Shown here piece by piece: positions 1-64,000 of a stretch of 64,000 nt of DNA (position 1 is the stretch's first letter; each line of letters starts with the position of its first letter). The notes beneath the pieces are model-generated. The model was not told where the DNA came from. It did not search any database and worked only from the letters and a program-made list of their open reading frames with translations. Made by a program: the position numbers and the translations under genes. The stretch comes from Arbacia lixula. Its lineage: Eukaryota > Echinodermata > Echinoidea > Arbacioida > Arbaciidae. The stretch is from the NCBI GenBank assembly GCA_963669155.1, contig OZ022578.1, positions 8,803,230-8,867,229 on the forward strand. The letters run 5' to 3'.

Positions 1-965
1 TCCCGACTGCATGGTTTATGGTGAAACTGGTCGATGTGTAATACTAAACCATGTCAAATGCAGAATGGTTGGGTTTTGGTTAAGGATCATCAAAGGGGAA
101 CAAACTAAGCACTCATTTTTACTTTACCGCCTTTCAAAATGTTTGAGCCAAAATGGAGACTTGAATTCAGCATCAAATTGGTTACGCTATGTTGAAGATA
201 TATTGAACAATGCAGGATTTTCTAATGTGTGGTCATCTCAGAGTCATGGATTTAAATCTGAATGGGTACTGAAAGCATTGAAATTGAGACTAGCTGATAT
301 CTTTAAACAGGACTGGAAAGCTACAATATGGAGTAACCGATTATGTTCAAATTATAGAATGTTTAAAGGCCTATTGGAACTGGAAAAATATCTGATGTTT
401 CTTAATAGTAAAGATGCTACTACTTTGTGTAAATTCAGATGTAGATCACACAGTTTACCTGTAAATAATAATAGGTTTGACTCAGACATGTCGCAGGATG
501 ATATATGCACACTCTGCTTGTCAGATACAGGGGATGAATTCCATTATATATTTGTTTGTCCTTTCTTTTTGGAAGAGAGAAAGTTATATTTACAGAAATC
601 AGTATTACGTAGTCGTAGACCTAGCTCTATAGAAATGGAGAAACTTTTTAACATGCGAGACTCTTGCCAGTTGAGGAAACTTGTAAAATTTATTAACATA
701 ATCATGAATCATTTTAGTCATGAACCAAAAAGAAGTGATTTTGTTGATGTTACTGTTCAGCGTCACGAACATGTAGTTACACGTAGTGGTAGAATTGTAA
801 GAAATCCTGTGCGCTTGGTGTTGTAAATACTGAAGAAGTTATGTACTCTATTTACTTTATGTATTTGTATGTATTCATGTTATTGTATATCATTGTAAAT
901 ATGTTGAACTCTCATACCCCGAGAGGGGGTCGATAGAGTTAATAAAATCTTATCTTATCTTATCA
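1..965 (+). mobile_element. 3' end of a non-LTR (LINE) retrotransposon, truncated by the window edge
   Basis: The reading frame is open from the left edge and stops at 826. It encodes the C-terminal tail of a LINE polyprotein. Near bases 506-560 lies a Cys-x2-Cys-x8-His-x4-Cys knuckle (CTLC ... H ... C), as in the zf-RVT domain that follows the reverse transcriptase in many LINEs. The protein ends in a basic TRSGRIVRNPVRLVL tail. The 3' UTR (827-946) is followed by a short TCTTA-type pentamer repeat (about 947-963), the kind of simple-repeat tail on which LINEs prime. It sits antisense to HERC1, downstream of HERC1 coding exon 2. The reverse transcriptase itself is outside the window, so the clade cannot be named. 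Confidence 0.8.
11..826 (+). pseudogene. LINE ORF2 C-terminal fragment with a zinc knuckle
   Basis: This is 271 codons of uninterrupted frame and the frame continues to the window edge, so the ATG at 11 is not a real start. It contains the tail after the reverse transcriptase, including the CCHC-type knuckle described for the parent element. The absence of stops means the insertion is either young or intact over this part. Whether the whole element is functional cannot be judged from here. Confidence 0.65.
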
Positions 966-1371
966 ATTACATTCATTACATATTTAATATCAATAATGTA
1001 ATGGGTACAATTCAAGTCTAGTGATATTTGTTTTCAAGTAGTTCCTATCTAATGACAGTTTATCAAGCCTGGTCGCTAGATACAACTCAAGCTATCCAGA
1101 AAACAAATGTACATATTTGAGAGGTATGAAGTGGTGGTTATTATTACGGGCCGTAATCAAGATTAAACATGTTATTTACCAGGCCTAGATTCCATTGAAG
1201 TTTAAGGATGTTATCATTTTGAGATTATTTCTCCTTGGTATCTTGTAATAAGAATAGAACCCCTCATCAGGACAACATGGCACTCCATCTAGTATGGTCC
1301 TGTACATGTAGTTGTTACCACTACTTCCCCCTTACATTTAGGATAGCACATCACATTTGATTCCCACTTAC

Positions 1372-1467
1372 TTCCTCCATAAGGCAGAGTGCTGCCTGGT
1401 AAAGGGGACACAATCCTTGGGTGTTCTGCATTTCAGCAAGCACAGAACCCCGCTCTGCCGAAGCACC
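1372..1467 (-). CDS. HERC1: HERC1 coding exon 2
   Basis: This exon is 96 bp (32 codons, phase 0 on both sides). It is bounded by acceptor CTACAG and donor GTAAGT (plus strand 1366-1371). The segment GLCPLYQAALCLMEE matches the human HERC1 segment around TSDGLCSLYEAALCLFEE. It is too short for an ORF scan and was found by looking for splice signals downstream of exon 1. Confidence 0.9.
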
Positions 1468-3235
1468 CTGTAGGAAGATCAACATGGGGTAGGAAGTCTC
1501 ATTAGCACAAAGGAAACATTTTGTCAACAGCTACAAAGGGGACTACTCAGGGTAATGCTTAATCCCACTTGAGCTTTCAATGAGAGCTGCACAAGGAATT
1601 ACCCCTTCTTTTTTTTACCAGATAACTGTTAAAAAGAAATACTGTACATATATTTTCCAATAAACGTTTTTACCATGACTGAATGATGACCAAGGTCTTA
1701 AAAACTAACTAATTATTAATTTGATTACACTGTGTTCACCTCACACACAGCATGTGAACAGACAGTAGATTAGAATAACATATGTTTTAAGGTGAATCAT
1801 ACAGGATTTGTAGAAAAATAGTCTTGCATATAGCAGTTATCAAGCGATATCACCTTGCGATACCGATATCTGATAGATTACTCTTGGGACGTATACTTCC
1901 GGTAAGAGTTTCGCACAAATTAAATTCACGCAATAACTCACAGAATCTGTTATTTCGACCCTCATAAACCTCGTAATATTAATGAAAGGGTTGTTACATG
2001 GACGAAGGACTTGAAAAAAATACCACCAATCACTCTCGGCCATGTTTTTGTCTACCTCAACATTGATTGTGGATGGACTAATGAAAGAATGAAAAGAGAC
2101 AAGCAAGACAATGGCTATAGAATTTTCATGGACCGGAAGTTAATATCCCAAGAAACAAAGGTAAAAAAATTAGAGCGCCACACACGTTCAGATTCGAAGA
2201 GCTATATGCGATAGGAAGAATTTGTATGTACCAAGTAAACTTTCAAGGACTACATATCATAAAACAAATGATAACTGTAAAAGACAAGATGTGTGCACTT
2301 ACAGTGGCTTTCCTCATCTGTCCTATCACAGACATGAAGTAGTCGTAGGAGATGCAGCCATTCTGCTCTGGGCCGAGGGGGCCAGTCAGGGTACCCTGTG
2401 TGGCTGCAGCAGTAGACGCACCAACTGCCATCTCCACCCAGTCCAAGAAGTGCTGCAGAGACCCTCTCTGACTGGCTAGGCCCAGCACCAGCTCGCAGGC
2501 CACCCGCTTCCCCGCTAGGTCAGCGCCTGAGGTGGGCATCGTGACAGACTTGAGGAATGATGTGACCTGCTTCAGACACTCCGTCCCCAGCGGTGGGATC
2601 TTGCTTTCGTTGGCCAGGGACAGCGGCGGCAAGGACACCAGGACCTCCCTGGCCGTCTGCAGGACGTCGTTACAGATGTGTGGTGCCCCCGATGGCGGGG
2701 GCTGCATCCAGTTCTGCCGCAGGAGGGCAAAGAGCAGACTGAGGCTGGTCCTGACCCCCATCTCAATGAGTGCGTCGGTTCCAAACCGAGCCCACTGCCC
2801 AGACGACTTCTCCTCCACCGTGCGGGATTGTGCCTGCTGCAGCTTCTGCTGCTGCTTGACCTTCTCAAAGTCATGGAACTTGTTGGAGACGGCGTGGAAG
2901 ATGCGTCTCAGCACCAGGAGCCGCTTGCGAAGTGTGGCGGAGAACGGAGAGTCGGAGCAGATGGCCCTGGCTAGCCCCAGCTGGGTGCCCAGCAGCAGCT
3001 CCAGGAAGTGCTCCTGCTCCTCGGTGGAGGCTGGTTCCCGCTCCAAGTCGGGTAGCTGTGGGCCCTGCAGGGGCAGCGAGTGACGGGGTGCCCCCAGCAC
3101 CTCCTTATTGGTGGTGAGGCGGGTGTACAGCTCCAGCACACCCTCCCTGCTAGCCACCTTGGCCCAGTCCTCGGCCACCCATGAGGCATTCATGTGCTCC
3201 ATCCATTTTAGCTTCACTGGGAGGTTGGTGGCCAT
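1372..3235 (-). CDS. HERC1: HERC1-like giant E3 ubiquitin ligase, N-terminal part (2 coding exons, gene continues left of window)
   Basis: Two exons join in phase 0 to give residues 1-343 of a HERC1 orthologue. HERC1 proteins are about 4,800 residues long, with two RCC1-like domains, SPRY and WD40 regions and a C-terminal HECT ubiquitin-ligase domain. They act in membrane traffic and as E3 ligases. Recognition rests on N-terminal signatures shared with vertebrate HERC1: VKLKWMEHMNASW at the start, LRKRLLVLRRIFHA, TDALIEMGVRTSLSLLFALL, SLPPLSLANESKIPPLG, and GLCPLYQAALCLMEE in exon 2. The ATG at 3235 is preferred because it lies in a strong Kozak context (ACCGCCATGG) and matches the family start; the frame extends upstream only through a TTG. 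No RCC1 repeats are visible yet, as expected this far N-terminal. The gene points away from the DXO-like gene to its right. Confidence 0.93.
1468..2302 (-). other. HERC1 intron between coding exons 1 and 2
   Basis: AT-rich intron with GT and AG ends on the minus strand. I see no repeat, RNA gene or coding exon in it. Confidence 0.8.
2303..3235 (-). CDS. HERC1: HERC1 coding exon 1
   Basis: This exon is 933 bp, exactly 311 codons. It ends at an ACT codon followed by the donor GTAAGT (plus strand 2297-2302). The acceptor CTCCAG lies just upstream, so the exon begins near 3278 with about 43 bases of 5' UTR; at least one non-coding exon must therefore lie further right. The exon is much more GC-rich than its surroundings. 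A long open frame on the opposite strand here is a composition shadow. Confidence 0.93.
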
Positions 3236-3278
3236 GGCGGTCAATGAGTGATTGCTATTGGCCTACTGACCAGCCAAC

Positions 3279-3737
3279 CTGGAGAAAACATGGACATGTA
3301 TGAGTCAACTACATTATCACAATCATCAACCATGTAAGGTTTGCTACATAAATACTATTTACAATTTGCAACACAAATCTATACTTAAGTTTTTAATATC
3401 AATTTTAGCCATACATCCAGCAGTAGTAAGGATAGCATACTCTATGGGATAAACCTGAATTTGGGGGGTCTAGATTAAATTCAGACAGGGTGTCCCTTAT
3501 GCAGGAAAAAAACATGTGTACAAACCAAGAAAAAAGGGAGAAGATACTATGTCACAATTCCCTCCCAAAATTAGAGGGGGAAAATGACTAAGCGAAATTA
3601 TAGCGAATGCTAGACTTTGAGGGTTTGGGTGGGTCATCTGAAAACTAAAGCCTCGGCACTGGAGACCGCTGATGCTATGGTCCGCAGCATTCGATGGGAG
3701 CATGCCCAAATTGTGAGTGGACAGGGACAATACAATT
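3279..3737. other. Gene-free stretch upstream of HERC1 coding exon 1
   Basis: AT-rich sequence. It includes a weak, partial match (about 3410-3450) to the 'CATACACCCAGTAATAAGG' part of the SINE-like unit at 25.8 kb. Nothing else is visible. Confidence 0.5.
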
Positions 3738-4115
3738 AGGACAACTTTGACTGTAGAGTAAAGCACAGTGTTACTTTGACTGTAGAGCACAGTGTAACTT
3801 TGACTGTAGAGTAAATCACAAAGTAGCTTTGACTGTAGAGTAAAGCAGTTTAGCTTTGACTGCAGAGTTAAGCACAGTGTAACTTGACTGTAGAGTAAAG
3901 CACAGTGTAACTTTGACTGTAGAGTAAAGCAGTGTAGCTTAACATTGACTGTACAGTAAAGCACAATGTAACTTTGACTGTAGAGTAAAGCAGTGTAACT
4001 TAACATTGACTGTACAGTAAAGCACAATGTAACTTTGACTGTATAGTAAAGCAGTGTAGCTTTGACTACAGAGTAAAGCACAGTGTACCATTGACTGCAG
4101 ACTAAAGCTCAGTGT
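3738..4115. repeat. Minisatellite, about 27-bp unit
   Basis: Roughly a dozen imperfect direct copies of a unit resembling TTTGACTGTAGAGTAAAGCA, followed by a variable CAGTGTAAC part. Unit lengths vary from about 22 to 40 bases. The 194-codon minus-strand frame across it is a by-product of the repeat. Confidence 0.85.
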
Positions 4116-4455
4116 TACTCAGACAGGAATAACCGTCTTTAATCAAAATTACATTTTTGGACATACCCCCAAATAGAGACGGTAATACACACAACACGCA
4201 ACTCAGCGAAGCAAAAAAAAAACATTACCACGAATAGTTCAGTGCGCTATGCTACTGAAAAAGCCAGTAGTAGAAAGTCTATGGGAAAACGGATTTTGGG
4301 ACTATCATAGATATTTCGTCTCAAATTCTTACATCTTTCAAGCTATGATGCAACAAATCTACTTCAATCAAAATTAGCTCTAAACTATATATTTGTAAAT
4401 TCTAGGACTAAAATTCCCCTGAAATATATAAAAAGGTGAAAAATTAAAGACTTAC

Positions 4456-4700
4456 TTTCTGCCGATCAATGTTTGTCAAAGACATTTTTAATCTGCTCGA
4501 GTCTGAAATAAATTTGACCAATCAGACTGTTCGACAGGTTGTTGGCTAAGAAATATTTGAATTGTCGCGTGTTTCGACACAAAAATAGTACACGGCAAAC
4601 AAGCAAGAAAAAACGGGGCGCATTGCATCAAATTACTTATTCATATGCAATAGCATTAGCGTTTTCAAATTCAAAATGGCGACCTGCATCAAACGAATGA
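4456..4700 (-). promoter_or_regulatory. Possible 5' non-coding exon/promoter region of HERC1
   Basis: HERC1 coding exon 1 has an upstream acceptor, so a 5' UTR exon must exist to its right. On the minus strand a good donor (AAAG followed by GTAAGT, plus strand 4450-4455) lies here. It follows a stretch with a GTCGCCATTTTG motif (near 4674-4685), which resembles the YY1-type motifs common at metazoan start sites. Both the extent and the assignment are guesses. Confidence 0.25.
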
Positions 4701-4774
4701 ACAACGAAACGGACCTTGTCCAAATTTCTGGTCTATAGATTATCATTAAGACACAAAAGATTTTTAGTGAACTG

Positions 4775-5576
4775 GGGTGGTATTCTGAACATCGTTTTAT
4801 CTCTGTTTTAACTTTCTGTTTTATCTCTGTTGTAAGTCAGTGAGTTACAACAGCGCTAAAACAGTTGTTAAACGGTATTCTGAACACCGTTTTTAACGGT
4901 GTTGTAAGTCAGGAAAACCACGCCCACCGTCACAACTATAACCAATAAGAAATGTTGTTAGAGGTAGCATATAAGAAGTTTTAACCAATCTGATTGCTCC
5001 CTTGGGCAAAAGTGCGCGAAACGCGCCTTGCTTTAATATGCGCGTTTTAGCGCTTTATTTTGCGCTTAATATATTGCATTGGATTTTTTTTTTTGCTTGT
5101 GTTAATGCTGTGTGCATGCTATGCGAGAGAGTTAAAAAAACACACAATTTGCTGAAGATAGTCATGGAAAAGGTTCGAAGAGGTGTGAATTTTCTCGCAG
5201 AAGAGGTTAAGCGATTAGTTGTTGAAGTTGTAGCGATAAAGATTGCCGCCACGACATAACTATACAAAGTTAAAACACCATCCAACCTGTTTTATCTCAC
5301 AGGCATATATTTGCACATGGGCAGAGTTACAACAGAAGATAAAACAGTCGTCAGAATACCGTGTGACAGATATGGTTGTACTGTTTGCGCCAAAAGTTAC
5401 GAGCGTACGCACAAACTATGACAATGGCAAGCGCGGGCAAAGGGAGAGATATAAAACAAACGTTAAAACAGAGTTAAAACAATAGTTACTACAGAGATAA
5501 AACGGTGTTCAGAATACCGATTAGCCTAGTTACAACAGACTTAAAACAGAGATAAAACGGTCTCAGAATACCACCC
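4775..5576. mobile_element. Harbinger-like MITE, CTG target duplication
   Basis: About 800 bp bounded by inverted GGGTGGTATTCTGA ... TCAGAATACCACCC. Longer, interrupted terminal similarity continues inward (ATCGTTTTATCTCTG against CAGAGATAAAACGGT). It is flanked by a direct CTG on both sides (4772-4774 and 5577-5579). A 3-bp CWG duplication is typical of animal PIF/Harbinger elements. The motif 'GGTATTCTGAACACCG' recurs inside. Short frames within show no transposase similarity, so the copy is non-autonomous. Confidence 0.75.
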
Positions 5577-5871
5577 CTGGCTTTCTGGGGTAATTTTGAT
5601 TTTGAATAAGACATTTAGCAGTAACAAAAATAGTTTGTTTTGATTTTCAAATCCCTCTGTCTGGCTTTCACTCCAACCTCCCTGTCCCTGGCCTAACTCT
5701 AGATCTATCTTTAAAGACTACATGTAGTAATAACTTATATTATGAGTACTTTCTCAGTCCATGCAGACTCAGAAAACAGTCGAGTTGGTCAAGACAAGTA
5801 TCATCCTTATTGCTAGCGCCAATTCCAAGTGAGTCGTCACCGACATTCAAATGGAATTGACTGTGACTTGA

Positions 5872-6060
5872 CTAGCTAGCCTCCTTAAGTCTTTCCAAAT
5901 CAGCCTCAAGGTGAGGCGTGGCCCGAATGATGAAGGGGTCCGTAGCCGTTGGGGCAGGGGGCGCCGGTGTCGTGGGCGCCGGCGGGTAGCCGAAGACTGC
6001 TGCGGCTGTCGGGCGCCGAACCCTGCCGAAGCCGAAGCGAAGGCAAAGCAAATATTGCTC
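5872..6060 (-). other. CpG-rich patch with a short open frame
   Basis: About 130 bases (5920-6050) are strikingly GC- and CpG-rich within AT-rich DNA. On the minus strand a frame runs through it to a TAG at 5872-5874. Its C-terminal reading includes FGYPPAPTTPAPPAPTATDP and ends HLEADLERLKEAS. It could be the end of a gene fragment, a retroelement Gag remnant or an unannotated last exon. I do not recognise a family. Confidence 0.3.
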
Positions 6061-6518
6061 TAAGTCAACTAAATTGTATATGCTGTCTACTTTAAGTCAT
6101 AACATCATGCCACAATATCTCGTTATCTTCTTGTATACTTACTTAGATCGACATAGAGCAGCCTGGGACATTACAAAACTGATTTCACTTTATAAAGTTG
6201 TCAGCAAATTTCACAACTTAATACTGTAGTCATAATCAAGACCGCCTACCTGCCGGTTCGGTCATATTATTCTACACACAATTACTCGAGGCAACTCGGC
6301 TCGAAACGATTATGTCCTAAATATTGCGCCCTCAACACTGGAAAGCTCGATTCCGACATACTTTATTAATTACAGCATAAACATACTATAAGTTCTATGC
6401 CGAAGAAAATGTCCAGTTATTTTAAGGGCATCTTCGGTGGGCATAACAGTATCAGCAAACAAAAATAAACAAAGTTTCCAAATAAAACACATCAGCTGCA
6501 CGCAAACGAAAAACACTG

Positions 6519-7016
6519 TTAAAGGGATAATACCTTAAGATAAGTTGGTTTCAATGAAAGCAGAAACATGAAATAAACATATTAGTGAAAGTTAGTTTGA
6601 CGAAAATTGGTTAAAAGATTACAAAGTTTTTACTGATTTAATTTTTTGATTTTGTGACGTCACATGCGAGGTGCTCTCCCATATGTTGCGTACTTCTTTT
6701 TCCATATTTTTTTTCTGTTCTTTGATGAAGGAATACATTCTTTTGAAAGCGACACGTATGTGCAAACATGTTTCTAATGATATATCAAACGCACAGGTGA
6801 AAATAGAATATCCTTTTGAGAAAATGACCATTTTCGAAAAAAAAATGTGCACAACATGTGGGAGAGCACCTTAATTGCACTTGACGTCACAAAATCAAAA
6901 CTTTAAATTCAATTTCTTTTCCTTTGACCGATTTTCGTCAAACCTTCACTAATGTTTCTTTAATGTGGTCTCCTCTTATAAAACCAAAATGATTTCAGGG
7001 TGAACTATCCCTTTAA
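6519..7016. mobile_element. TTAA-flanked MITE
   Basis: About 498 bp including TTAA at each end (6519-6522 and 7013-7016). The termini are inverted: TTAAAGGGATAATACC on the left against GGGTGAACTATCCCTTTAA on the right. Inside, a second inverted pair occurs: TGATTTTGTGACGTCA with GGTGCTCTCCCA (about 6650-6680) against GGGAGAGCACC and TGACGTCACAAAATCA (about 6860-6897). A TTAA duplication with an AGGGATAGTTCACCC-type end fits Kolobok- or piggyBac-related non-autonomous elements. Confidence 0.75.
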
Positions 7017-7019
7017 TGA

Positions 7020-7320
7020 TATGCGTAGCTTAGATAACATTCACAATGATAATCCACAAAATGTTGGAAAGCGATGAAATTAAGCAATTTTTTTAAATAA
7101 TACATTGTTTCAATGATTTCTCATTCTTTTTCAAGAAAGCAGAGTACACGTTGCCATATGACTTTGCCCATGACTCTTTTCTAGAGACAATAATGGGCAA
7201 CTAAATATATTTCTTTATCAAGTTGACATTAGTACAATGTTGTCGCCGAGCATGGGACACCAAAGCATTGTCATCATTGTGAAATGTGTTTGACATCTAT
7301 GAAGGGGTGGTCAAATAAAA
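7020..7320 (+). repeat. Third, partial copy of the inverted-repeat arm sequence
   Basis: The segment around 7215-7300 (AAGTTGACATTAGTACAATG and CAAAGCATTGTCATCATTGT) matches the inner part of both long arms (about 10190-10260, same orientation; 11140-11215, opposite orientation). The arms therefore belong to a dispersed repeat family. Confidence 0.6.
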
Positions 7321-7381
7321 ATGTGGAAAACTGCTGATTCAAAACAGTGCCTCATCATCTGAATTAATGTTTCTATAGCTA

Positions 7382-7620
7382 CACAACATCTCAAAGGGAT
7401 TGGCATAGGGAAAAGGAAAGGGAAGAAAGGGAAGGAGCCGCAGTTTTAAACCGCGGTATCTTTTGTCCAGTTCAGCATGAAACACGATGGTTTATCCTGA
7501 AAAGCATCATGGTCCAGTTTAGCATGAATCATGCTAAACTGGACAAAATATGCCGCGGTTTAAAACTTGCGGCTCCTTCCCTTTCCCTTTCCCTATGCAA
7601 GTTCCTTTGAGCTGAAAGTG
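7382..7620. mobile_element. Hairpin (foldback) MITE, copy A
   Basis: An almost perfect palindrome of about 240 bp. The arms read, from the outside in: CTCAAAGG, a purine tract of GGGAAA units, GGAGCCGCAGTTTTAAACCG, then TTTTGTCCAGTTCAGCATGA, meeting near 7500. TA dinucleotides flank both ends. It has the same structure as the copies at 22.4, 22.8 and 31.7 kb and is the most diverged of the four. Confidence 0.85.
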
Positions 7621-8089
7621 TATATAGGTTGTGGGCTTGGTGAAATGAAAATGTGGAAAACTGAAATTTTAAAACAGTGCTTCACATTCTGAATAAAAAG
7701 CTACAGCATAACAAATCTAAATAGGCCTATCTGCGATTTGTGCAATATTTATTTTTTGGGTGTTATGTACTCATGATCATGTCACATTCCTCTTTTTTCT
7801 GTTTTCTGTTTGTTTGTTTTTACAAAGTTACATCCCTTGATTTTATGATTTCATTTATGACTTCATTTCAGTTGAAACTGATTTTAATCATTTTTCAAAA
7901 GTTTCAAGTTTTTTAACACCTAGTATAAATGGTAACCCCAAAACTTGTTCGACGAGCAACCACTAATACATTCAAAGTGCATTTCACCCATTAAATCTGA
8001 ATATAGATGAATGGTGTCACTACGCAGTTCGAGGGAAAGTAAGTGTTGTGTTTAATCGGATGGGTCTGTTTCTTCACGACAGCATGGTC

Positions 8090-10395
8090 TTATCATGGAT
8101 GGACTGCGCTTGGATAGACTTCCTTTGATCTATGATGACCACCGCCTCATAAGAATTCAAGTTATTCAGGTGTTTCAAACCATACGCTGTATTTCTAATT
8201 AGGCAGTGCCTTCCTCAGAATAACAAAAGAAAATCTGGTTTGTTATGTCAACCGTTCAGCCTTCGCTGGTAGCTCATCTTATTACACACAATGGAAATTA
8301 GATTGGGGGTGGGCGAAGGGAAATTTTGATAAAATTGTAGAAAGAATTTGGTCCGTAACTTTTTCGGACATCTCCCCACATGAAATCGAGGTTTCCATGC
8401 CAACACTCAATAAACGATTTACAAGATATTATATGATTGCCCAATGTGCGATATGGAGGCATTTCTCTGACATGTTTTCGACAGTATACTCGATTCTTCC
8501 AGAAAAAAACACACACACACACAAAGCAACAATATAATCTGAAATTCACATAATCGTATCATACAATGTTCTACTACTGCACATGCACTTCAGTACATGA
8601 AGTGGCTCTGAAATCTGCGCATGCAGAATATAATGTTCCTCTAAATGCATCCGAAATTTGTCTTGCATATTTAGCGGCGGACCTCCCTCGACCAAAGAAC
8701 CAAACGCGTCAAATATTCTAGTGCTATCAATGAACGCAACTGGTGTTGGAATAAAATACTCTTCGTACCGACTCCAGTTCTAACACCTTCCTGACGACAG
8801 GCAGTACTAGTGTGCTCATAACTTTTGTCTCCCGTGTGGTTTAGAACTTTGTTCCGCGCACTAGCTAGGTAGCGTGGATCACACTTTCCCAGTTCTAGGC
8901 GTGCGACTAGGTGTTTAACAAAAGCTGTTTACACTTTTGAAAATGATACAAAATAAGCCAAGCTCGAATCAAGTTAAAAGTGACACATCATTAAGTCATA
9001 TGATGTCAAATTGTTTTTCGAAGCACGTTTTCGAGACATTTCATCAATTGCTTTTCTTGTAATAATCTTTGAATATTGAATGAGATATTTACTTTTGGAC
9101 AGATTTAGACTGTGTATTAGATGATTCAGAAAACATAATGACCATTGTGTATCACACCTGTCATTTCACTAGCAACTACCATCACAGTGTCATTATTAAT
9201 GCATGATGCTTCTGGTATTGCAAAGACGTTGTTGGTTGACACGTGTAAAATATGCGCAATTGCCATTGTTGTGTTCTGAATTAATTATGTGGTAAGCACA
9301 CATTTTTAGATCCAGATAAAGTGAAGAATATTTACAGGTCCCGATTATTACTAAAATAATCATTGACAAAATGTCACGAAAACTGCTTCGAAAAAGAGAG
9401 GCCCTCTCTGACAGTGTGTCAATTTGAGCATGATTCGAGTTGTAACTTATTTTTAACCAGTTTCAAAAGTGTCAAAAGTGTTTTTTAACACGAAGTAGTA
9501 AGCCGTTTTTGTAATGTATTTACAACTTTATTTCTTAGTTCGCAGGAACGACTTAACATTCACCTGTATCCAGTGATTCAGTTTCAATAAAACATTTTGG
9601 TAATATACTCACAACTTTTCCCCTAACTGCCTGGAAGTCGCTTATGAACGTTGTCAGCACTTACCATGGATATGTTATGGAAGGATATAAAACAACATTC
9701 TTTCTTTAAGCCCATGCGTGGCACCGCCTAAAAAATTATGTGGTCTCAGCATGCGTTTTTCAGGTGTTTTAAAAATAACGAACAGGATTGCCTAGCAACG
9801 GTTTCTCAGAGAGAACAAAAGAAATGTAGAGTCTTATTTCGCTTGTCCACTTCTGTTGGATTGCATCAATTTCTCAGCTGCACGCAAATTCACGCAAACT
9901 CTGTTAAAGAAAATAAACAGCTTAATATATAAGTTTGATAATGATTGAATCCGACATTTAATTTCCGGAAATCTCCGGAAAGTGAAGAAATTTGTTAATT
10001 ATGTAAGTAAGAATATTATGTTATATCTCCGTTATGTGTGCATAATTCGACAATTATTAAGTAGAAAAACGAATACAGGATCTTTAGTGGTGTTGCCCTT
10101 AACTTTCGTGAAAATTACAAAAAAAATGTATTGATGATAAACACAGCTTCGAGAAACAAAACAGGGAATTAAAGATATTGCTTTCCAAGTTGACGGCAGC
10201 AAAATGACGGTGCCGCGCATTCAAAGCATTGCAGTGATTGTGAATGTTTTTGACATTCATTAGCACGCTTTATAGTATCCATACAGATGTTTGAATATAT
10301 TATGCTTGAGTTGTCCCTCCTTCCTAACACATCCCTGGTTACAATAACGCCGTGCCAATACACACACTGTTCAGCGCCTAACTCAATTATTAGCA
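8090..10395 (+). repeat. Left arm of a large inverted repeat
   Basis: This segment is the diverged reverse complement of about 10975-12540. Matching landmarks include AGGCAGTGCCTTCCTCAGAA (8204) against the 12400 region, GCGGCGGACCTCCCTCGACC (8673) against GATCCGCCGCC (11920), and CATAATATATTCAAACATCT of the right arm against 10290 here. The left arm carries about 850 extra bases (roughly 8790-9640) with no counterpart in the right arm. No transposase or reverse transcriptase is recognisable. Confidence 0.75.
8298..8549 (-). other. Short open frame in left inverted-repeat arm
   Basis: 83 codons from a GTG. It is paired with a similar frame in the right arm (12060-12314). Shared blocks include REMPPYRT, SCKSFIEC, VRKS and KISLR. 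There is no ATG start and no known domain, so it is kept only as a possible remnant of an element's protein. Confidence 0.25.
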
Positions 10396-10525
10396 AATTG
10401 GTTTACATGTACATTCATTGCTTTCACGTGCGGAATCAAGCGGTTTAAGCCTGCGCCTATTACCAATTTATTCTTTAAAAAAAAGTCTACAAACCCGGCC
10501 GCAGTCAACTGTTGCGACGACGATC

Positions 10526-10833
10526 ATGCAGAATACGAAGTCGAAGATGGGCTTCCACGACCACATTCATCTCGGCAACTTCTCTCTCGATGAAAATCGC
10601 AATTACTTCGATGACCACAGCAGTCGAAGATTCTTCGTTCATCCTGGGTTCAAACCGAAATTCAACCTCCTTGATGGTCTTGCGGACTTTGTCGATCGTG
10701 ATCGTTCGCATGGCCATGGGACAGACGACGTTGAGATCAAATCACTCGATGGCCTTCTGAGATGGATGCGTGACCATGCAACTGAGCTGGAACGGAAGGG
10801 AATCATTAACCTGGAACCAGATGGGGTGAAAAG
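10526..10833 (+). CDS. DXO-like exon 1
   Basis: Starts at the first ATG of the frame (10526); upstream the frame opens only through non-ATG codons. It encodes residues 1-102 plus two bases of codon 103 and contains the N-terminal FSLDENR landmark and the GLLRWM helix. Donor GTATGA follows 10833. The exon is isolated between the inverted-repeat arms, about 2.7 kb from exon 2. An additional upstream exon cannot be excluded. Confidence 0.85.
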
Positions 10834-13800
10834 GTATGACTCACGTTTCTGTTATGTCCTTGGTACCTAGGCTAAGGTCAGGTTGGACTATGCAGCCCTG
10901 TCCCAACCTGTCTTTAGGCCTAACTTTAAATTTACATTCGATTGGTTAGTCAAAAAATATAATTATGATCAAGAATGTCTAATAATAGAGCCTGGAATAC
11001 CATTTTCGTTGTGTAGATCTTCGCACGATTTATGCACGTCATACGTTATGGTGACCCCAACCAGGGAGGTGTTACGAAGGAGTAAAAACTCGAGCATAAT
11101 ATATTCAAACATCTGTATGGGTTCTAAAGCGTGCTCATGAATGCCAAAAGCATTCCATAATCATGACAATGCTTTGATGTTCCATGTGCCGTGCCGACAT
11201 TTAGCTGATGTCAACTTGAAAAGAAATTTCTTTAATTTCCCATTTGTCTGTAGACGTTTTGTTTTTGACAAATTTGTTTGCAAACTTTAAGGAAGTTAAC
11301 GGCAGATAATGACAGATCCTTTACTCTGCTTTTGTTTCGAAAAGTATTGAGGAATCATTAAAAATCGGACATATAAGCTATTTTTATTACTTACAAAATT
11401 GGCCAATTTCTTCACTTTCCGACAACTTGTGCATCTGGGGGATTCAACCACTCTCAAAATGATATATTAAGCTGTGTATTATCATTAACGGCGTTTGTGT
11501 GTGTTTGAGTGAAACAGAGATATTTCACTTGAAAAACTTGTTTATTTGTGTTTGCTGATACCTGTTATGCTCATGGAAGTATTAACAGAACGGGACAAGC
11601 GAAATGAGACTGTAAATTTCTTTTGTCCTCTCCGAGAAGCCGTTGCCACACAATCATATTCATAATTGTTCAAACACCTGAACAGCACCTGTTGAGAACA
11701 CATAACTTTTCAGCGGCTTGGCACATGGGTTCAAAGGAAGAAAGTTGCTTCATATCCTTCCATAACACGTCCCTGCCCCAACCAAGGCTTGTCCGACGTT
11801 TGTCCGAGCAGAGAGGTGTAAGGAATGGAGTCAGCACGAAGTGTAATTTATTCCGACAGCAGTCGCGTGCATTGATATCACAATGGAATATTTGACGCGT
11901 TTGGCTTTTTGATCGAGGGAGATCCGCCGCCAAACAAGCAAGACAAATGTAGGATGCATTTTGAGGAATATATATTCTGTATGCGCAGAAGATTTCAGAA
12001 CCACTTCATGAACTGAAGTGCATGTGCAGTAGTATTACATGTTATAAAGATACGATTGTGTGAATTTCAGATTGTATTGTTTCTTCGTTTTTGTGATAAA
12101 AGGAGAATACTGTAGAAAACATACCAGAGAAATGCCTCCATATCGCACATTTCCGAATCATATTTCCTTAAAAATATCTTGTAAATCGTTTATTGAATGT
12201 TTCATCTTTCATGGAAACAACCTCAATTTCGTGTGCGGAGGTGTCCGAAAAAGTAACAGATCAAATTCTTTCTACATTTTTTTCAAAATTTCCCTTCGCT
12301 CACCCCAAAACTAATTCACAGTGCGTGATGTAAAAAGATCAGCTACGAGCTCCCAGCGAAGGCTGAACGGTTGACGTACTTCTCAAAACAGATTTTCTTT
12401 TGTTATTCAGAGAAGGCACTACCTAATTAGAAATACAGCTAATTGTTTAAAACACCTGAATGTCTTGAATTTTTATGAGGCGGCGGACCTCATAGATCAA
12501 AGCAAGTCTATCCGAGCGCAGTCCATCCATGATAGGTCCATGGTCCGAGTAGCAACAAAGTTCGATAGATCAGTGTGCGTTCAACCATTTGAAACCGAAT
12601 GACGAAATACAGGTGAATGTTACAACGCGCATAATTTATGCAATGTGAACACATTACGAAAATGGCTTACTTATAACTTTACTTAGACATAAAATGTCAG
12701 TTAGACCATGATAATCCATAAAAGACAACTAAGCTCCCGGAGTGTGCCTCATTCATATCAGCGTGTAACTTTAGGATTATTCTCATTGTTGTAAAATTGT
12801 AAGGTTAATGATAAACGTCTAACATAGTTAGGTCTAGACTAGGTCTATCTAACGTTATTTAGCTAAATACATCTGGAATAATAGGAATCAAATCTCATCG
12901 GAAAGGAAATCTAAGAAATCCAAAATTAAGACGATTTATTCTGAAAGCATGTCAATTTTAACTCTTCAGTTCTCGCGGCACAGCATGTGCTCCATATAAG
13001 TAAGAACTGCTGGGCTATTCTTTCGGACTAGCACTGTTCAAACATGCTGAATATAGCTCGGAGAGCGAGTGAGAAGCATGGTGAGAGTGAGAACATGATA
13101 CAAGTATATGGGAATTTCAGAGTAGGCCTTTGCTTTCGTAGAAGTCAGTTACTTCCATATTCCTTTATTCTTCTTCACCTTCATCTTCCATTTCTTGTAC
13201 GTCGGCTTTTGCTTCTTCTCCTTTTTTTTTTTTTTTAAATTCATCTTCAATTTCTTCTACTGCTTCTTTTTCTTTTGCTCCTTCTTCTTCTTTTTCTTTT
13301 TCTTCTTTTTCTTTTTCTTCTTCTTCTTCTTCTTCTTCTTTTTCTTCTTCTTCTCCTTCTTCTGATTACCATTGTTAAAAAGGTTTCAAAGGACACATTT
13401 GTTCAGGGAAACAACTAATGTGGTCGTTATAGGTAGGTGGTCCTTCTAAACGAGTGGTCACTGAATCATATTTTACCGTGGTCTTATTCTTTGTCACTCG
13501 TTACCGCCAGCCTCTCCGTGAAGTTTGTGACCAGACGCGGCGCCCTTCATGACCTCTTCAAAGCTGCGCACCTGAACGACCGGTGCGAATGTTACGTAAC
13601 CCTGTACCGAGGGACTTACTACTTGGAGCAGCTCGACATCCGGGACCAGAGGGTGAACCCCAGAGACCCGGACGGCATCCAGATGTACAGCGGGAAGAAG
13701 TTTGCACAGTACTGTACAAGTGGTACGAATCATCGTCTTATTACAAGTAGTAAACATCATTGATGGACTTGTAAAATTGTCTAGATTTCTTCAGTTGTTT

Positions 13801-16218
13801 CACATGTACATACACAACTTGCATCCATTATTTTAAGCATCACACCACAAAATGGTCGGCTAGATGCTGATGAGAAATGTATGAGAAATAGCGTAGAAGT
13901 AGAAGTAATACAAGTATGTAATAGTAGGCATAAACAAAATAATTAGAATAGTGCATCGTATAAGAAGAGGTGTTTCTGGGCCATGTTGCATATAGGTTTT
14001 CAATTATTGTAACATACCCTCAATGATAATTACCGTGGCAACATACAATGAGCTCTCATGATTGCACCTGTTGCCATGGTAGTTACCATTGATGGTAAGT
14101 TAAAATAATTGAAAACCTATATGCAACATTGGACAGGTATAAAAACGGAAAAACAATCTTTTTGAAATGTCTAAATACAATCTCAGAAATGTTTACGTTC
14201 TCCAATGATAAACTTTAAAATGAAATACTCGTTCTTATGACAAGTGCGTCTTCACTTTTAAATCATTCCACCACCTACACGCGTTTGTTGTGCAGCCGAC
14301 GGCGAGTGGCCTAATGCGACCGCACCGATTGACGACAACCGATCGTACGAGGCGGTGATGGCGACGCGATGCGGTGACGTTCCCGTCCTTTTCAGCGTCG
14401 AGGTGCACGCCGAGGTCCGACACAAGCCACAACCGATGAAGAGGAACGGTCCGATGGTCATCCGACGTCATTCTACTCATCACAACTACGTCAATATCAG
14501 GACGACTAGGGAGTTTAACGGAGTAACGGATATTCAGCAGAGCAAGGCTTTCTTCAGGTGTCGAAAACTTTTCAATCAGTTTTTTTTCGGAAAAATCATA
14601 CAAACATTTTTGTTTTCGTCTAATCCATATTCTTTCTATCGTGTTAAAAGAATGTGGAAAAATCATAACCATTGATATATTTGTCGGTGATGAATTCCCT
14701 TTCCTCTACCTATTGAGAGTTCAATACTCGATTCGTCATCTATGATCACAAATGTTCACGTGTTTTTTTTTCTTCAAATCAAGTTAGTAATGTACCTCTG
14801 AATTTCACCCCGTACTACCGCCGGCAGGAAGAAGTTGTTCCAGTTCTGGTCTCAGAACCACATCGCCGGCATCCCTCGAGTCATCCTCGGCTGGCGGGAC
14901 GAACAGAGTCACGTGATCACCAGGGTGGAGACCTACGTTACGGAAGACATTCCCAGCATCCCACTGGTAAAGATTGCTTGACGAATTCTAATTGATTCCG
15001 ATAAGTATGAATTGAATTCAATTTGATTTATTGACATCATCATCGGGATAAAGGATATTTTGTCACAAACAATCACGCTGATTTATAATGATTACATTTC
15101 TAGTTTAGATACAATTTCATACATTTCAAGTTTCAAAAGACATCCTTATAAAATCTGTGTGAACATAAATATGTACTTTTATTGTTTAATTCATCACCCA
15201 CGCGTTGTGATAATTTGTAACTTTTTGCAGTTCCAACAAATAGTAAGATAATGAAAGAAAAATATCAAAGGGAACCTCAGTACCTTAGTTGCTCTTAAGA
15301 TAAAAAAAAAAAAAAATCTAGTAACTGGGCAAAACACTTTAAGGCAAATCGGACAACTAGCTAATAAGATGGTTATGCATGTTTTATTGATACAAATATT
15401 GATATTTTGGAGACAAATTAGCAAGCTCTGCCATGAGGCTGTGATGTCATAAATTTGATTATTTTATCTGCAGTGCACATGGGACCCCGTCAGGTACTAC
15501 ACTATGATGCAAAATCTCTTCGCAGACATTGCTCAACATGTCACCGATGACGACGCCTGGTATGTAAAACCCCGCCCACCCCTCCATACACACACATACA
15601 CACACACCCCCTTTTCTCATCTTCCTTCTCCAATTTTATGGTAATTTTCCCTTCATCTTCTTTTCCGTTTTGAATGATGATAGCTGGAAATATTAGTTGT
15701 TTCCACTCCCCCATTTCTTTCTTTATCTTTTGTTCTGCCTCTCTATTCCCCTTCTCCCTCTTCCTTTTCCATACTTAATGTTTCCTGTCACCTTCGCCCA
15801 AATTGTTTTTCCCTTCCACTATGTACACTCCTAGATCTTCTCAACTACTAGTACTTCTCATATTAATTTATCCTCATTCTATTTCCTCTTTCCATTGACC
15901 CATATCCTTCTTCGACACCTCGCCTCCACCTGCATCTCCTCCTGCTCCTCCAAGTTCTCCTCCATCGTCCCTCCTTTTCCTCTCTCCACCCCTCCCCCCC
16001 CCCCCTCCTCCTCCTCTCTCGTATAACCCCATCTATATAGTGTGGTGTACCATCTCGTGTTGGAGCAAACGGAGCACGCCCCCTACCGAGATATGATGCT
16101 GAAGCTGAGCGAGAGACGGTTCAAAGTGGAGGCGAAGAAGACCGACAATCGTTTGAGAATCGTAAAAGACTGGTTCATCCGTGATGTTCTCAAGGCCACA
16201 GCAGCCTCATTACCATGA
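10526..16218 (+). CDS. DXO/Rai1-family (Dom3Z) protein with degenerate active site; complete 6-exon gene
   Basis: Six exons join in frame to 394 codons plus stop, against 396 aa in human DXO: 10526-10833, 13511-13722, 14296-14557, 14828-14966, 15474-15559 and 16041-16218. DXO/Rai1 enzymes remove incomplete or NAD caps from RNA 5' ends and degrade the RNA; they bind metals through conserved Glu/Asp residues. Family landmarks are clear: LGNFSLDENR (16-25), FVTRRG (108-113), MYSGKKFAQY (161-170), VLFSVEVHA (204-212), YVNIRTTREF (238-247), RKKLFQFWSQNHIAGIPRVI (261-280) and WDPVRYYTMMQNLF (310-323). The motif Arg (R112) and one Glu (E209) remain. The other acidic/basic active-site positions are changed: the Glu of G-x-x-x-E is Ala168, the Asp of E-x-D is His211, and the E-x-K pair is Asn240/Arg242. 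Decapping and nuclease activity are therefore unlikely (inference); RNA binding or scaffolding may remain. An ATTAAA poly(A) signal lies at 16430. Confidence 0.88.
10975..12540 (-). repeat. Right arm of the large inverted repeat (inside intron 1 of the DXO-like gene)
   Basis: Reverse-complement partner of 8090-10395. Between the arms lies a loop of about 600 bases that holds only exon 1 of the DXO-like gene and its upstream sequence. Divergence between the arms is considerable (small indels and many substitutions), so the duplication is old. Confidence 0.75.
12060..12314 (+). other. Short open frame in right inverted-repeat arm
   Basis: 84-codon partner of the frame at 8298-8549. The length differences between the two are all multiples of three. 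Function is unknown and it may be non-coding. Confidence 0.25.
13205..13366 (+). repeat. Pyrimidine tract, TTC/TTTTC repeats
   Basis: About 160 bases of nearly pure T and C, mainly TTC triplets, in intron 1 of the DXO-like gene about 150 bases before exon 2. Confidence 0.9.
13511..13722 (+). CDS. DXO-like exon 2
   Basis: Acceptor TACCGCCAG precedes 13511 and donor GTACGA follows 13722. It completes codon 103 (Ser) and runs to phase 1. It holds FVTRRG (family V-T-W-R-G; the Trp is Arg here) and GKKFAQY, where the family has Glu in place of Ala168. Confidence 0.88.
13980..14133. mobile_element. Short palindromic MITE (GTTGCATATAGG family), copy 1
   Basis: About 154 bp. The left end CATGTTGCATATAGGTTTTC is inverted as GAAAACCTATATGCAACAT on the right. 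The centre has paired GGCAACA/TGTTGCC blocks around GAGCTC. It lies in intron 2 of the DXO-like gene. A second copy is at 59866. Confidence 0.8.
14296..14557 (+). CDS. DXO-like exon 3 (degenerate metal-binding motifs)
   Basis: Acceptor TTGTTGTGCAG precedes 14296 and donor GTGTCG follows 14557. It contains FSVEVH (family G-E-V-D) and YVNIRT (family Y-V-E-L-K-T). The frame is maintained and the splice phases match, so this is not an obvious pseudogene. Confidence 0.88.
14828..14966 (+). CDS. DXO-like exon 4
   Basis: Acceptor GCCGGCAG precedes and donor GTAAAG follows. It encodes residues 261-307, including KLFQFWSQNHIAGIPRVILG, equivalent to the human KLLKWWAQSFLPGVPNVVAG segment. Confidence 0.9.
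15008..15430 (-). mobile_element. Possible LINE 3' UTR remnant
   Basis: Begins with GAATTGAATTCAATTTGATT on the plus strand, which read on the minus strand is an AATAAATCAAATTGAATTC tail like the 3' ends of several invertebrate LINEs. No coding part is seen. Intron 4 of the DXO-like gene. Confidence 0.3.
15474..15559 (+). CDS. DXO-like exon 5
   Basis: Acceptor TTATCTGCAG precedes and donor GTATGT follows. Residues 308-335, CTWDPVRYYTMMQNLF onward, match the family W-x-P-x-x-C-x-x-F helix. Phase 2 at the end. Confidence 0.85.
15590..16030 (+). repeat. Pyrimidine-rich intron 5 of the DXO-like gene
   Basis: Over about 430 bases the plus strand is strongly T/C-biased, with a run of Cs near 15990-16005 and TCC repeats. 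It leads straight to the exon 6 acceptor. Confidence 0.8.
16041..16218 (+). CDS. DXO-like exon 6 with stop
   Basis: Acceptor ATCTATATAG precedes 16041. It encodes residues 336-394, rich in Lys/Arg, and ends at TGA 16216-16218. Confidence 0.85.
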
Positions 16219-16429
16219 CGACATCATCACAAATGATTACACTGGAGTAGGCTCCATTTGTCAATCATGACGGACATAACAATCCATAATTGAGTGAACA
16301 TGTATCCCACGATCATGAAGATGTTATGTGATATTTCAATTTTGTGCAAAGAAGGGTGTAGCTTAATCTTATGGAGCAGGATAACAATTGTCATTGTGGT
16401 TCTTAATTGTATCATCCTCTCTGTGTTCA

Positions 16430-16435
16430 ATTAAA
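16430..16435 (+). terminator. Candidate poly(A) signal of the DXO-like gene
   Basis: ATTAAA, the commonest variant of AATAAA, 212 bases after the stop codon. Confidence 0.45.
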
Positions 16436-17344
16436 ATATAAATTGATGCCTCTTCTACATATCACTCCTACTATCTCCTCCTACCCCTACCCCCTCTCCC
16501 TCAAATATTTTCTTTCTTTCAGACGTCTGCATAAGACCTGCTTCATCCTTCCAATACCCATACCTGGAATTGCTTTGATAACATGATGATAAAATACTTT
16601 CCAAGTCCAAGCATATCAAGAACACTCAACCAATCTCAACTTGCCCTCTTAATACACAGTATAATTTTGACATCAAAATGTACGTTTGGGTGTGTTTTTT
16701 CGCACACACACACACAAAAAAAAAAGTTATACAAACAGCTGAATGCTACATGCGTCTTTATATTAAAGTATTTTCTTTTGTGGTCAAACAGCTAACCTTT
16801 AACATGTGTAACGAGCAGATCGAAAGAAAAATTGTACGATTATGTCACTTTCCGTTTGAATGGTTTCAAATTACAATACACAGTAAACGTTGTTTGACTT
16901 GTTGGAATGTTTTATTGATATGTACAGTTTCCTCGTGATTAATGCAGTTCATTAGATCAGTTTTCATAGTTCATGACATAACGCTGTCAACATGCATGTA
17001 TACCATAACGAATCATAGGAGAGAAACTGTGTACAGCAGGAGAATCGGGCGTTGTATCTTAAACCATTCGCAAGATTTTAGTTCAACATATTCAAAGATA
17101 TATACTTTTCTATTTATTTATACGTCATGTTCCAGGGAGCTTTTATCATTTCTGATATTAAAATGATTCTTACTAAGAATTAACCAAAAGTGCAATGCTT
17201 GTTTTTGTTGTATTGATTTCTGCTAAGTGTGTTCCTCGATTCTTCACAGTTCAGAGGCAAATAAATTATAGGAAAAAATGATAAAATGCACAGTACATTA
17301 ACCAATGAACAAAATTCATTTTAAAAATGAATTTCTATTACATG
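16436..17344. other. Gene-free stretch after the DXO-like gene
   Basis: AT-rich, with a short CA run near 16702. No conserved exon or repeat recognised. Confidence 0.5.
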
Positions 17345-17520
17345 TATCATGAACAATGGAAATAACCAACCTTTCTGTCATTTCCTATAGTCTTCCGGCC
17401 AGTCTTTCTAATTGCATAGTTTATCACGGACCTTAATTTGTATAACTTTTACCAAAACACCTACAAATATGTCTTTTACTGTATGTAATCGTCTATTAAA
17501 CTTTACAGTGTTTCTCTTAT
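17345..17520 (+). repeat. Diverged direct repeat flanking Pearl-like copy 1 (left)
   Basis: The stretch from ATCATGAACAATGGAAATAA on resembles 18930-19110 in the same orientation (CCAACCTTTCTGTCATTTCC against ACAACCTTTGTGTCATTTCC, and the following GGCCAG..TCTAA). Confidence 0.6.
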
Positions 17521-17645
17521 ACGTCGAGTTATTTAAATTAAGTGTCATTGCATGTTCACTTATATTACTTGTGATGTCATGATACTCCCATTAAAAGATG
17601 CATTTGTTATTCCATGCAGTTAATCATTGCATCAAAACTATTTGT

Positions 17646-18867
17646 ATACTTCCGCCACGAAGTGGCCCGAGGAATTATGTTTTCGGGTTGTCCGTCCGTC
17701 CGTCCCGAATCCGTTTAGGCAATATCTTGAGAACCGTGCTCCAGATTTGCTTCAAACTTGGTACATGTGTGTATTGCATAAAAACAATGAGGTGTGTAAA
17801 ATTTGGGTCAAATCTGATTGAGGTGAAAGGTCAAAGGTTAATGAACTTTGTGAAAAATTGCCCGCAAATTGACTTTTTTCACAATAAATCCAAGTCCAAG
17901 GATGTAGTTCTCATTAAACGTGGTACACTGATCCGGATCACTACTTTGGGATAGACTGATGAAAGTTTTGGTAAATTTCCTGAAATGTCAGAGGTCAAAA
18001 ATCAATGAACTTTGCCAAAATTGGTTAAAACTGCCCCAAACTTTATTTTTTTCACAATGGATCCAAATCCAATAGCGCATTTCCAACCAAACATGGTGCA
18101 AAGATAGATCACTATTTGGAGCTAGACTGTTGACATTTTTGGTGAAATTGCTGAAAGATCAGAAGTCTAAGGCCAATGAACTCTGCCAAGAATTACCTAA
18201 AAATTGCCCCCAAAGTGATATACTGCAAAATAAATCCAAATTAAATTGTGCATTACCAACCAAACATGGTGCAAAGACGGATCACTACTTGGGAGTATAT
18301 TGATAACATTTTTGGTGAAATTTCTCAAAAGTCAATGAAATTTGCCAAAATTGGCTATTTTTGACACTGAATCCAAATCTAATGATTCAATTCAAACAAG
18401 ACATGGTACAGAGATATGTTACTTCATGGAGGTAGACTGGTGAAAGTTTGGGTAAAATTCCTGAAAGGTCAGAGGTCAAAGGTTTATGAACTTTGCCCAA
18501 ATTTGCTGAAAATTGCCCCAATAATTAATATTTTTTAAATTAATATTTTTTTTTACAATAAATCCCAATCCAAGTATGCATTTCAAGAAAACATAGTACA
18601 TAGATGAATCTCAAGGATACAAGGATTGATTTAGACAGACTGGTTAGATTGGAAGTCAAAGAAGTAAGAGGTCAAAGGTCAAATGAACATTGCCAAACTT
18701 TGCTTAACATGTAAAAACAGAATATGATATTTTAATTTCACATAGGAATTCACTGGAACATTCCCAACTGAGCAAACAGATTTTCTGATAATAATCTAAA
18801 TAGACAACGGAACTAGAAAAGAGGCGGAGGCATATCTATCGACTGAGTGGCAGTCGAATTGCTCTAG
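17646..18867 (+). mobile_element. Pearl/Helentron-like non-autonomous element, copy 1
   Basis: 5' end TCCGCCACGAAGTGGCCCGA, then GTCC tetranucleotide repeats. A core follows of about seven diverged units of 160-175 bases (AAAGGTCAATGAACTTTGCC ... ATGGTGCAAAGATGGATCAC). Next come an inverted copy of the 5' motif (GGCGGAGGCATA), a 3' hairpin and a terminal GCTCTAG. Subterminal inverted repeats, a microsatellite plus tandem core and a 3' hairpin are the design of Pearl/DINE-1-type Helentron derivatives. Copy 1 is the most diverged: GAGTGGCAGTC weakens its hairpin. Confidence 0.75.
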
Positions 18868-18929
18868 TTTTACTTTTTTTTATCCTCGTTTGATATATGA
18901 CTGTTCTTATATTTCTACACCTGCATGTT

Positions 18930-19110
18930 ATCATGAACGATCAAAATGAACAACCTTTGTGTCATTTCCAAGTCGATAGGCCAGTTGTTCTAACTTCGTA
19001 GTTCCCACGGACATTCGTTCCGTGCATGAAAAGTGCACCAACGGCTACAAGACTTATTCTTTTATAATCGTCATAAATCTTTACACATTCCAAACATTTA
19101 TGTTAGGAAA
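18930..19110 (+). repeat. Diverged direct repeat flanking Pearl-like copy 1 (right)
   Basis: Partner of 17345-17520. The pair brackets the element at 17646-18867 and is far too long and diverged to be a target-site duplication. Confidence 0.6.
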
Positions 19111-20050
19111 ATACATCATGGGGATGCATGGAAACGATACCTCCCGACTAGATATTAAAGACAACCTACTAGATCTCTCCGGACACACGTCTCACTGTCT
19201 TACCACATGTCTTGTGATTTGGGTGGATAAAAGAAGGAATACGTGATCTAGATCTAACTCCCCTCTGAGACCTCCGCGCATGCAGTTGGAAATTGATGGC
19301 ACAAACAGAGCCAAAGGAGAAGACCAATATTATAATCAAGATTATATTATGGATTTTTGGATATGGATATTATGGCACAAATGAAATATTCCTACAAAAA
19401 AATGGCTCTTCTGCCGGCCGACACTTGGGCCTATGCTGAAAACAATTTATCCCATGCGCTAATAACATGTGAAGAAAATGTTATTTTAACTGAATTTTTA
19501 CGAAGTTCGCTCGCTCGTGAAAAAAGCATTTTTGATAGTCAAATGAGGGCCCCCTTTGAGGTTTTCGTATATCAAATTGAATGTTTTTAAAAGGGAATCA
19601 AACAATAAAGATTGCTAAACGTTTGAGAAAATTAGATCTTATATGGAAATTCTAAACGTTTGAAAATCTCTTGTTCTTGGCCTAGATCAACGGTTTCAAC
19701 GTACGGTTTCAAAACTTTTTTTGCGAAATCGAAATCTGTACTTGCAGGACATGGTACCGCTAGTTTTTTTAAATGTCGAGATGATCAAAGTCCAGTACCG
19801 AAATATGCGTAGACGCATTTTTCGTACGCCGACTTAACAGAGATCCACTACTCCAAGATTTAGGTCAAATGAGGTCAAACTTTGTTATTCTCACACTCAG
19901 CGGATCGCGGAGCTTCCGAAAAATCGGTCAGCGAATAACAAAGCTTTCCAAATCTCGAGCTGTGTGAAAGAGTATTTAGAGCTGAGAAACTTCAGACCTT
20001 CAAGTTAGATCCAGTCATTGTATTGTCCTATATTTGGAATTTTATTTAAA

Positions 20051-20084
20051 ATGCGGGACAAAAAGAAAACAGTTGTAGTAACAG
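20051..20084 (+). CDS. PGPEP1: PGPEP1 exon 1
   Basis: 34 bases: ATG and eleven codons (MRDKKKTVVVT) plus one base. Donor GTAAGA follows. It supplies the N-terminal beta strand; with exon 2 it rebuilds VTGFGPFG exactly in frame. Too short for an ORF scan. Confidence 0.85.
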
Positions 20085-23000
20085 GTAAGAACATGTTCAT
20101 TCATTGTGTGAGAAAGGGTCCTTCACATGCAAAGTCACGTCAATGCAATGGAGCTTAGTGTGATGTCTATCTGCGGTGTGCTGTGGCCAAAGCTGGGCCA
20201 CGGGAACTTGTTGTGTGACTGTGTCTGACTGTGAGGGTTACCGACTGTGAGCTGTGCTGCAGAGTGTTGACTGTTGATGTTGGTTGGAGTACGTTTAAAG
20301 ACAAGGTGTCCCATTGCCAATAGTCATGAAACTTGCCTGGAAGCAGCAGAGTAACGATGGTGTGTATAAAATCTCACAGTGAAAGCATTATCACATTTTC
20401 AGAAGTGAAAAACTCTCCTTGTTTACATTTGAAACGCACCGACCATGGCAAGCATAGGCCTAGTCGAATTGTAGGTATGTGAAATGAGAATTTCAACTTG
20501 ATTAATTCTGAAAAAACTTGGTATCAACTGAAAGGTCTAGGAAAGACAAGTGCAGTATTTTTTTGAATTATTCAAATCTGATTGTTATTGAAGAAATTAC
20601 AGCATTTTAGAAATCGCAAAGCACTGCTTTTTTGTATACGGTAATTGTACAGTATATCAATAGGACATATAAAAATCCTTAATTTTTTTTTTTTTAAATG
20701 ATGCCATAATTCACATGCAAACGCTAGGGTTAACTCACAAATCCATGATGCCGCTGTTGGCGTAAACCGCCGCTGCTTCGAGGTGGAGCTCCCGGTTAGC
20801 TAACGTGTACAATAGTACTGACATGGAAAATGGCGAAGATTAAAAAGAGTATTTCGCAACAATAAATTTTTATCAAGATTTCAAAATGTGTTAAGTATTA
20901 ATCAAAATCAATTTTTATATCATTGAAATAAATTTTATTTACTTTATAATCACAATTCCAATGACCTAACATTTTCATTGTTGTATTTGCTCGTGTAGAA
21001 CAACTACTGGTAATTGTTTTGACAATTTTTTTTGCACACAGTAGTTCGTGGTCTCACGTCTTCGCTGATACCTTCTTTGTGCATATTGGCATTAAAATGT
21101 GAGAACAGTGAAAGCTTTAATAAGGGTAGCCCCCTCCCATCACAACATCAGCCCTGGTACAAAACATAACATGATTTGGGACAGTTTCACAATAGCACGC
21201 GCATGGAGATTTCACATTGTTCCTGTCTGTGTGCGGTGCAGATGAACATGAAGCTCTCATGTAGTGCATGCACTGTAGAGCGGACCTATGCAGACCATGG
21301 CGCACAATGGTCTCGTAAGTTTTTTTGTCCTTTGGATGGCCAGGTCAAAACGTAAAAATGTAGTGATCGCTATAATTTAATTGTAATTTTGCTTAAAGTT
21401 AGCTTACAGTTGTTTTATTGGGAGGGAATTTCTGATACAGAATCTTCTTTCATTTTTCAAAGTTTTCACAAAATGTTATTATTTTGACCTGCAAAAGGGA
21501 AACCTTTAATATCTTAAATATTAAAGCGCAATACCCGGAAGTAGACAATTCATGTAGGCGTAAACATTTGTCATTTTGTAATTGTCTCTGAATTATTTTG
21601 TACATAATAAACAGGAAAACTAGTAGATCTGCAATACTACCTGCTTTATTTTTCTCTCTTGTACATGTATTCTCCTCTTTTTAAAGTTACTTTTTTTTAG
21701 CTGCTCTTGTTTTTGTGAAATACAATCTTGTGTCTTCTGAAGTTCTGGCCTGGTCAACCTTGCTGCAATGTAAGCAGGCTTCTGGTCAAAGTGACAAAGT
21801 CACATTATGTAGCTTACATGTAGGTCTCTAGACCCCCCAGACACATGAGAGAATTCACTGGGGATTAATAACTGAGACCCATGATTTATCAACAAATTGA
21901 TAAACAAATATAAGCACAGTTCAGTATGGAATCGATTTTATCACGTGTACATCATTTATTACTTAAAAATCATATTTAATAGATGGTTCTAAAGCTTTAC
22001 ACTTTTTTGGTGTCTGGGCTTTTGTCAATATTTTCTCGTCGTTGAATCTCAATTTTTTGCATCAGAAAAGCATTGAATTGTGTTTTCATTATGTTAGTGT
22101 TTAACTTGTTTGTAATTATTAACATACACTGTACAATAATTTATTCAGAAAACGTAATGTTTTGCTAAAAGACAGCTTGATATAATCCATGTTTACCTGT
22201 TACTCTCTGCAGTAATAAGTTTGATCGATCAATCTGTAGAAGAAAATTTCAAAAGTAAAAGAAGACCATGCGGGACTTGAATCTGGCTCTACTGCTTGCT
22301 TGGCAGCTACATGTACACTATTCACCAGGCTACCGCTTGGCTTAAAATGACAGGAGTATCATACTTTATCCCTAATGGTAGCCTGGTGTGGACAGTGAAA
22401 TCAATTAAAAATGTACACTCCAGCTCAAAGGAATTGGCATCTACGGGAAAGGGAAAGCGAAGAAAGGGAAGGAGCCGCAAACAGCGGTATATTTTGTCCA
22501 GTTCAGCATGAAACATGATGCTTTTGAGGCTAAAGCATCATGTTTCATGCTGAACTGGACAAAATATACTGCTGTTTAAAATTGCGGCTCCTCCCCTTTC
22601 TTCCCTTTCCCTTTCCCTTTGCCAATTCCTTTGAGCTGTAGTGTACATGTACCTCTGGCCTACGTCGCCCAAAGCTATTACGAATGGCACTAATACTAGA
22701 ATGTTACATGGCTGGTTCGTCCAAAACCTACATGCACCATCACAGCTTTTCACACCACAAAGTGATGCCTTGAGACAAGGGGTTAACCACTGCCCAAGCG
22801 TTGCAATAGGGTATTATGTACACTCCAGCTCAAAGGAATTGGCATAGGGAAAGGGAAAGGGAAGAAAGAGAAGGGCCGCAGTTTTAAACTGCAGTATATT
22901 TTGTCCAGTTCAGCATGAAACATGATGCTTTTTAGGCTAAAGCATTGTGTTTCACGCTGGACACACTGGACAAAATATACCGCGGTTTAAAACTGTGACT

Positions 23001-26000
23001 CCTTCCCTTTGTTCCCTTTCCTTCCCCTATGCCAATTCCTTTGAGCTGTAGTACACTACAGCTCAAATGACAAAACTCTGTGTATTACAAATGTAAACAA
23101 TGATAGTTTTTCACATTTCCTGAAAGGCTTTGTAAAGCTATAAATGTCAGATTGCATGATGTATGCATGTTATCATTCTAAGATACATGTAAACTGCTGA
23201 TGCATGCCGAGTTTTCATGACTTGCCAATAGCTACCGTGTCTTTAAGCCTTATGGAGGAATATTGATTTTAATAGAGGACATTTTATTTCTTCCGTAGTT
23301 GACAGAGAAGCTATATATACTGTACCGGTAGTTCTATCTTAGCAATGGAACAAATATCCTGGTATGTACTGTACTGTCATGTTCAATCATGAGCAAGCTG
23401 TCACTGCAGTACTGTACACGTTATGTATGTACCAGCACCTAGTATCATATGTCTTTTCATTGTGATAAGACTGGGTGTGTCTCACCAAACTGTCTGTAAG
23501 CTTCGAACAACTTTACGCATGACTGATGACCTACATGTATTCTTGTGCTAATTGAGATATACCCCAATTTGTTCCTGTTTTAAAGGGAATATACTGTACT
23601 GGGAAGACAAAAAAAAAACTTCAAAAGGGTGATCTAGAGCAATCTTCCTGCCAGTGGTTTTAAATTCATGTATTGTCCATTTAGAAACTTGCTGAAAGTG
23701 ATTTGAAGGCTTTGTAACTTCCCAATATATATCCTTAAACATGGTGGTCTCAGTTCATTTCCAACAATCCTAATCAAATTTGACAAATCATAAACTTTGT
23801 ATTTAGGTGCTTGTTAATGGCAAGAATTTTGATAAAAGATCAGATTTCAAATTCATGGAGAATTTGATTTAGCACAGGTCACCAGTCGTGTGGAAAGTTG
23901 TTTGTGGCTTACAAACAGCTTGATGAAACACCCTCCTGGTGTATTCATGATGAAATCACACCATACATGTAGACATGAAGCAGCTCTAAAGGGGGACGAT
24001 CCCTGATAGAGTTGAAGTGAATTAAAGAAGAGAAATCAGAGAAATAGATTGGGAAAAGTTTCACATTTGCACAGTAAGATTACAAGGTTTATTGATCACA
24101 GATTTTAAGACATATCAATTTGTTCCTTCTAGCATTATTGTGAAGTCTTTTTTTTTCTTATTTTATTTTTTCCAATCTTTCCAATCTATTTCTGTGATTT
24201 ATCTACTTTTATTTGGGGTTTAATTTCAGTACATGTACGTACACACTGTACATCAACTCCATGTTACGTCATGGTTAGCACTTTACACATACGCATGCAT
24301 ACAGACACACAGACATACAGACATAACAGACACAGAGACACACACACACACACACACATATTGATTGAATGCATTCCAGGCATTTCATTAGCAATGCTAT
24401 TTCTGTACATGTATCTTGACATATTTGAACAGCTCAGGGCAAAACTCTATGTACAGTGCATGCACAAATGATTAGTTACCATAGTAACACATGCATGTTT
24501 AATGTTTATATTAAAGGCCCATGAAACTGAGCTCTTACTGCACGATATCGTCTACAGAGGGCACTGCATTCGGTTGCGGTCCTATTAGCCCCGCCCTTAA
24601 TGATGATTAGAGAGTTATACACAACAATGGCTGCCTTCTGTACTTTGACTATAGTAAGCTTGGTACTGTACCTGTACTGTACCGTACCTGTTGTCTCAAA
24701 TGTAATATATGTAGTTCAATATATTTTAATCTCAACAGGGTTTGGGCCCTTGGTTGCACATTGTTAACAATATGGGCTGAATGTGCATCGTGAACCTCTA
24801 TTAAAGTATAATAACCCAGTTTACATTTGAATTGTAATCTCAACAGGCTTCGGGCCCTTTGGTGAGCATGATGTGAATGCGAGCTGGGTGGCTGTGCAGG
24901 AGCTGGAGGGAATGGGGCTGAAGGACGACATCGAGCTGGTGGTCAGAGAAGTACCAGTCATCTACGACCAGGTGGACGCCACGGTCCCAGCCCTCTGGAA
25001 GGAGTACAATCCAGTGGTCAGTGGTCAATTATTCAGTCAAAATACATTTTTAGCTATAAAAAACACAATCTGAGTGTGTATTAAATAGCATTTGTTCACC
25101 TCACCTACGAATCCACAGCAAACCAGATAAGGGGGTGGGGGTGTGGGGGGCATCAGGAATTATTTCTTTACTCATGCTTTAGCGCTTCAATTTTTCTTTC
25201 TGACAAGAGATCTATTATAGTTGCAATATGTGATACAACAGCATGCGGTCATGATGAGAAATTCAACTCTTGAGAATAAAATTATAATTTGTTTTCTTCA
25301 TGATACCCTTCTACATGGAGGCCATGGTGTGGTTGATTGACATGTGTGGTGTACAATGGGTTTATAATGTTCTCAATCAAGTATTTCATACACACAAGTT
25401 AGATGGTTCTTAAGCAAAGTGAAAATCTTATATTGTCAAAAGCTTATATTAAAAAAAAAATCATGAAATATCACAAAATCCTACAAATTTGACATCCCTC
25501 AATTTTATACTTTGTCAAAATTGATTTTAAATTGGATTTAAAATTGTTGCCCTGTTAATGATCAAAAGTGTGGATGTTTAAGCATCTCCTACATTCTTTC
25601 ATGGTACACTTCAGTTATGAAAAACAACCATTCAACATACAGTTTATGTGTCATTAGTCATCAGTTCAAAACTCTGACTCACATGCAGCTTGGTAATTTT
25701 ATATTGGTGCCCTTAGGTAGCTTTAGAATGCTACCATTCTGTTATGTGGTGTTTTAACAGAAAGTAACAATTTTAGTGAAAGGGCTTTCTGGGGTAATTT
25801 CAATTTGCAAAGAAATTTTTAGGCATACACCCAGTAATAAGGATAGCGTGCTCCATCCTGTAAATGAACGAAAAACAAGTCAGACAAAAATCTTGGAACC
25901 AGACGGGATTTGAACCTGCAGTCTACTGCTTACCGGGCAGCGACTTAACCACGCAAGCTATTTCTAGTTCACGGGTCAAGACACGACAACATGGAAACAA

Positions 26001-29000
26001 ATACCCGAAAGAGTCTCATTTCATCTGACTCATTAATATTCATGAGTAGTCCGCCGTAGGGACAATTCGGCTAGATTTTAGTGAAAGGGCTTTCTGGGGT
26101 AATTTCAATTTGCAAAGAAATTTTTTTAGGCATACACCCAGTAATAAGGATAGCGTGCTCCATCCTGTAAATGAACGAAAAACAAGTCAGACAAAAATTT
26201 TGGAACCAGACGGGATTTGAACCTGCAGTCTACTGCTTACCGAGCAGCGACTTAACCACGCAAGCTATTTCTAGTTCACGGGTCAAGACACGACAACATG
26301 GAAACAAATACCCGAAAGAGTCTCATTTCATCTGACTCATTAATATTCATGAGTAGTCCGCCGTAGGGACAATTCGGCTAGATTTTAGTGAAAGGGCTTT
26401 CTGGGGTAATTTCAATTTGCAAAGAAATTTTTAGGCATACACCCAGTAATAAGGATAGCGTGCTCCATCCTGTAAATGATCGAAAAACAAGTCAGACAAA
26501 AATCTTGGAACCAGACGGGATTTGAACCTGCAGTCTACTACTTACCGGGCAGCGACTTAACCACGCAAGCTATTTCTAGTTCACGGGTCAAGACACGACA
26601 ACATGGAAACATGGAAACATGGAAACATGGAAACATTTACAGGATGGAGCACGCTATCCTTATTACTGGGTGTATGCCTAAAAATTTCTTTGCAAAAAAA
26701 AAAGTAACAATTTGTTTTTTTCCCTGATAAAACTCAATTAATACATCAATACATGTACTTCTTAAGCTCATTAATGCACCCTGTAAGAGTTGGAGTAAAA
26801 TAACTGTCAAAGTAACCATCATTGAAAGAAAAGAAATCATTGTATTCTTCAACTGGAGACAAGTGAAACATGGCACAGAAGCTCAAGGCAATTAAGCACT
26901 TACAATGCAAAACAGAGCCTCCCCCCCCCTTAAAATAGCAAAAGGGCCCCTGTGAACAAAATTAATTTCTATCATGAAGAGTTTTATGCAGAACATGGTT
27001 AAATTCAATTCAAATTTATTCAGCACTTTTGTAAAAACATACAATATACAATAAACAATACATATAAACAATTTTGAAACACATTTAACAACGAATAAAC
27101 ACAAATCAGACATAACCATATCAGCCTTTTGAAAAAAATGCCTTGGACCAATAGGAAGGCCACGAAGGCCTTATTAAATTGGTCCACATAACTCACTATG
27201 AACATTTACATGCTACAAACCCACACAGATACACCCACACACACATAAAAGACATACATATTACATAATTAATTGCACAATTATCTTAAACTTTTTTACG
27301 TTTATGGTTCAGCGTATTGGTTTCATGACATCAGGTTTTGTAGCCCACACAAATAAATCTAATTTGTTTCCCTGCTGCATATTCACTCCTTTGTAAACAA
27401 GCAATGATGCAAACAATATATAGAGAGGAGTACATATATGCATAATACCGCCAATGAGTAATGTTTGCATGGTTGGGTTAGCACAAAACAATAGCAATAA
27501 ACAGATTAGATTCTCTGAAAACCTGGGTGCTTGCAGATGTAGTGTTTAACACTGTGGTGTCACAAATTGTGCAGCCTTTTCAGTCTGCAAAGTTGTGTGC
27601 ATGGGAATCGAAAACAAAAATTTGCAATTTGCATTGAAGTAACCACTAAATAGTATGCAAATATTTGTCATTTAAGGTATACAGATAATACTTTGAAGTC
27701 AAATATATGGTGTTTGCATAATTTGTAATTTTATTGAAAATATCATATTGTATCAAACTCTTCCTGATACTTGGTATAAGATCAGTAATATTTAAAGACA
27801 CCTTTTGACGAAATGGTGTTAAATATGTGCCCAACTTTGCACTGTCATACACTTTTTCACAGCACATCATGTGAGTGACTTCTAACCTTAAATACAATGT
27901 GTATGCTAAACAGGGTGTATGTTCAGCTTTCCTCCCCCTCCTTCCTTTCCCCTCTAGGCTTTTGGCTACACACCACTTTCGTGACATTTAGTAATTATCC
28001 CGATGTGTCATCTGTCGCTGTGACAGGATGCTCGCTAAAGACATTTATCCTCAACCCCTCATTCTAGCAAACCGTAGACAGAAAAGAAGTAAATTATGTA
28101 TGTTAAATGTACCACAGCATGTACATTACATGAAATTCATGCATTTATCTGTTGCACATTTTGTATTGAGAGTCTCAACACAGTACGTGTACATGTATTC
28201 TAGCCTGGCTGCCAAACTCTTCAAGGCATTTCCAATTTAAACGTAATTATTAAAGAAACGGGGCCGGCTGTAATTTGATGATTCTTAAATTCCTTCTTCG
28301 GATTGCTTGGATGGAGATAAGAGGAGAAAAAAATTAGTGATTAATCTTGCAAGTACATGTAGGAGATTTAATAAGTTAGGTTTAGCTTAGAAATGTTCAA
28401 ATGCCTGGAAGCCAGGCTAAGAATTTTCTGCTATTTGACCAAATATACATTCCATCCCTTACTCCTCATTTGAGTAAACCATGGATTGACAACGAAGACA
28501 AATTTCATGTAGAGTGTACATGTAGTATGCTGTATATGAAATCCATTCATTCAACATGATATGATATTACAAACTGTTTGACAAAATATGATTTATCCTC
28601 TACTCTTTGTATACCATTTGAACTCTGGATTGACATGGAGGAAACATTAAGTTTTGTTATTCACTTTTTTGTATATTCATACAATGTGTAATTCATGAGC
28701 ATGCACTGCAAATTTTGTATTGCGAAATTTAACACATAGTGTGTGATTGGGTATTTCTATGGATATACACTGTACTCAATTAGAGTAACTAAAAAGACAA
28801 CTTTGAAAAAAGATAAAACTAAAGAAATGAAAAATCTTATAAATTTAGTTCAAATTCTTGAACAAGTTTTATGTTGTGAAAAGTGCAAATGTTAAAAAGT
28901 AAATAAGATAAAGTAAAAAAATATGGAACTTCATTTGTTTTTGTGTCTCAGCACTATTAAAAGCAATTGATAAAAGATTTTATTCAAAGGTAAGTTCTGT

Positions 29001-32000
29001 ACAACCATAAAGACCATACATTGTACACGTAGCTACGTGTTTCCATGTACAGTACTTGCCAAATAACCTTGATCTGTTATCCAATAATGTTCTGCAAACA
29101 CTGGTTGTTGCCAATCAGATAAATCAGCAAGGCTTACAGAATGTAATATGTACATATATAGACAATCAATTGAGAGGAATGCTTTACAAGCTGCAATGTA
29201 CACCGTATAAAGATGCTTACTATTTGTCCTTCATGGACATGTACTGTACATGTACGTTGTATGTATGTCAACAGATTATGGTCTGGTGCTGAAAGATCGT
29301 ACTATGTCTAGACTATGGCCTTTGTCCTTGTGGTCAAGTACAGATCCATGAATACATTAATGTACAGTACAGTGTGTATGTCCTACATGAAGCCTAGTGT
29401 GCTGTCACAGGACTACATGTACCTTGGTACACCAGGGGAAAAAAAAAATATTTGCGGGGCTACTTTTTAAGCCTGATTTCATGAAGGGAATGTATATTAC
29501 ATGTATGACCCATTTCGTGGAAATTAATTTTTCAGTGGGGCACTTTTGTTATTTACAGGATCCTTTATTGTGTGACAGGGCCCAAAGTTGCCCTGAGTCC
29601 CCTTGTACAGTTGTAATGATTGATGTCCACCAACAGGTTACATAGTGTCCACTGTACATGTAGATGTCCCCACTAACCACCAATTATGTGACTGCACTTG
29701 AATTGATGTGCGAGATGGAATTGTTGAATTGTTATGCCTTCCGCCACGAAGTGGCCGGAGGCATAATGTTTTCGGGTTGTCCGTCCGTCCGTCCGTCCGT
29801 CTGTACGTCCGTCCGTCCGTATGTCCGTCCCGAATCCGTTTAGGCAATATCTTGAGAACCGTTAACCAGATTTGCTTCAAACTTGGTACATGTGTGTATT
29901 GCATAAAACCAAGGAAGTGTGTAAAATAGGGGTCAATTCTGATTGAGGTCAAAGGTCAAAGGTCAATGAACTTTGTGAAAAATTGCCCCAAATTGACCTT
30001 TTTCACAATAAAGCCAAATCCAAGGATCCAATTCTCATGAAACATGGTGCAAAGATGGATCACTACTTGAGAATAGATTGGTGACATTTGTGATAAAATT
30101 TGTGAAAGTTCAGAGGTCAAAGGTCAATGAACTTCGCAAATATTGGATAAAAACTGCCCAAGACTTCATATTTTTCACCATAAAACTCAATCCAAAAATG
30201 CAATTCTCATGAAACGTGGTACTAAGATAGATCACTACTTGGGAATACACTGGTGACTTTTTTTTGGTGAAATTCCTGGAAGGCCAGAGGTCAAAGATCA
30301 ATGAACTTTGCAACAATTTGCTAAAAATTGGCCCCAAATTGATATTTTTCACAATAAACCCAAATCCAATGGTGTAATTCAAACGAAACATGGTACAGTG
30401 ATGTATCACTTCATGGAGGTAGATTGATGAAAGTTTGTGTAAAATTCCTGAAAGGTCAAAGGTCAATGAACATTGCCAAAAATAGCTAAAAAATTGCCCC
30501 TAAAGTAATATTTTTCAAAATAAATCAAGATCCAATTGTACAATACCAACCAAACATGGTGCAAAGATGGATCACTACTTGGGGGTAGACTGATGATATT
30601 TTTGGTGAAAATTCTCAAAGGTCATAGATCAAAGGTCATTTGACTATGCCAAAATTGGCTAAAATTTTTAGCCAAATTTAACATTTTTCACATTGAATGC
30701 AAAACTAATGGTTCAATGTGAACCAAACATGGTACAGAGATGTATCACTTCATGGAGGTAGACTAGTGAAAGTGTGTGTAAAATTAAACAGGTTTTCTGA
30801 GAATAAATCTAAATAGAGTTAGCATAGAGGCGGAGGCATATTTATCGACTGCGCGGCAGTCGAATTGCTCTAGTTTTTGCTGACTTTGATTTGTTGCTTG
30901 TCTGATCGTTGTTTGCAGTTGATGGTCCACACAGGTGTGTCCAGTGTGGCCTCAGAACTGACCTTGGAGCAGCAGGGCCATAACAAGGGCTACAACAAAC
31001 CTGATGTCACCTTCAAGTACCCAGAAGAAAAGGTCAGTTTCAGTTGTTTAGTCGCTGTTGTTCAGGCAATAGTTACACTTCCCTGGGTCCCTTCTTATAT
31101 TTGTACTAACCACTGAATATGGAATGCCAACTGTCAGCCTTTCCTTTCCATGTGACTTATTATGATTCTGAGACTAAATTAATGATGCATTGACTAATTT
31201 TATCATAAACTCCACTTTAAATGCTAATATTGCAACAACAATATTCACATTTTTTATTTGAAATCTGGAGCCATATTAATGAAACCTTACTAACCTAGTT
31301 GATCTAAAAATGCATGCAGCTGAATGCACTTTAACAACTAACTAGGCTTAGTAAAGTTTCATGAAAATGGCCCCTGATCTTTCCAGCTATGAAAGTTCAT
31401 GTTCCATCTGTAATCTCCATCAATGTTGTGACCTTTTTTTGTTATTCTCTTCAGAACTGTAATTGCATTACTGGTGGGCCTGACTGCATCCTGAGCCATA
31501 TAAACATGGCTATTGTGTGTAATGATGTCAACCGCCTGGAGACCTGCCCAGTCAAGGCTGTGGTGTCTTACGACGCTGGCAGGTGAGGGGTTAATGAGAG
31601 GAGAAGGCATGGAAGAAGGAGAAGGGAGCCAGGATGGGATAAGGGTATAGTCTGGGTAACCAGGCATACACTACAGCTCAAAGGAATTCGCATGGGTAAA
31701 GGGAAAGGGAAGGAGCCCCAGTTTTAAACCGCGGTATATTTGGTCAGTTCAGTTCAAATATTATGCTTTAGCCTAAAGCATAGTGATTCATGCTGAACTG
31801 GACAAAATGTACTGCGTGTCAAAACTGCGGCTCCTTCCCTTTCTTCCCTTTCCCTTTACCCGTGCCAATTCCTTTGAGCTGTAGTGTAGGTGTTAACAGA
31901 CTTGGTTATGTCTATACACCTCACAGCCTAGTAACTAGGCTGATAAGGGGTACGGGGCTACAAACTCACTGACCCGCTGACCACAGACAGATCAAATACT

Positions 32001-32851
32001 CTACCTGTGGGCTAGTGGATACTTAAAAGATTTTACTGGGTTTTTACTGAGCTTTTACCGGGCAAGCATTTGTATTCTTAAAGCAGTCCATGTGTATGCA
32101 TTAGGAAAAACAATACAGAATAAACAATTCACCAGATACATTAACATAAAAGACATTTCAAACATGTACTTTAGTAGCAAACAGCATGTCCTACTTACAG
32201 CCTTTAAATTTTGGCTACTTTGTGCCCCAGTCATAAATATTGCAAAGCTAACATCACAAAATCATGATTTATTGCAATTACAAGTGCATTTTGGGGCCTG
32301 AGAAGGCTACCTTGCTAAAGTAAATGTGAAATGAAATTGCCATGGTTACATTCCTGCACAAATGTTGTTTGTATGATTGTTATGTTACAATATTTGAATC
32401 ATTGCAAAAGAGAACTTAGTATAGAATAATCCACTTTTTTAATGTATTCATAACTTTTACCCTAAGTTTGTAGTAATGCTGCATTACAATCATCAGTAGC
32501 TAGTGATTCAGTTTCAATGGATGGAATGTGCTCTGAATCTTTTAGTTATTGCTTCTTGGACAAACCTCAGACAAGCTCTGGGGATACCGTTGGAACGAAG
32601 GCGTGACATTAGCATCCATAACATAATGGTCTATTTGCTTGTACCTTCACATCTGCCCTTTTCTGTTTCCGTCCAGATATTTATGTGGGTACAGCTACTA
32701 CCTGTCCCTACACCATCGGTCAGAGAACTCTGTCTTTATACATGTACCTCCCCTGAGCCAGCCTTACTCCGGCCGGGAGCTGGCCGAGGGACTCCGAGCT
32801 GCAATCCTGTCCATGCTGCAACAGATCGAAGAGCGTGACGCATCATCGTGA
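20051..32851 (+). CDS. PGPEP1: Pyroglutamyl-peptidase I, complete 5-exon gene
   Basis: Five exons join to 206 codons plus stop, against 209 aa in human PGPEP1: 20051-20084, 24847-25016, 30919-31032, 31455-31582 and 32677-32851. The enzyme (peptidase family C15, cytosolic) removes N-terminal pyroglutamate from peptides. Family signatures: TVVVTGFGPFGEHDVNASWV at 7-26, TLEQQGHNKGY with catalytic Glu85, YLCGYSYY with nucleophile Cys152, and FIHVPPL with His171. All three active-site residues are present, so the protein should be active. All introns are GT-AG. Introns 1 (4.8 kb) and 2 (5.9 kb) are swollen by mobile elements. It converges on the ATP8B-like gene about 16 kb downstream. Confidence 0.94.
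20296..21509. mobile_element. TTAA-flanked DNA transposon, interrupted copy
   Basis: TTAA at 20296-20299 and 21506-21509. Its left part (to about 20460) and right part (from about 21230) both match the shorter copy at 54603-55022; about 770 bases between them are extra. Shared blocks: GTATAAAATCTCAC, CTTGTTTAC.TTTGAAA, ACTTTGCTTAAAGT and ATTTGACCTGCAAAA-type ends. No transposase frame. Lies in PGPEP1 intron 1. Confidence 0.65.
22230..22385 (-). mobile_element. tRNA-related SINE fragment
   Basis: On the minus strand a B-box-like GATTCAAGTCC follows AAGCAAGCAGTAGAGCCA, resembling the tRNA-like part of the SINE units at 25.8-26.6 kb. It is diverged and has no clear ends. Confidence 0.35.
22416..22643. 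mobile_element. Hairpin MITE, copy B
   Basis: Near-perfect palindrome flanked by TA. The left end CACTCCAGCTCAAAGGAATT is inverted as AATTCCTTTGAGCTGTAGTG. The centre GAGGCTAAAGCATC joins arms ending TTCAGCATGAAACATGATGC. Confidence 0.9.
22821..23051. mobile_element. Hairpin MITE, copy C
   Basis: Same family and orientation-independent structure as copy B, only about 180 bases away. The right arm has small changes (CACGCTGGACACACTGG). It is followed directly by a stray terminus, CACTACAGCTCAAATG. Confidence 0.88.
24297..24360 (+). repeat. CA-type microsatellite
   Basis: ACAGACATA units grade into a pure CA run near 24340-24357. Confidence 0.9.
24847..25016 (+). CDS. PGPEP1: PGPEP1 exon 2
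   Basis: Acceptor AATCTCAACAG precedes and donor GTCAGT follows. Encodes GFGPFGEHDVNASWVAVQEL through LWKEYNPV (residues 12-68). A second GT three bases earlier would drop one Val; the chosen site matches the family length. Confidence 0.92.
25761..26713. mobile_element. SINE insertion with triplicated, inverted 5' part and 13-bp target duplication
   Basis: AAAGTAACAATTT occurs at 25761-25773 and again at 26701-26713, directly after a run of As. Inside are three head-to-tail copies of a unit of about 306 bases, starting near 25771, 26076 and 26383 (the third is partial). Each carries, on the minus strand, a tRNA-like stretch with a B box GGTTCAAATCC (plus strand 25906-25916 in copy 1). After a (ATGGAAAC)4 run at about 26603-26635 the sequence switches strand: 26637-26693 is the reverse complement of about 25800-25860 and runs into poly(A). 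The copies are almost identical, so the event is recent. Confidence 0.85.
27000..27300 (-). mobile_element. Probable LINE 3' UTR remnant
   Basis: Read on the minus strand, the tail AATAAATTTGAATTGAATTT follows a TG/TA-rich segment typical of LINE 3' ends. No reverse-transcriptase coding sequence is present. Confidence 0.4.
28199..28421. mobile_element. Short MITE with TAGCCTGGCT ends
   Basis: TAGCCTGGCTGCCAAACTC ... GGCATTT on the left is inverted as AAATGCCTGGAAGCCAGGCTA on the right. About 220 bp with no coding content. Confidence 0.55.
29733..30873 (+). mobile_element. Pearl/Helentron-like element, copy 2 (best preserved)
   Basis: Starts TATGCCTTCCGCCACGAAGT, followed by (GTCC)n at about 29780-29830. 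The core consists of units with AAAGGTCAATGAACTT and GGATCACTACTTG. It ends with the inverted motif GGCGGAGGCATA, the perfect hairpin CGACTGCGCGGCAGTCG, AATTGCT and CTAG before a T. Located in PGPEP1 intron 2. Confidence 0.8.
30919..31032 (+). CDS. PGPEP1: PGPEP1 exon 3 (catalytic Glu)
   Basis: 38 codons, phase 0, between TTTGCAG and GTCAGT. Contains VHTGVSS and TLEQQGHNKGY (Glu85). A Pearl-like element ends only 45 bases before this exon. Confidence 0.93.
31268..31373. mobile_element. Tiny CTG-flanked MITE
   Basis: 106 bp. GAGCCATATTAATGAAAC ... GTTTCATGAAAATGGCCC, with inner CTTACTAACCTAGTT against AACTAGGCTTAGTAA. Direct CTG at 31265-31267 and 31374-31376. The small size suggests a Harbinger-type derivative. 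Confidence 0.65.
31455..31582 (+). CDS. PGPEP1: PGPEP1 exon 4
   Basis: Acceptor TTCTCTTCAG precedes and donor GTGAGG follows. Residues 107-148, a Cys-containing loop and the segment ending VSYDAG; the Arg codon is split. Confidence 0.9.
31669..31886. mobile_element. Hairpin MITE, copy D
   Basis: Fourth copy of the CACTACAGCTCAAAGGAATT palindrome, TA on both sides, in PGPEP1 intron 4. The centre is GCTTTAGCCTAAAGC. Confidence 0.88.
32677..32851 (+). CDS. PGPEP1: PGPEP1 exon 5 (catalytic Cys and His, stop)
   Basis: Acceptor TTTCCGTCCAG precedes. Encodes YLCGYSYYLSL (Cys152) and FIHVPPLSQPY (His171), and ends at TGA 32849-32851. Confidence 0.93.
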
Positions 32852-35800
32852 CGTCAACGCAATCCCCTCGTATCAGTGGCAAGCACGCAGAAGTAGTATC
32901 AATTTTTTCTTTTGATGTCATGGGCACCATGTTTTTTTTTATGTATATTCATGCTTTTCTTTCATTTAGCTGATCATGGTGATCGATTATGTTGCCATAA
33001 ATGTCAATGAAGTTGACAGAGATGAATGCTTATATTTTAATAGCCTAAAGTTTAAAGCTGATGTTTTCAAAAGATTAATTTGCAAAAGATTAATCCATGG
33101 ACTACGCTGGGTGTAGGTATTGAGTTGAAGTTCGTATGCCTCTGCTATTATCATGAAGCTTTACAAAAGCAAAGGAGACACATATTTTGAAACTATTTTG
33201 TTGGAATCAAAAGAAACAAAATATAGACAAGTTTAATATGCAATTGTGTAATATGATTTTAATTGGTGCCCATGTAGCAATTGTTATTAGATTCACAATG
33301 AAGTCCATATCTCATATAAACATATCTCTCAGATAGTGTAGGAATAAACACTAAGAACAGGCTGATTTGGGGAAAAAATAATAGAATAATGATATGAACC
33401 ACAATGGCAGAAATTAGGGCAAAGTGGGACAAATTACAATCACAAATTATTGTGTGAAATATAATCTGCAGCCATTAAAACCTTTCTGGGTAGTTAAATT
33501 TGTTCCATAGAGTCGTTAATATACGTGTAACTTTCATTGTCGTTGTCATTGTTCACAAAACATAAAGATGACAATGCCTAGCACAAGTGCATCATGCATG
33601 CACTTAGTATGCAATATTTGATCATGTGTTAAGCATTTAAGATCATAATCTTATCGTTTTTATTTTCCTTAGACTCTTATTGATCTGCTTCTCTGGTAAA
33701 AGCCAACTTGTTCTTAGGGCTTTGCACACTGTTAAGAAGTTATCTATCGACCATGTGTCAAATGAACTCTGTATGCAATGAATGCATGTACATTATCGGT
33801 GTAGAGCTAGAACTGGTTAGTAATATCAGTGTACATTAGATCTCGTGTACATACTTGTACCATACCATCTTGTGTGTGTGTGTGTGTCTGAGCTCAATGT
33901 ATTCTTCATGCAAAGTGTAGAATCCAGTAAAATATGAAATGGTGAAATAAATGTAACATGAAACCATAGAAAGTGTGAATTAGGGTGAGTTGGGCAGAGA
34001 TTACTGTAGTCTTGCATCTAATAGTTTTAAGTCGACTGAATCATCTTATGTCTGATCCCACCTATCCATTTCTATGTCTTGAAATGTGTTTGTATAGAAC
34101 CAAGGTTCTTGTGAGTCTCGATTTCATGTAGAATGAAAACCATGTGTAGATTCTCCTTTTGAAAATGATACATGTATAAAGAGAAAATTGTGCTAGTCAT
34201 TTTAAACAGAACTTTGATACCTAGGGTGTAGCACACGGCCTATTATTGCAGAGTGCAAACTAGAGTGTATCTTAATGGCCATGCTTTGTTCTGCATTGCA
34301 AAGCTGCAAGTACTGTGATGCCCATTTCATCTGTCATGTATTTGCATGCTGCTGAATAGTAAAATGCCTGTAGAAAACATGAAATTGACCATGTCATTAC
34401 TTTTACCAAGAGGGTGGACAAGAGGGATAACAATGTTATGGTATTTTCAAAATTAATACTGTAAATACAGTTAAAGTTTGATAGAAATTTGTTGGCTGCT
34501 AATGTGGATAATTATAGATTTCTTGCATTTTTCTTTGGAGCGATTGATACTCTACACATTGATAATAGGAAAATATATGACATTCAAGGCATTGAAGTGT
34601 ACTCACATGACCATCTCATTTACTTTCTTTTTGTTAAATAAAATTCATATTTATACAACTCTACTTAAACTTGATTTACAGGTTATTTTGAATATTGTCA
34701 ACCTACGCCAGTGTGACTAACACAAACTCAGGTTTGTTTTCTTTCATTTTAATTCATTTGTTATTATTTTTCAACAGTGTGAAAAGTTTTTATGTTTAAC
34801 ACCTGTTAATAATAATATGTCTTGTTACATTAGGCAATGACTACCGCTGAAACCTGAAGGCTATTTACTCCCAGCGTGAAGCAGTCGGAATAAAATCTTA
34901 ATAGTTGCAAACATTGCCTTAGAATATTCTGCCAACAGATAGGGGATACATGTACATGTACCAATTGCATGTCGAAACACACACTTTTTCATGGTATTGT
35001 GCAAACATTTTTTTTGGTAACATGTAGTAATATGAGCTGATATTAATCATGATTGATGTGGAACATGTATTATTTTATTTCTTGACTTTTCATCCTCAAA
35101 CTGAATTCACAATGTAATTGATGCTAGTGCCTTTGTTTCATTTTGGTCAGAAAGTCAGATAAATGTAGAATGGATTAACGTGTCTTTACTTGCATTTAAT
35201 TGTTGTTTGTAATTGTACAGTACCTAGTGCTTTCCAACCCACTATGGTTTTATCACTGATTCCTTCAATTAAGCACCTGCTCTACCAGACACACTCTTAA
35301 TGTGCACAGCTGGTATGTAATGCTCTCACCATCAAAATAACAATTAGAGAGAGTCAGAGAGATAGGAGAAAGTGATTACAGTTTGGACATATACAAATAA
35401 GGTATAATTCAATTTACCAGCAGTCAGAAGTTAAGTATTAATACATGTGGACACAAATACTAGACATGCTGCTACGGTTGCCAAGTTGAATAAAGGGAAG
35501 AAACTTTTTAATCTAAATTGGAATATGGCACCAAATGCTTGGTCCTTTCCTTGGCATATTTCCCCATAAGCTGGCAATTTGACCTATCTTTGTATTATGG
35601 GAATATTCATCATTACAGATTATTTGTCCATATAACGTCATGACCACAACTGTTTGCATAACAGGGTTGCATTTTTGTTATTTCACAAGTTGATTGCATG
35701 TAGTGGTATGTACAAACAAATGAGTCAGAGAAAAACACGAAATCTAATATATTTGTTTCAGCTGTAAATGTACATACACTGTACAAATACATGGTGTAAT

Positions 35801-36575
35801 ATATTTCATGTACACATATTGTACTCAATGACTGAAAAGATTTAATTGTGGTGGACAGTATATCTAAAGCTCAGTAGAGTTAAAAGTGTTAGGTGTTAAG
35901 AATCATTACTAACACTAAAAGGACAGCATCGAACGAGAACTTTTAAATTAACAGTCATGAGACTGTAAGATATGCATGTCATATTTGCAAAGCTGCCCTG
36001 TACATACAACATGTACATGTATGTGTTCATTTCTGTTTTTGACAACTTTCATCTAGTGTGTAATGTCGATCATTATTGAGAAAGAAAATGAAATGTCCAT
36101 TGTATGTGTACATCCCTTTTTGGCAACTTTGAACCATTATGTAATCTTTATCATTATTGAAGAAGAAAAATGAAATGCCCCTCACTTATTGACTTTGTAT
36201 TGATTATTTAGATTGCTTGCCTGTGGACTTGTACGATATATTTTGTTTCTCTTATCAACACTTAAGGAATGTGTCGTACCATACTAGTTTTTATTCACTG
36301 ATGAATGTAATGCTATGAAAAGGAGTAATATTAGGGGATGGTTCACATTATTTTTCTGGTATAATTTCATACAATATACATGTATGCATTTAGACCCTCT
36401 TAATTACGGTACTTGATTTGATATTATCATACCATGATTTTGTGCCTGTTTTTTTGCATGGTGTTGGTCTACACAACACCTTGCAGAGTTTGCCTGACAT
36501 AGCAAGAACAATTGTCTGTATAGATCAGAGCATTGCTGAGAGCAATACTGCTGTAACTTACCGCTCATATATCTG
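32852..36575. other. PGPEP1 3' UTR and gene-poor DNA
   Basis: AT-rich. It holds a short TG run near 33872-33886 and a loose duplication of about 60 bases (36035-36090 and 36105-36170, both with CATTATTGA.AAGAAAATGAAATG). No exon recognised. Confidence 0.5.
33946..33951 (+). terminator. Candidate poly(A) signal downstream of PGPEP1
   Basis: AATAAA about 1.1 kb after the stop. Another AATAAA lies at 33343. Which one is used cannot be told from the sequence. Confidence 0.3.
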
Positions 36576-37525
36576 GGGCCGTATTCCATAAACAAGATAA
36601 GCATGCTTAAGTCAAAAAATGTAAGCAATTTGTCTTTTCTTCTGTCTAAGACAAAATTCTTAGCCAAAATGCGTATTCCATAAAAATTTGGCTAAGAATT
36701 TTGTCGTAGAACTTGGCTAAGATTTTTTGCTTAGCTAAGACAGATTTAGGATGTATGGCTAAGTAACTTTTCTTAAAATTGTACACTTAGTATTCTATAA
36801 ACTACAAATGGCTGAGAATTTTGCCCTAACTGTAAGACAGCTGTGAGTTGTCTTAACTTTGGGGTAGCAGCATGGCTGCGCACAGTATGGCAGCTTCATC
36901 CACCGTGCGCTTGCACCATAACCAGCATGACTGCATATTTCTGCTAAATGCGCGTTAATTTTTATTGTCAAAGGTTGGATGCGCGATTTCTTTTACGCAT
37001 AGCCATTAGTAAGCAAGATGTAAGATTAACGGAAGAAAACTCTAGGCAAAATGTGTACATATTTGACAATTGCACATTCTCGTTCCAAATACCTCTATTT
37101 TCAACTTGCATTCATACTGGTGAAATGTCGGCACGGTATGTATAACATCACTTATCTCATCTATGATGACATTGCCCCTATGGCAAATAGGAACTATCCT
37201 ATTGAGCCCACAGACAAGGTATGCATAGCTTTAACGTTAGATTCAATGCTGGTGCGATTTTTGCTTTAACACGTAAAATGCATTGACTTTTCACCGCGGG
37301 GGAGCTGTTCGTGGAAGTACGAGTGTGATGAAAGTTGCGTGACGTCACCAATTTTCTCATGACGTCAACGAATTTTAAGATTTGGCTTAGCCAAATCGTC
37401 TGACCTAAGAAAATTTGCTTAAGTTTATGGAATACCGTTAGGACAAATTTCTTAGACAAGAAAAACGCTAAGACAAATTGCTTAGACTTGAGCAAAAATT
37501 CTTAAATGTTTATGGAATACGGCCC
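36576..37525. mobile_element. Harbinger-like MITE of about 950 bp, CTG target duplication
   Basis: Termini GGGCCGTATTCCATAAAC ... TTTATGGAATACGGCCC. Direct CTG lies at 36573-36575 and 37526-37528. Subterminal parts are filled with short inverted units such as TTGGCTAAG/CTTAGCCAA and CTTAGACAAG-like blocks. No transposase. Same target preference as the elements at 4775 and 31268. Confidence 0.8.
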
Positions 37526-37528
37526 CTG

Positions 37529-40500
37529 GGCACTAAGGAGTGTAACAGTATAAATAGATGGCAACTCGATTCCTGTATTGAATTTCTCTGGACGTTTACA
37601 GTATGATTGAATGGATAATTTGTGTCTTTGCAGTATATACCTGATCCAAACCTCTGTATATAATGGGATATGGCAATTAATTCCAGTATGAATGCAATGC
37701 AGTAGGAGAAACAGTATGTGGGTATACATGTAGGCACCTTGATTACTTACTAATACTAGTCTTGCTTTCACGCTGTTGGATGATTCTAGTTCAAAGTACC
37801 ACAACTCTATGTAGTCTGTTACTGCCACAATTAATGCTCTTTTCTCTCTTTTCATCACACATCTGGAGAAAAACATAGAGAGTGACTCATTTATTGCAGC
37901 CAGATCTGTTCATTGTAGAGATTAGAAATGTCCAAGAGCCTGGAGCCAAGACTACACAATATTTGCTTGATTAGTAGTGTTTTGGGGATGTGTAGGTTGG
38001 TGTTTGTGTAATATAATTGTTTACACGGTGCATTTTATCATGTCGAAAGGGGAGAAGGGTACTGAAGCATTACTTCATGAAGTATGCTGGCATCAGCTTG
38101 TTTCATGGAATTTTTTGTATGAGTTCTAAATTAAATACAACCTTGGTATGAATATAGAGGGTGTCTGAATAATTAGAAATCTCCCCAATAAAGCATAAAA
38201 GCGTGACTTTTCACTTGTGTTTTGGGACTTTGGATCAAATTCTTAAAAGTAGATTTGCAGTGAGCTGACCGTTTACCCCGTAGCACCCCTTCCCCCCCCC
38301 CCCCCCCCCCCCCTGCCCATTAGAAGCAGCGTTGAGGCTACCTTGGGTTAATCACACCGTATTATTAGGTCCTTTTCCTTCTTTAACCCATTAGTGGGTT
38401 ATTCATCACAAAGGAATACAACTGTATAACCATATGGCGTTACTGACAGTTGCAATATTTGTAGATATCCTGCATGGAAACCTATGAGGATCATTTTGAA
38501 GAGCTTGTATCCACAATATCCACAAGCCACTTCATGTAGAATCACTTTCGTGACTAACAGAAAAAAGAAAGAAAAAGTTTTCAGAAACAAATCAAAAAGC
38601 AAAATACTTTCGTGGTTTCAATAAAAGTCTGACTCTCTTGAAGAGCTTCAAAGCTAACCTTATTGCGATACCACAAAGTTTGTTTTAAAGGGGATCTAGT
38701 GTCCTATAGAAATAAATTCTTCATACATGTTATGTACATGTAGAAAATGCAGAGAAAGCTCCAGACAGAATTTTATACTATAATTGTGAACTCTATAGAT
38801 TGGAAAGAGTATAAACCAAATCCCTTAGTCACCAGTAATTGGAAGAAATGCCCATTGAGGGAGCACTGCATGTATTTAAAGGCAGAATAATTCAGCATGT
38901 TATGGTATGCAGAATCCCAAGTTATTTTACAGATACATCCCATTTGATTCTGGAGTGGCATATTGTCTAGAAGCATGAAATAATGCCTGTAAAAGAAGTA
39001 TGGGAAGATTTTCTTTTTCTATGTGGCTTCTTGTCAACACATGTAGAATAAAAACCTATGTATTTATTAGATTTTTGTTGTGTGGTGCGTGGATTATTTG
39101 AAGGAGAATTCATAGCTATGAACACTATGAACGTGGTCTTCTGTTACACAGTTGAAATTTCAAAGGGATGCTTTAAAATTTTGTGCGCGTGACAAAAGAC
39201 CGTGTACGGTAGATAGTGGAAGAAGGATTAACGTAGGTCTATAAAATCGGTAAGTTAAACCACCACTCTCATTACAATTATATCATTACAACTTCAGGAC
39301 TGTTGAATCTTACGTGTTTAATTGATTTTGAGACTGATAGAAACGAGTGGTATGATGGTTGGTACCACATCAACATCTGTCACATTTATTTCATTCTGAA
39401 AGTAATCACGATGCAGTGGATACCAGTACGGAGTCTAACAAGAGGATGGGAGGTGATTGTTAGAAGAGAGATGGTGTGATAAACAGAGAGAGAGAGGTGG
39501 AGGAGAGAAAGCATCATGCATATTCAATTGTGCAACACTACTGTACAACTGGCATTCAAGGTGACAAGGCTGGAGGTCAAAATTTAGACAAACGTTCATT
39601 TTTCAAATTTTCCTCAAGCTTTCACTCATTTACTAAAAAAAAAAAAAAAATCTGCTTAAACAGTATGGACCAGCTTGCCATACAATGTTGATTTTGTAGG
39701 TCTAACCTTGTATTTTCTTGCTAAAAAATGGAGAGGTAAAGACACAATGAGAAACCACAACAACTGAACTCTATTTATACCCATTTTATTAAAATCATCT
39801 AAATAATTCAATCTATAAAATTATGACATATATATATAATATATATAAACGGGTGAATGTACCTCACAAAACCTGATGTATGGAATATCAGCAGTACATA
39901 GATCATTAATAGTACAATAACATATAATTACATGACTTGTGAAAAATAATCATTCTGAAATGCATATAAATATCACTTTTCACCTCAATATACCAACATG
40001 ACAAAACATCTACTGCTCCCAATGTGTATAAGAATCAATTATTATAGGCATCTAGCAAAACTAAAGCCCCTAAAACATACTCTGAAAGCTAATACACCTA
40101 TGAACATTTTATGGAAATGAAAAGTGAAGAATGAATGTTGAAAAATTATAAAAAGATACAAGGAACATAAACTGTGCTACCAATACATTACATGACCAAC
40201 ATATTCCAATACACAGGAGATGCGCATGTAAACATTACAAGTAATAAAATAAATCTAAACAGGATTTTGAGCAAAATGAAAAGGATATACTTTTACAATC
40301 AAAGGTCATATTTAATGTTCCAATTAATTCATATTCATGTGATTCAATGAATAGTCTATATGCATGTCAATCTGTGAAACTTTTTCTCAGAAAATGTAAG
40401 TTAGCTTTGGTTAAAAAAATAAATAGCCTTGCCATTACCTTGATAGGACTGTATAAATATTTACATTAGTTTGTTTCTGCACTTGAGTAAAAAGTGCAAA

Positions 40501-41690
40501 TGTTTATTTGTTTCACTAAAGAAAAAAGGTTGTAAGAAAGTTGGAATGTATTCCAGTACAAACAAATGTAGAGTAATCTCGAAGTTATTGAATGTGAAAG
40601 AAGGTTATCTTTGTGAAATACATGTGGGCATCAAGCCAATACCAAACTGGTAAAAAAAAATCCTGAAACATTTTTGAAAGCATCTTAATACATATCTGCA
40701 ATAATATTCACTGAATTTGACTTTGGTGAGAGAGAGGGGGGAGGATAGGGTTTGAATATAATCAAAATGTACGATTCTAAGAAGGTATTTCTAATAATAG
40801 CAATATGATGAGGAGTGGCGGTACATCTTGGTGAAATATCGAAGTGTGAAGAGAATACACAGGAGTAGCACAAAAAAACCTCTATTAGTCTGTAAGGAAG
40901 AAAGTAAAACTGGTGTGATAAGTGCATTATGAGCACTGTGAAATTCTGATATAAACCTTCATGAAATATACAAGAGAATGAAAAAGTAAAGGTAAACTCT
41001 TATGAGTCGCAGCTCAATATGCAGCTCAAAACACAACAAACATTGGGGAACAAACATTTTTCTATCTATGATTCATAAATACATGTCTAAACTGACGTCA
41101 CATACATACACAGACAACACATGGGGAGCTGAGACCAGATGAAACAATAATTATGTACAAGTCATTGCTAAAAAAAGATGATATAACACGCTCCGTACAA
41201 AAAAAATACAAAATAGTACTCTGCTGATACACTGCACTTAACATAGATTTCTCTTTCAGCAATCTCTAAAATAATGAGCATCTGCTTCTTCCTGAACTTG
41301 TGAAAGACTTGATTTCTTTTTTAAAAACCATGCAACTTCATGTATTGAACCACGTGATAAGCTAAAGCTCTACATTCACAATTTTGCCAACAGAAATCTG
41401 TGATAGATAGACACACTGTAGTATTTTGAAGGTTGCCAAATTTTGATTTGAGAATGTTATGCATGTGTGTATATTTTTTAGTAGACAACATTAACAATTA
41501 TCAAATGGTCAAAAATGTTTTGTTTTAATACATTTATAAAGTCTTTTTCTTCAGGGAATACACAATGAAATATTTATGTGTATCGCAGTGCACATGTATT
41601 AACAATGTTTTAAAGAGATAATTATTTCACAAATGAAGCTGGAAAATGTCAAGCGCAGATAGTAGGCCAAAGTATGGGAAATGGATGAAC
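37529..41690. other. Gene-poor interval
   Basis: AT-rich DNA with an A run near 39635-39649 and a short TA-rich tract near 39828-39847. No conserved frame is seen; frames here lack homology or start/stop logic. Confidence 0.45.
38292..38313 (+). repeat. Uninterrupted run of 22 C
   Basis: A homopolymer of cytosine (G on the other strand) preceded by CCCCTT and followed by TGCCC. It may fold as an i-motif or G-quadruplex and is prone to assembly or sequencing error. Confidence 0.9.
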
Positions 41691-41699
41691 AGAACAGTA

Positions 41700-41832
41700 T
41701 AGGTATATGGAGAGAGAGGGAGAGAGAAGGATTGAGTAAGGAGAAGAGAGAAAGAGGAGGAAGAAGGAAGAGGAATACAGAGGGATGAAGGGAAAGACAG
41801 AAGAAACAAAAAGGGGAGGCAGAAGGGGGGTA

Positions 41833-41884
<52 letters not shown>

Positions 41885-42000
41885 GAGAGAGAGAGAGAGA
41901 TGCACATAGACATCAGGAACACAAGGATGAGTGAGAGCGAGATACAGGTAAAAGAGGAAGAGTGACATGTACACGAAGAACTGAAAGTTAGAGAGAGAGG
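41700..42000 (+). repeat. Purine-rich GA microsatellite
   Basis: GA dinucleotides dominate, purest at about 41837-41900, with AGG/AAG variants on either side. The 233-codon minus-strand frame rich in Ser and Leu is an artefact of this tract. Confidence 0.9.
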
Positions 42001-43235
42001 GGTAAAATCCAGAGGGGTTGCAAGAGACATGATGTAACTTAGCGTCAGCAGCAAAATATTATTTGTCACATCCAATCTGTCACTTTTAAAATTCCTATTG
42101 TTGTCTTGACACCATACATGTAGCACTATGACATCACATAATGATTTCACTAAAATCAGCCCAATCAGGGCTTTTACACTATACAAACCCACAGACAGCT
42201 TACTTCTACAATTACCGGTATGTGAAGATACAATGAAATAAAACTTACATACATGTACCACACTATAGGTATTGTACTGTTTGATTAGTAATATACACAT
42301 TCATTCTTTTATATACAATGTTCAAATCACATTGAAAGTCACAAGAGTCAAACTCATTCACCACAATCTACATGGCATTTTCATGACCTGAATGTACAAA
42401 ATTCAGCCTAAAAATTTGCTGATGACCTAAGTACAGAGAATTATTTTGATCAAGGCATGATTTATTTTTTTCATTCATACATATACGCACAAATATACAC
42501 AGTGATAAGTCACCATAGTTATTGACTTATGTCAAAAACGCTTTGCCCATTCTTTACAAAAAGTAGGACTGAATGAATCCCATGAAAGGCACAGTAAAAA
42601 TCTTGCTTACATGTACCTACACAAGAACAAAATGTGGAAAATTACCTGAAATAAAGTATTAGAATGATGTAAAATGAAGTAACAAAAAGACTTTGTATGA
42701 TACATAAATCTATGAATATGATTAAGTGTAAGTTTTTACCGCAAAAACAATATCCTATGGGGTCCTACTAAATGTTATACACAGACAGTACAATGGTATA
42801 CTCAGCCAAAACTAATACAGAAAGCATACCTCTTTTATAGAAGAAATACATAAAGTGATACAAAATGTGCAGCAAATAAAAGACACTATAATCCAGGCTA
42901 TACAACTAATTAATAATTCACAAGCATGCTAGTTTGTACAAGTACACATAGCTAGATCATTGAAACAAGACAGGCTTAAGGAAATCTTAGTTCTTATTGT
43001 TCACATAGAGACATATAGACACTCCAGTGGGTTTTGTGAATGTGTTCATTTTTGATAACAGAAATATGCAATATGTCACAATATATGTGAACAACACCTC
43101 ACTGTGGCATGCATACATATTTCATTTCTACGGGGTCAGATGAGATACACGACATGTAGGTCACGGTGCATTAACATATTTAGCAGAGCACCACTTCCAA
43201 CATGAGAGCAGTAGAAAGAAGGTATCTTCCTGAAA

Positions 43236-44046
43236 GTTTAGATCCAATCCAATCCACACACCATGTTAGCACATAAATCAATTAGGCATAGGGGTCCAGA
43301 TGTGTGGAATTCTTTACCAAATAAACTTTGCAATATGTTGACGGAACATTTGTTTAAACGTACTGTCAAGCACATGCTCCTCTCTAACATGTAAACAATT
43401 GTTCATAACCTTGTTTTGATGATAAGCAATCAATTTGTTTTGTTAACCTGATGTGAGATTATCTTACATTATGTGGGCCATAGTTTCTATGACTACTTAA
43501 TGTTCTTAGTGTATTTGTTTTGTCTGTTTGTTTGTTTTTTGGTCTATTAGTCGACACCGACCTGACATTTTTGTTCTTGTTTTGCATCTGTTTCTTGTAT
43601 TATTCATATCATTGGCGTTTATATTTTGATATGAATGTGACAACTCCATATTAAAGTGGTTCATTGGGCAACCTCTCCTCCCCCCCCCCATCTCTTCTCA
43701 TTTTCGCTTGTATTTTCTTTATAATATTTTTGTATAAAGTGTAGGTAAGGGTTATATATCAAAACAAGCAAGTATTACTTTGAATGCATGTTATATTGAG
43801 TGTTATCTTATCTGCATTTGTTATGTTTTTGATAAGAAAGGTGTGGCAACCCTTCAAGCTGTAAGCTTATATTGTCAGACCTCTGTATGTTCAACTGTGT
43901 ACAAGTATATGTATGTCTTGATGCTTTGTACATAACTCTAATAGATTATCATTTGTCACATGTATACTTTCTATGCTATTTTTCGTATCACATTGTTTGT
44001 TATTGTTGAACTATGCAGGAATGAATAAATAAATAAATAAAATAAA
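43236..44046 (+). mobile_element. 3' end of a LINE with AAAT-type tail
   Basis: The frame ending at 43395 reads SIRHRGPDVWNSLPNKL and then FKRTVKHMLLSNM before TAA. The S-I-R-x-R-G-P-x-x-W-N-S-L-P block is a hallmark just before the stop of many animal LINE ORF2 proteins (CR1/Rex-like). A 3' UTR of about 640 bases follows and ends in AATAAATAAATAAATAAAAT. The 5' part is missing (5' truncated, as usual for LINEs). Confidence 0.75.
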
Positions 44047-44702
44047 TGTCACAACATAATTAGACTCTAAGCTAAAATGTATCTCTTCCGCTGCTCATGG
44101 CCAAGTGCATGCTATCCTTTCAATTGCAATTCAGCCAAAGCAGCCTCATTTGGTACTTCTACATTTCTTAAAGATATATAAGCATGTGTGAATATGTAAA
44201 TTTGATCTCTAAATGAATATGCATATTTTGCATAGGAGTCAAGGACCCATGAATACACATTAAGGAACTTCTTCATGAAAGACAGTGCATGGATGCTTGT
44301 GGTCTATGGCCCAATATCTTGTACAAAATGCTGTGTAACTTCTACAAGCAGCCTCAGCTTGGCATACTTTCCTTTTCTACAGAGCGTTCATCTCACAGAT
44401 GTTAAGCTTCATAAACATGGATCATTACAGACCTTTAAATATACAGCTTTTTATAAAACAAGACACAGGCAAAGAACTAGAAATTGATTATTATGATACA
44501 ACTGTACCACACGCATGATATCTACATTACTGCAGCCTTCTACTGTCAGCCTCTATGGCAATACAGCCTCTAAATGGCATCAGTACTTTATAATTGACAC
44601 ATACTTGGAGCAGGTAAGGGGGGGTGGGGCGGGGGATGGGGGGTGTGGAGGTGGGGGTGGGTGCAGGGTTGGGATGTCACGCTACATGTTTGCCACATAA
44701 GA

Positions 44703-46015
44703 CTAGAGCAATTCGACTGCCGCGCAGTCGATAAATATGCCTCCGCCTCTTTACTAGCTCTATTTAGATTTATTCTCAGAAAACCTGTTTGGTGGGCAAT
44801 GAACCATTTAATTCCTATGTGAAATGAAAATATCATATTCTGTTTTTCCATGTTTGGCCAAGTTTGGCAATGTTCATTGACCTTTCACTTCCAATCTAAT
44901 CAGTCCGTCTAAAGCCATCCTTGTATCAAGTTTGTTTAAAATTGACCAATTTGGGGGTAAAGTTCATTGACCTTTGACCTTTCAGAAATTTTACCCACAC
45001 TTTCACTAGTCTACCTCCATGAAGTGATACATCTCTGTATCATGTTTGATTCAAATTGAACCGTTAGTTTTGCATTCAGTGTGGAAAATGTTAAATTTGG
45101 CACAATTTTTAGCCAATTTTGGCAAAGTTCATTGACATTTGGCCTCTGACCTTTGAGAATTTTCACCAAATATATCATCAGTCTACCCCCAAGTAGTGAT
45201 CCATCTTTGCACCATGATTGGTTGGTATTGCACAACTGGATCTTGATGTACTTTAAAAAATATTACTTTTGGGGCAATTTTTTCGCTAATTTTTTCAAAG
45301 TTCATTGACCTTTGACCTTACAGGAATTTTACCCAAACTTCCATCAATCTACCTCCATGAAGTGATACATCTCTGTACCATGTTTGGTGAGAATTGCACC
45401 ATTGGATTTGGGTTTATTGTGAAAAATGTCGATTTGGGGACAATTTTTAGCAAATTGTTGCAAAGTTCATTGACCTTTGACCCATGAACTTTCAGGAATT
45501 TTATCAAAAATGTCACCAGTCTCTTCCCAAGTAGTGATCCATCTTTGTACCATGTTTCATGAGAATTGGATCCTTGGATTTGGATTTATTGTGAAAAATA
45601 TAAAGCTTGGGGCAGTTTTTAGCCAATTTTGGCAAAGTTCATTGACCTTTGACCTCTGAACTTTCAGGAATTTTATCTAAAGTGTCACCAGTCTATTCCC
45701 AAGTAGTGATCCATCTTTGTACCATGTTTCATGAAAATTGGATCCTTTGATTTGGCTTTATTGTGAAAAAGGTCATTTTGGGTCAATTTTTCACAAAGTT
45801 CATTGACCTTTGACCTTTGACCTCAATCAGAATTGACCCCTAATTTACACACTTTATTGGGTCCATGCAATACACACATGTACCAAGTTTGAAGCAAATC
45901 TGGTTAACGGTTCTCAAGATATTGCTGAAACGGATTCGGGACGGACGTACGGACGGACGGACGGACGGACAACCCGAAAACATAATGCCTCCGGCCACTT
46001 CATGGCGGAGGCATA
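44703..46015 (-). mobile_element. Pearl/Helentron-like element, copy 3 (inverted)
   Basis: Minus-strand copy: the CTAG end and hairpin CGACTGCCGCGCAGTCG are at the left, GGAC repeats (about 45940-45968) and GGCCACTTCATGGCGGAGGC at the right. The core unit start AGTTCATTGACCTTTGACC recurs at about 44961, 45126 (variant), 45299, 45474, 45636 and 45797, so the period is 160-175 bases. Confidence 0.8.
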
Positions 46016-48830
46016 AAAATCTTTGGTTAAGAAGCCATTAATCATCCTTTAAAAAATAGTTCCTGCCGGTTGTAAACTGCAGTGAAAGCTCAAATCTCCT
46101 GGGCCACATCGTGACGACATTCATCGTAAAATCAAAGGACCGTGAAAATTGGGCTATCAAATGAGTTAATCAATTAATCATCTGAAACTGATTAGCAAAA
46201 CTTGTTGGCAGTGAGAAGAGTAATGCTATTTCATCAAGCTGGATCACAATCAATCACCCCATGTTTAATCTATTTTTATTGATTGCAGTCGACATGAAGC
46301 AAGCACACAGCCACACATTTAAACCCCATTGTCTCTATATGTGCACACACTTTACTTGCAGTTCACCTTCCTGGGAATAGGTATCCAATGATTTGTGATA
46401 AGAGCCATGATCAAACTAAGTACTGACATCACTATTTGCAAAAAGTTGAACCATGGCAAGTGTTAGAGTAATTACCGGAGTTTCTGTGCTTTCATAGGAA
46501 AACACTCAATCATGAGGTTGGAGGTTTAACTCCCATAACAGTAGAGCACTCAAACATATTATGCATAGACTCCCACCTTCTTCACCCAAGAGTACATACA
46601 GGTGCCCCTGGTCAGAGGTGAAAGCCAATATTGAAAGAATAAAAAATGGCAGGCAGCGAGGAATACTTGTCACTGAGTGGAGATGGTACACATAGACAAA
46701 CTTGATGTGTATGCGATCACCGGGAAATGGAATTATAATTGTACAGTGCTTTAAGACCCATGTAGCTTCCACAGTACAGTTTGTCAGTACCACTGCATGG
46801 TATAACAAGCTATCAAGCAGTCAGTAATGAAATGATACACAATGACTGCTTTGTTATGTCACTTCACTTATGACACACCTTACACAGACTAGCATAAGAT
46901 ACTAGTCTTCTGTGAACCATATTCTGATACTTCCTGCTCAGTGACTAGCTTTTAAAAGTGTTCGCACGGTGGGCCACTTTATAAGGCTGCTCTTCGCACA
47001 TTTGAAAGCTTCGGTAAATCATTCTGTTGGTAAAAGCACAGCTATTTGAAGACAATACCTGAAAAGAAAAAAAATAACCAAATATCTCTAGGCACAAAAG
47101 TGAAATGAAAGCAATTATTGGCTTAGAAAATCATTGAAGACTTATGTAAAGTATACATGCCATAAAATCAAATCAAACTCAAACTACAAATGCACTAGCC
47201 TACATGTAAATACTTGTATACATGTATACAATGTATTCACACTTCTGTACCCATGTGTACTGTCCTTAAACTAACAATGTTTTAACATTCAACTTGTCAA
47301 AGTAGTTTCATTGATATAAAATATAAATGAAAAATCATTCATTTGTACAAGAATGACACACAAAATGATGGGGATATCTTACAATGGTCTTGGGTTTGGG
47401 TCGCAAAAGAAGACTGGAAATTGTATCACTCTCACAGCATCTGCTATCATGTCTCATACTAAAACACCCATGATTAGTAAAATCTATTAGGACACTTGCA
47501 CTGAACATGATGGATTGTGATAAAGTCAAACATGGTTTAGAAAACTATGGTAGAAATGTATCAAAAGTGAATGTAGTGAAAGAAATATCATAAAATGCAA
47601 TACAGTAAACAAGTCTTACAAAAATAGGAGTCTGCTGCACATATTGGCCTGCTATTGCCCATATTGACTACTGCACTAAATATTGATCTAAGGATGTCAC
47701 ATCATGAAGTAATAAACTCATTTTAAACAAAACGTTCATTGCATTCGATTGAGAATACTATTTAAGCATAAAATGTTCTAATTTATATTCAGATTGGGAG
47801 GAACCTTCCAAAGTACTGCTCAAACTATAAAGATCTTGATTATTCAGATACTGATTTTAGTTAAACAAGCATTGTATGGCAGGGGCAAAGCATTTTAAGC
47901 ATTTGCATAGTTCGTGCTTCAATCTTGCAATGCTGGAATACTGGTGCTCTAGTAGTAAAGTCACACAAAGAAATGACAATATCACTCAAGTTGTCTGCAG
48001 GGCAGGGGCTGGTTGGATCATGAAAGCTGTCTGGTTTGTGACTGAATTTGCACTCAAGGCATATTAGACATCCATGAAGATTTCAATTTCAATCTTCTTT
48101 TCTCGTTAATATTTCCCCCATTTTCTAAGCAGGTCAACACACTGAAAGTAGCCATCATTTGCCTCATGCCTCATTTGCTAGACTGAAGTCTGATCATTTC
48201 CAATCATTCACAAGATGCAAAAATATATAATTTGCTTATACCGACGTGAAAAAAATTGCACTATGCTCATACTTTGTGCTCACTCTACAAGAAGGGAACA
48301 TTAAAATCCTCAGGGGTATACACAGATCATATATAAGTCACTGACGGTCAAATGACTACAGTGTAAAGGGGCAATGAAGTAGGCAGCTGAATTTGGTCCA
48401 CATCAATGAATAATAATGAAAGTGTTCCAACAGATCAAACTACTGGCTTGCTCCAGGCCAGGCAAGCATACAATGAAACCATCTACATCAATTCAAGTGC
48501 TTGGCTCGAATTAAGGAGCTCATCTAAAGATGGAATGCCCATTGTCTGTGAGTATGGTCCCTAACGTGAGCAGTGTAAGGCCATGTAAAACAAGATTGGG
48601 CAGACCGCCTTCTTAAATAGGGCACTTAAAATTATTCACTCATTCCTCATCAGCAAACAACCTCATTCATGGTTGCTTAGAGATCAATATCAACTCAATA
48701 CTCAGTTTTTAACTTCTCTGACTGTTATTCAGGCATCAACATTAGTCAACTTGCTACACAGTTAATAACTTCTTCATGATTATAATATCATTTAACTTGT
48801 TACTCAGTGTACAACTTTGTTGATGTTTAT
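46016..48830. other. Interval downstream of the ATP8B-like gene
   Basis: AT-rich DNA, probably including the 3' UTR of the minus-strand ATP8B-like gene. No poly(A) signal can be assigned and no other gene is seen. Confidence 0.45.
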
Positions 48831-49496
48831 CTAGACATCGACATTATTCAACTGGTTACTCAGCTCATCTGCTTCCTTCAGATCGTGTTCTGAGACACTC
48901 TTGGCGGGGCCTCCATTCTCTGCCTTCTCCTCCTCAATCTTATCCCTGCTGTGTGAGTTCCTCATGCCTCCAGCCTTGCCATTCTTGGCACCGGCGTCCT
49001 TGATCCTCATGCTACGCCCTGAGGTGATCATCTCCCCGAAGCCCTCTTGGTGGGCGAAGGCATATCCAGACCGGACCGAGCCGGGACGCGACTTAGCGCT
49101 GCCCAGGCGCGACCCTGGCCTGGCGCTGCCACCCCGGCTGATAGTGCTGCGGGTGCGCATCCCCTTCAGCTGGACGCTTGTTCCCGCCTTGGCGCGCCGG
49201 GACTCCTTACGCTGCAGGATGCGGACCTGATCCGAGAGCGTCGGCTTGACGTCCATCGACAGTGACCGTGTGCCGAGGATGGGGAAGAGCAGGATGACGA
49301 CGACAAGGAGGATGGTGAACCAGAAGGTCGGCTGGATGCACATGAAGAAGGTGACACCAACGTAGGTGAATGTGGCTCGCAGGAAGGCATACAGAGGCTC
49401 AGAGTACAGCAGCAGGGCATACAGCCAGTACAGCAAGATACTGCCCCAGATGCATATATGGCTGAAGATGGTCCAGTATGACGTATCAATGGCAAT
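48831..49496 (-). CDS. ATP8B-like last exon (TM segments, regulatory tail, stop)
   Basis: 221 codons and TAG (48831-48833). Starts [20 protein letters not shown], with three hydrophobic segments. A tail of about 140 residues follows. It carries RPGSR, RLGSAK and RPGSVR (possible basophilic-kinase sites), then [20 protein letters not shown] and an acidic C-terminus. In ATP8B and related P4-ATPases this tail is autoinhibitory (family knowledge). Confidence 0.94.
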   Translation of the reverse strand: MAIDTSYWTIFSHICIWGSILLYWLYALLLYSEPLYAFLRATFTYVGVTFFMCIQPTFWFTILLVVVILLFPILGTRSLSMDVKPTLSDQVRILQRKESRRAKAGTSVQLKGMRTRSTISRGGSARPGSRLGSAKSRPGSVRSGYAFAHQEGFGEMITSGRSMRIKDAGAKNGKAGGMRNSHSRDKIEEEKAENGGPAKSVSEHDLKEADELSNQLNNVDV

Positions 49497-52400
49497 CTGG
49501 TAGCACGGGAAACAATGAAACATATATTGACCACGCTTCTTTCCAAGCCCAATGTTATAAAACTTTGTGTTACATTATACTACCTGAGAACAATCATTCG
49601 TTCACCAGGGCTCTTTCTTATTTTTATGTGCAGGAGCTCTTGATCTCCTTCACAATGTACAGTACTTAGCATCTAGGGATTTCACACCGGGTTTCACACC
49701 ATCAAGCTTCCGCTCACACTGAAATTTCCTTTGTTTTCTAATATCTCTCAATACTTTACAGTAATACTCAGTATCCACGTATTCACAATATGAACTGATT
49801 TACACATGTATGACTCATTTTACTGGATGTATTGAAAATCAAGCAGGAAAATTAACAAATCATTCAATTTAAAATCAGGGTTGGGTTGCCGTTCAAACTT
49901 GGGAATGTCAATTACATTTGTGTCTTGAGCTATATCAACACATCCTGCACTACGATCCCACATATTACATGCCAGGGCCTGATTCAGGCTTTAGCAATGA
50001 GGTTTCACTTGTGTGATGCATGTGGAAGCATTGATCCTCCTTCTTTTGTTCTGTTCTCATCAGTTGATAGTTGTTGCCATTTTGGTTTATAGCCTGATGA
50101 GCATTTGTTTGAGTAATCTATGTTCATGTTATTATGTATTGTATTATTTGTACACGGGGCCTCCAGGGAGAACAGTGCAAGCTCACTGATAGGGCTACCC
50201 TGTTTAAAAAAAAGACTCTTAAAAGAAACAAATATATGAATTTAGCAGCAGAAACTGGTTAAAAACTGACCTTGAAGTTGACGATGTGGACGAGGATGGT
50301 GGCCACAATGCAGCCAAAGAGGAACTGGGTGTGGATGGGCTGGCCACCAGGAGCCAGGTTCTCAAACAAGGCACCTGCCCAACCAAGCAGCAAGGGAGAG
50401 AGATAGACACAACAGAGGAGTTACAATACTTCATTTTGTCTCATGTTGCTCAGTTTTATTATTGTAAAGCAATATTTGAATATTGTTTTAACATGATTAG
50501 GTTTTCTGGCTTTGTGAACCCTTGTCTAGTTTGGATGTCAAAATTTGCCATGGAACTGCAGTAACCAAAGGCATGTGGCTTAATTGTGTTCCATAAGGCA
50601 TTTGAAGGTTATTCATAGCCTTTTCGTCTATTGTCTGAACAGCAGATTGTATAGGTGTCATGCTGCTTACAATCTTGGTGGAAAAAAACAAGCCCACATA
50701 TATGTGGGCTCAGTGGATTCTCAGTGGAGGTGTAAAAACAATATCAAAGCCAGTTATAGAATTAAAAAAAAGGCCCTTGTATTACAAATTAAAATTCAGA
50801 AAATAAAAACTTTGAAATCTTTCAATTTTCAAGGTGAATGAGAAGATCATGCCATAGAACATGCTCCTCAGAAACACTGACCACTGAGGATTCTTCTGTC
50901 AAAAAATTATTTTCTTTTCTTTGATTTCTCTTATGGAATGTGTGGAATGAAGAACAAGGCCAGGGAGGTGACTGTGCCGTGTAACAGACTCCTCAGAAAC
51001 ACCGGCCAGTTAAAAAAAAAGAATCTTCAAACCATAAAATTCAGACAAATATATACTTTTCAATCTTTGATTTCTCTTACCGTATGGAATGAAGAACAAG
51101 GCCAGTGAGGTGACTGTGCCGTGTAACAGACTTCTCAGAAACACTGACCAGTTAAAGAAACGATTCTTCTGACCAGGCTTGTAGAGAGCAGGAAACCGGA
51201 TACTCATGTCATCATTCACATCCTGTGACCAAAGCAAAAAGAGTTTATCATCACTATTCCCGTCTCGTAAATCTTCACTAATAAAGAGAAGAAACACTAT
51301 TGTACAGAAATTGTTGATGTAGAACAAATAAACACATCTATATGTTTGTGTGTTTTTGTTTGCAGCTGTTATAAATACAAAGTCATTTCATTAATAGAAT
51401 TGTTGGATTCAAACATTTTATGTGAGCAGAATTTTTACGTTTAAACCCTATGCAATGTCTTATAAAGAGTTGAGATTGATCTGAATTGATCGCAAGTCCA
51501 ATCCCGTATGTCAAATGTACAGTTACTATTTAAATGAGATGCAAGTCAAATTGCAATCAATCATAATTCTTTACAAGACAGGGCCCTAGATCTTTTAATC
51601 TCTTCGTGAGTAGAATTTGGGGATTTATAGGCTAGGTTAAATCTAGCCCTTCTTTGCAAATGTGGGCCACTGTTTGGTGATTATAGCAGGCTACAGACTG
51701 ACCTGGTCAAACATGCCGAGGGAGATGACTGGGAGTGATGTGAAGACTGTGTTGTAGCCAGTGATGAACCACTGATCGTAGACCGTCTGGACGAGGGAAA
51801 GCAAAAAGCACACAGGAATGGTAATTCTTAAGTTGCATGAATTCCTTCAAATGTGCTTACTTGTTTATTAACACACATTTTAATGGAAGCATACAAAGCT
51901 GGATACCTGAATGAATTAGTCAGGATTTAGTACTCTGTTCAGAATTTCAGCCCTCAAGATTCATCTCTCCAAGTGAGACACCATGGCCCCACCATTGTCT
52001 AAATATTCATTAACAAATTGTTTTTTATAGAATGAATCATTATTGTACTGCCCACCTTCCATCCTTGGTGTGAATAACAAAGGGAAGCTGTGGTTTACAT
52101 CCTCTTTGAGAATACAAGCCTTAGAGATTATCATCTATTGGTACCTAAATCATCATAGCCGCAACCCCGCAAAAAAATCAAATCAGGGCTCTGTTGCCTA
52201 AAACTAAAAGTTACCATTGATAGCAGAGTTACCATTAATGATAACTGCTGTCAATGGTAACTTTCATGGTAACACCGCTCTGCAACCGGTTAAATTCAAG
52301 GTTTCCATAGAAGTTGCCATTGGTAGCAAAGTTACTATCAATGGTAAATTCTATGCAACTGGGCAGAGAAATAACTTTTCCTTTCATAGACAAAACGATT

Positions 52401-55400
52401 TTCAAAAACAACAATTGTACACGTCCATACTCAGTCTGTGGATCATTATTAAGTTAATCAGGGCTTCGCACCCATGACTCACCATGGCAGAGTAGCCGCA
52501 GAAGAAGGCAAACCAGAAATGGCAGACAGTGAAGGCAAAGTTTTTGTAGAAGAAGTAGGACAGGAACTTGCACATGCGGTAGTAGGACCAGCGTCCGTGG
52601 ACCAGGAGGAGGCGCTCCAGGTAGCGGAACTGGGCGAAGGAGAAGTCGCTAGAGAGCACTGCCTGCATCCCTTCCTGACCACTGATCCCTACTCCAATGT
52701 GAGCAGCTGCAGCGTGAGGCACAAACAGATGGAGAATAAGACATATATATTTTAATGTTATGTTAATGCCGATTTCATAAATAGCCCTTATGATGCATTA
52801 TCATTCTAGAAGTAAAGTTGGCTTTGATGGGAAAGATAGGGGGGTAAGGAAGCAGGGGAAGAAGGAGATATTTCCTGGATAATCAGCCTGACTGACTGGT
52901 AAGGGGCTTGTCTACCATAACATGGAAGCTCATAAAAAGAGCTCAGGACAGAGATTTGTGGCACTCCTGATTGCCTTCACCACAGAGAGTGGCACTTGGA
53001 CAGATGATGAAACAATCTGAAGTTACCATGTCTCCACGTAAATAGAAGCAGGTGACTTACTTTTGATCATGCTGACATCATTGGCTCCATCCCCAATGGC
53101 CAGAGTGACCGCACTGCGATGAGTCTTGACCAGGTCAACGACCTGTGCCTTCTGGAGAGGAGTGACCCTGCAGCAGATGACCGTCTTGCAGTAGCACGCA
53201 GCCTCCAGGAACTCCAGCTCAATCTCAGGGTCCAGCAGGTGAGCCTGTAGGGATGGACATGAAGGACAATGGGGGCAGGGGTCAAGATATAGCATAGGGA
53301 GAGCATTGTGGTCAAGTAGTGAGCGCTCTTGACTATTGCACACAGTGGAACACCACCGTAATAAAGTAATTTTATACCATTATATAATGCGCAATAATCT
53401 AAATTTTCTTTAATTTTACTGATTAAATTGCCATTAAAAAGATTGTAGTGTTCTATTTTACCGTTTCAAAATGTGTACAAAATCCTACTATTTTGATTGA
53501 AACTTTGAGCTAAAAAGTAAATTTTGATGATGATATAACTCACCAAGGCGGCGCCAGTAACGACCATGGCGAAGCTGTAGATGTCGCCGAGCTCATCGAG
53601 GTCCTTGCTCTGGTAGGAGACATCATCATCGTTGAGCTGGTCCTTGTCCTTGATGCCCATGACGTCTTTGATCTTGACCAGTGCCCCCTCCAGCTCCTCC
53701 CTGGCGCCGTCCCGGTCCTTGGACGAGATGACGAAGATCTCGTTGAGGTCGTCGGTGAGCAGGCGGCAGGAGTAGCCAATGTTGATGGCTGTCTCCTGTT
53801 TGTCACCTGTCAGCACCCAGAGCTTGATGTTGGCCTGTTAGTGAGGGGGGAGTGGAGGTGGAGGGAGAAAGTGAAGCATTATTATGACAGTCAAGGAGTG
53901 GTATGCTCAACATGAACTTAAGTTTGACTGAAGTCCCCTACAATCCATAACTGAGAGTATCCACTATTGGCGCACTTTCTGCAGACTTCCAACTGACTTA
54001 GGTAAGACTTCAGTTTCGTTCAGAATACTACCTAAGGCAAAAGGCAACTATAGCATTTCATGACATACACTCTAAGCTTGCTTTCATTTAAAAGGTAAGA
54101 GGTCAAGATTACCGTCCGTAATCAGAGCAGAACTGTGTTTTTCTCACAACTGGGTCCCAATTTTGTTTAATTTTTGAAGTTTATCACTTTGGAACAAGTC
54201 CATTTTACTCTCACAAAGGGTCAAAATCTTCAGTGATAAGATTGTACAGGCTTTGTTTGATGTTTCACGTCTCAAACATTTTCAATCTAAGAGCTTTAGA
54301 AAACATGGGGGTGGGATTTAATTTTATTTAAAACAAAATGTTTGGATGTAGTTTTTATGTGTTTGAGGTTTTATCCCCAATTGCTTGTGAATTCATTTTC
54401 AAGCGCTGGTCAGAGAGAGCTCAGGCAAGGCCTCACCTTGTGGAGATTCTCGATGGTCTGCGGCACGCCATCCTGCAGCTTGTCCTCGATGGCGGTGGCT
54501 CCAAGGAGAGTCATATCCTGCTCCATCTCTTCATACACAGCGTCTAGAGCAGCTTCTCTGTCAGTCAACGCCACCCTACAAACACACACAGCAAAGGTAG
54601 GGTTAAAGACAGGGTGGCCCATTTACAAAAGTCATACAACTCTCCAGGGATCAGCAGGATAATCTAACAAGAGCATGTATAAAATCTCACCATTATAGCG
54701 TCACGAGCATTTTCAAGAATAAAGAAAACAATTCTTGTTTACGTTTGAAATACAGCGAACATAGTCAAGATTCATAATCATTTTGTCCCTATTAGCGTAC
54801 GATGCATTGACTGCATGCACTCTGAAGCGCACCATTCCTCCAGACTATAGGTTTTGGATGACCATCACAAAATCTCATCAATATCACTAAAACTTTGCTT
54901 AAAGTCAGTTTCCAGTTCTATTATTAGGACGAAAGTAAGTTCTAATACAGTATCCTCCTCCAATTTCCATGTTTTTAGAATGTTTTATTTATTTGACCTG
55001 CAAAAAGGATACCCTGTCTAAGACCTTCTCAGGACCATCCATTGATAGCTACATGGGCCCCAATGATGCACTTCACTGAATGTTTCTTATTATTGTGCAC
55101 CATGCATGAACAACACACTTCATTTATTTACCTTGAATATATGGGGAAATTTTTCAGAGCTAGTGTTTCAGATTTTTCAACCAAAATAATAACAAAAATA
55201 ATTACAGGTCCACTAGTCCTTTCCACTTCCACCCCTCAACTTAAAAAAAAATTAATAAAAACCCTTCATCCCTGTAATGAGTTAAAGGAATGGTAAACTT
55301 ACGATGCTTCATGGTGTTTCTTGCGCCACTCTAGGTAGGTATGCTGATCAATCTCCTTCATGGCCAGACACAGGGTCCGTAGACCTTCGTTGGCAAACTC

Positions 55401-58400
55401 CTGAGTCACACAAACAAACAGGGCACATTGGCTCATCAGTACACAAATACTATTGTGTATATTCATTGAGTCATTTACCCAGTCATTTATTCATTTATTC
55501 TGGTGTAACAAACGCTGATCAGCAGAACAGACTGAACAGATCAGCTTACAATATAATGAGTGGAAATACACAATGACGATTACAATATCCAATCTAAACA
55601 ATTAATAATGTAATACATCTTACTAGTTGCAGGTTCAAGTTCACGCCTCGCCTTTTTTTCTCAGATTGATTAAACAATCTCAATACTACAGAGACCAACA
55701 GCAAAAAAAATATCATATCAAGATATTGTCAGATTTTCAATTTTTTTTCAATTTCAATTTTTATTCATATTTCTGTTCAATACATGTAAAATAAAAGCAA
55801 TAATACATCAGCATAGTCAGTCTTTGACATAAACAAAACTAGTATAATGATGCAAAATATTACATAATGGTCAATATCAAACATACAGTGGATATAGGTA
55901 AAGAAATATGAAAAATTTCTTTATTTCTCAGAGAAAAAGTTGCATATTTTGGTGCTAGACACAGCTTTCTTTCCTGGTGCTACGCTGTGATGTCAACCTC
56001 GCAGTTGGAAATTGGCCTGTCCGCTGCAACCAATAGGTGGCGCACCATATTGTGAATCCCCCAAATTGAACCAATCAACCATGTTCTGGCAGTAAGCGAC
56101 TCACATTGAGGTGCTCAGTGGTGATGTCTTGAAGCTGCTGGCAGGAGGAGCTCAGCCGCTCGTAGATGACGGTGTCGGCTCCTTTGCAGAAGAGCTTGAT
56201 CTTCTGGCCCTGCTTGACGATGACGGACATGCGCTTGCGGACATTGTTGAAGTCCAGGATGTGCAGCAGCTCATACACATCCTCCTGTCCCTGTACGTTG
56301 AGTGTGATTGTGGTCGGAGTGCGCGACTAAAACAAGAGAACAATTTATAGTTTAATTAGTTTCTTTCCTTTCTGTAATTGACAGACACGTATACAGTGAA
56401 ACCTGTCTATAGTGGCCACCCAAGGGAAACAAAAATTGTGGCCTTTATACACAGGTGGCTGCAATAGACAGGTTCTTAAACACATAATCTCTCTCTGGAG
56501 GAATCATTTTAGTGGCTACTTATATAGACAGGTTGGCTGCTATAGACAGGTGACCGCTAAGACAGGTTTGACTGTTCATGTATCAATATACGTCCGTGGA
56601 GAAAGGGGAAGCCCCTTCACCCTGCATGATGTGTTTCATAATGTTCCCTTCATGAATTAAAAAAAACCCCACATAACATATAAAATGCTAGACAAAAGGG
56701 GAAAAATAAAGCTATAAATACCCACAACATTTTAATTCTCCAATGTATGTAAGAATCTCCAAAATATATAGTTTTACTTTGGAAAATGTGTATGAAAGTG
56801 GACAGCATCGCCTGCTGAAGAGCAATTCATATAATTACTGCAACACCACACTGTGGTAGTTACAATAGTTAGAGAACTATGTTGCTCACCATGAAGACAA
56901 AGCCAAAGTTCCTGGCTGCTCCTACCAGGGCTGCTTCATCTGGAGACTGGGCCTGATACACCAGGTTACCTGCACAAGAACACATAACAGAAACATCCTG
57001 TCATTGCTAGATCATTAAAATATCCACTCAATCCATTATATCTAAACTAACTACGCCACCAATCAATCTAATGACTATTTCCCTGTAAGATACAATTATG
57101 CACATCAACAACATCAACATTTTTGCTTTAGATGCGATACAAATTCACAATTGCCAGAAAACATGTCTAACACATAGATATTCATCACAAATATCCTCCA
57201 CCAAAACTAGGAAATTTTACAGGCATAGATAAATTATTGACAATATTCCTATACCTGGTTCCTGTCGTAAATGGGTTGAACTGTAGCTAAACTATTGAAC
57301 TACTGATTGCACACATCAACTGCATTCAATATTATGAAAAAGTACTTAAAATTGAGTTAAAACTAGCTGGCCAGTACATTTCTGGGGACTTGGTATACCA
57401 AGCAAGGCCCTATCTTATGGACATTTGTGATTGATTGCAACTTGACTTGCATTTGATACCAATCGTAACTCTATATATTAGAGATAGAGGCTTGGATTTG
57501 TGATCAATTCAGAACAAGTGCAACTCTTTATAAGACAGGGCCCTGGTTCCTGTAGTAAATGGGTTGACCACACATATCTACTCAGGACAAGAGGCATCTA
57601 TGAGGTCTGGCCGTACCTTCACTATCCTGCTCAGGCATGACGGTGTGGCAGAGGGAGAGCAGACGGAAGAACAGCCAGCAGTGCTTATCACCCCGCTGCA
57701 CGGAGTCCAGCAGGCTGGGGTCGTAGAACTTAAACCCAGGCTCCCGCAGCTCATTGGCTGAGAAGTCCACCAGGGGCGTGTCCTGCAAGACAGGAGTTTA
57801 GTCATGGAAACATGAGGGAAATGCCAAAAATACCAACAAGAGACGGGCATACAATCTCTGTGATGCTGGGATTGTAAATGGAGTTGGCTCTGTTCATGAG
57901 ACAATCTTGATAATACAATTATGAGGATATGATTTAAGTAATTGTGCCAATGATTAATCAAGTTAAACAACAATTCCTACTACCTGCATTTCAACATTTG
58001 TATGTATGACTTTACCCTTTACTTGGTATTTTTTGCTTGTTCTATAATTTGTACAATTCAAATGTAATGTTACTATTTATTTTGTTTTTATACTGAAATA
58101 TTTTACTCTGAATAAGGAAAGACACAAAATGCTTACCTCTGTAATGTCCAATATGTCTCCCTCTTTGTTCTTTAGTTCACCAAACTTTCTTCCCCCAATG
58201 GAGGCTTTGTTGAAGGTCATCAAATTCTGAAAGAAAAACACAAAAATATGAAACTTTTTAAAAGTCTGAAGCACAGATGCAAGGTGGGTGGTAAACATGA
58301 TATAAACATATTGTATAAAACTCATAGTTGGTGACCTCCTATGGCAGGAAAACGGAATATCATTGAGCAAAATTCAGGATTGTTATATTCATGTACGTTC

Positions 58401-61400
58401 TATATATGGGAAAACAGGAGAAATCTAGGCTCATATATGCGGTCCGAAGATAACAACTAGAAGAATAATTCCCTTTTAATGATGTATTTGCTATGCACAC
58501 TCACGAGAGGGCTCTTGGCCATACAGTGAAGCCTGAGATCAAATGCACAGTAATTGCAATCAAATGCAATCAGCTCCATACATTTAATGCAGTCTGACTG
58601 CAATAGATTGCAATGGCCTAACTGTACTAATGGTATCAAGCAGGCATTTCAAGAGTTCTATACCACGGAAGACTGACCTGTGTGAGTGTGCCAGTCTTGT
58701 CTGAGAAGACATACTGGATCTGCCCGAGCTCCTCGTTCAGTGTGGTAGACCTAGCTTTGGCTCCGGTCTCCTTGGGGTCGTAGTACATCTTGACATCCCA
58801 GTTGATCAGCATGCTCTGGAACAGCCGAATCATCTCCACTCTGCAGGTATTGAATATTAGGGGAGAAGATTGATACTTCTTGAAGGACAGCACTCACTTG
58901 TCCATGAAGACACCTCTTGGGGTAGCATTCACTATTAAGATAGTCTTTTGATACATGTACAAGATTTCAAATGGACCCTTTGAAATTTTGTTTGCCTAAC
59001 AAAAGACCACGTTCATAGTGATATGTAGACAGGTTTGATTGATTTATATCCCTTGCAACATGTAAAAAGGCACAAAAATCTTGAGAAGTTAGTGATTAAA
59101 CTTTAGTTTCATCCAATTAAATTCACTTTGGCTTATTATTCATATGAAAACACAAAAGTAAACGCAGTACGGTAATCCAAAGCCTAAAATCAAGTTCTCA
59201 TGACAAAAAAGATTATGAAAATAGACTACAAAACAAAACAAAAAACAATGCAAAGAATCTATCATTACAGTAGACACTGATTGATTTTGTCATTGGTTTG
59301 TAATTTGAAATCATCGGTAAGCTTATATGCAACATATCAATGTATTTTCATTTCCTGTCAAAAAACTAAGAGGAAAAACAAAATAATCAAAATCAAGTAC
59401 GAGAGACCCATCTTCCTAGAAGAAGGTCGTCAAATGCATAAAAGGGACAATCAGTCTTCTGATGTCACAACAGTTGATCGCAAAACTACAGAACACTATA
59501 TGTTCAAAAACAAATTTGACATGTTCAACTAATAATAACTCAATCAATGTCTACTTGAATACCAGAAAATAATCAAGGCATTAATTGAATCTCGACATGG
59601 GTGAATGTGAGGAGACTCACGTGACGTAGAGGGAGATGGGCACTACGGTGTTGAGCACGATGACGTAGGAGAAGAAGATGAGTGTGGAGATGATGGCAGC
59701 GTTTTCATAAGGCCAGGGCAGGAAGACCTGGAACTCATTACCAATCTGCAGCTCCCACATGGAGCATAGGATGGCACACACCACACACATGATGATCAGG
59801 AAGCCAAAGATCTGGGTGGGCCACAAATTAGTTAGGTCATTTTTAGGTTTTCTGTTATTTACCAGGGCCAAGTTGCATACAGATTTTCAATCACTGTATC
59901 TTACCACCAATGGTAACTATCATGGCAACAGGTGCAATAATGAGAGCTCATTGGATATTGCCATAGTAGTTACCATTGATGCTAAGTTATGATAATTTAA
60001 TACTTATATGCAACATGGCTCTGAACATCAACAATTAATTCACAAGATGTATTAGGAGATCACTCTTACTGCATCTTTATATCTGACGAATCCATGATCT
60101 ATCTCTCGAATAACTTTGAAGAATATTATTCTCTATCTCTCTGATATTGCTGAATGTATACTGGTTCTCTAGTAAAGTACAAGTACCTAAGTAAAGTGCA
60201 ATATATTGACAGGGCCACTTTCTTGGATCTATAATGACTCAACCTTATTCCACAGAGAGTACACCTTAACTACATCACAGTTTTCCAAATTCTAGTAAAC
60301 GTAATTTGGGGACTAGCCCCATAAAACCCTATATGATCAGCTATAACCATCAAGTAATTGGGCTTCTGGAGAGTGGTCATAAACATGGGAAACATGATTT
60401 GAGGGAGGGTAGTGGTCACTAGACTTATATCACCTAACAGTACAAGTACTCACAGAGATGACCATCTTGTTAAGCAGCCTGTCCAGACTCGTCCTCTTAA
60501 ACTTGGCCGTGCCGCTGTTCTGCATCAGCTTGGTATCCTTCCCAGCAAAGACCACGATGCCGTAACACCAGCCTGTATTCCGCAATCTGCACCAAGGGAA
60601 ACCAGAGTGATAACAACATCAAGACATGCAGATGTAGTAGTCATGATAAAAAGATTGAACAATTTGAATAACTTGTGCATATGAATTGTATGTATTTTGT
60701 AATATTTCAATAATAATGTGTATTGATTTTGAGACATGTGCAATTCAGCTGCAGACCATGTTTTGATTTTTAATATACCATTTGAATTAACTGAATTGAA
60801 ATTGAATTGAAAAAATCTGATAAACTGCCCTCATACAAAACCTGTATCAGCAACTTTCTTTCTCATATTCAAGTTCCTAAAAAAAGAACACTTCCATATT
60901 TCAAGTCATCCTTTGTAGCAGAGAAGCAGCACCTAAGTCAGCCTCCATGTTTTGGGATTTATATAACAACAGATGAAGAATAAATCATAACTGAAATAAA
61001 TCAATTATGTACAACCCACTCATTCTTGGTGCTACATACCTGCAACCTCTGAGCATAATCTGGTCGTTGGCGAGAGAAAACTTGTCTCCCGCCCACGACA
61101 TCGCTCCGTCAAATTTATCCAGCACATTATTGGGGGCTTCACACCGGATCTCACCTACACAGAAGGAATCAATAATAATGATGATGAAAATGATAATAAT
61201 AAGAATACACCTTTCTTAGACAGTGAATATCAGCATCCTTACGACAGTCCACATGAATTGTAGAGGAGACAAAGAAAGCCAGACGTTACCAATAGGAAGA
61301 AAGAGAAAATGTCATATTTTATCTATTACCTAACCAGCAATAGTGTATGTCTTACTACACAATTGTTTAATTTCAGCAGGATATTAGTTAACCCTCTCAG

Positions 61401-63261
61401 TCCCATACGCAAGAAATTGAGTTTAAGGTCATGAACTGTTTCTGCCTAATTCACAATATCAGGTACATGTAAGTAAAGAATGCTCCTATCAGATAAGACT
61501 ATGCCCATAAAATCAGATGCTAACATAATTCTACATAATTTTATCAATCATGAAAACATGGCTAACATGAAATACTGAATAACAACAAATATGAATCTAC
61601 AAAATATTTAACTTGTGTACAAATAATTAAACAAATAATGATCAATAAATGTATTCTGCTATGTACCAATTAATAGAAGAGAAAGAATGAGAAATTAATG
61701 GTCTTTAAACATGAATACAGGTGTCACTTTATATGGAATTTTTAGGGTTTCAGCTCTTTACATTTGTAAAAGTGAAAAGACGGAAAACAAAATGTAAACT
61801 GTGAGGGCGCCCTACCGCTGAAGTTGGTCAGCCTCTCCAGGTCCTCTCCGAGCTGGGAGGTTTCTGGAAGCGCTTGTCTCACTTTCAGATTAGTTTCTCT
61901 GGAGAAGGGAAAGAAAGCATATCATTTGGACTGTATATCTGATTTGATAAATTTACTTTCTACTTGAATTTCTATACATCAAATGAGAATACAACAATAG
62001 ATACAGTGTCAATTTGGACATATATTCTAGAATATTAATATAACAAATATGAGTGAAATATAAATAACGGGCTATTCATAATGATCCGAAGCTCGATGGA
62101 ATGAAAGCCCAATCAGAGGTTAACAGAAGGTTATGTAATGTTTGACATATCACACACCTAAAGCCATATTCATGAAATGTGATGAAATCTTATGACAGAA
62201 ACACTATTTTGAACCTCTTTACTGACTTTACCTTCTCATAAAGGGAAGGGAGAGAAGAAAGAAAGGATACTGTCAAAATATATATTGATTCATTCATATA
62301 AAATTAAGCAAAAGATACAGATGAAAAGAGCGACACTGTTTCGATTGGTGGTGGAGTTAATTGAAGTGTGGCTCACAATCCTTATCTTGGTGTGTGCGAG
62401 TGGTGTTTGCACCGTTCATCTGCCTTTTAGATGGTCGCTTTAGATGGACTGAGCAGCATCGACCTGGGTAGTGCTGTTCAGTGGAGTAGCACAGTGGCAA
62501 CACCATGCATTTCCTACATTGGGGACTACCTATGGTTGCAAGTGTGAAAGGCCCTAAATTTAAAAGCGTGTCTGGTTGTTCACACTCACCCGTCCAGCTC
62601 TGCGGTCTCGATGTAGACCAGACTGTGTGGCTCGCTGGAGGACAGGAGAAGGATGTCTGCCGCAATGAAGTCATTGTTCTTCATGCGAATGATGTCACCC
62701 ACCTGAACGTGCTGCCACTGCACTGATGTCAGTCTGGGGAGAGGGCAGAAGACAGCATGAGGATGGAAACTTTACAATTAGACTAAAAATCAAATACTGT
62801 AAAATTATCATGCGATGTTAATTTTTGTGCTTCTTGCGCAAAACAGAGCAAGTTCAAACTTTATATCACTGTAATATCATATGTAATTTTGTGTAATTAC
62901 ACTGAAACTAAGTAGGTGTATTAAATTGAAAGTTACAGCAAAATATAAAGTCAAGATACCTTTTCACATTCTCTGTAATCTCTGTAATTAATTATCCCAT
63001 GGCATTACACCAACCTTAATAAATGAACATTTAAAAAAAACTTGAATCATTGATTTAAGCTCAGTTAGAGCAAATTTGAAAGAAATTTGGATAAAAAACA
63101 GATCACCCAAATCCAACACAATGCTGTTACACGTTATACACACATTTGTCATGGAGCAGCAGTACTTGGCACACACAGGGTGAATAAAAGTCAACTTACT
63201 CTCCATTGACCAGTACAAACGTCTCTCTATGGTTGACCTGCCGGTCACATTTATGTCTGCT
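48831..63261 (-). CDS. ATP8B-type P4-ATPase (phospholipid flippase), 20 exons, N-terminus outside the window
   Basis: Twenty GT-AG exons join without a frame break to 1126 codons plus stop (human ATP8B proteins are about 1,190-1,250 aa). P4-ATPases move phospholipids to the cytosolic leaflet, usually with a CDC50 partner. Positions counted from the first visible residue: dephosphorylation DGET 68-71; PISL of transmembrane segment 4, 237-240; phosphorylation motif DKTGT 290-294; nucleotide-binding KGADT 457-461; TGDK 571-574; GDGAND 710-715. All key residues are intact. The C-terminal exon carries the last membrane segments. It then has a basic Arg/Ser/Gly-rich tail with [20 protein letters not shown], the signature that separates ATP8B (ATP8B1/2/4) from ATP8A and others. 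The exact ATP8B paralogue cannot be assigned, as invertebrates usually have a single pre-duplication form. Confidence 0.93.
50271..50374 (-). CDS. ATP8B-like exon s
   Basis: [20 protein letters not shown] and a hydrophobic [14 protein letters not shown] segment. Confidence 0.9.
50503..50715 (+). repeat. Dispersed repeat, copy 1 (ATP8B-like intron)
   Basis: GATGTCAAAATTTGCCATGG, AACAGCAGATTGTAT and a closing TGTGGGCTCAGT match 63352-63570 in the same orientation and order. Roughly 80% similar by eye. Confidence 0.7.
50833..50900 (-). pseudogene. Second, more diverged copy of ATP8B-like exon r
   Basis: On the minus strand CAGAAGAATCCTCAGTGGTC and TTTCTGAGGAGCATGTTC recall exon r ([16 protein letters not shown]), giving a short [12 protein letters not shown] frame. 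It is partial and without splice sites. Confidence 0.55.
50939..51025 (-). pseudogene. Duplicated, non-functional copy of ATP8B-like exon r
   Basis: Reads [20 protein letters not shown] and then IPHIP before a TAA, nearly identical to the 3' half of exon r. The 5' half is missing and replaced by a T-rich stretch, and no donor follows in frame. Confidence 0.8.
51081..51222 (-). CDS. ATP8B-like exon r
   Basis: [20 protein letters not shown] then [19 protein letters not shown]. Decayed duplicates of this exon lie just downstream (50939-51025 and about 50833-50900). Confidence 0.92.
51456..51592. mobile_element. Short palindromic MITE (GGGCCCT ends), copy 1
   Basis: ATGTCTTATAAAGAGTTGAG ... CTTTACAAGACAGGGCCCTA with central GCAAGT/ACTTGC-type pairing. 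Similar to 57406-57546. Confidence 0.55.
51703..51786 (-). CDS. ATP8B-like exon q
   Basis: 28 codons: [20 protein letters not shown], membrane segment 6 region. Confidence 0.92.
52183..52370. mobile_element. Possible palindromic MITE with TTACCATTGAT blocks
   Basis: Repeated and inverted TTACCATTGAT/ATCAATGGTAA blocks between CTCTGTTGCC and CTATGCAACTGGG. It resembles the GTTGCATATAGG family in internal words. Confidence 0.5.
52483..52706 (-). CDS. ATP8B-like exon p (TM5)
   Basis: [40 protein letters not shown] and the hydrophobic [18 protein letters not shown] segment. Confidence 0.94.
53061..53244 (-). CDS. ATP8B-like exon o (GDGxND)
   Basis: [17 protein letters not shown] then [15 protein letters not shown], the magnesium-binding hinge. 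Confidence 0.95.
53544..53834 (-). CDS. ATP8B-like exon n
   Basis: [20 protein letters not shown] (TGDK motif) followed by a variable, charged P-domain insertion rich in Asp and Lys. Confidence 0.92.
54437..54575 (-). CDS. ATP8B-like exon m
   Basis: [20 protein letters not shown] then [30 protein letters not shown] is a strongly conserved P4-ATPase block. Confidence 0.94.
54603..55022. mobile_element. DNA transposon copy, same family as 20296-21509
   Basis: Left TTAAAGACAGGGTGGCCCAT; right AAAGGATACCCTGTCTAAGA, an inverted match. It lacks the extra central segment of the 20-kb copy. In an ATP8B-like intron. Confidence 0.65.
55303..55400 (-). CDS. ATP8B-like exon l
   Basis: [18 protein letters not shown] to KKHHEA; N-domain to P-domain link. 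Confidence 0.9.
55748..55900 (-). mobile_element. Possible LINE 3' UTR tail
   Basis: Read on the minus strand it ends GAATAAAAATTGAAATTGAA, like the tails at 15.0 and 27.0 kb. No coding part. Confidence 0.3.
56105..56326 (-). CDS. ATP8B-like exon k (KGADT)
   Basis: [14 protein letters not shown] then [13 protein letters not shown], the ATP-binding loop. 74 codons, phase 0. Confidence 0.94.
56393..56575. mobile_element. Small MITE with ACAGTGAAACCTGTC ends
   Basis: 183 bp. ACAGTGAAACCTGTCTATAG on the left is inverted as AAGACAGGTTTGACTGT on the right; TAGACAGGT recurs inside. This terminus is widespread among animal DNA transposons (family not assigned). Confidence 0.7.
56890..56969 (-). CDS. 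ATP8B-like exon j
   Basis: [20 protein letters not shown], with the P4-ATPase SPDEAALV block of the nucleotide-binding domain. Confidence 0.92.
57406..57546. mobile_element. Short palindromic MITE (GGGCCCT ends), copy 2
   Basis: AGGCCCTATCTTATGGAC on the left, inverted as TTATAAGACAGGGCCCT on the right, with AACTTGACTTGCATTTG inside. Confidence 0.6.
57617..57782 (-). CDS. ATP8B-like exon i
   Basis: [20 protein letters not shown] to [19 protein letters not shown]. The LCHTV segment is conserved in P4-ATPases. Confidence 0.9.
58137..58226 (-). CDS. ATP8B-like exon h
   Basis: 30 codons, [20 protein letters not shown] onward; start of the nucleotide-binding insertion. Confidence 0.85.
58678..58840 (-). 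CDS. ATP8B-like exon g (DKTGT phosphorylation site)
   Basis: [20 protein letters not shown] and the invariant [10 protein letters not shown] at its end, directly before donor GTCAGT. Confidence 0.95.
59621..59811 (-). CDS. ATP8B-like exon f (TM3-TM4, PISL)
   Basis: Two hydrophobic segments flank a loop ([17 protein letters not shown]). The second ends VVPISLYVT; the PISL Ile gates lipid passage in P4-ATPases. Confidence 0.92.
59866..60021. mobile_element. Short palindromic MITE (GTTGCATATAGG family), copy 2
   Basis: AGTTGCATACAGATTTTCAA ... TATATGCAACATGG, with central GGCAACAGGTGCAATAATGA closely matching copy 1 at 13980. It starts about 55 bases before exon f on the minus-strand gene. Confidence 0.75.
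60454..60586 (-). CDS. ATP8B-like exon e
   Basis: [36 protein letters not shown]; link from the actuator domain to transmembrane segment 3. Confidence 0.92.
60660..60815 (+). mobile_element. Possible LINE 3' UTR tail
   Basis: Ends in TTAACTGAATTGAAATTGAA-type repeats after a T-rich, TGTATGTATTTTG-containing segment. Plus orientation, in an ATP8B-like intron. Confidence 0.35.
61040..61154 (-). CDS. ATP8B-like exon d
   Basis: [20 protein letters not shown] to NDQIMLRGC, actuator domain. Phase 2 at the end. Confidence 0.9.
61816..61898 (-). CDS. ATP8B-like exon c (DGET)
   Basis: Completes DGET and continues [20 protein letters not shown]. Glu70 of DGET drives dephosphorylation. Confidence 0.92.
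62590..62733 (-). CDS. ATP8B-like exon b
   Basis: Actuator domain: [20 protein letters not shown] to [12 protein letters not shown], ending inside the Gly codon of DGET. Confidence 0.92.
63200..63261 (-). CDS. ATP8B-like exon a (first visible)
   Basis: Acceptor TTTTTACAG and donor GTAAGT. Encodes [20 protein letters not shown], the actuator-domain start; the family has D-x-x-x-R-H-K-x-D-x-x-V-N-N-R here. The exons before it are not in the window. Confidence 0.85.
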
Positions 63262-63351
63262 CTGTAAAAACAAACAAACAAACAAATACATGTGTCCATC
63301 AGAAATATACATGAATACAATGCATCTCTTAACCCGGTGCTTACTGATAGA

Positions 63352-63570
63352 TTTTCTGGCTTTGTGAAGCCTGGTCCTGTGAGGATGTCAAAATTTGCCA
63401 TGGACCTGCAATAACCAAAGAGTTGAGGCTTAATTCTGTTCTATAAGGTTTTTAAAGTTTATTCATGGCCTGTTGTCATTTGTCCAAACAGCAGATTGTA
63501 TGGGAGTAATGCTGGTTAGTATCTGAGGGGAAAAGAGCCAACTCACATGTATGCGGGCTCAGTAAAGAAT
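63352..63570 (+). repeat. Dispersed repeat, copy 2
   Basis: Partner of 50503-50715, upstream of the first visible ATP8B-like exon. Family unknown. Confidence 0.7.
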
Positions 63571-64000
63571 TGTCCAATTCTGCGTAACAGGGTTCAGAGA
63601 TTAGCATTAAGTACAGACCTTCACGGATGGTTCTGAGGTAGATCATTTCACCAGTAATACTCGGATTAGTTATTACAATGATATGATGGTTTCCATGGGA
63701 ACCCATGAGAATTGCTGCCAATCTTGAAACAAAGGGATATGAAAGTGTACTTGGCCTGGTTTACAGGCTGCCATGCCATCAACTATTTCTACTCCAAACT
63801 CTACAATAAAGAGGTCTGGTTGCAGTAGACTTACTAGACTATTCATTCTCTCAGAAGGGGAGAATTGGTCTAGTTTGTACGTCATCTGAACGTAAACATG
63901 TTAACAAGTGATTATTTGGATAAAAAATGTAAAGCAGCCTGAAAGCCATGCTAAGACCAACTGAATGAATACAATGTCACACGAGCAACATTATATAAAA
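63571..64000. other. Right-edge intronic DNA
   Basis: Should be intron of the ATP8B-like gene. I looked for the expected preceding exon on the minus strand (family motif near V-K-D-x-x-D-D) and did not find it. Confidence 0.5.

What the first reader, a model, noticed from the sequence alone, without database searches (positions are those of the whole stretch)
10526..16218. DXO/Rai1-family protein with its active site replaced: a Cutoff-like pseudoenzyme?
The six exons rebuild a full-length DXO-fold protein with clean splice sites and no stops. Of the residues that bind metal and catalyse in human DXO, the Glu in the M-Y-x-G-x-x-F-E motif is Ala168, the Asp of E-V-D is His211, and the Glu and Lys of E-L-K are Asn240 and Arg242. 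The motif Arg (112) and one Glu (209) remain. In Drosophila, Cutoff is a Rai1/DXO relative that lost these residues and works with Rhino at piRNA clusters. An independent inactive DXO in another phylum would be of interest for small-RNA or transcription-termination biology. Loss of activity and any nuclear role are inference.
Basis: partly seen in the sequence, partly recalled or inferred. Interest (0 to 1): 0.75.

Follow-up and report, generated by a model that had tools for sequence, protein, structure and literature searches.

The report
Metal-less DXO relative in an echinoderm
An echinoderm carries, besides a normal copy of the RNA-decapping enzyme DXO, a small family of related genes whose metal-binding cutting site has been replaced; the one found here still keeps residues that grip the RNA's 5' end, so it may hold capped RNA ends rather than cut them.

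Summary
Six exons (window 10526-16218, +) give an unbroken 394-residue RAI1/DXO protein in which A168, H211, N240 and R242 replace mouse DXO E192, D236, E253 and K255; R112 and E209 remain. The genome is an echinoderm's by mitochondrial code and gene order. It also holds a DXO with intact catalytic motifs and three more degenerate paralogs (two a 95%-identical tandem pair), all with the same intron phases. The four degenerate proteins group together against mouse DXO plus the intact gene and share E-(V/I)-H-A-E in place of E-V-D, so the Asp-to-His change is old. In the window protein the losses fall on metal/catalytic residues, while the side chains named in the structure papers' passages for the cap pyrophosphate (R132, Q280) and RNA phosphates (motif V Lys, motif VI Arg) are kept. 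Best reading: a non-cutting binder of RNA 5' ends, working like Drosophila Cutoff; no evidence of kinship to it, of piRNA function or nuclear location. A rewired metal site is not excluded.

The parts
10526..10833 (+). exon 1 of the degenerate DXO/RAI1 gene (ATG at 10526; a second in-frame ATG, M8, has the better start context by eye)
13511..13722 (+). exon 2: motif I (R111-R112-G113) and motif II (G164..F167-A168; mouse E192 is Ala)
14296..14557 (+). exon 3: motif III E209-V-H211-A-E213 (mouse D236 is His), motif IV N240-I-R242 (mouse E253 and K255 are Asn and Arg)
14828..14966 (+). exon 4: motif V (K263, Q270) and motif VI (G282, R284), kept
15474..15559 (+). exon 5
16041..16218 (+). exon 6 with a C-terminal tail that the other degenerate paralogs share and that is shorter in the intact DXO; stop at 16216-16218
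16430..16435 (+). possible poly(A) signal ATTAAA
   Evidence: motif only

Best explanation
A diverged, catalytically dead DXO/RAI1 paralog that binds RNA 5' ends without cutting them. Shown by sequence: the gene structure; loss of three of the four acidic residues named as metal ligands in DXO (E192, D236, E253; E234 stays as E209) and exchange of the catalytic lysine for Arg; retention of motif I Arg (R112) and the following Gly, both motif V residues (K263, Q270) and motif VI (G282, R284), which in DXO/Rai1 structures contact the cap pyrophosphate or the RNA backbone. Inferred: basic side chains (H211, R242, R111) stand in for the metal charge, so the pocket can hold a 5' phosphate or pyrophosphate cap but not hydrolyse it. 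The protein would then shield or present 5' ends (for example NAD-capped, triphosphorylated or incompletely capped RNA), or compete with the intact DXO. It would work like Cutoff as proposed in flies; membership of a Cutoff lineage or pathway is not claimed.
For: Gene model and family. DXO with intact motifs FE / GEVD / IELK in the same genome, mouse DXO at 6e-85. Metal ligands and phosphate contacts: passages of PMC13213243 (mouse DXO) and PMC4513879 (CaRai1). In the window protein 7 of 7 non-metal motif residues scored (I Arg; II Gly, Phe; V Lys, Gln; VI Gly, Arg) are kept against 1 of 5 metal/catalytic ones (one-sided Fisher 0.010; grouping chosen after seeing the data), while it keeps 54 of 146 columns where mouse and intact DXO agree. 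The four degenerate proteins group 100/100 against mouse DXO plus the intact gene (six rows, label-shuffle control weak, 63 of 500 as low). Simulated drift without selection of the window coding sequence gave 11.8 stops on average (minimum 3 of 200 runs) by 36% protein identity and 7.4 (minimum 1 of 200) by 60%; the real frame has none.
Against: The C1 and C5 paralogs lack the motif V Gln (Asp or Ala), C1 lacks the motif I Arg (His), C5a/b lack the motif II segment, so cap gripping cannot be the function of the whole group. Mouse W131 and R95 lie near the sugar of a UDP-GlcNAc cap: W131 is R111 here, R95 was not traced. In the recent pair C5a/C5b, 18 of 19 differing codons are nonsynonymous (P of at most 1 synonymous 0.065), and exons are not significantly less diverged than flanks (21/1032 vs 113/3938, P 0.16, one unalignable flank row dropped): no sign of purifying selection there. 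The LF..E.HAE stretch is the best-conserved nonapeptide of the group, but a maximum that high arises in 16% of shuffles.
Confidence: 0.55

Rival explanations
1. Rewired, still active nuclease: E209, H211 and E213, each two residues apart at and after motif III, form a new metal site, with R242 (K217 in C1) as the basic residue.
For: E, H, A and E are identical in all four degenerate paralogs, though C1 and C5 are only 31-37% identical to the window protein; D-to-H and C-to-A are 2 of only 4 changes shared by window, C1 and C5b among 129 columns where mouse and intact DXO agree.
Against: Motif II and IV acids are gone (window Ala and Asn, C1 Arg and Lys, C5 deleted and Asn), which takes away other ligands of both metals described for mouse DXO. 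In CaRai1 the motif III Asp already lies at the strand/loop border, so E213 may not face the pocket. The clustering of conserved columns there is not beyond chance (0.16), and E209 with L205 belongs to the ancestral core.
Confidence: 0.15
2. Cutoff-like germline factor: a nuclear dead DXO that protects or licenses small-RNA precursor transcripts in the gonad.
For: Cutoff is described as a Rai1 homolog that lacks key catalytic residues and is thought to bind or protect 5' ends (passages of PMC11125864; PMC4053829). Same kind of loss here.
Against: No expression, localisation or partner evidence; Deadlock, a partner of Cutoff, is reported as restricted to drosophilids (passage of PMC6179187). 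Cutoff's sequence was not compared.
Confidence: 0.1
3. Fast-evolving RNA-surveillance or antiviral family, as with the DXO homologues of C. elegans around EOL-1, in which this copy is a regulator or decoy.
For: EOL-1 is one of nine (PMC12247656) or ten (PMC7735679) C. elegans DXO homologues, six of them tandemly clustered, and is part of pathogen and mitochondrial-stress responses (passages). Here too the family is expanded, diverged and partly tandem, and the recent pair changes mostly at amino-acid sites.
Against: EOL-1 is described as an active enzyme; suppressor alleles include a change at its E253 equivalent, so the likeness is to a family habit, not to this protein. No immune expression data.
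Confidence: 0.15
4. Decaying relic: redundant copies drifting toward pseudogenes.
For: Active-site residues differ among paralogs; C5a/C5b show 18 nonsynonymous against 1 synonymous codon difference and no significant exon constraint.
Against: Window and C1 genes keep six intact exons over a tree path of 1.77 changes per column; neutral simulation predicts many stops; 7 of 7 non-metal motif residues scored are kept.
Confidence: 0.05

Closest known systems
DXO / Dom3Z (mouse, PDB 4j7l and others)
   Same: RAI1-family sequence over residues 15-351; motifs I, V, VI kept
   Different: 27% identity over 320 columns; E192, D236, E253, K255 replaced; longer C-terminal tail
Cutoff (Drosophila)
   Same: RAI1/DXO relative said to lack key catalytic residues (passages)
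   Different: No sequence comparison made; no Rhino/Deadlock partner, germline or piRNA evidence here; independent origin seems likely but is untested
EOL-1 and other C. elegans DXO homologues
   Same: Lineage-specific expansion of DXO with tandem copies (passages)
   Different: EOL-1 is described as an active decapping exonuclease with an E253 equivalent; here the residue is Asn
Fungal Rai1
   Same: Same family and motifs
   Different: Weaker similarity: 1.5e-6 or worse to chains named Rai1, 2.6e-8 and 2.8e-7 to two chains named only Decapping nuclease; binding to Rat1/XRN2 not assessed

Membership tests
DXO/RAI1 sequence family (PF08652) | Match over the curated cut-off across the domain | tested here: met
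   165.7 bits vs cut-off 26.8, residues 15-351
Active DXO/Rai1 decapping enzymes | Motif I Arg | tested here: met
   R112; motif list from PMC4513879 passage
Active DXO/Rai1 decapping enzymes | Motif II acidic residue (E192) | tested here: not met
   A168
Active DXO/Rai1 decapping enzymes | Motif III E-h-D | tested here: not met
   E209-V-H211
Active DXO/Rai1 decapping enzymes | Motif IV E-h-K | tested here: not met
   N240-I-R242
Active DXO/Rai1 decapping enzymes | Motifs V (K..Q) and VI (G-h-R) | tested here: met
   K263, Q270; G282, R284 with Trp between
Active DXO/Rai1 decapping enzymes | Decapping/exonuclease activity | not testable with these tools
   needs protein
Cutoff (works like) | RAI1 relative lacking catalytic residues | tested here: met
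   Cutoff's own state taken from review passages
Cutoff (member) | Sequence orthology to Cutoff | not tested
   no Cutoff sequence was at hand
Cutoff (member) | Complex with Rhino and Deadlock at piRNA clusters in germ cells | not testable with these tools
   needs expression and interaction data

The most novel reading that the evidence does not exclude
An old group of DXO paralogs in an echinoderm lost the DXO metal site once (shared E-x-H-A-E), kept it changed, and then split roles; the window member became a 5'-end reader that keeps the cap-pyrophosphate grip while basic side chains replace the metals, a Cutoff-like solution reached independently in a deuterostome and possibly used in small-RNA or antiviral defence.
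Probability: 0.22. Interest if true: 0.8.

Novelty: new variant of a known kind. Interest (0 to 1): 0.58.

Why it matters
Dead relatives of RNA-decapping enzymes are known to me mainly from one case, Cutoff in flies (recalled; reviews). A second case, with the intact enzyme and three sister copies in the same genome, would let one ask whether a decapping fold turns repeatedly into a 5'-end reader, and what it reads (NAD caps, triphosphates, incomplete caps). It gives a concrete test: binding without cutting, compared with the intact DXO of the same animal.

Tried and rejected
Alternative exon carrying the catalytic residues: searched with four DXO-family proteins and narrow motif patterns; none found. 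Sequencing error: rejected, since several separate codons differ and D-to-H is shared with paralogs on other contigs. Processed retrocopy: rejected, five introns in the same phases as the intact DXO. Viral source: one scan of viral contigs with the four-paralog alignment gave 46 pattern hits, none confirmed by tblastn; the prokaryote collection was not scanned. Conservation of the altered motif as proof of new function: the shuffle test did not support it (0.16). dN/dS of the tandem pair (343 codons, NG86 dN 0.0238, dS 0.0092; YN00 failed) does not show constraint. In one search the Fisher test used a wrong total of flanking bases (3538); corrected to 3938, where one misaligned flank row (exon 3 upstream, 163 of 342 differing) was dropped; with it kept the P is 1.5e-9. 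Stops reported inside two C1 matches lie beyond the exon ends modelled here. Literature: in the listings (titles and starts of abstracts) I saw no paper on echinoderm DXO or on DXO pseudoenzymes other than Cutoff; the held library lacks most subscription journals, and Pane 2011 was not held.

Full report
What is there. Pfam finds only RAI1 at E up to 0.001 (2.2e-48, residues 15-351). By sequence the closest solved proteins are DXO/Dom3Z chains (about 1e-21). The residue claims are right to the number: A168, E209, H211, N240, R242 and R112. No alternative exon with catalytic residues was found in the locus.

Which organism. The window lies on contig C3 of a 607-Mb, 590-contig genome. Of the two invertebrate mitochondrial codes tried on its cox1 (tables 5 and 9), table 9 (AAA Asn, ATA Ile) restores conserved stretches that I recognise (recalled), and open frames that I recognise as nad4L, cox2 and atp8 follow cox1. 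That is the echinoderm code and order (recalled). No species name is claimed.

The family in this genome. Two searches of the same genome, with PF08652 (10 matches) and with the window protein (13 matches, 6 of them its own exons), fall into five genes, whose exons I modelled by hand: a DXO on C4 (21578363-21585513), a degenerate copy on C1 (31265893-31293166), two tandem degenerate copies on C5 (3648558-3626213 and 3679510-3663276, minus strand), and the window gene. Each has six exons with phases 2,1,2,0,2 (last exons of C5a and C1 settled). Such searches give lower bounds, and an alignment search was not accepted. The C4 protein matches mouse DXO at 6e-85 with motifs FE, GEVD, IELK, K..Q and G-F-R present. 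The degenerate ones read, for motif II / III / IV / V / VI: window A / E-V-H / N-I-R / K..Q / G-W-R; C1 R / E-V-H / K-V-K / K..D / G-N-R; C5a and C5b segment missing / E-I-H / N-F-R / R..A / G-W-R; the motif I Arg is His in C1. Identities of the window protein: 29% to the intact DXO, 30-36% to the other degenerate copies (C1 then without its last exon; 31-37%).

Age and relationship. A six-row tree puts the four degenerate proteins on one side, mouse DXO and the intact gene on the other, 100/100; the order of the three degenerate lineages is unresolved, and the label-shuffle control is weak with so few rows (63 of 500 as low). Of 129 columns where mouse and intact DXO agree and window, C1 and C5b all have a letter, 20 are kept in all three, 4 are changed in the same way (R73S, N201D, D211H, C212A in window numbering) and 105 otherwise. 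So D-to-H happened once before the lineages split, or was fixed more than once. Six rows cannot date this against other animals.

What the changes mean. In mouse DXO the first metal is held by D236, E253 and the L254 carbonyl, the second by E234 or E192; R132, Q280 and the amides of G133 and E234 hold the cap pyrophosphate; K255 may help activate water (passages of PMC13213243). In CaRai1 the motif V Lys and motif VI Arg hold RNA backbone phosphates, as does an Arg that is not conserved in the family (passages of PMC4513879). The window protein lost E192, D236 and E253 and exchanged K255 for Arg, but keeps the equivalents of R132, G133, Q280, E234, the motif V Lys and the motif VI Arg. Of 12 motif positions scored, 7 of 7 non-metal ones are kept and 1 of 5 metal/catalytic ones; the grouping was made after seeing the data (Fisher 0.010). 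Baseline: it keeps 54 of 146 columns in which mouse and intact DXO agree. By the same count C1 keeps 4 of 7 and 2 of 5, C5 3 of 7 and 1 of 5 (read).

Is it under selection? Random drift of the window coding sequence to 36% protein identity gave 11.8 stops on average (minimum 3 of 200 runs); to 60% identity 7.4 (minimum 1 of 200). None are present, so most of its divergence took place under coding constraint. Against this, the young C5 pair has 18 nonsynonymous and 1 synonymous codon differences in 343 codons, NG86 dN 0.0238 and dS 0.0092, P 0.065 for so few synonymous ones, and its exons are not significantly less diverged than flanks (21/1032 vs 113/3938, P 0.16 with one unalignable flank row dropped, 1.5e-9 with it kept). 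That fits relaxed or diversifying change in that pair.

The conserved altered motif. LF-x-x-E-x-H-A-E is the top nonapeptide among the three degenerate lineages (6 of 9 invariant), yet a maximum of 6 or more occurs in 16% of shuffles. It suggests, and does not prove, that the altered motif has a use. A new metal site at E209, H211 and E213 is a real rival, though in CaRai1 the motif III Asp already sits at the strand/loop border.

Known systems. Cutoff is described as a Rai1 homolog lacking key catalytic residues, thought to bind or protect 5' ends of piRNA precursors (passages of PMC11125864; PMC4053829). Deadlock is said to be restricted to drosophilids (passage of PMC6179187). EOL-1 of C. 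elegans is one of nine or ten DXO homologues, six in tandem clusters, linked to pathogen response and antiviral RNAi; one of its loss-of-function alleles hits the E253 equivalent (passages of PMC12247656; PMC7735679). The window protein works, if our inference holds, like Cutoff; no test of membership beyond the missing residues was possible.

Verdict. Observation confirmed, interpretation partly supported and widened: a group of degenerate DXO paralogs beside a DXO with intact motifs, with the window member the one that keeps the 5'-end grip. Function remains inferred.

Noticed in passing
window 8083-10340 and 11059-12620: Inverted copies of a dispersed repeat flank exon 1 of the gene (arm pieces up to 130 nt). 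A 301-base piece (11830-12130) has 2186 candidate places in the genome, of which the 40 scored (its own place among them) are all at 99-100% identity: a recently active repeat. Related copies lie near exon 1 of the C1 and C5 paralogs; none was found in the 18-kb C4 stretch.
   Followed up: partly
window 48831-53837, minus strand: Exons of a phospholipid-transporting P4-type ATPase: PF16212 in 3 of the 10 window frames scanned, P-type ATPase motifs in two further frames by eye.
   Followed up: no
window 2243-3262, minus strand: A 339-aa open frame with no Pfam match at 0.001; looks coding by eye.
   Followed up: no
window 13164-13376: Long pyrimidine (CTT-rich) tract in intron 1, about 130 bases before exon 2.
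   Followed up: no
C5 stretches L014-L019, between exons 5 and 6 of the tandem copies: Open frames that look like retroelement pieces lie in the long last intron (by eye).
   Followed up: no
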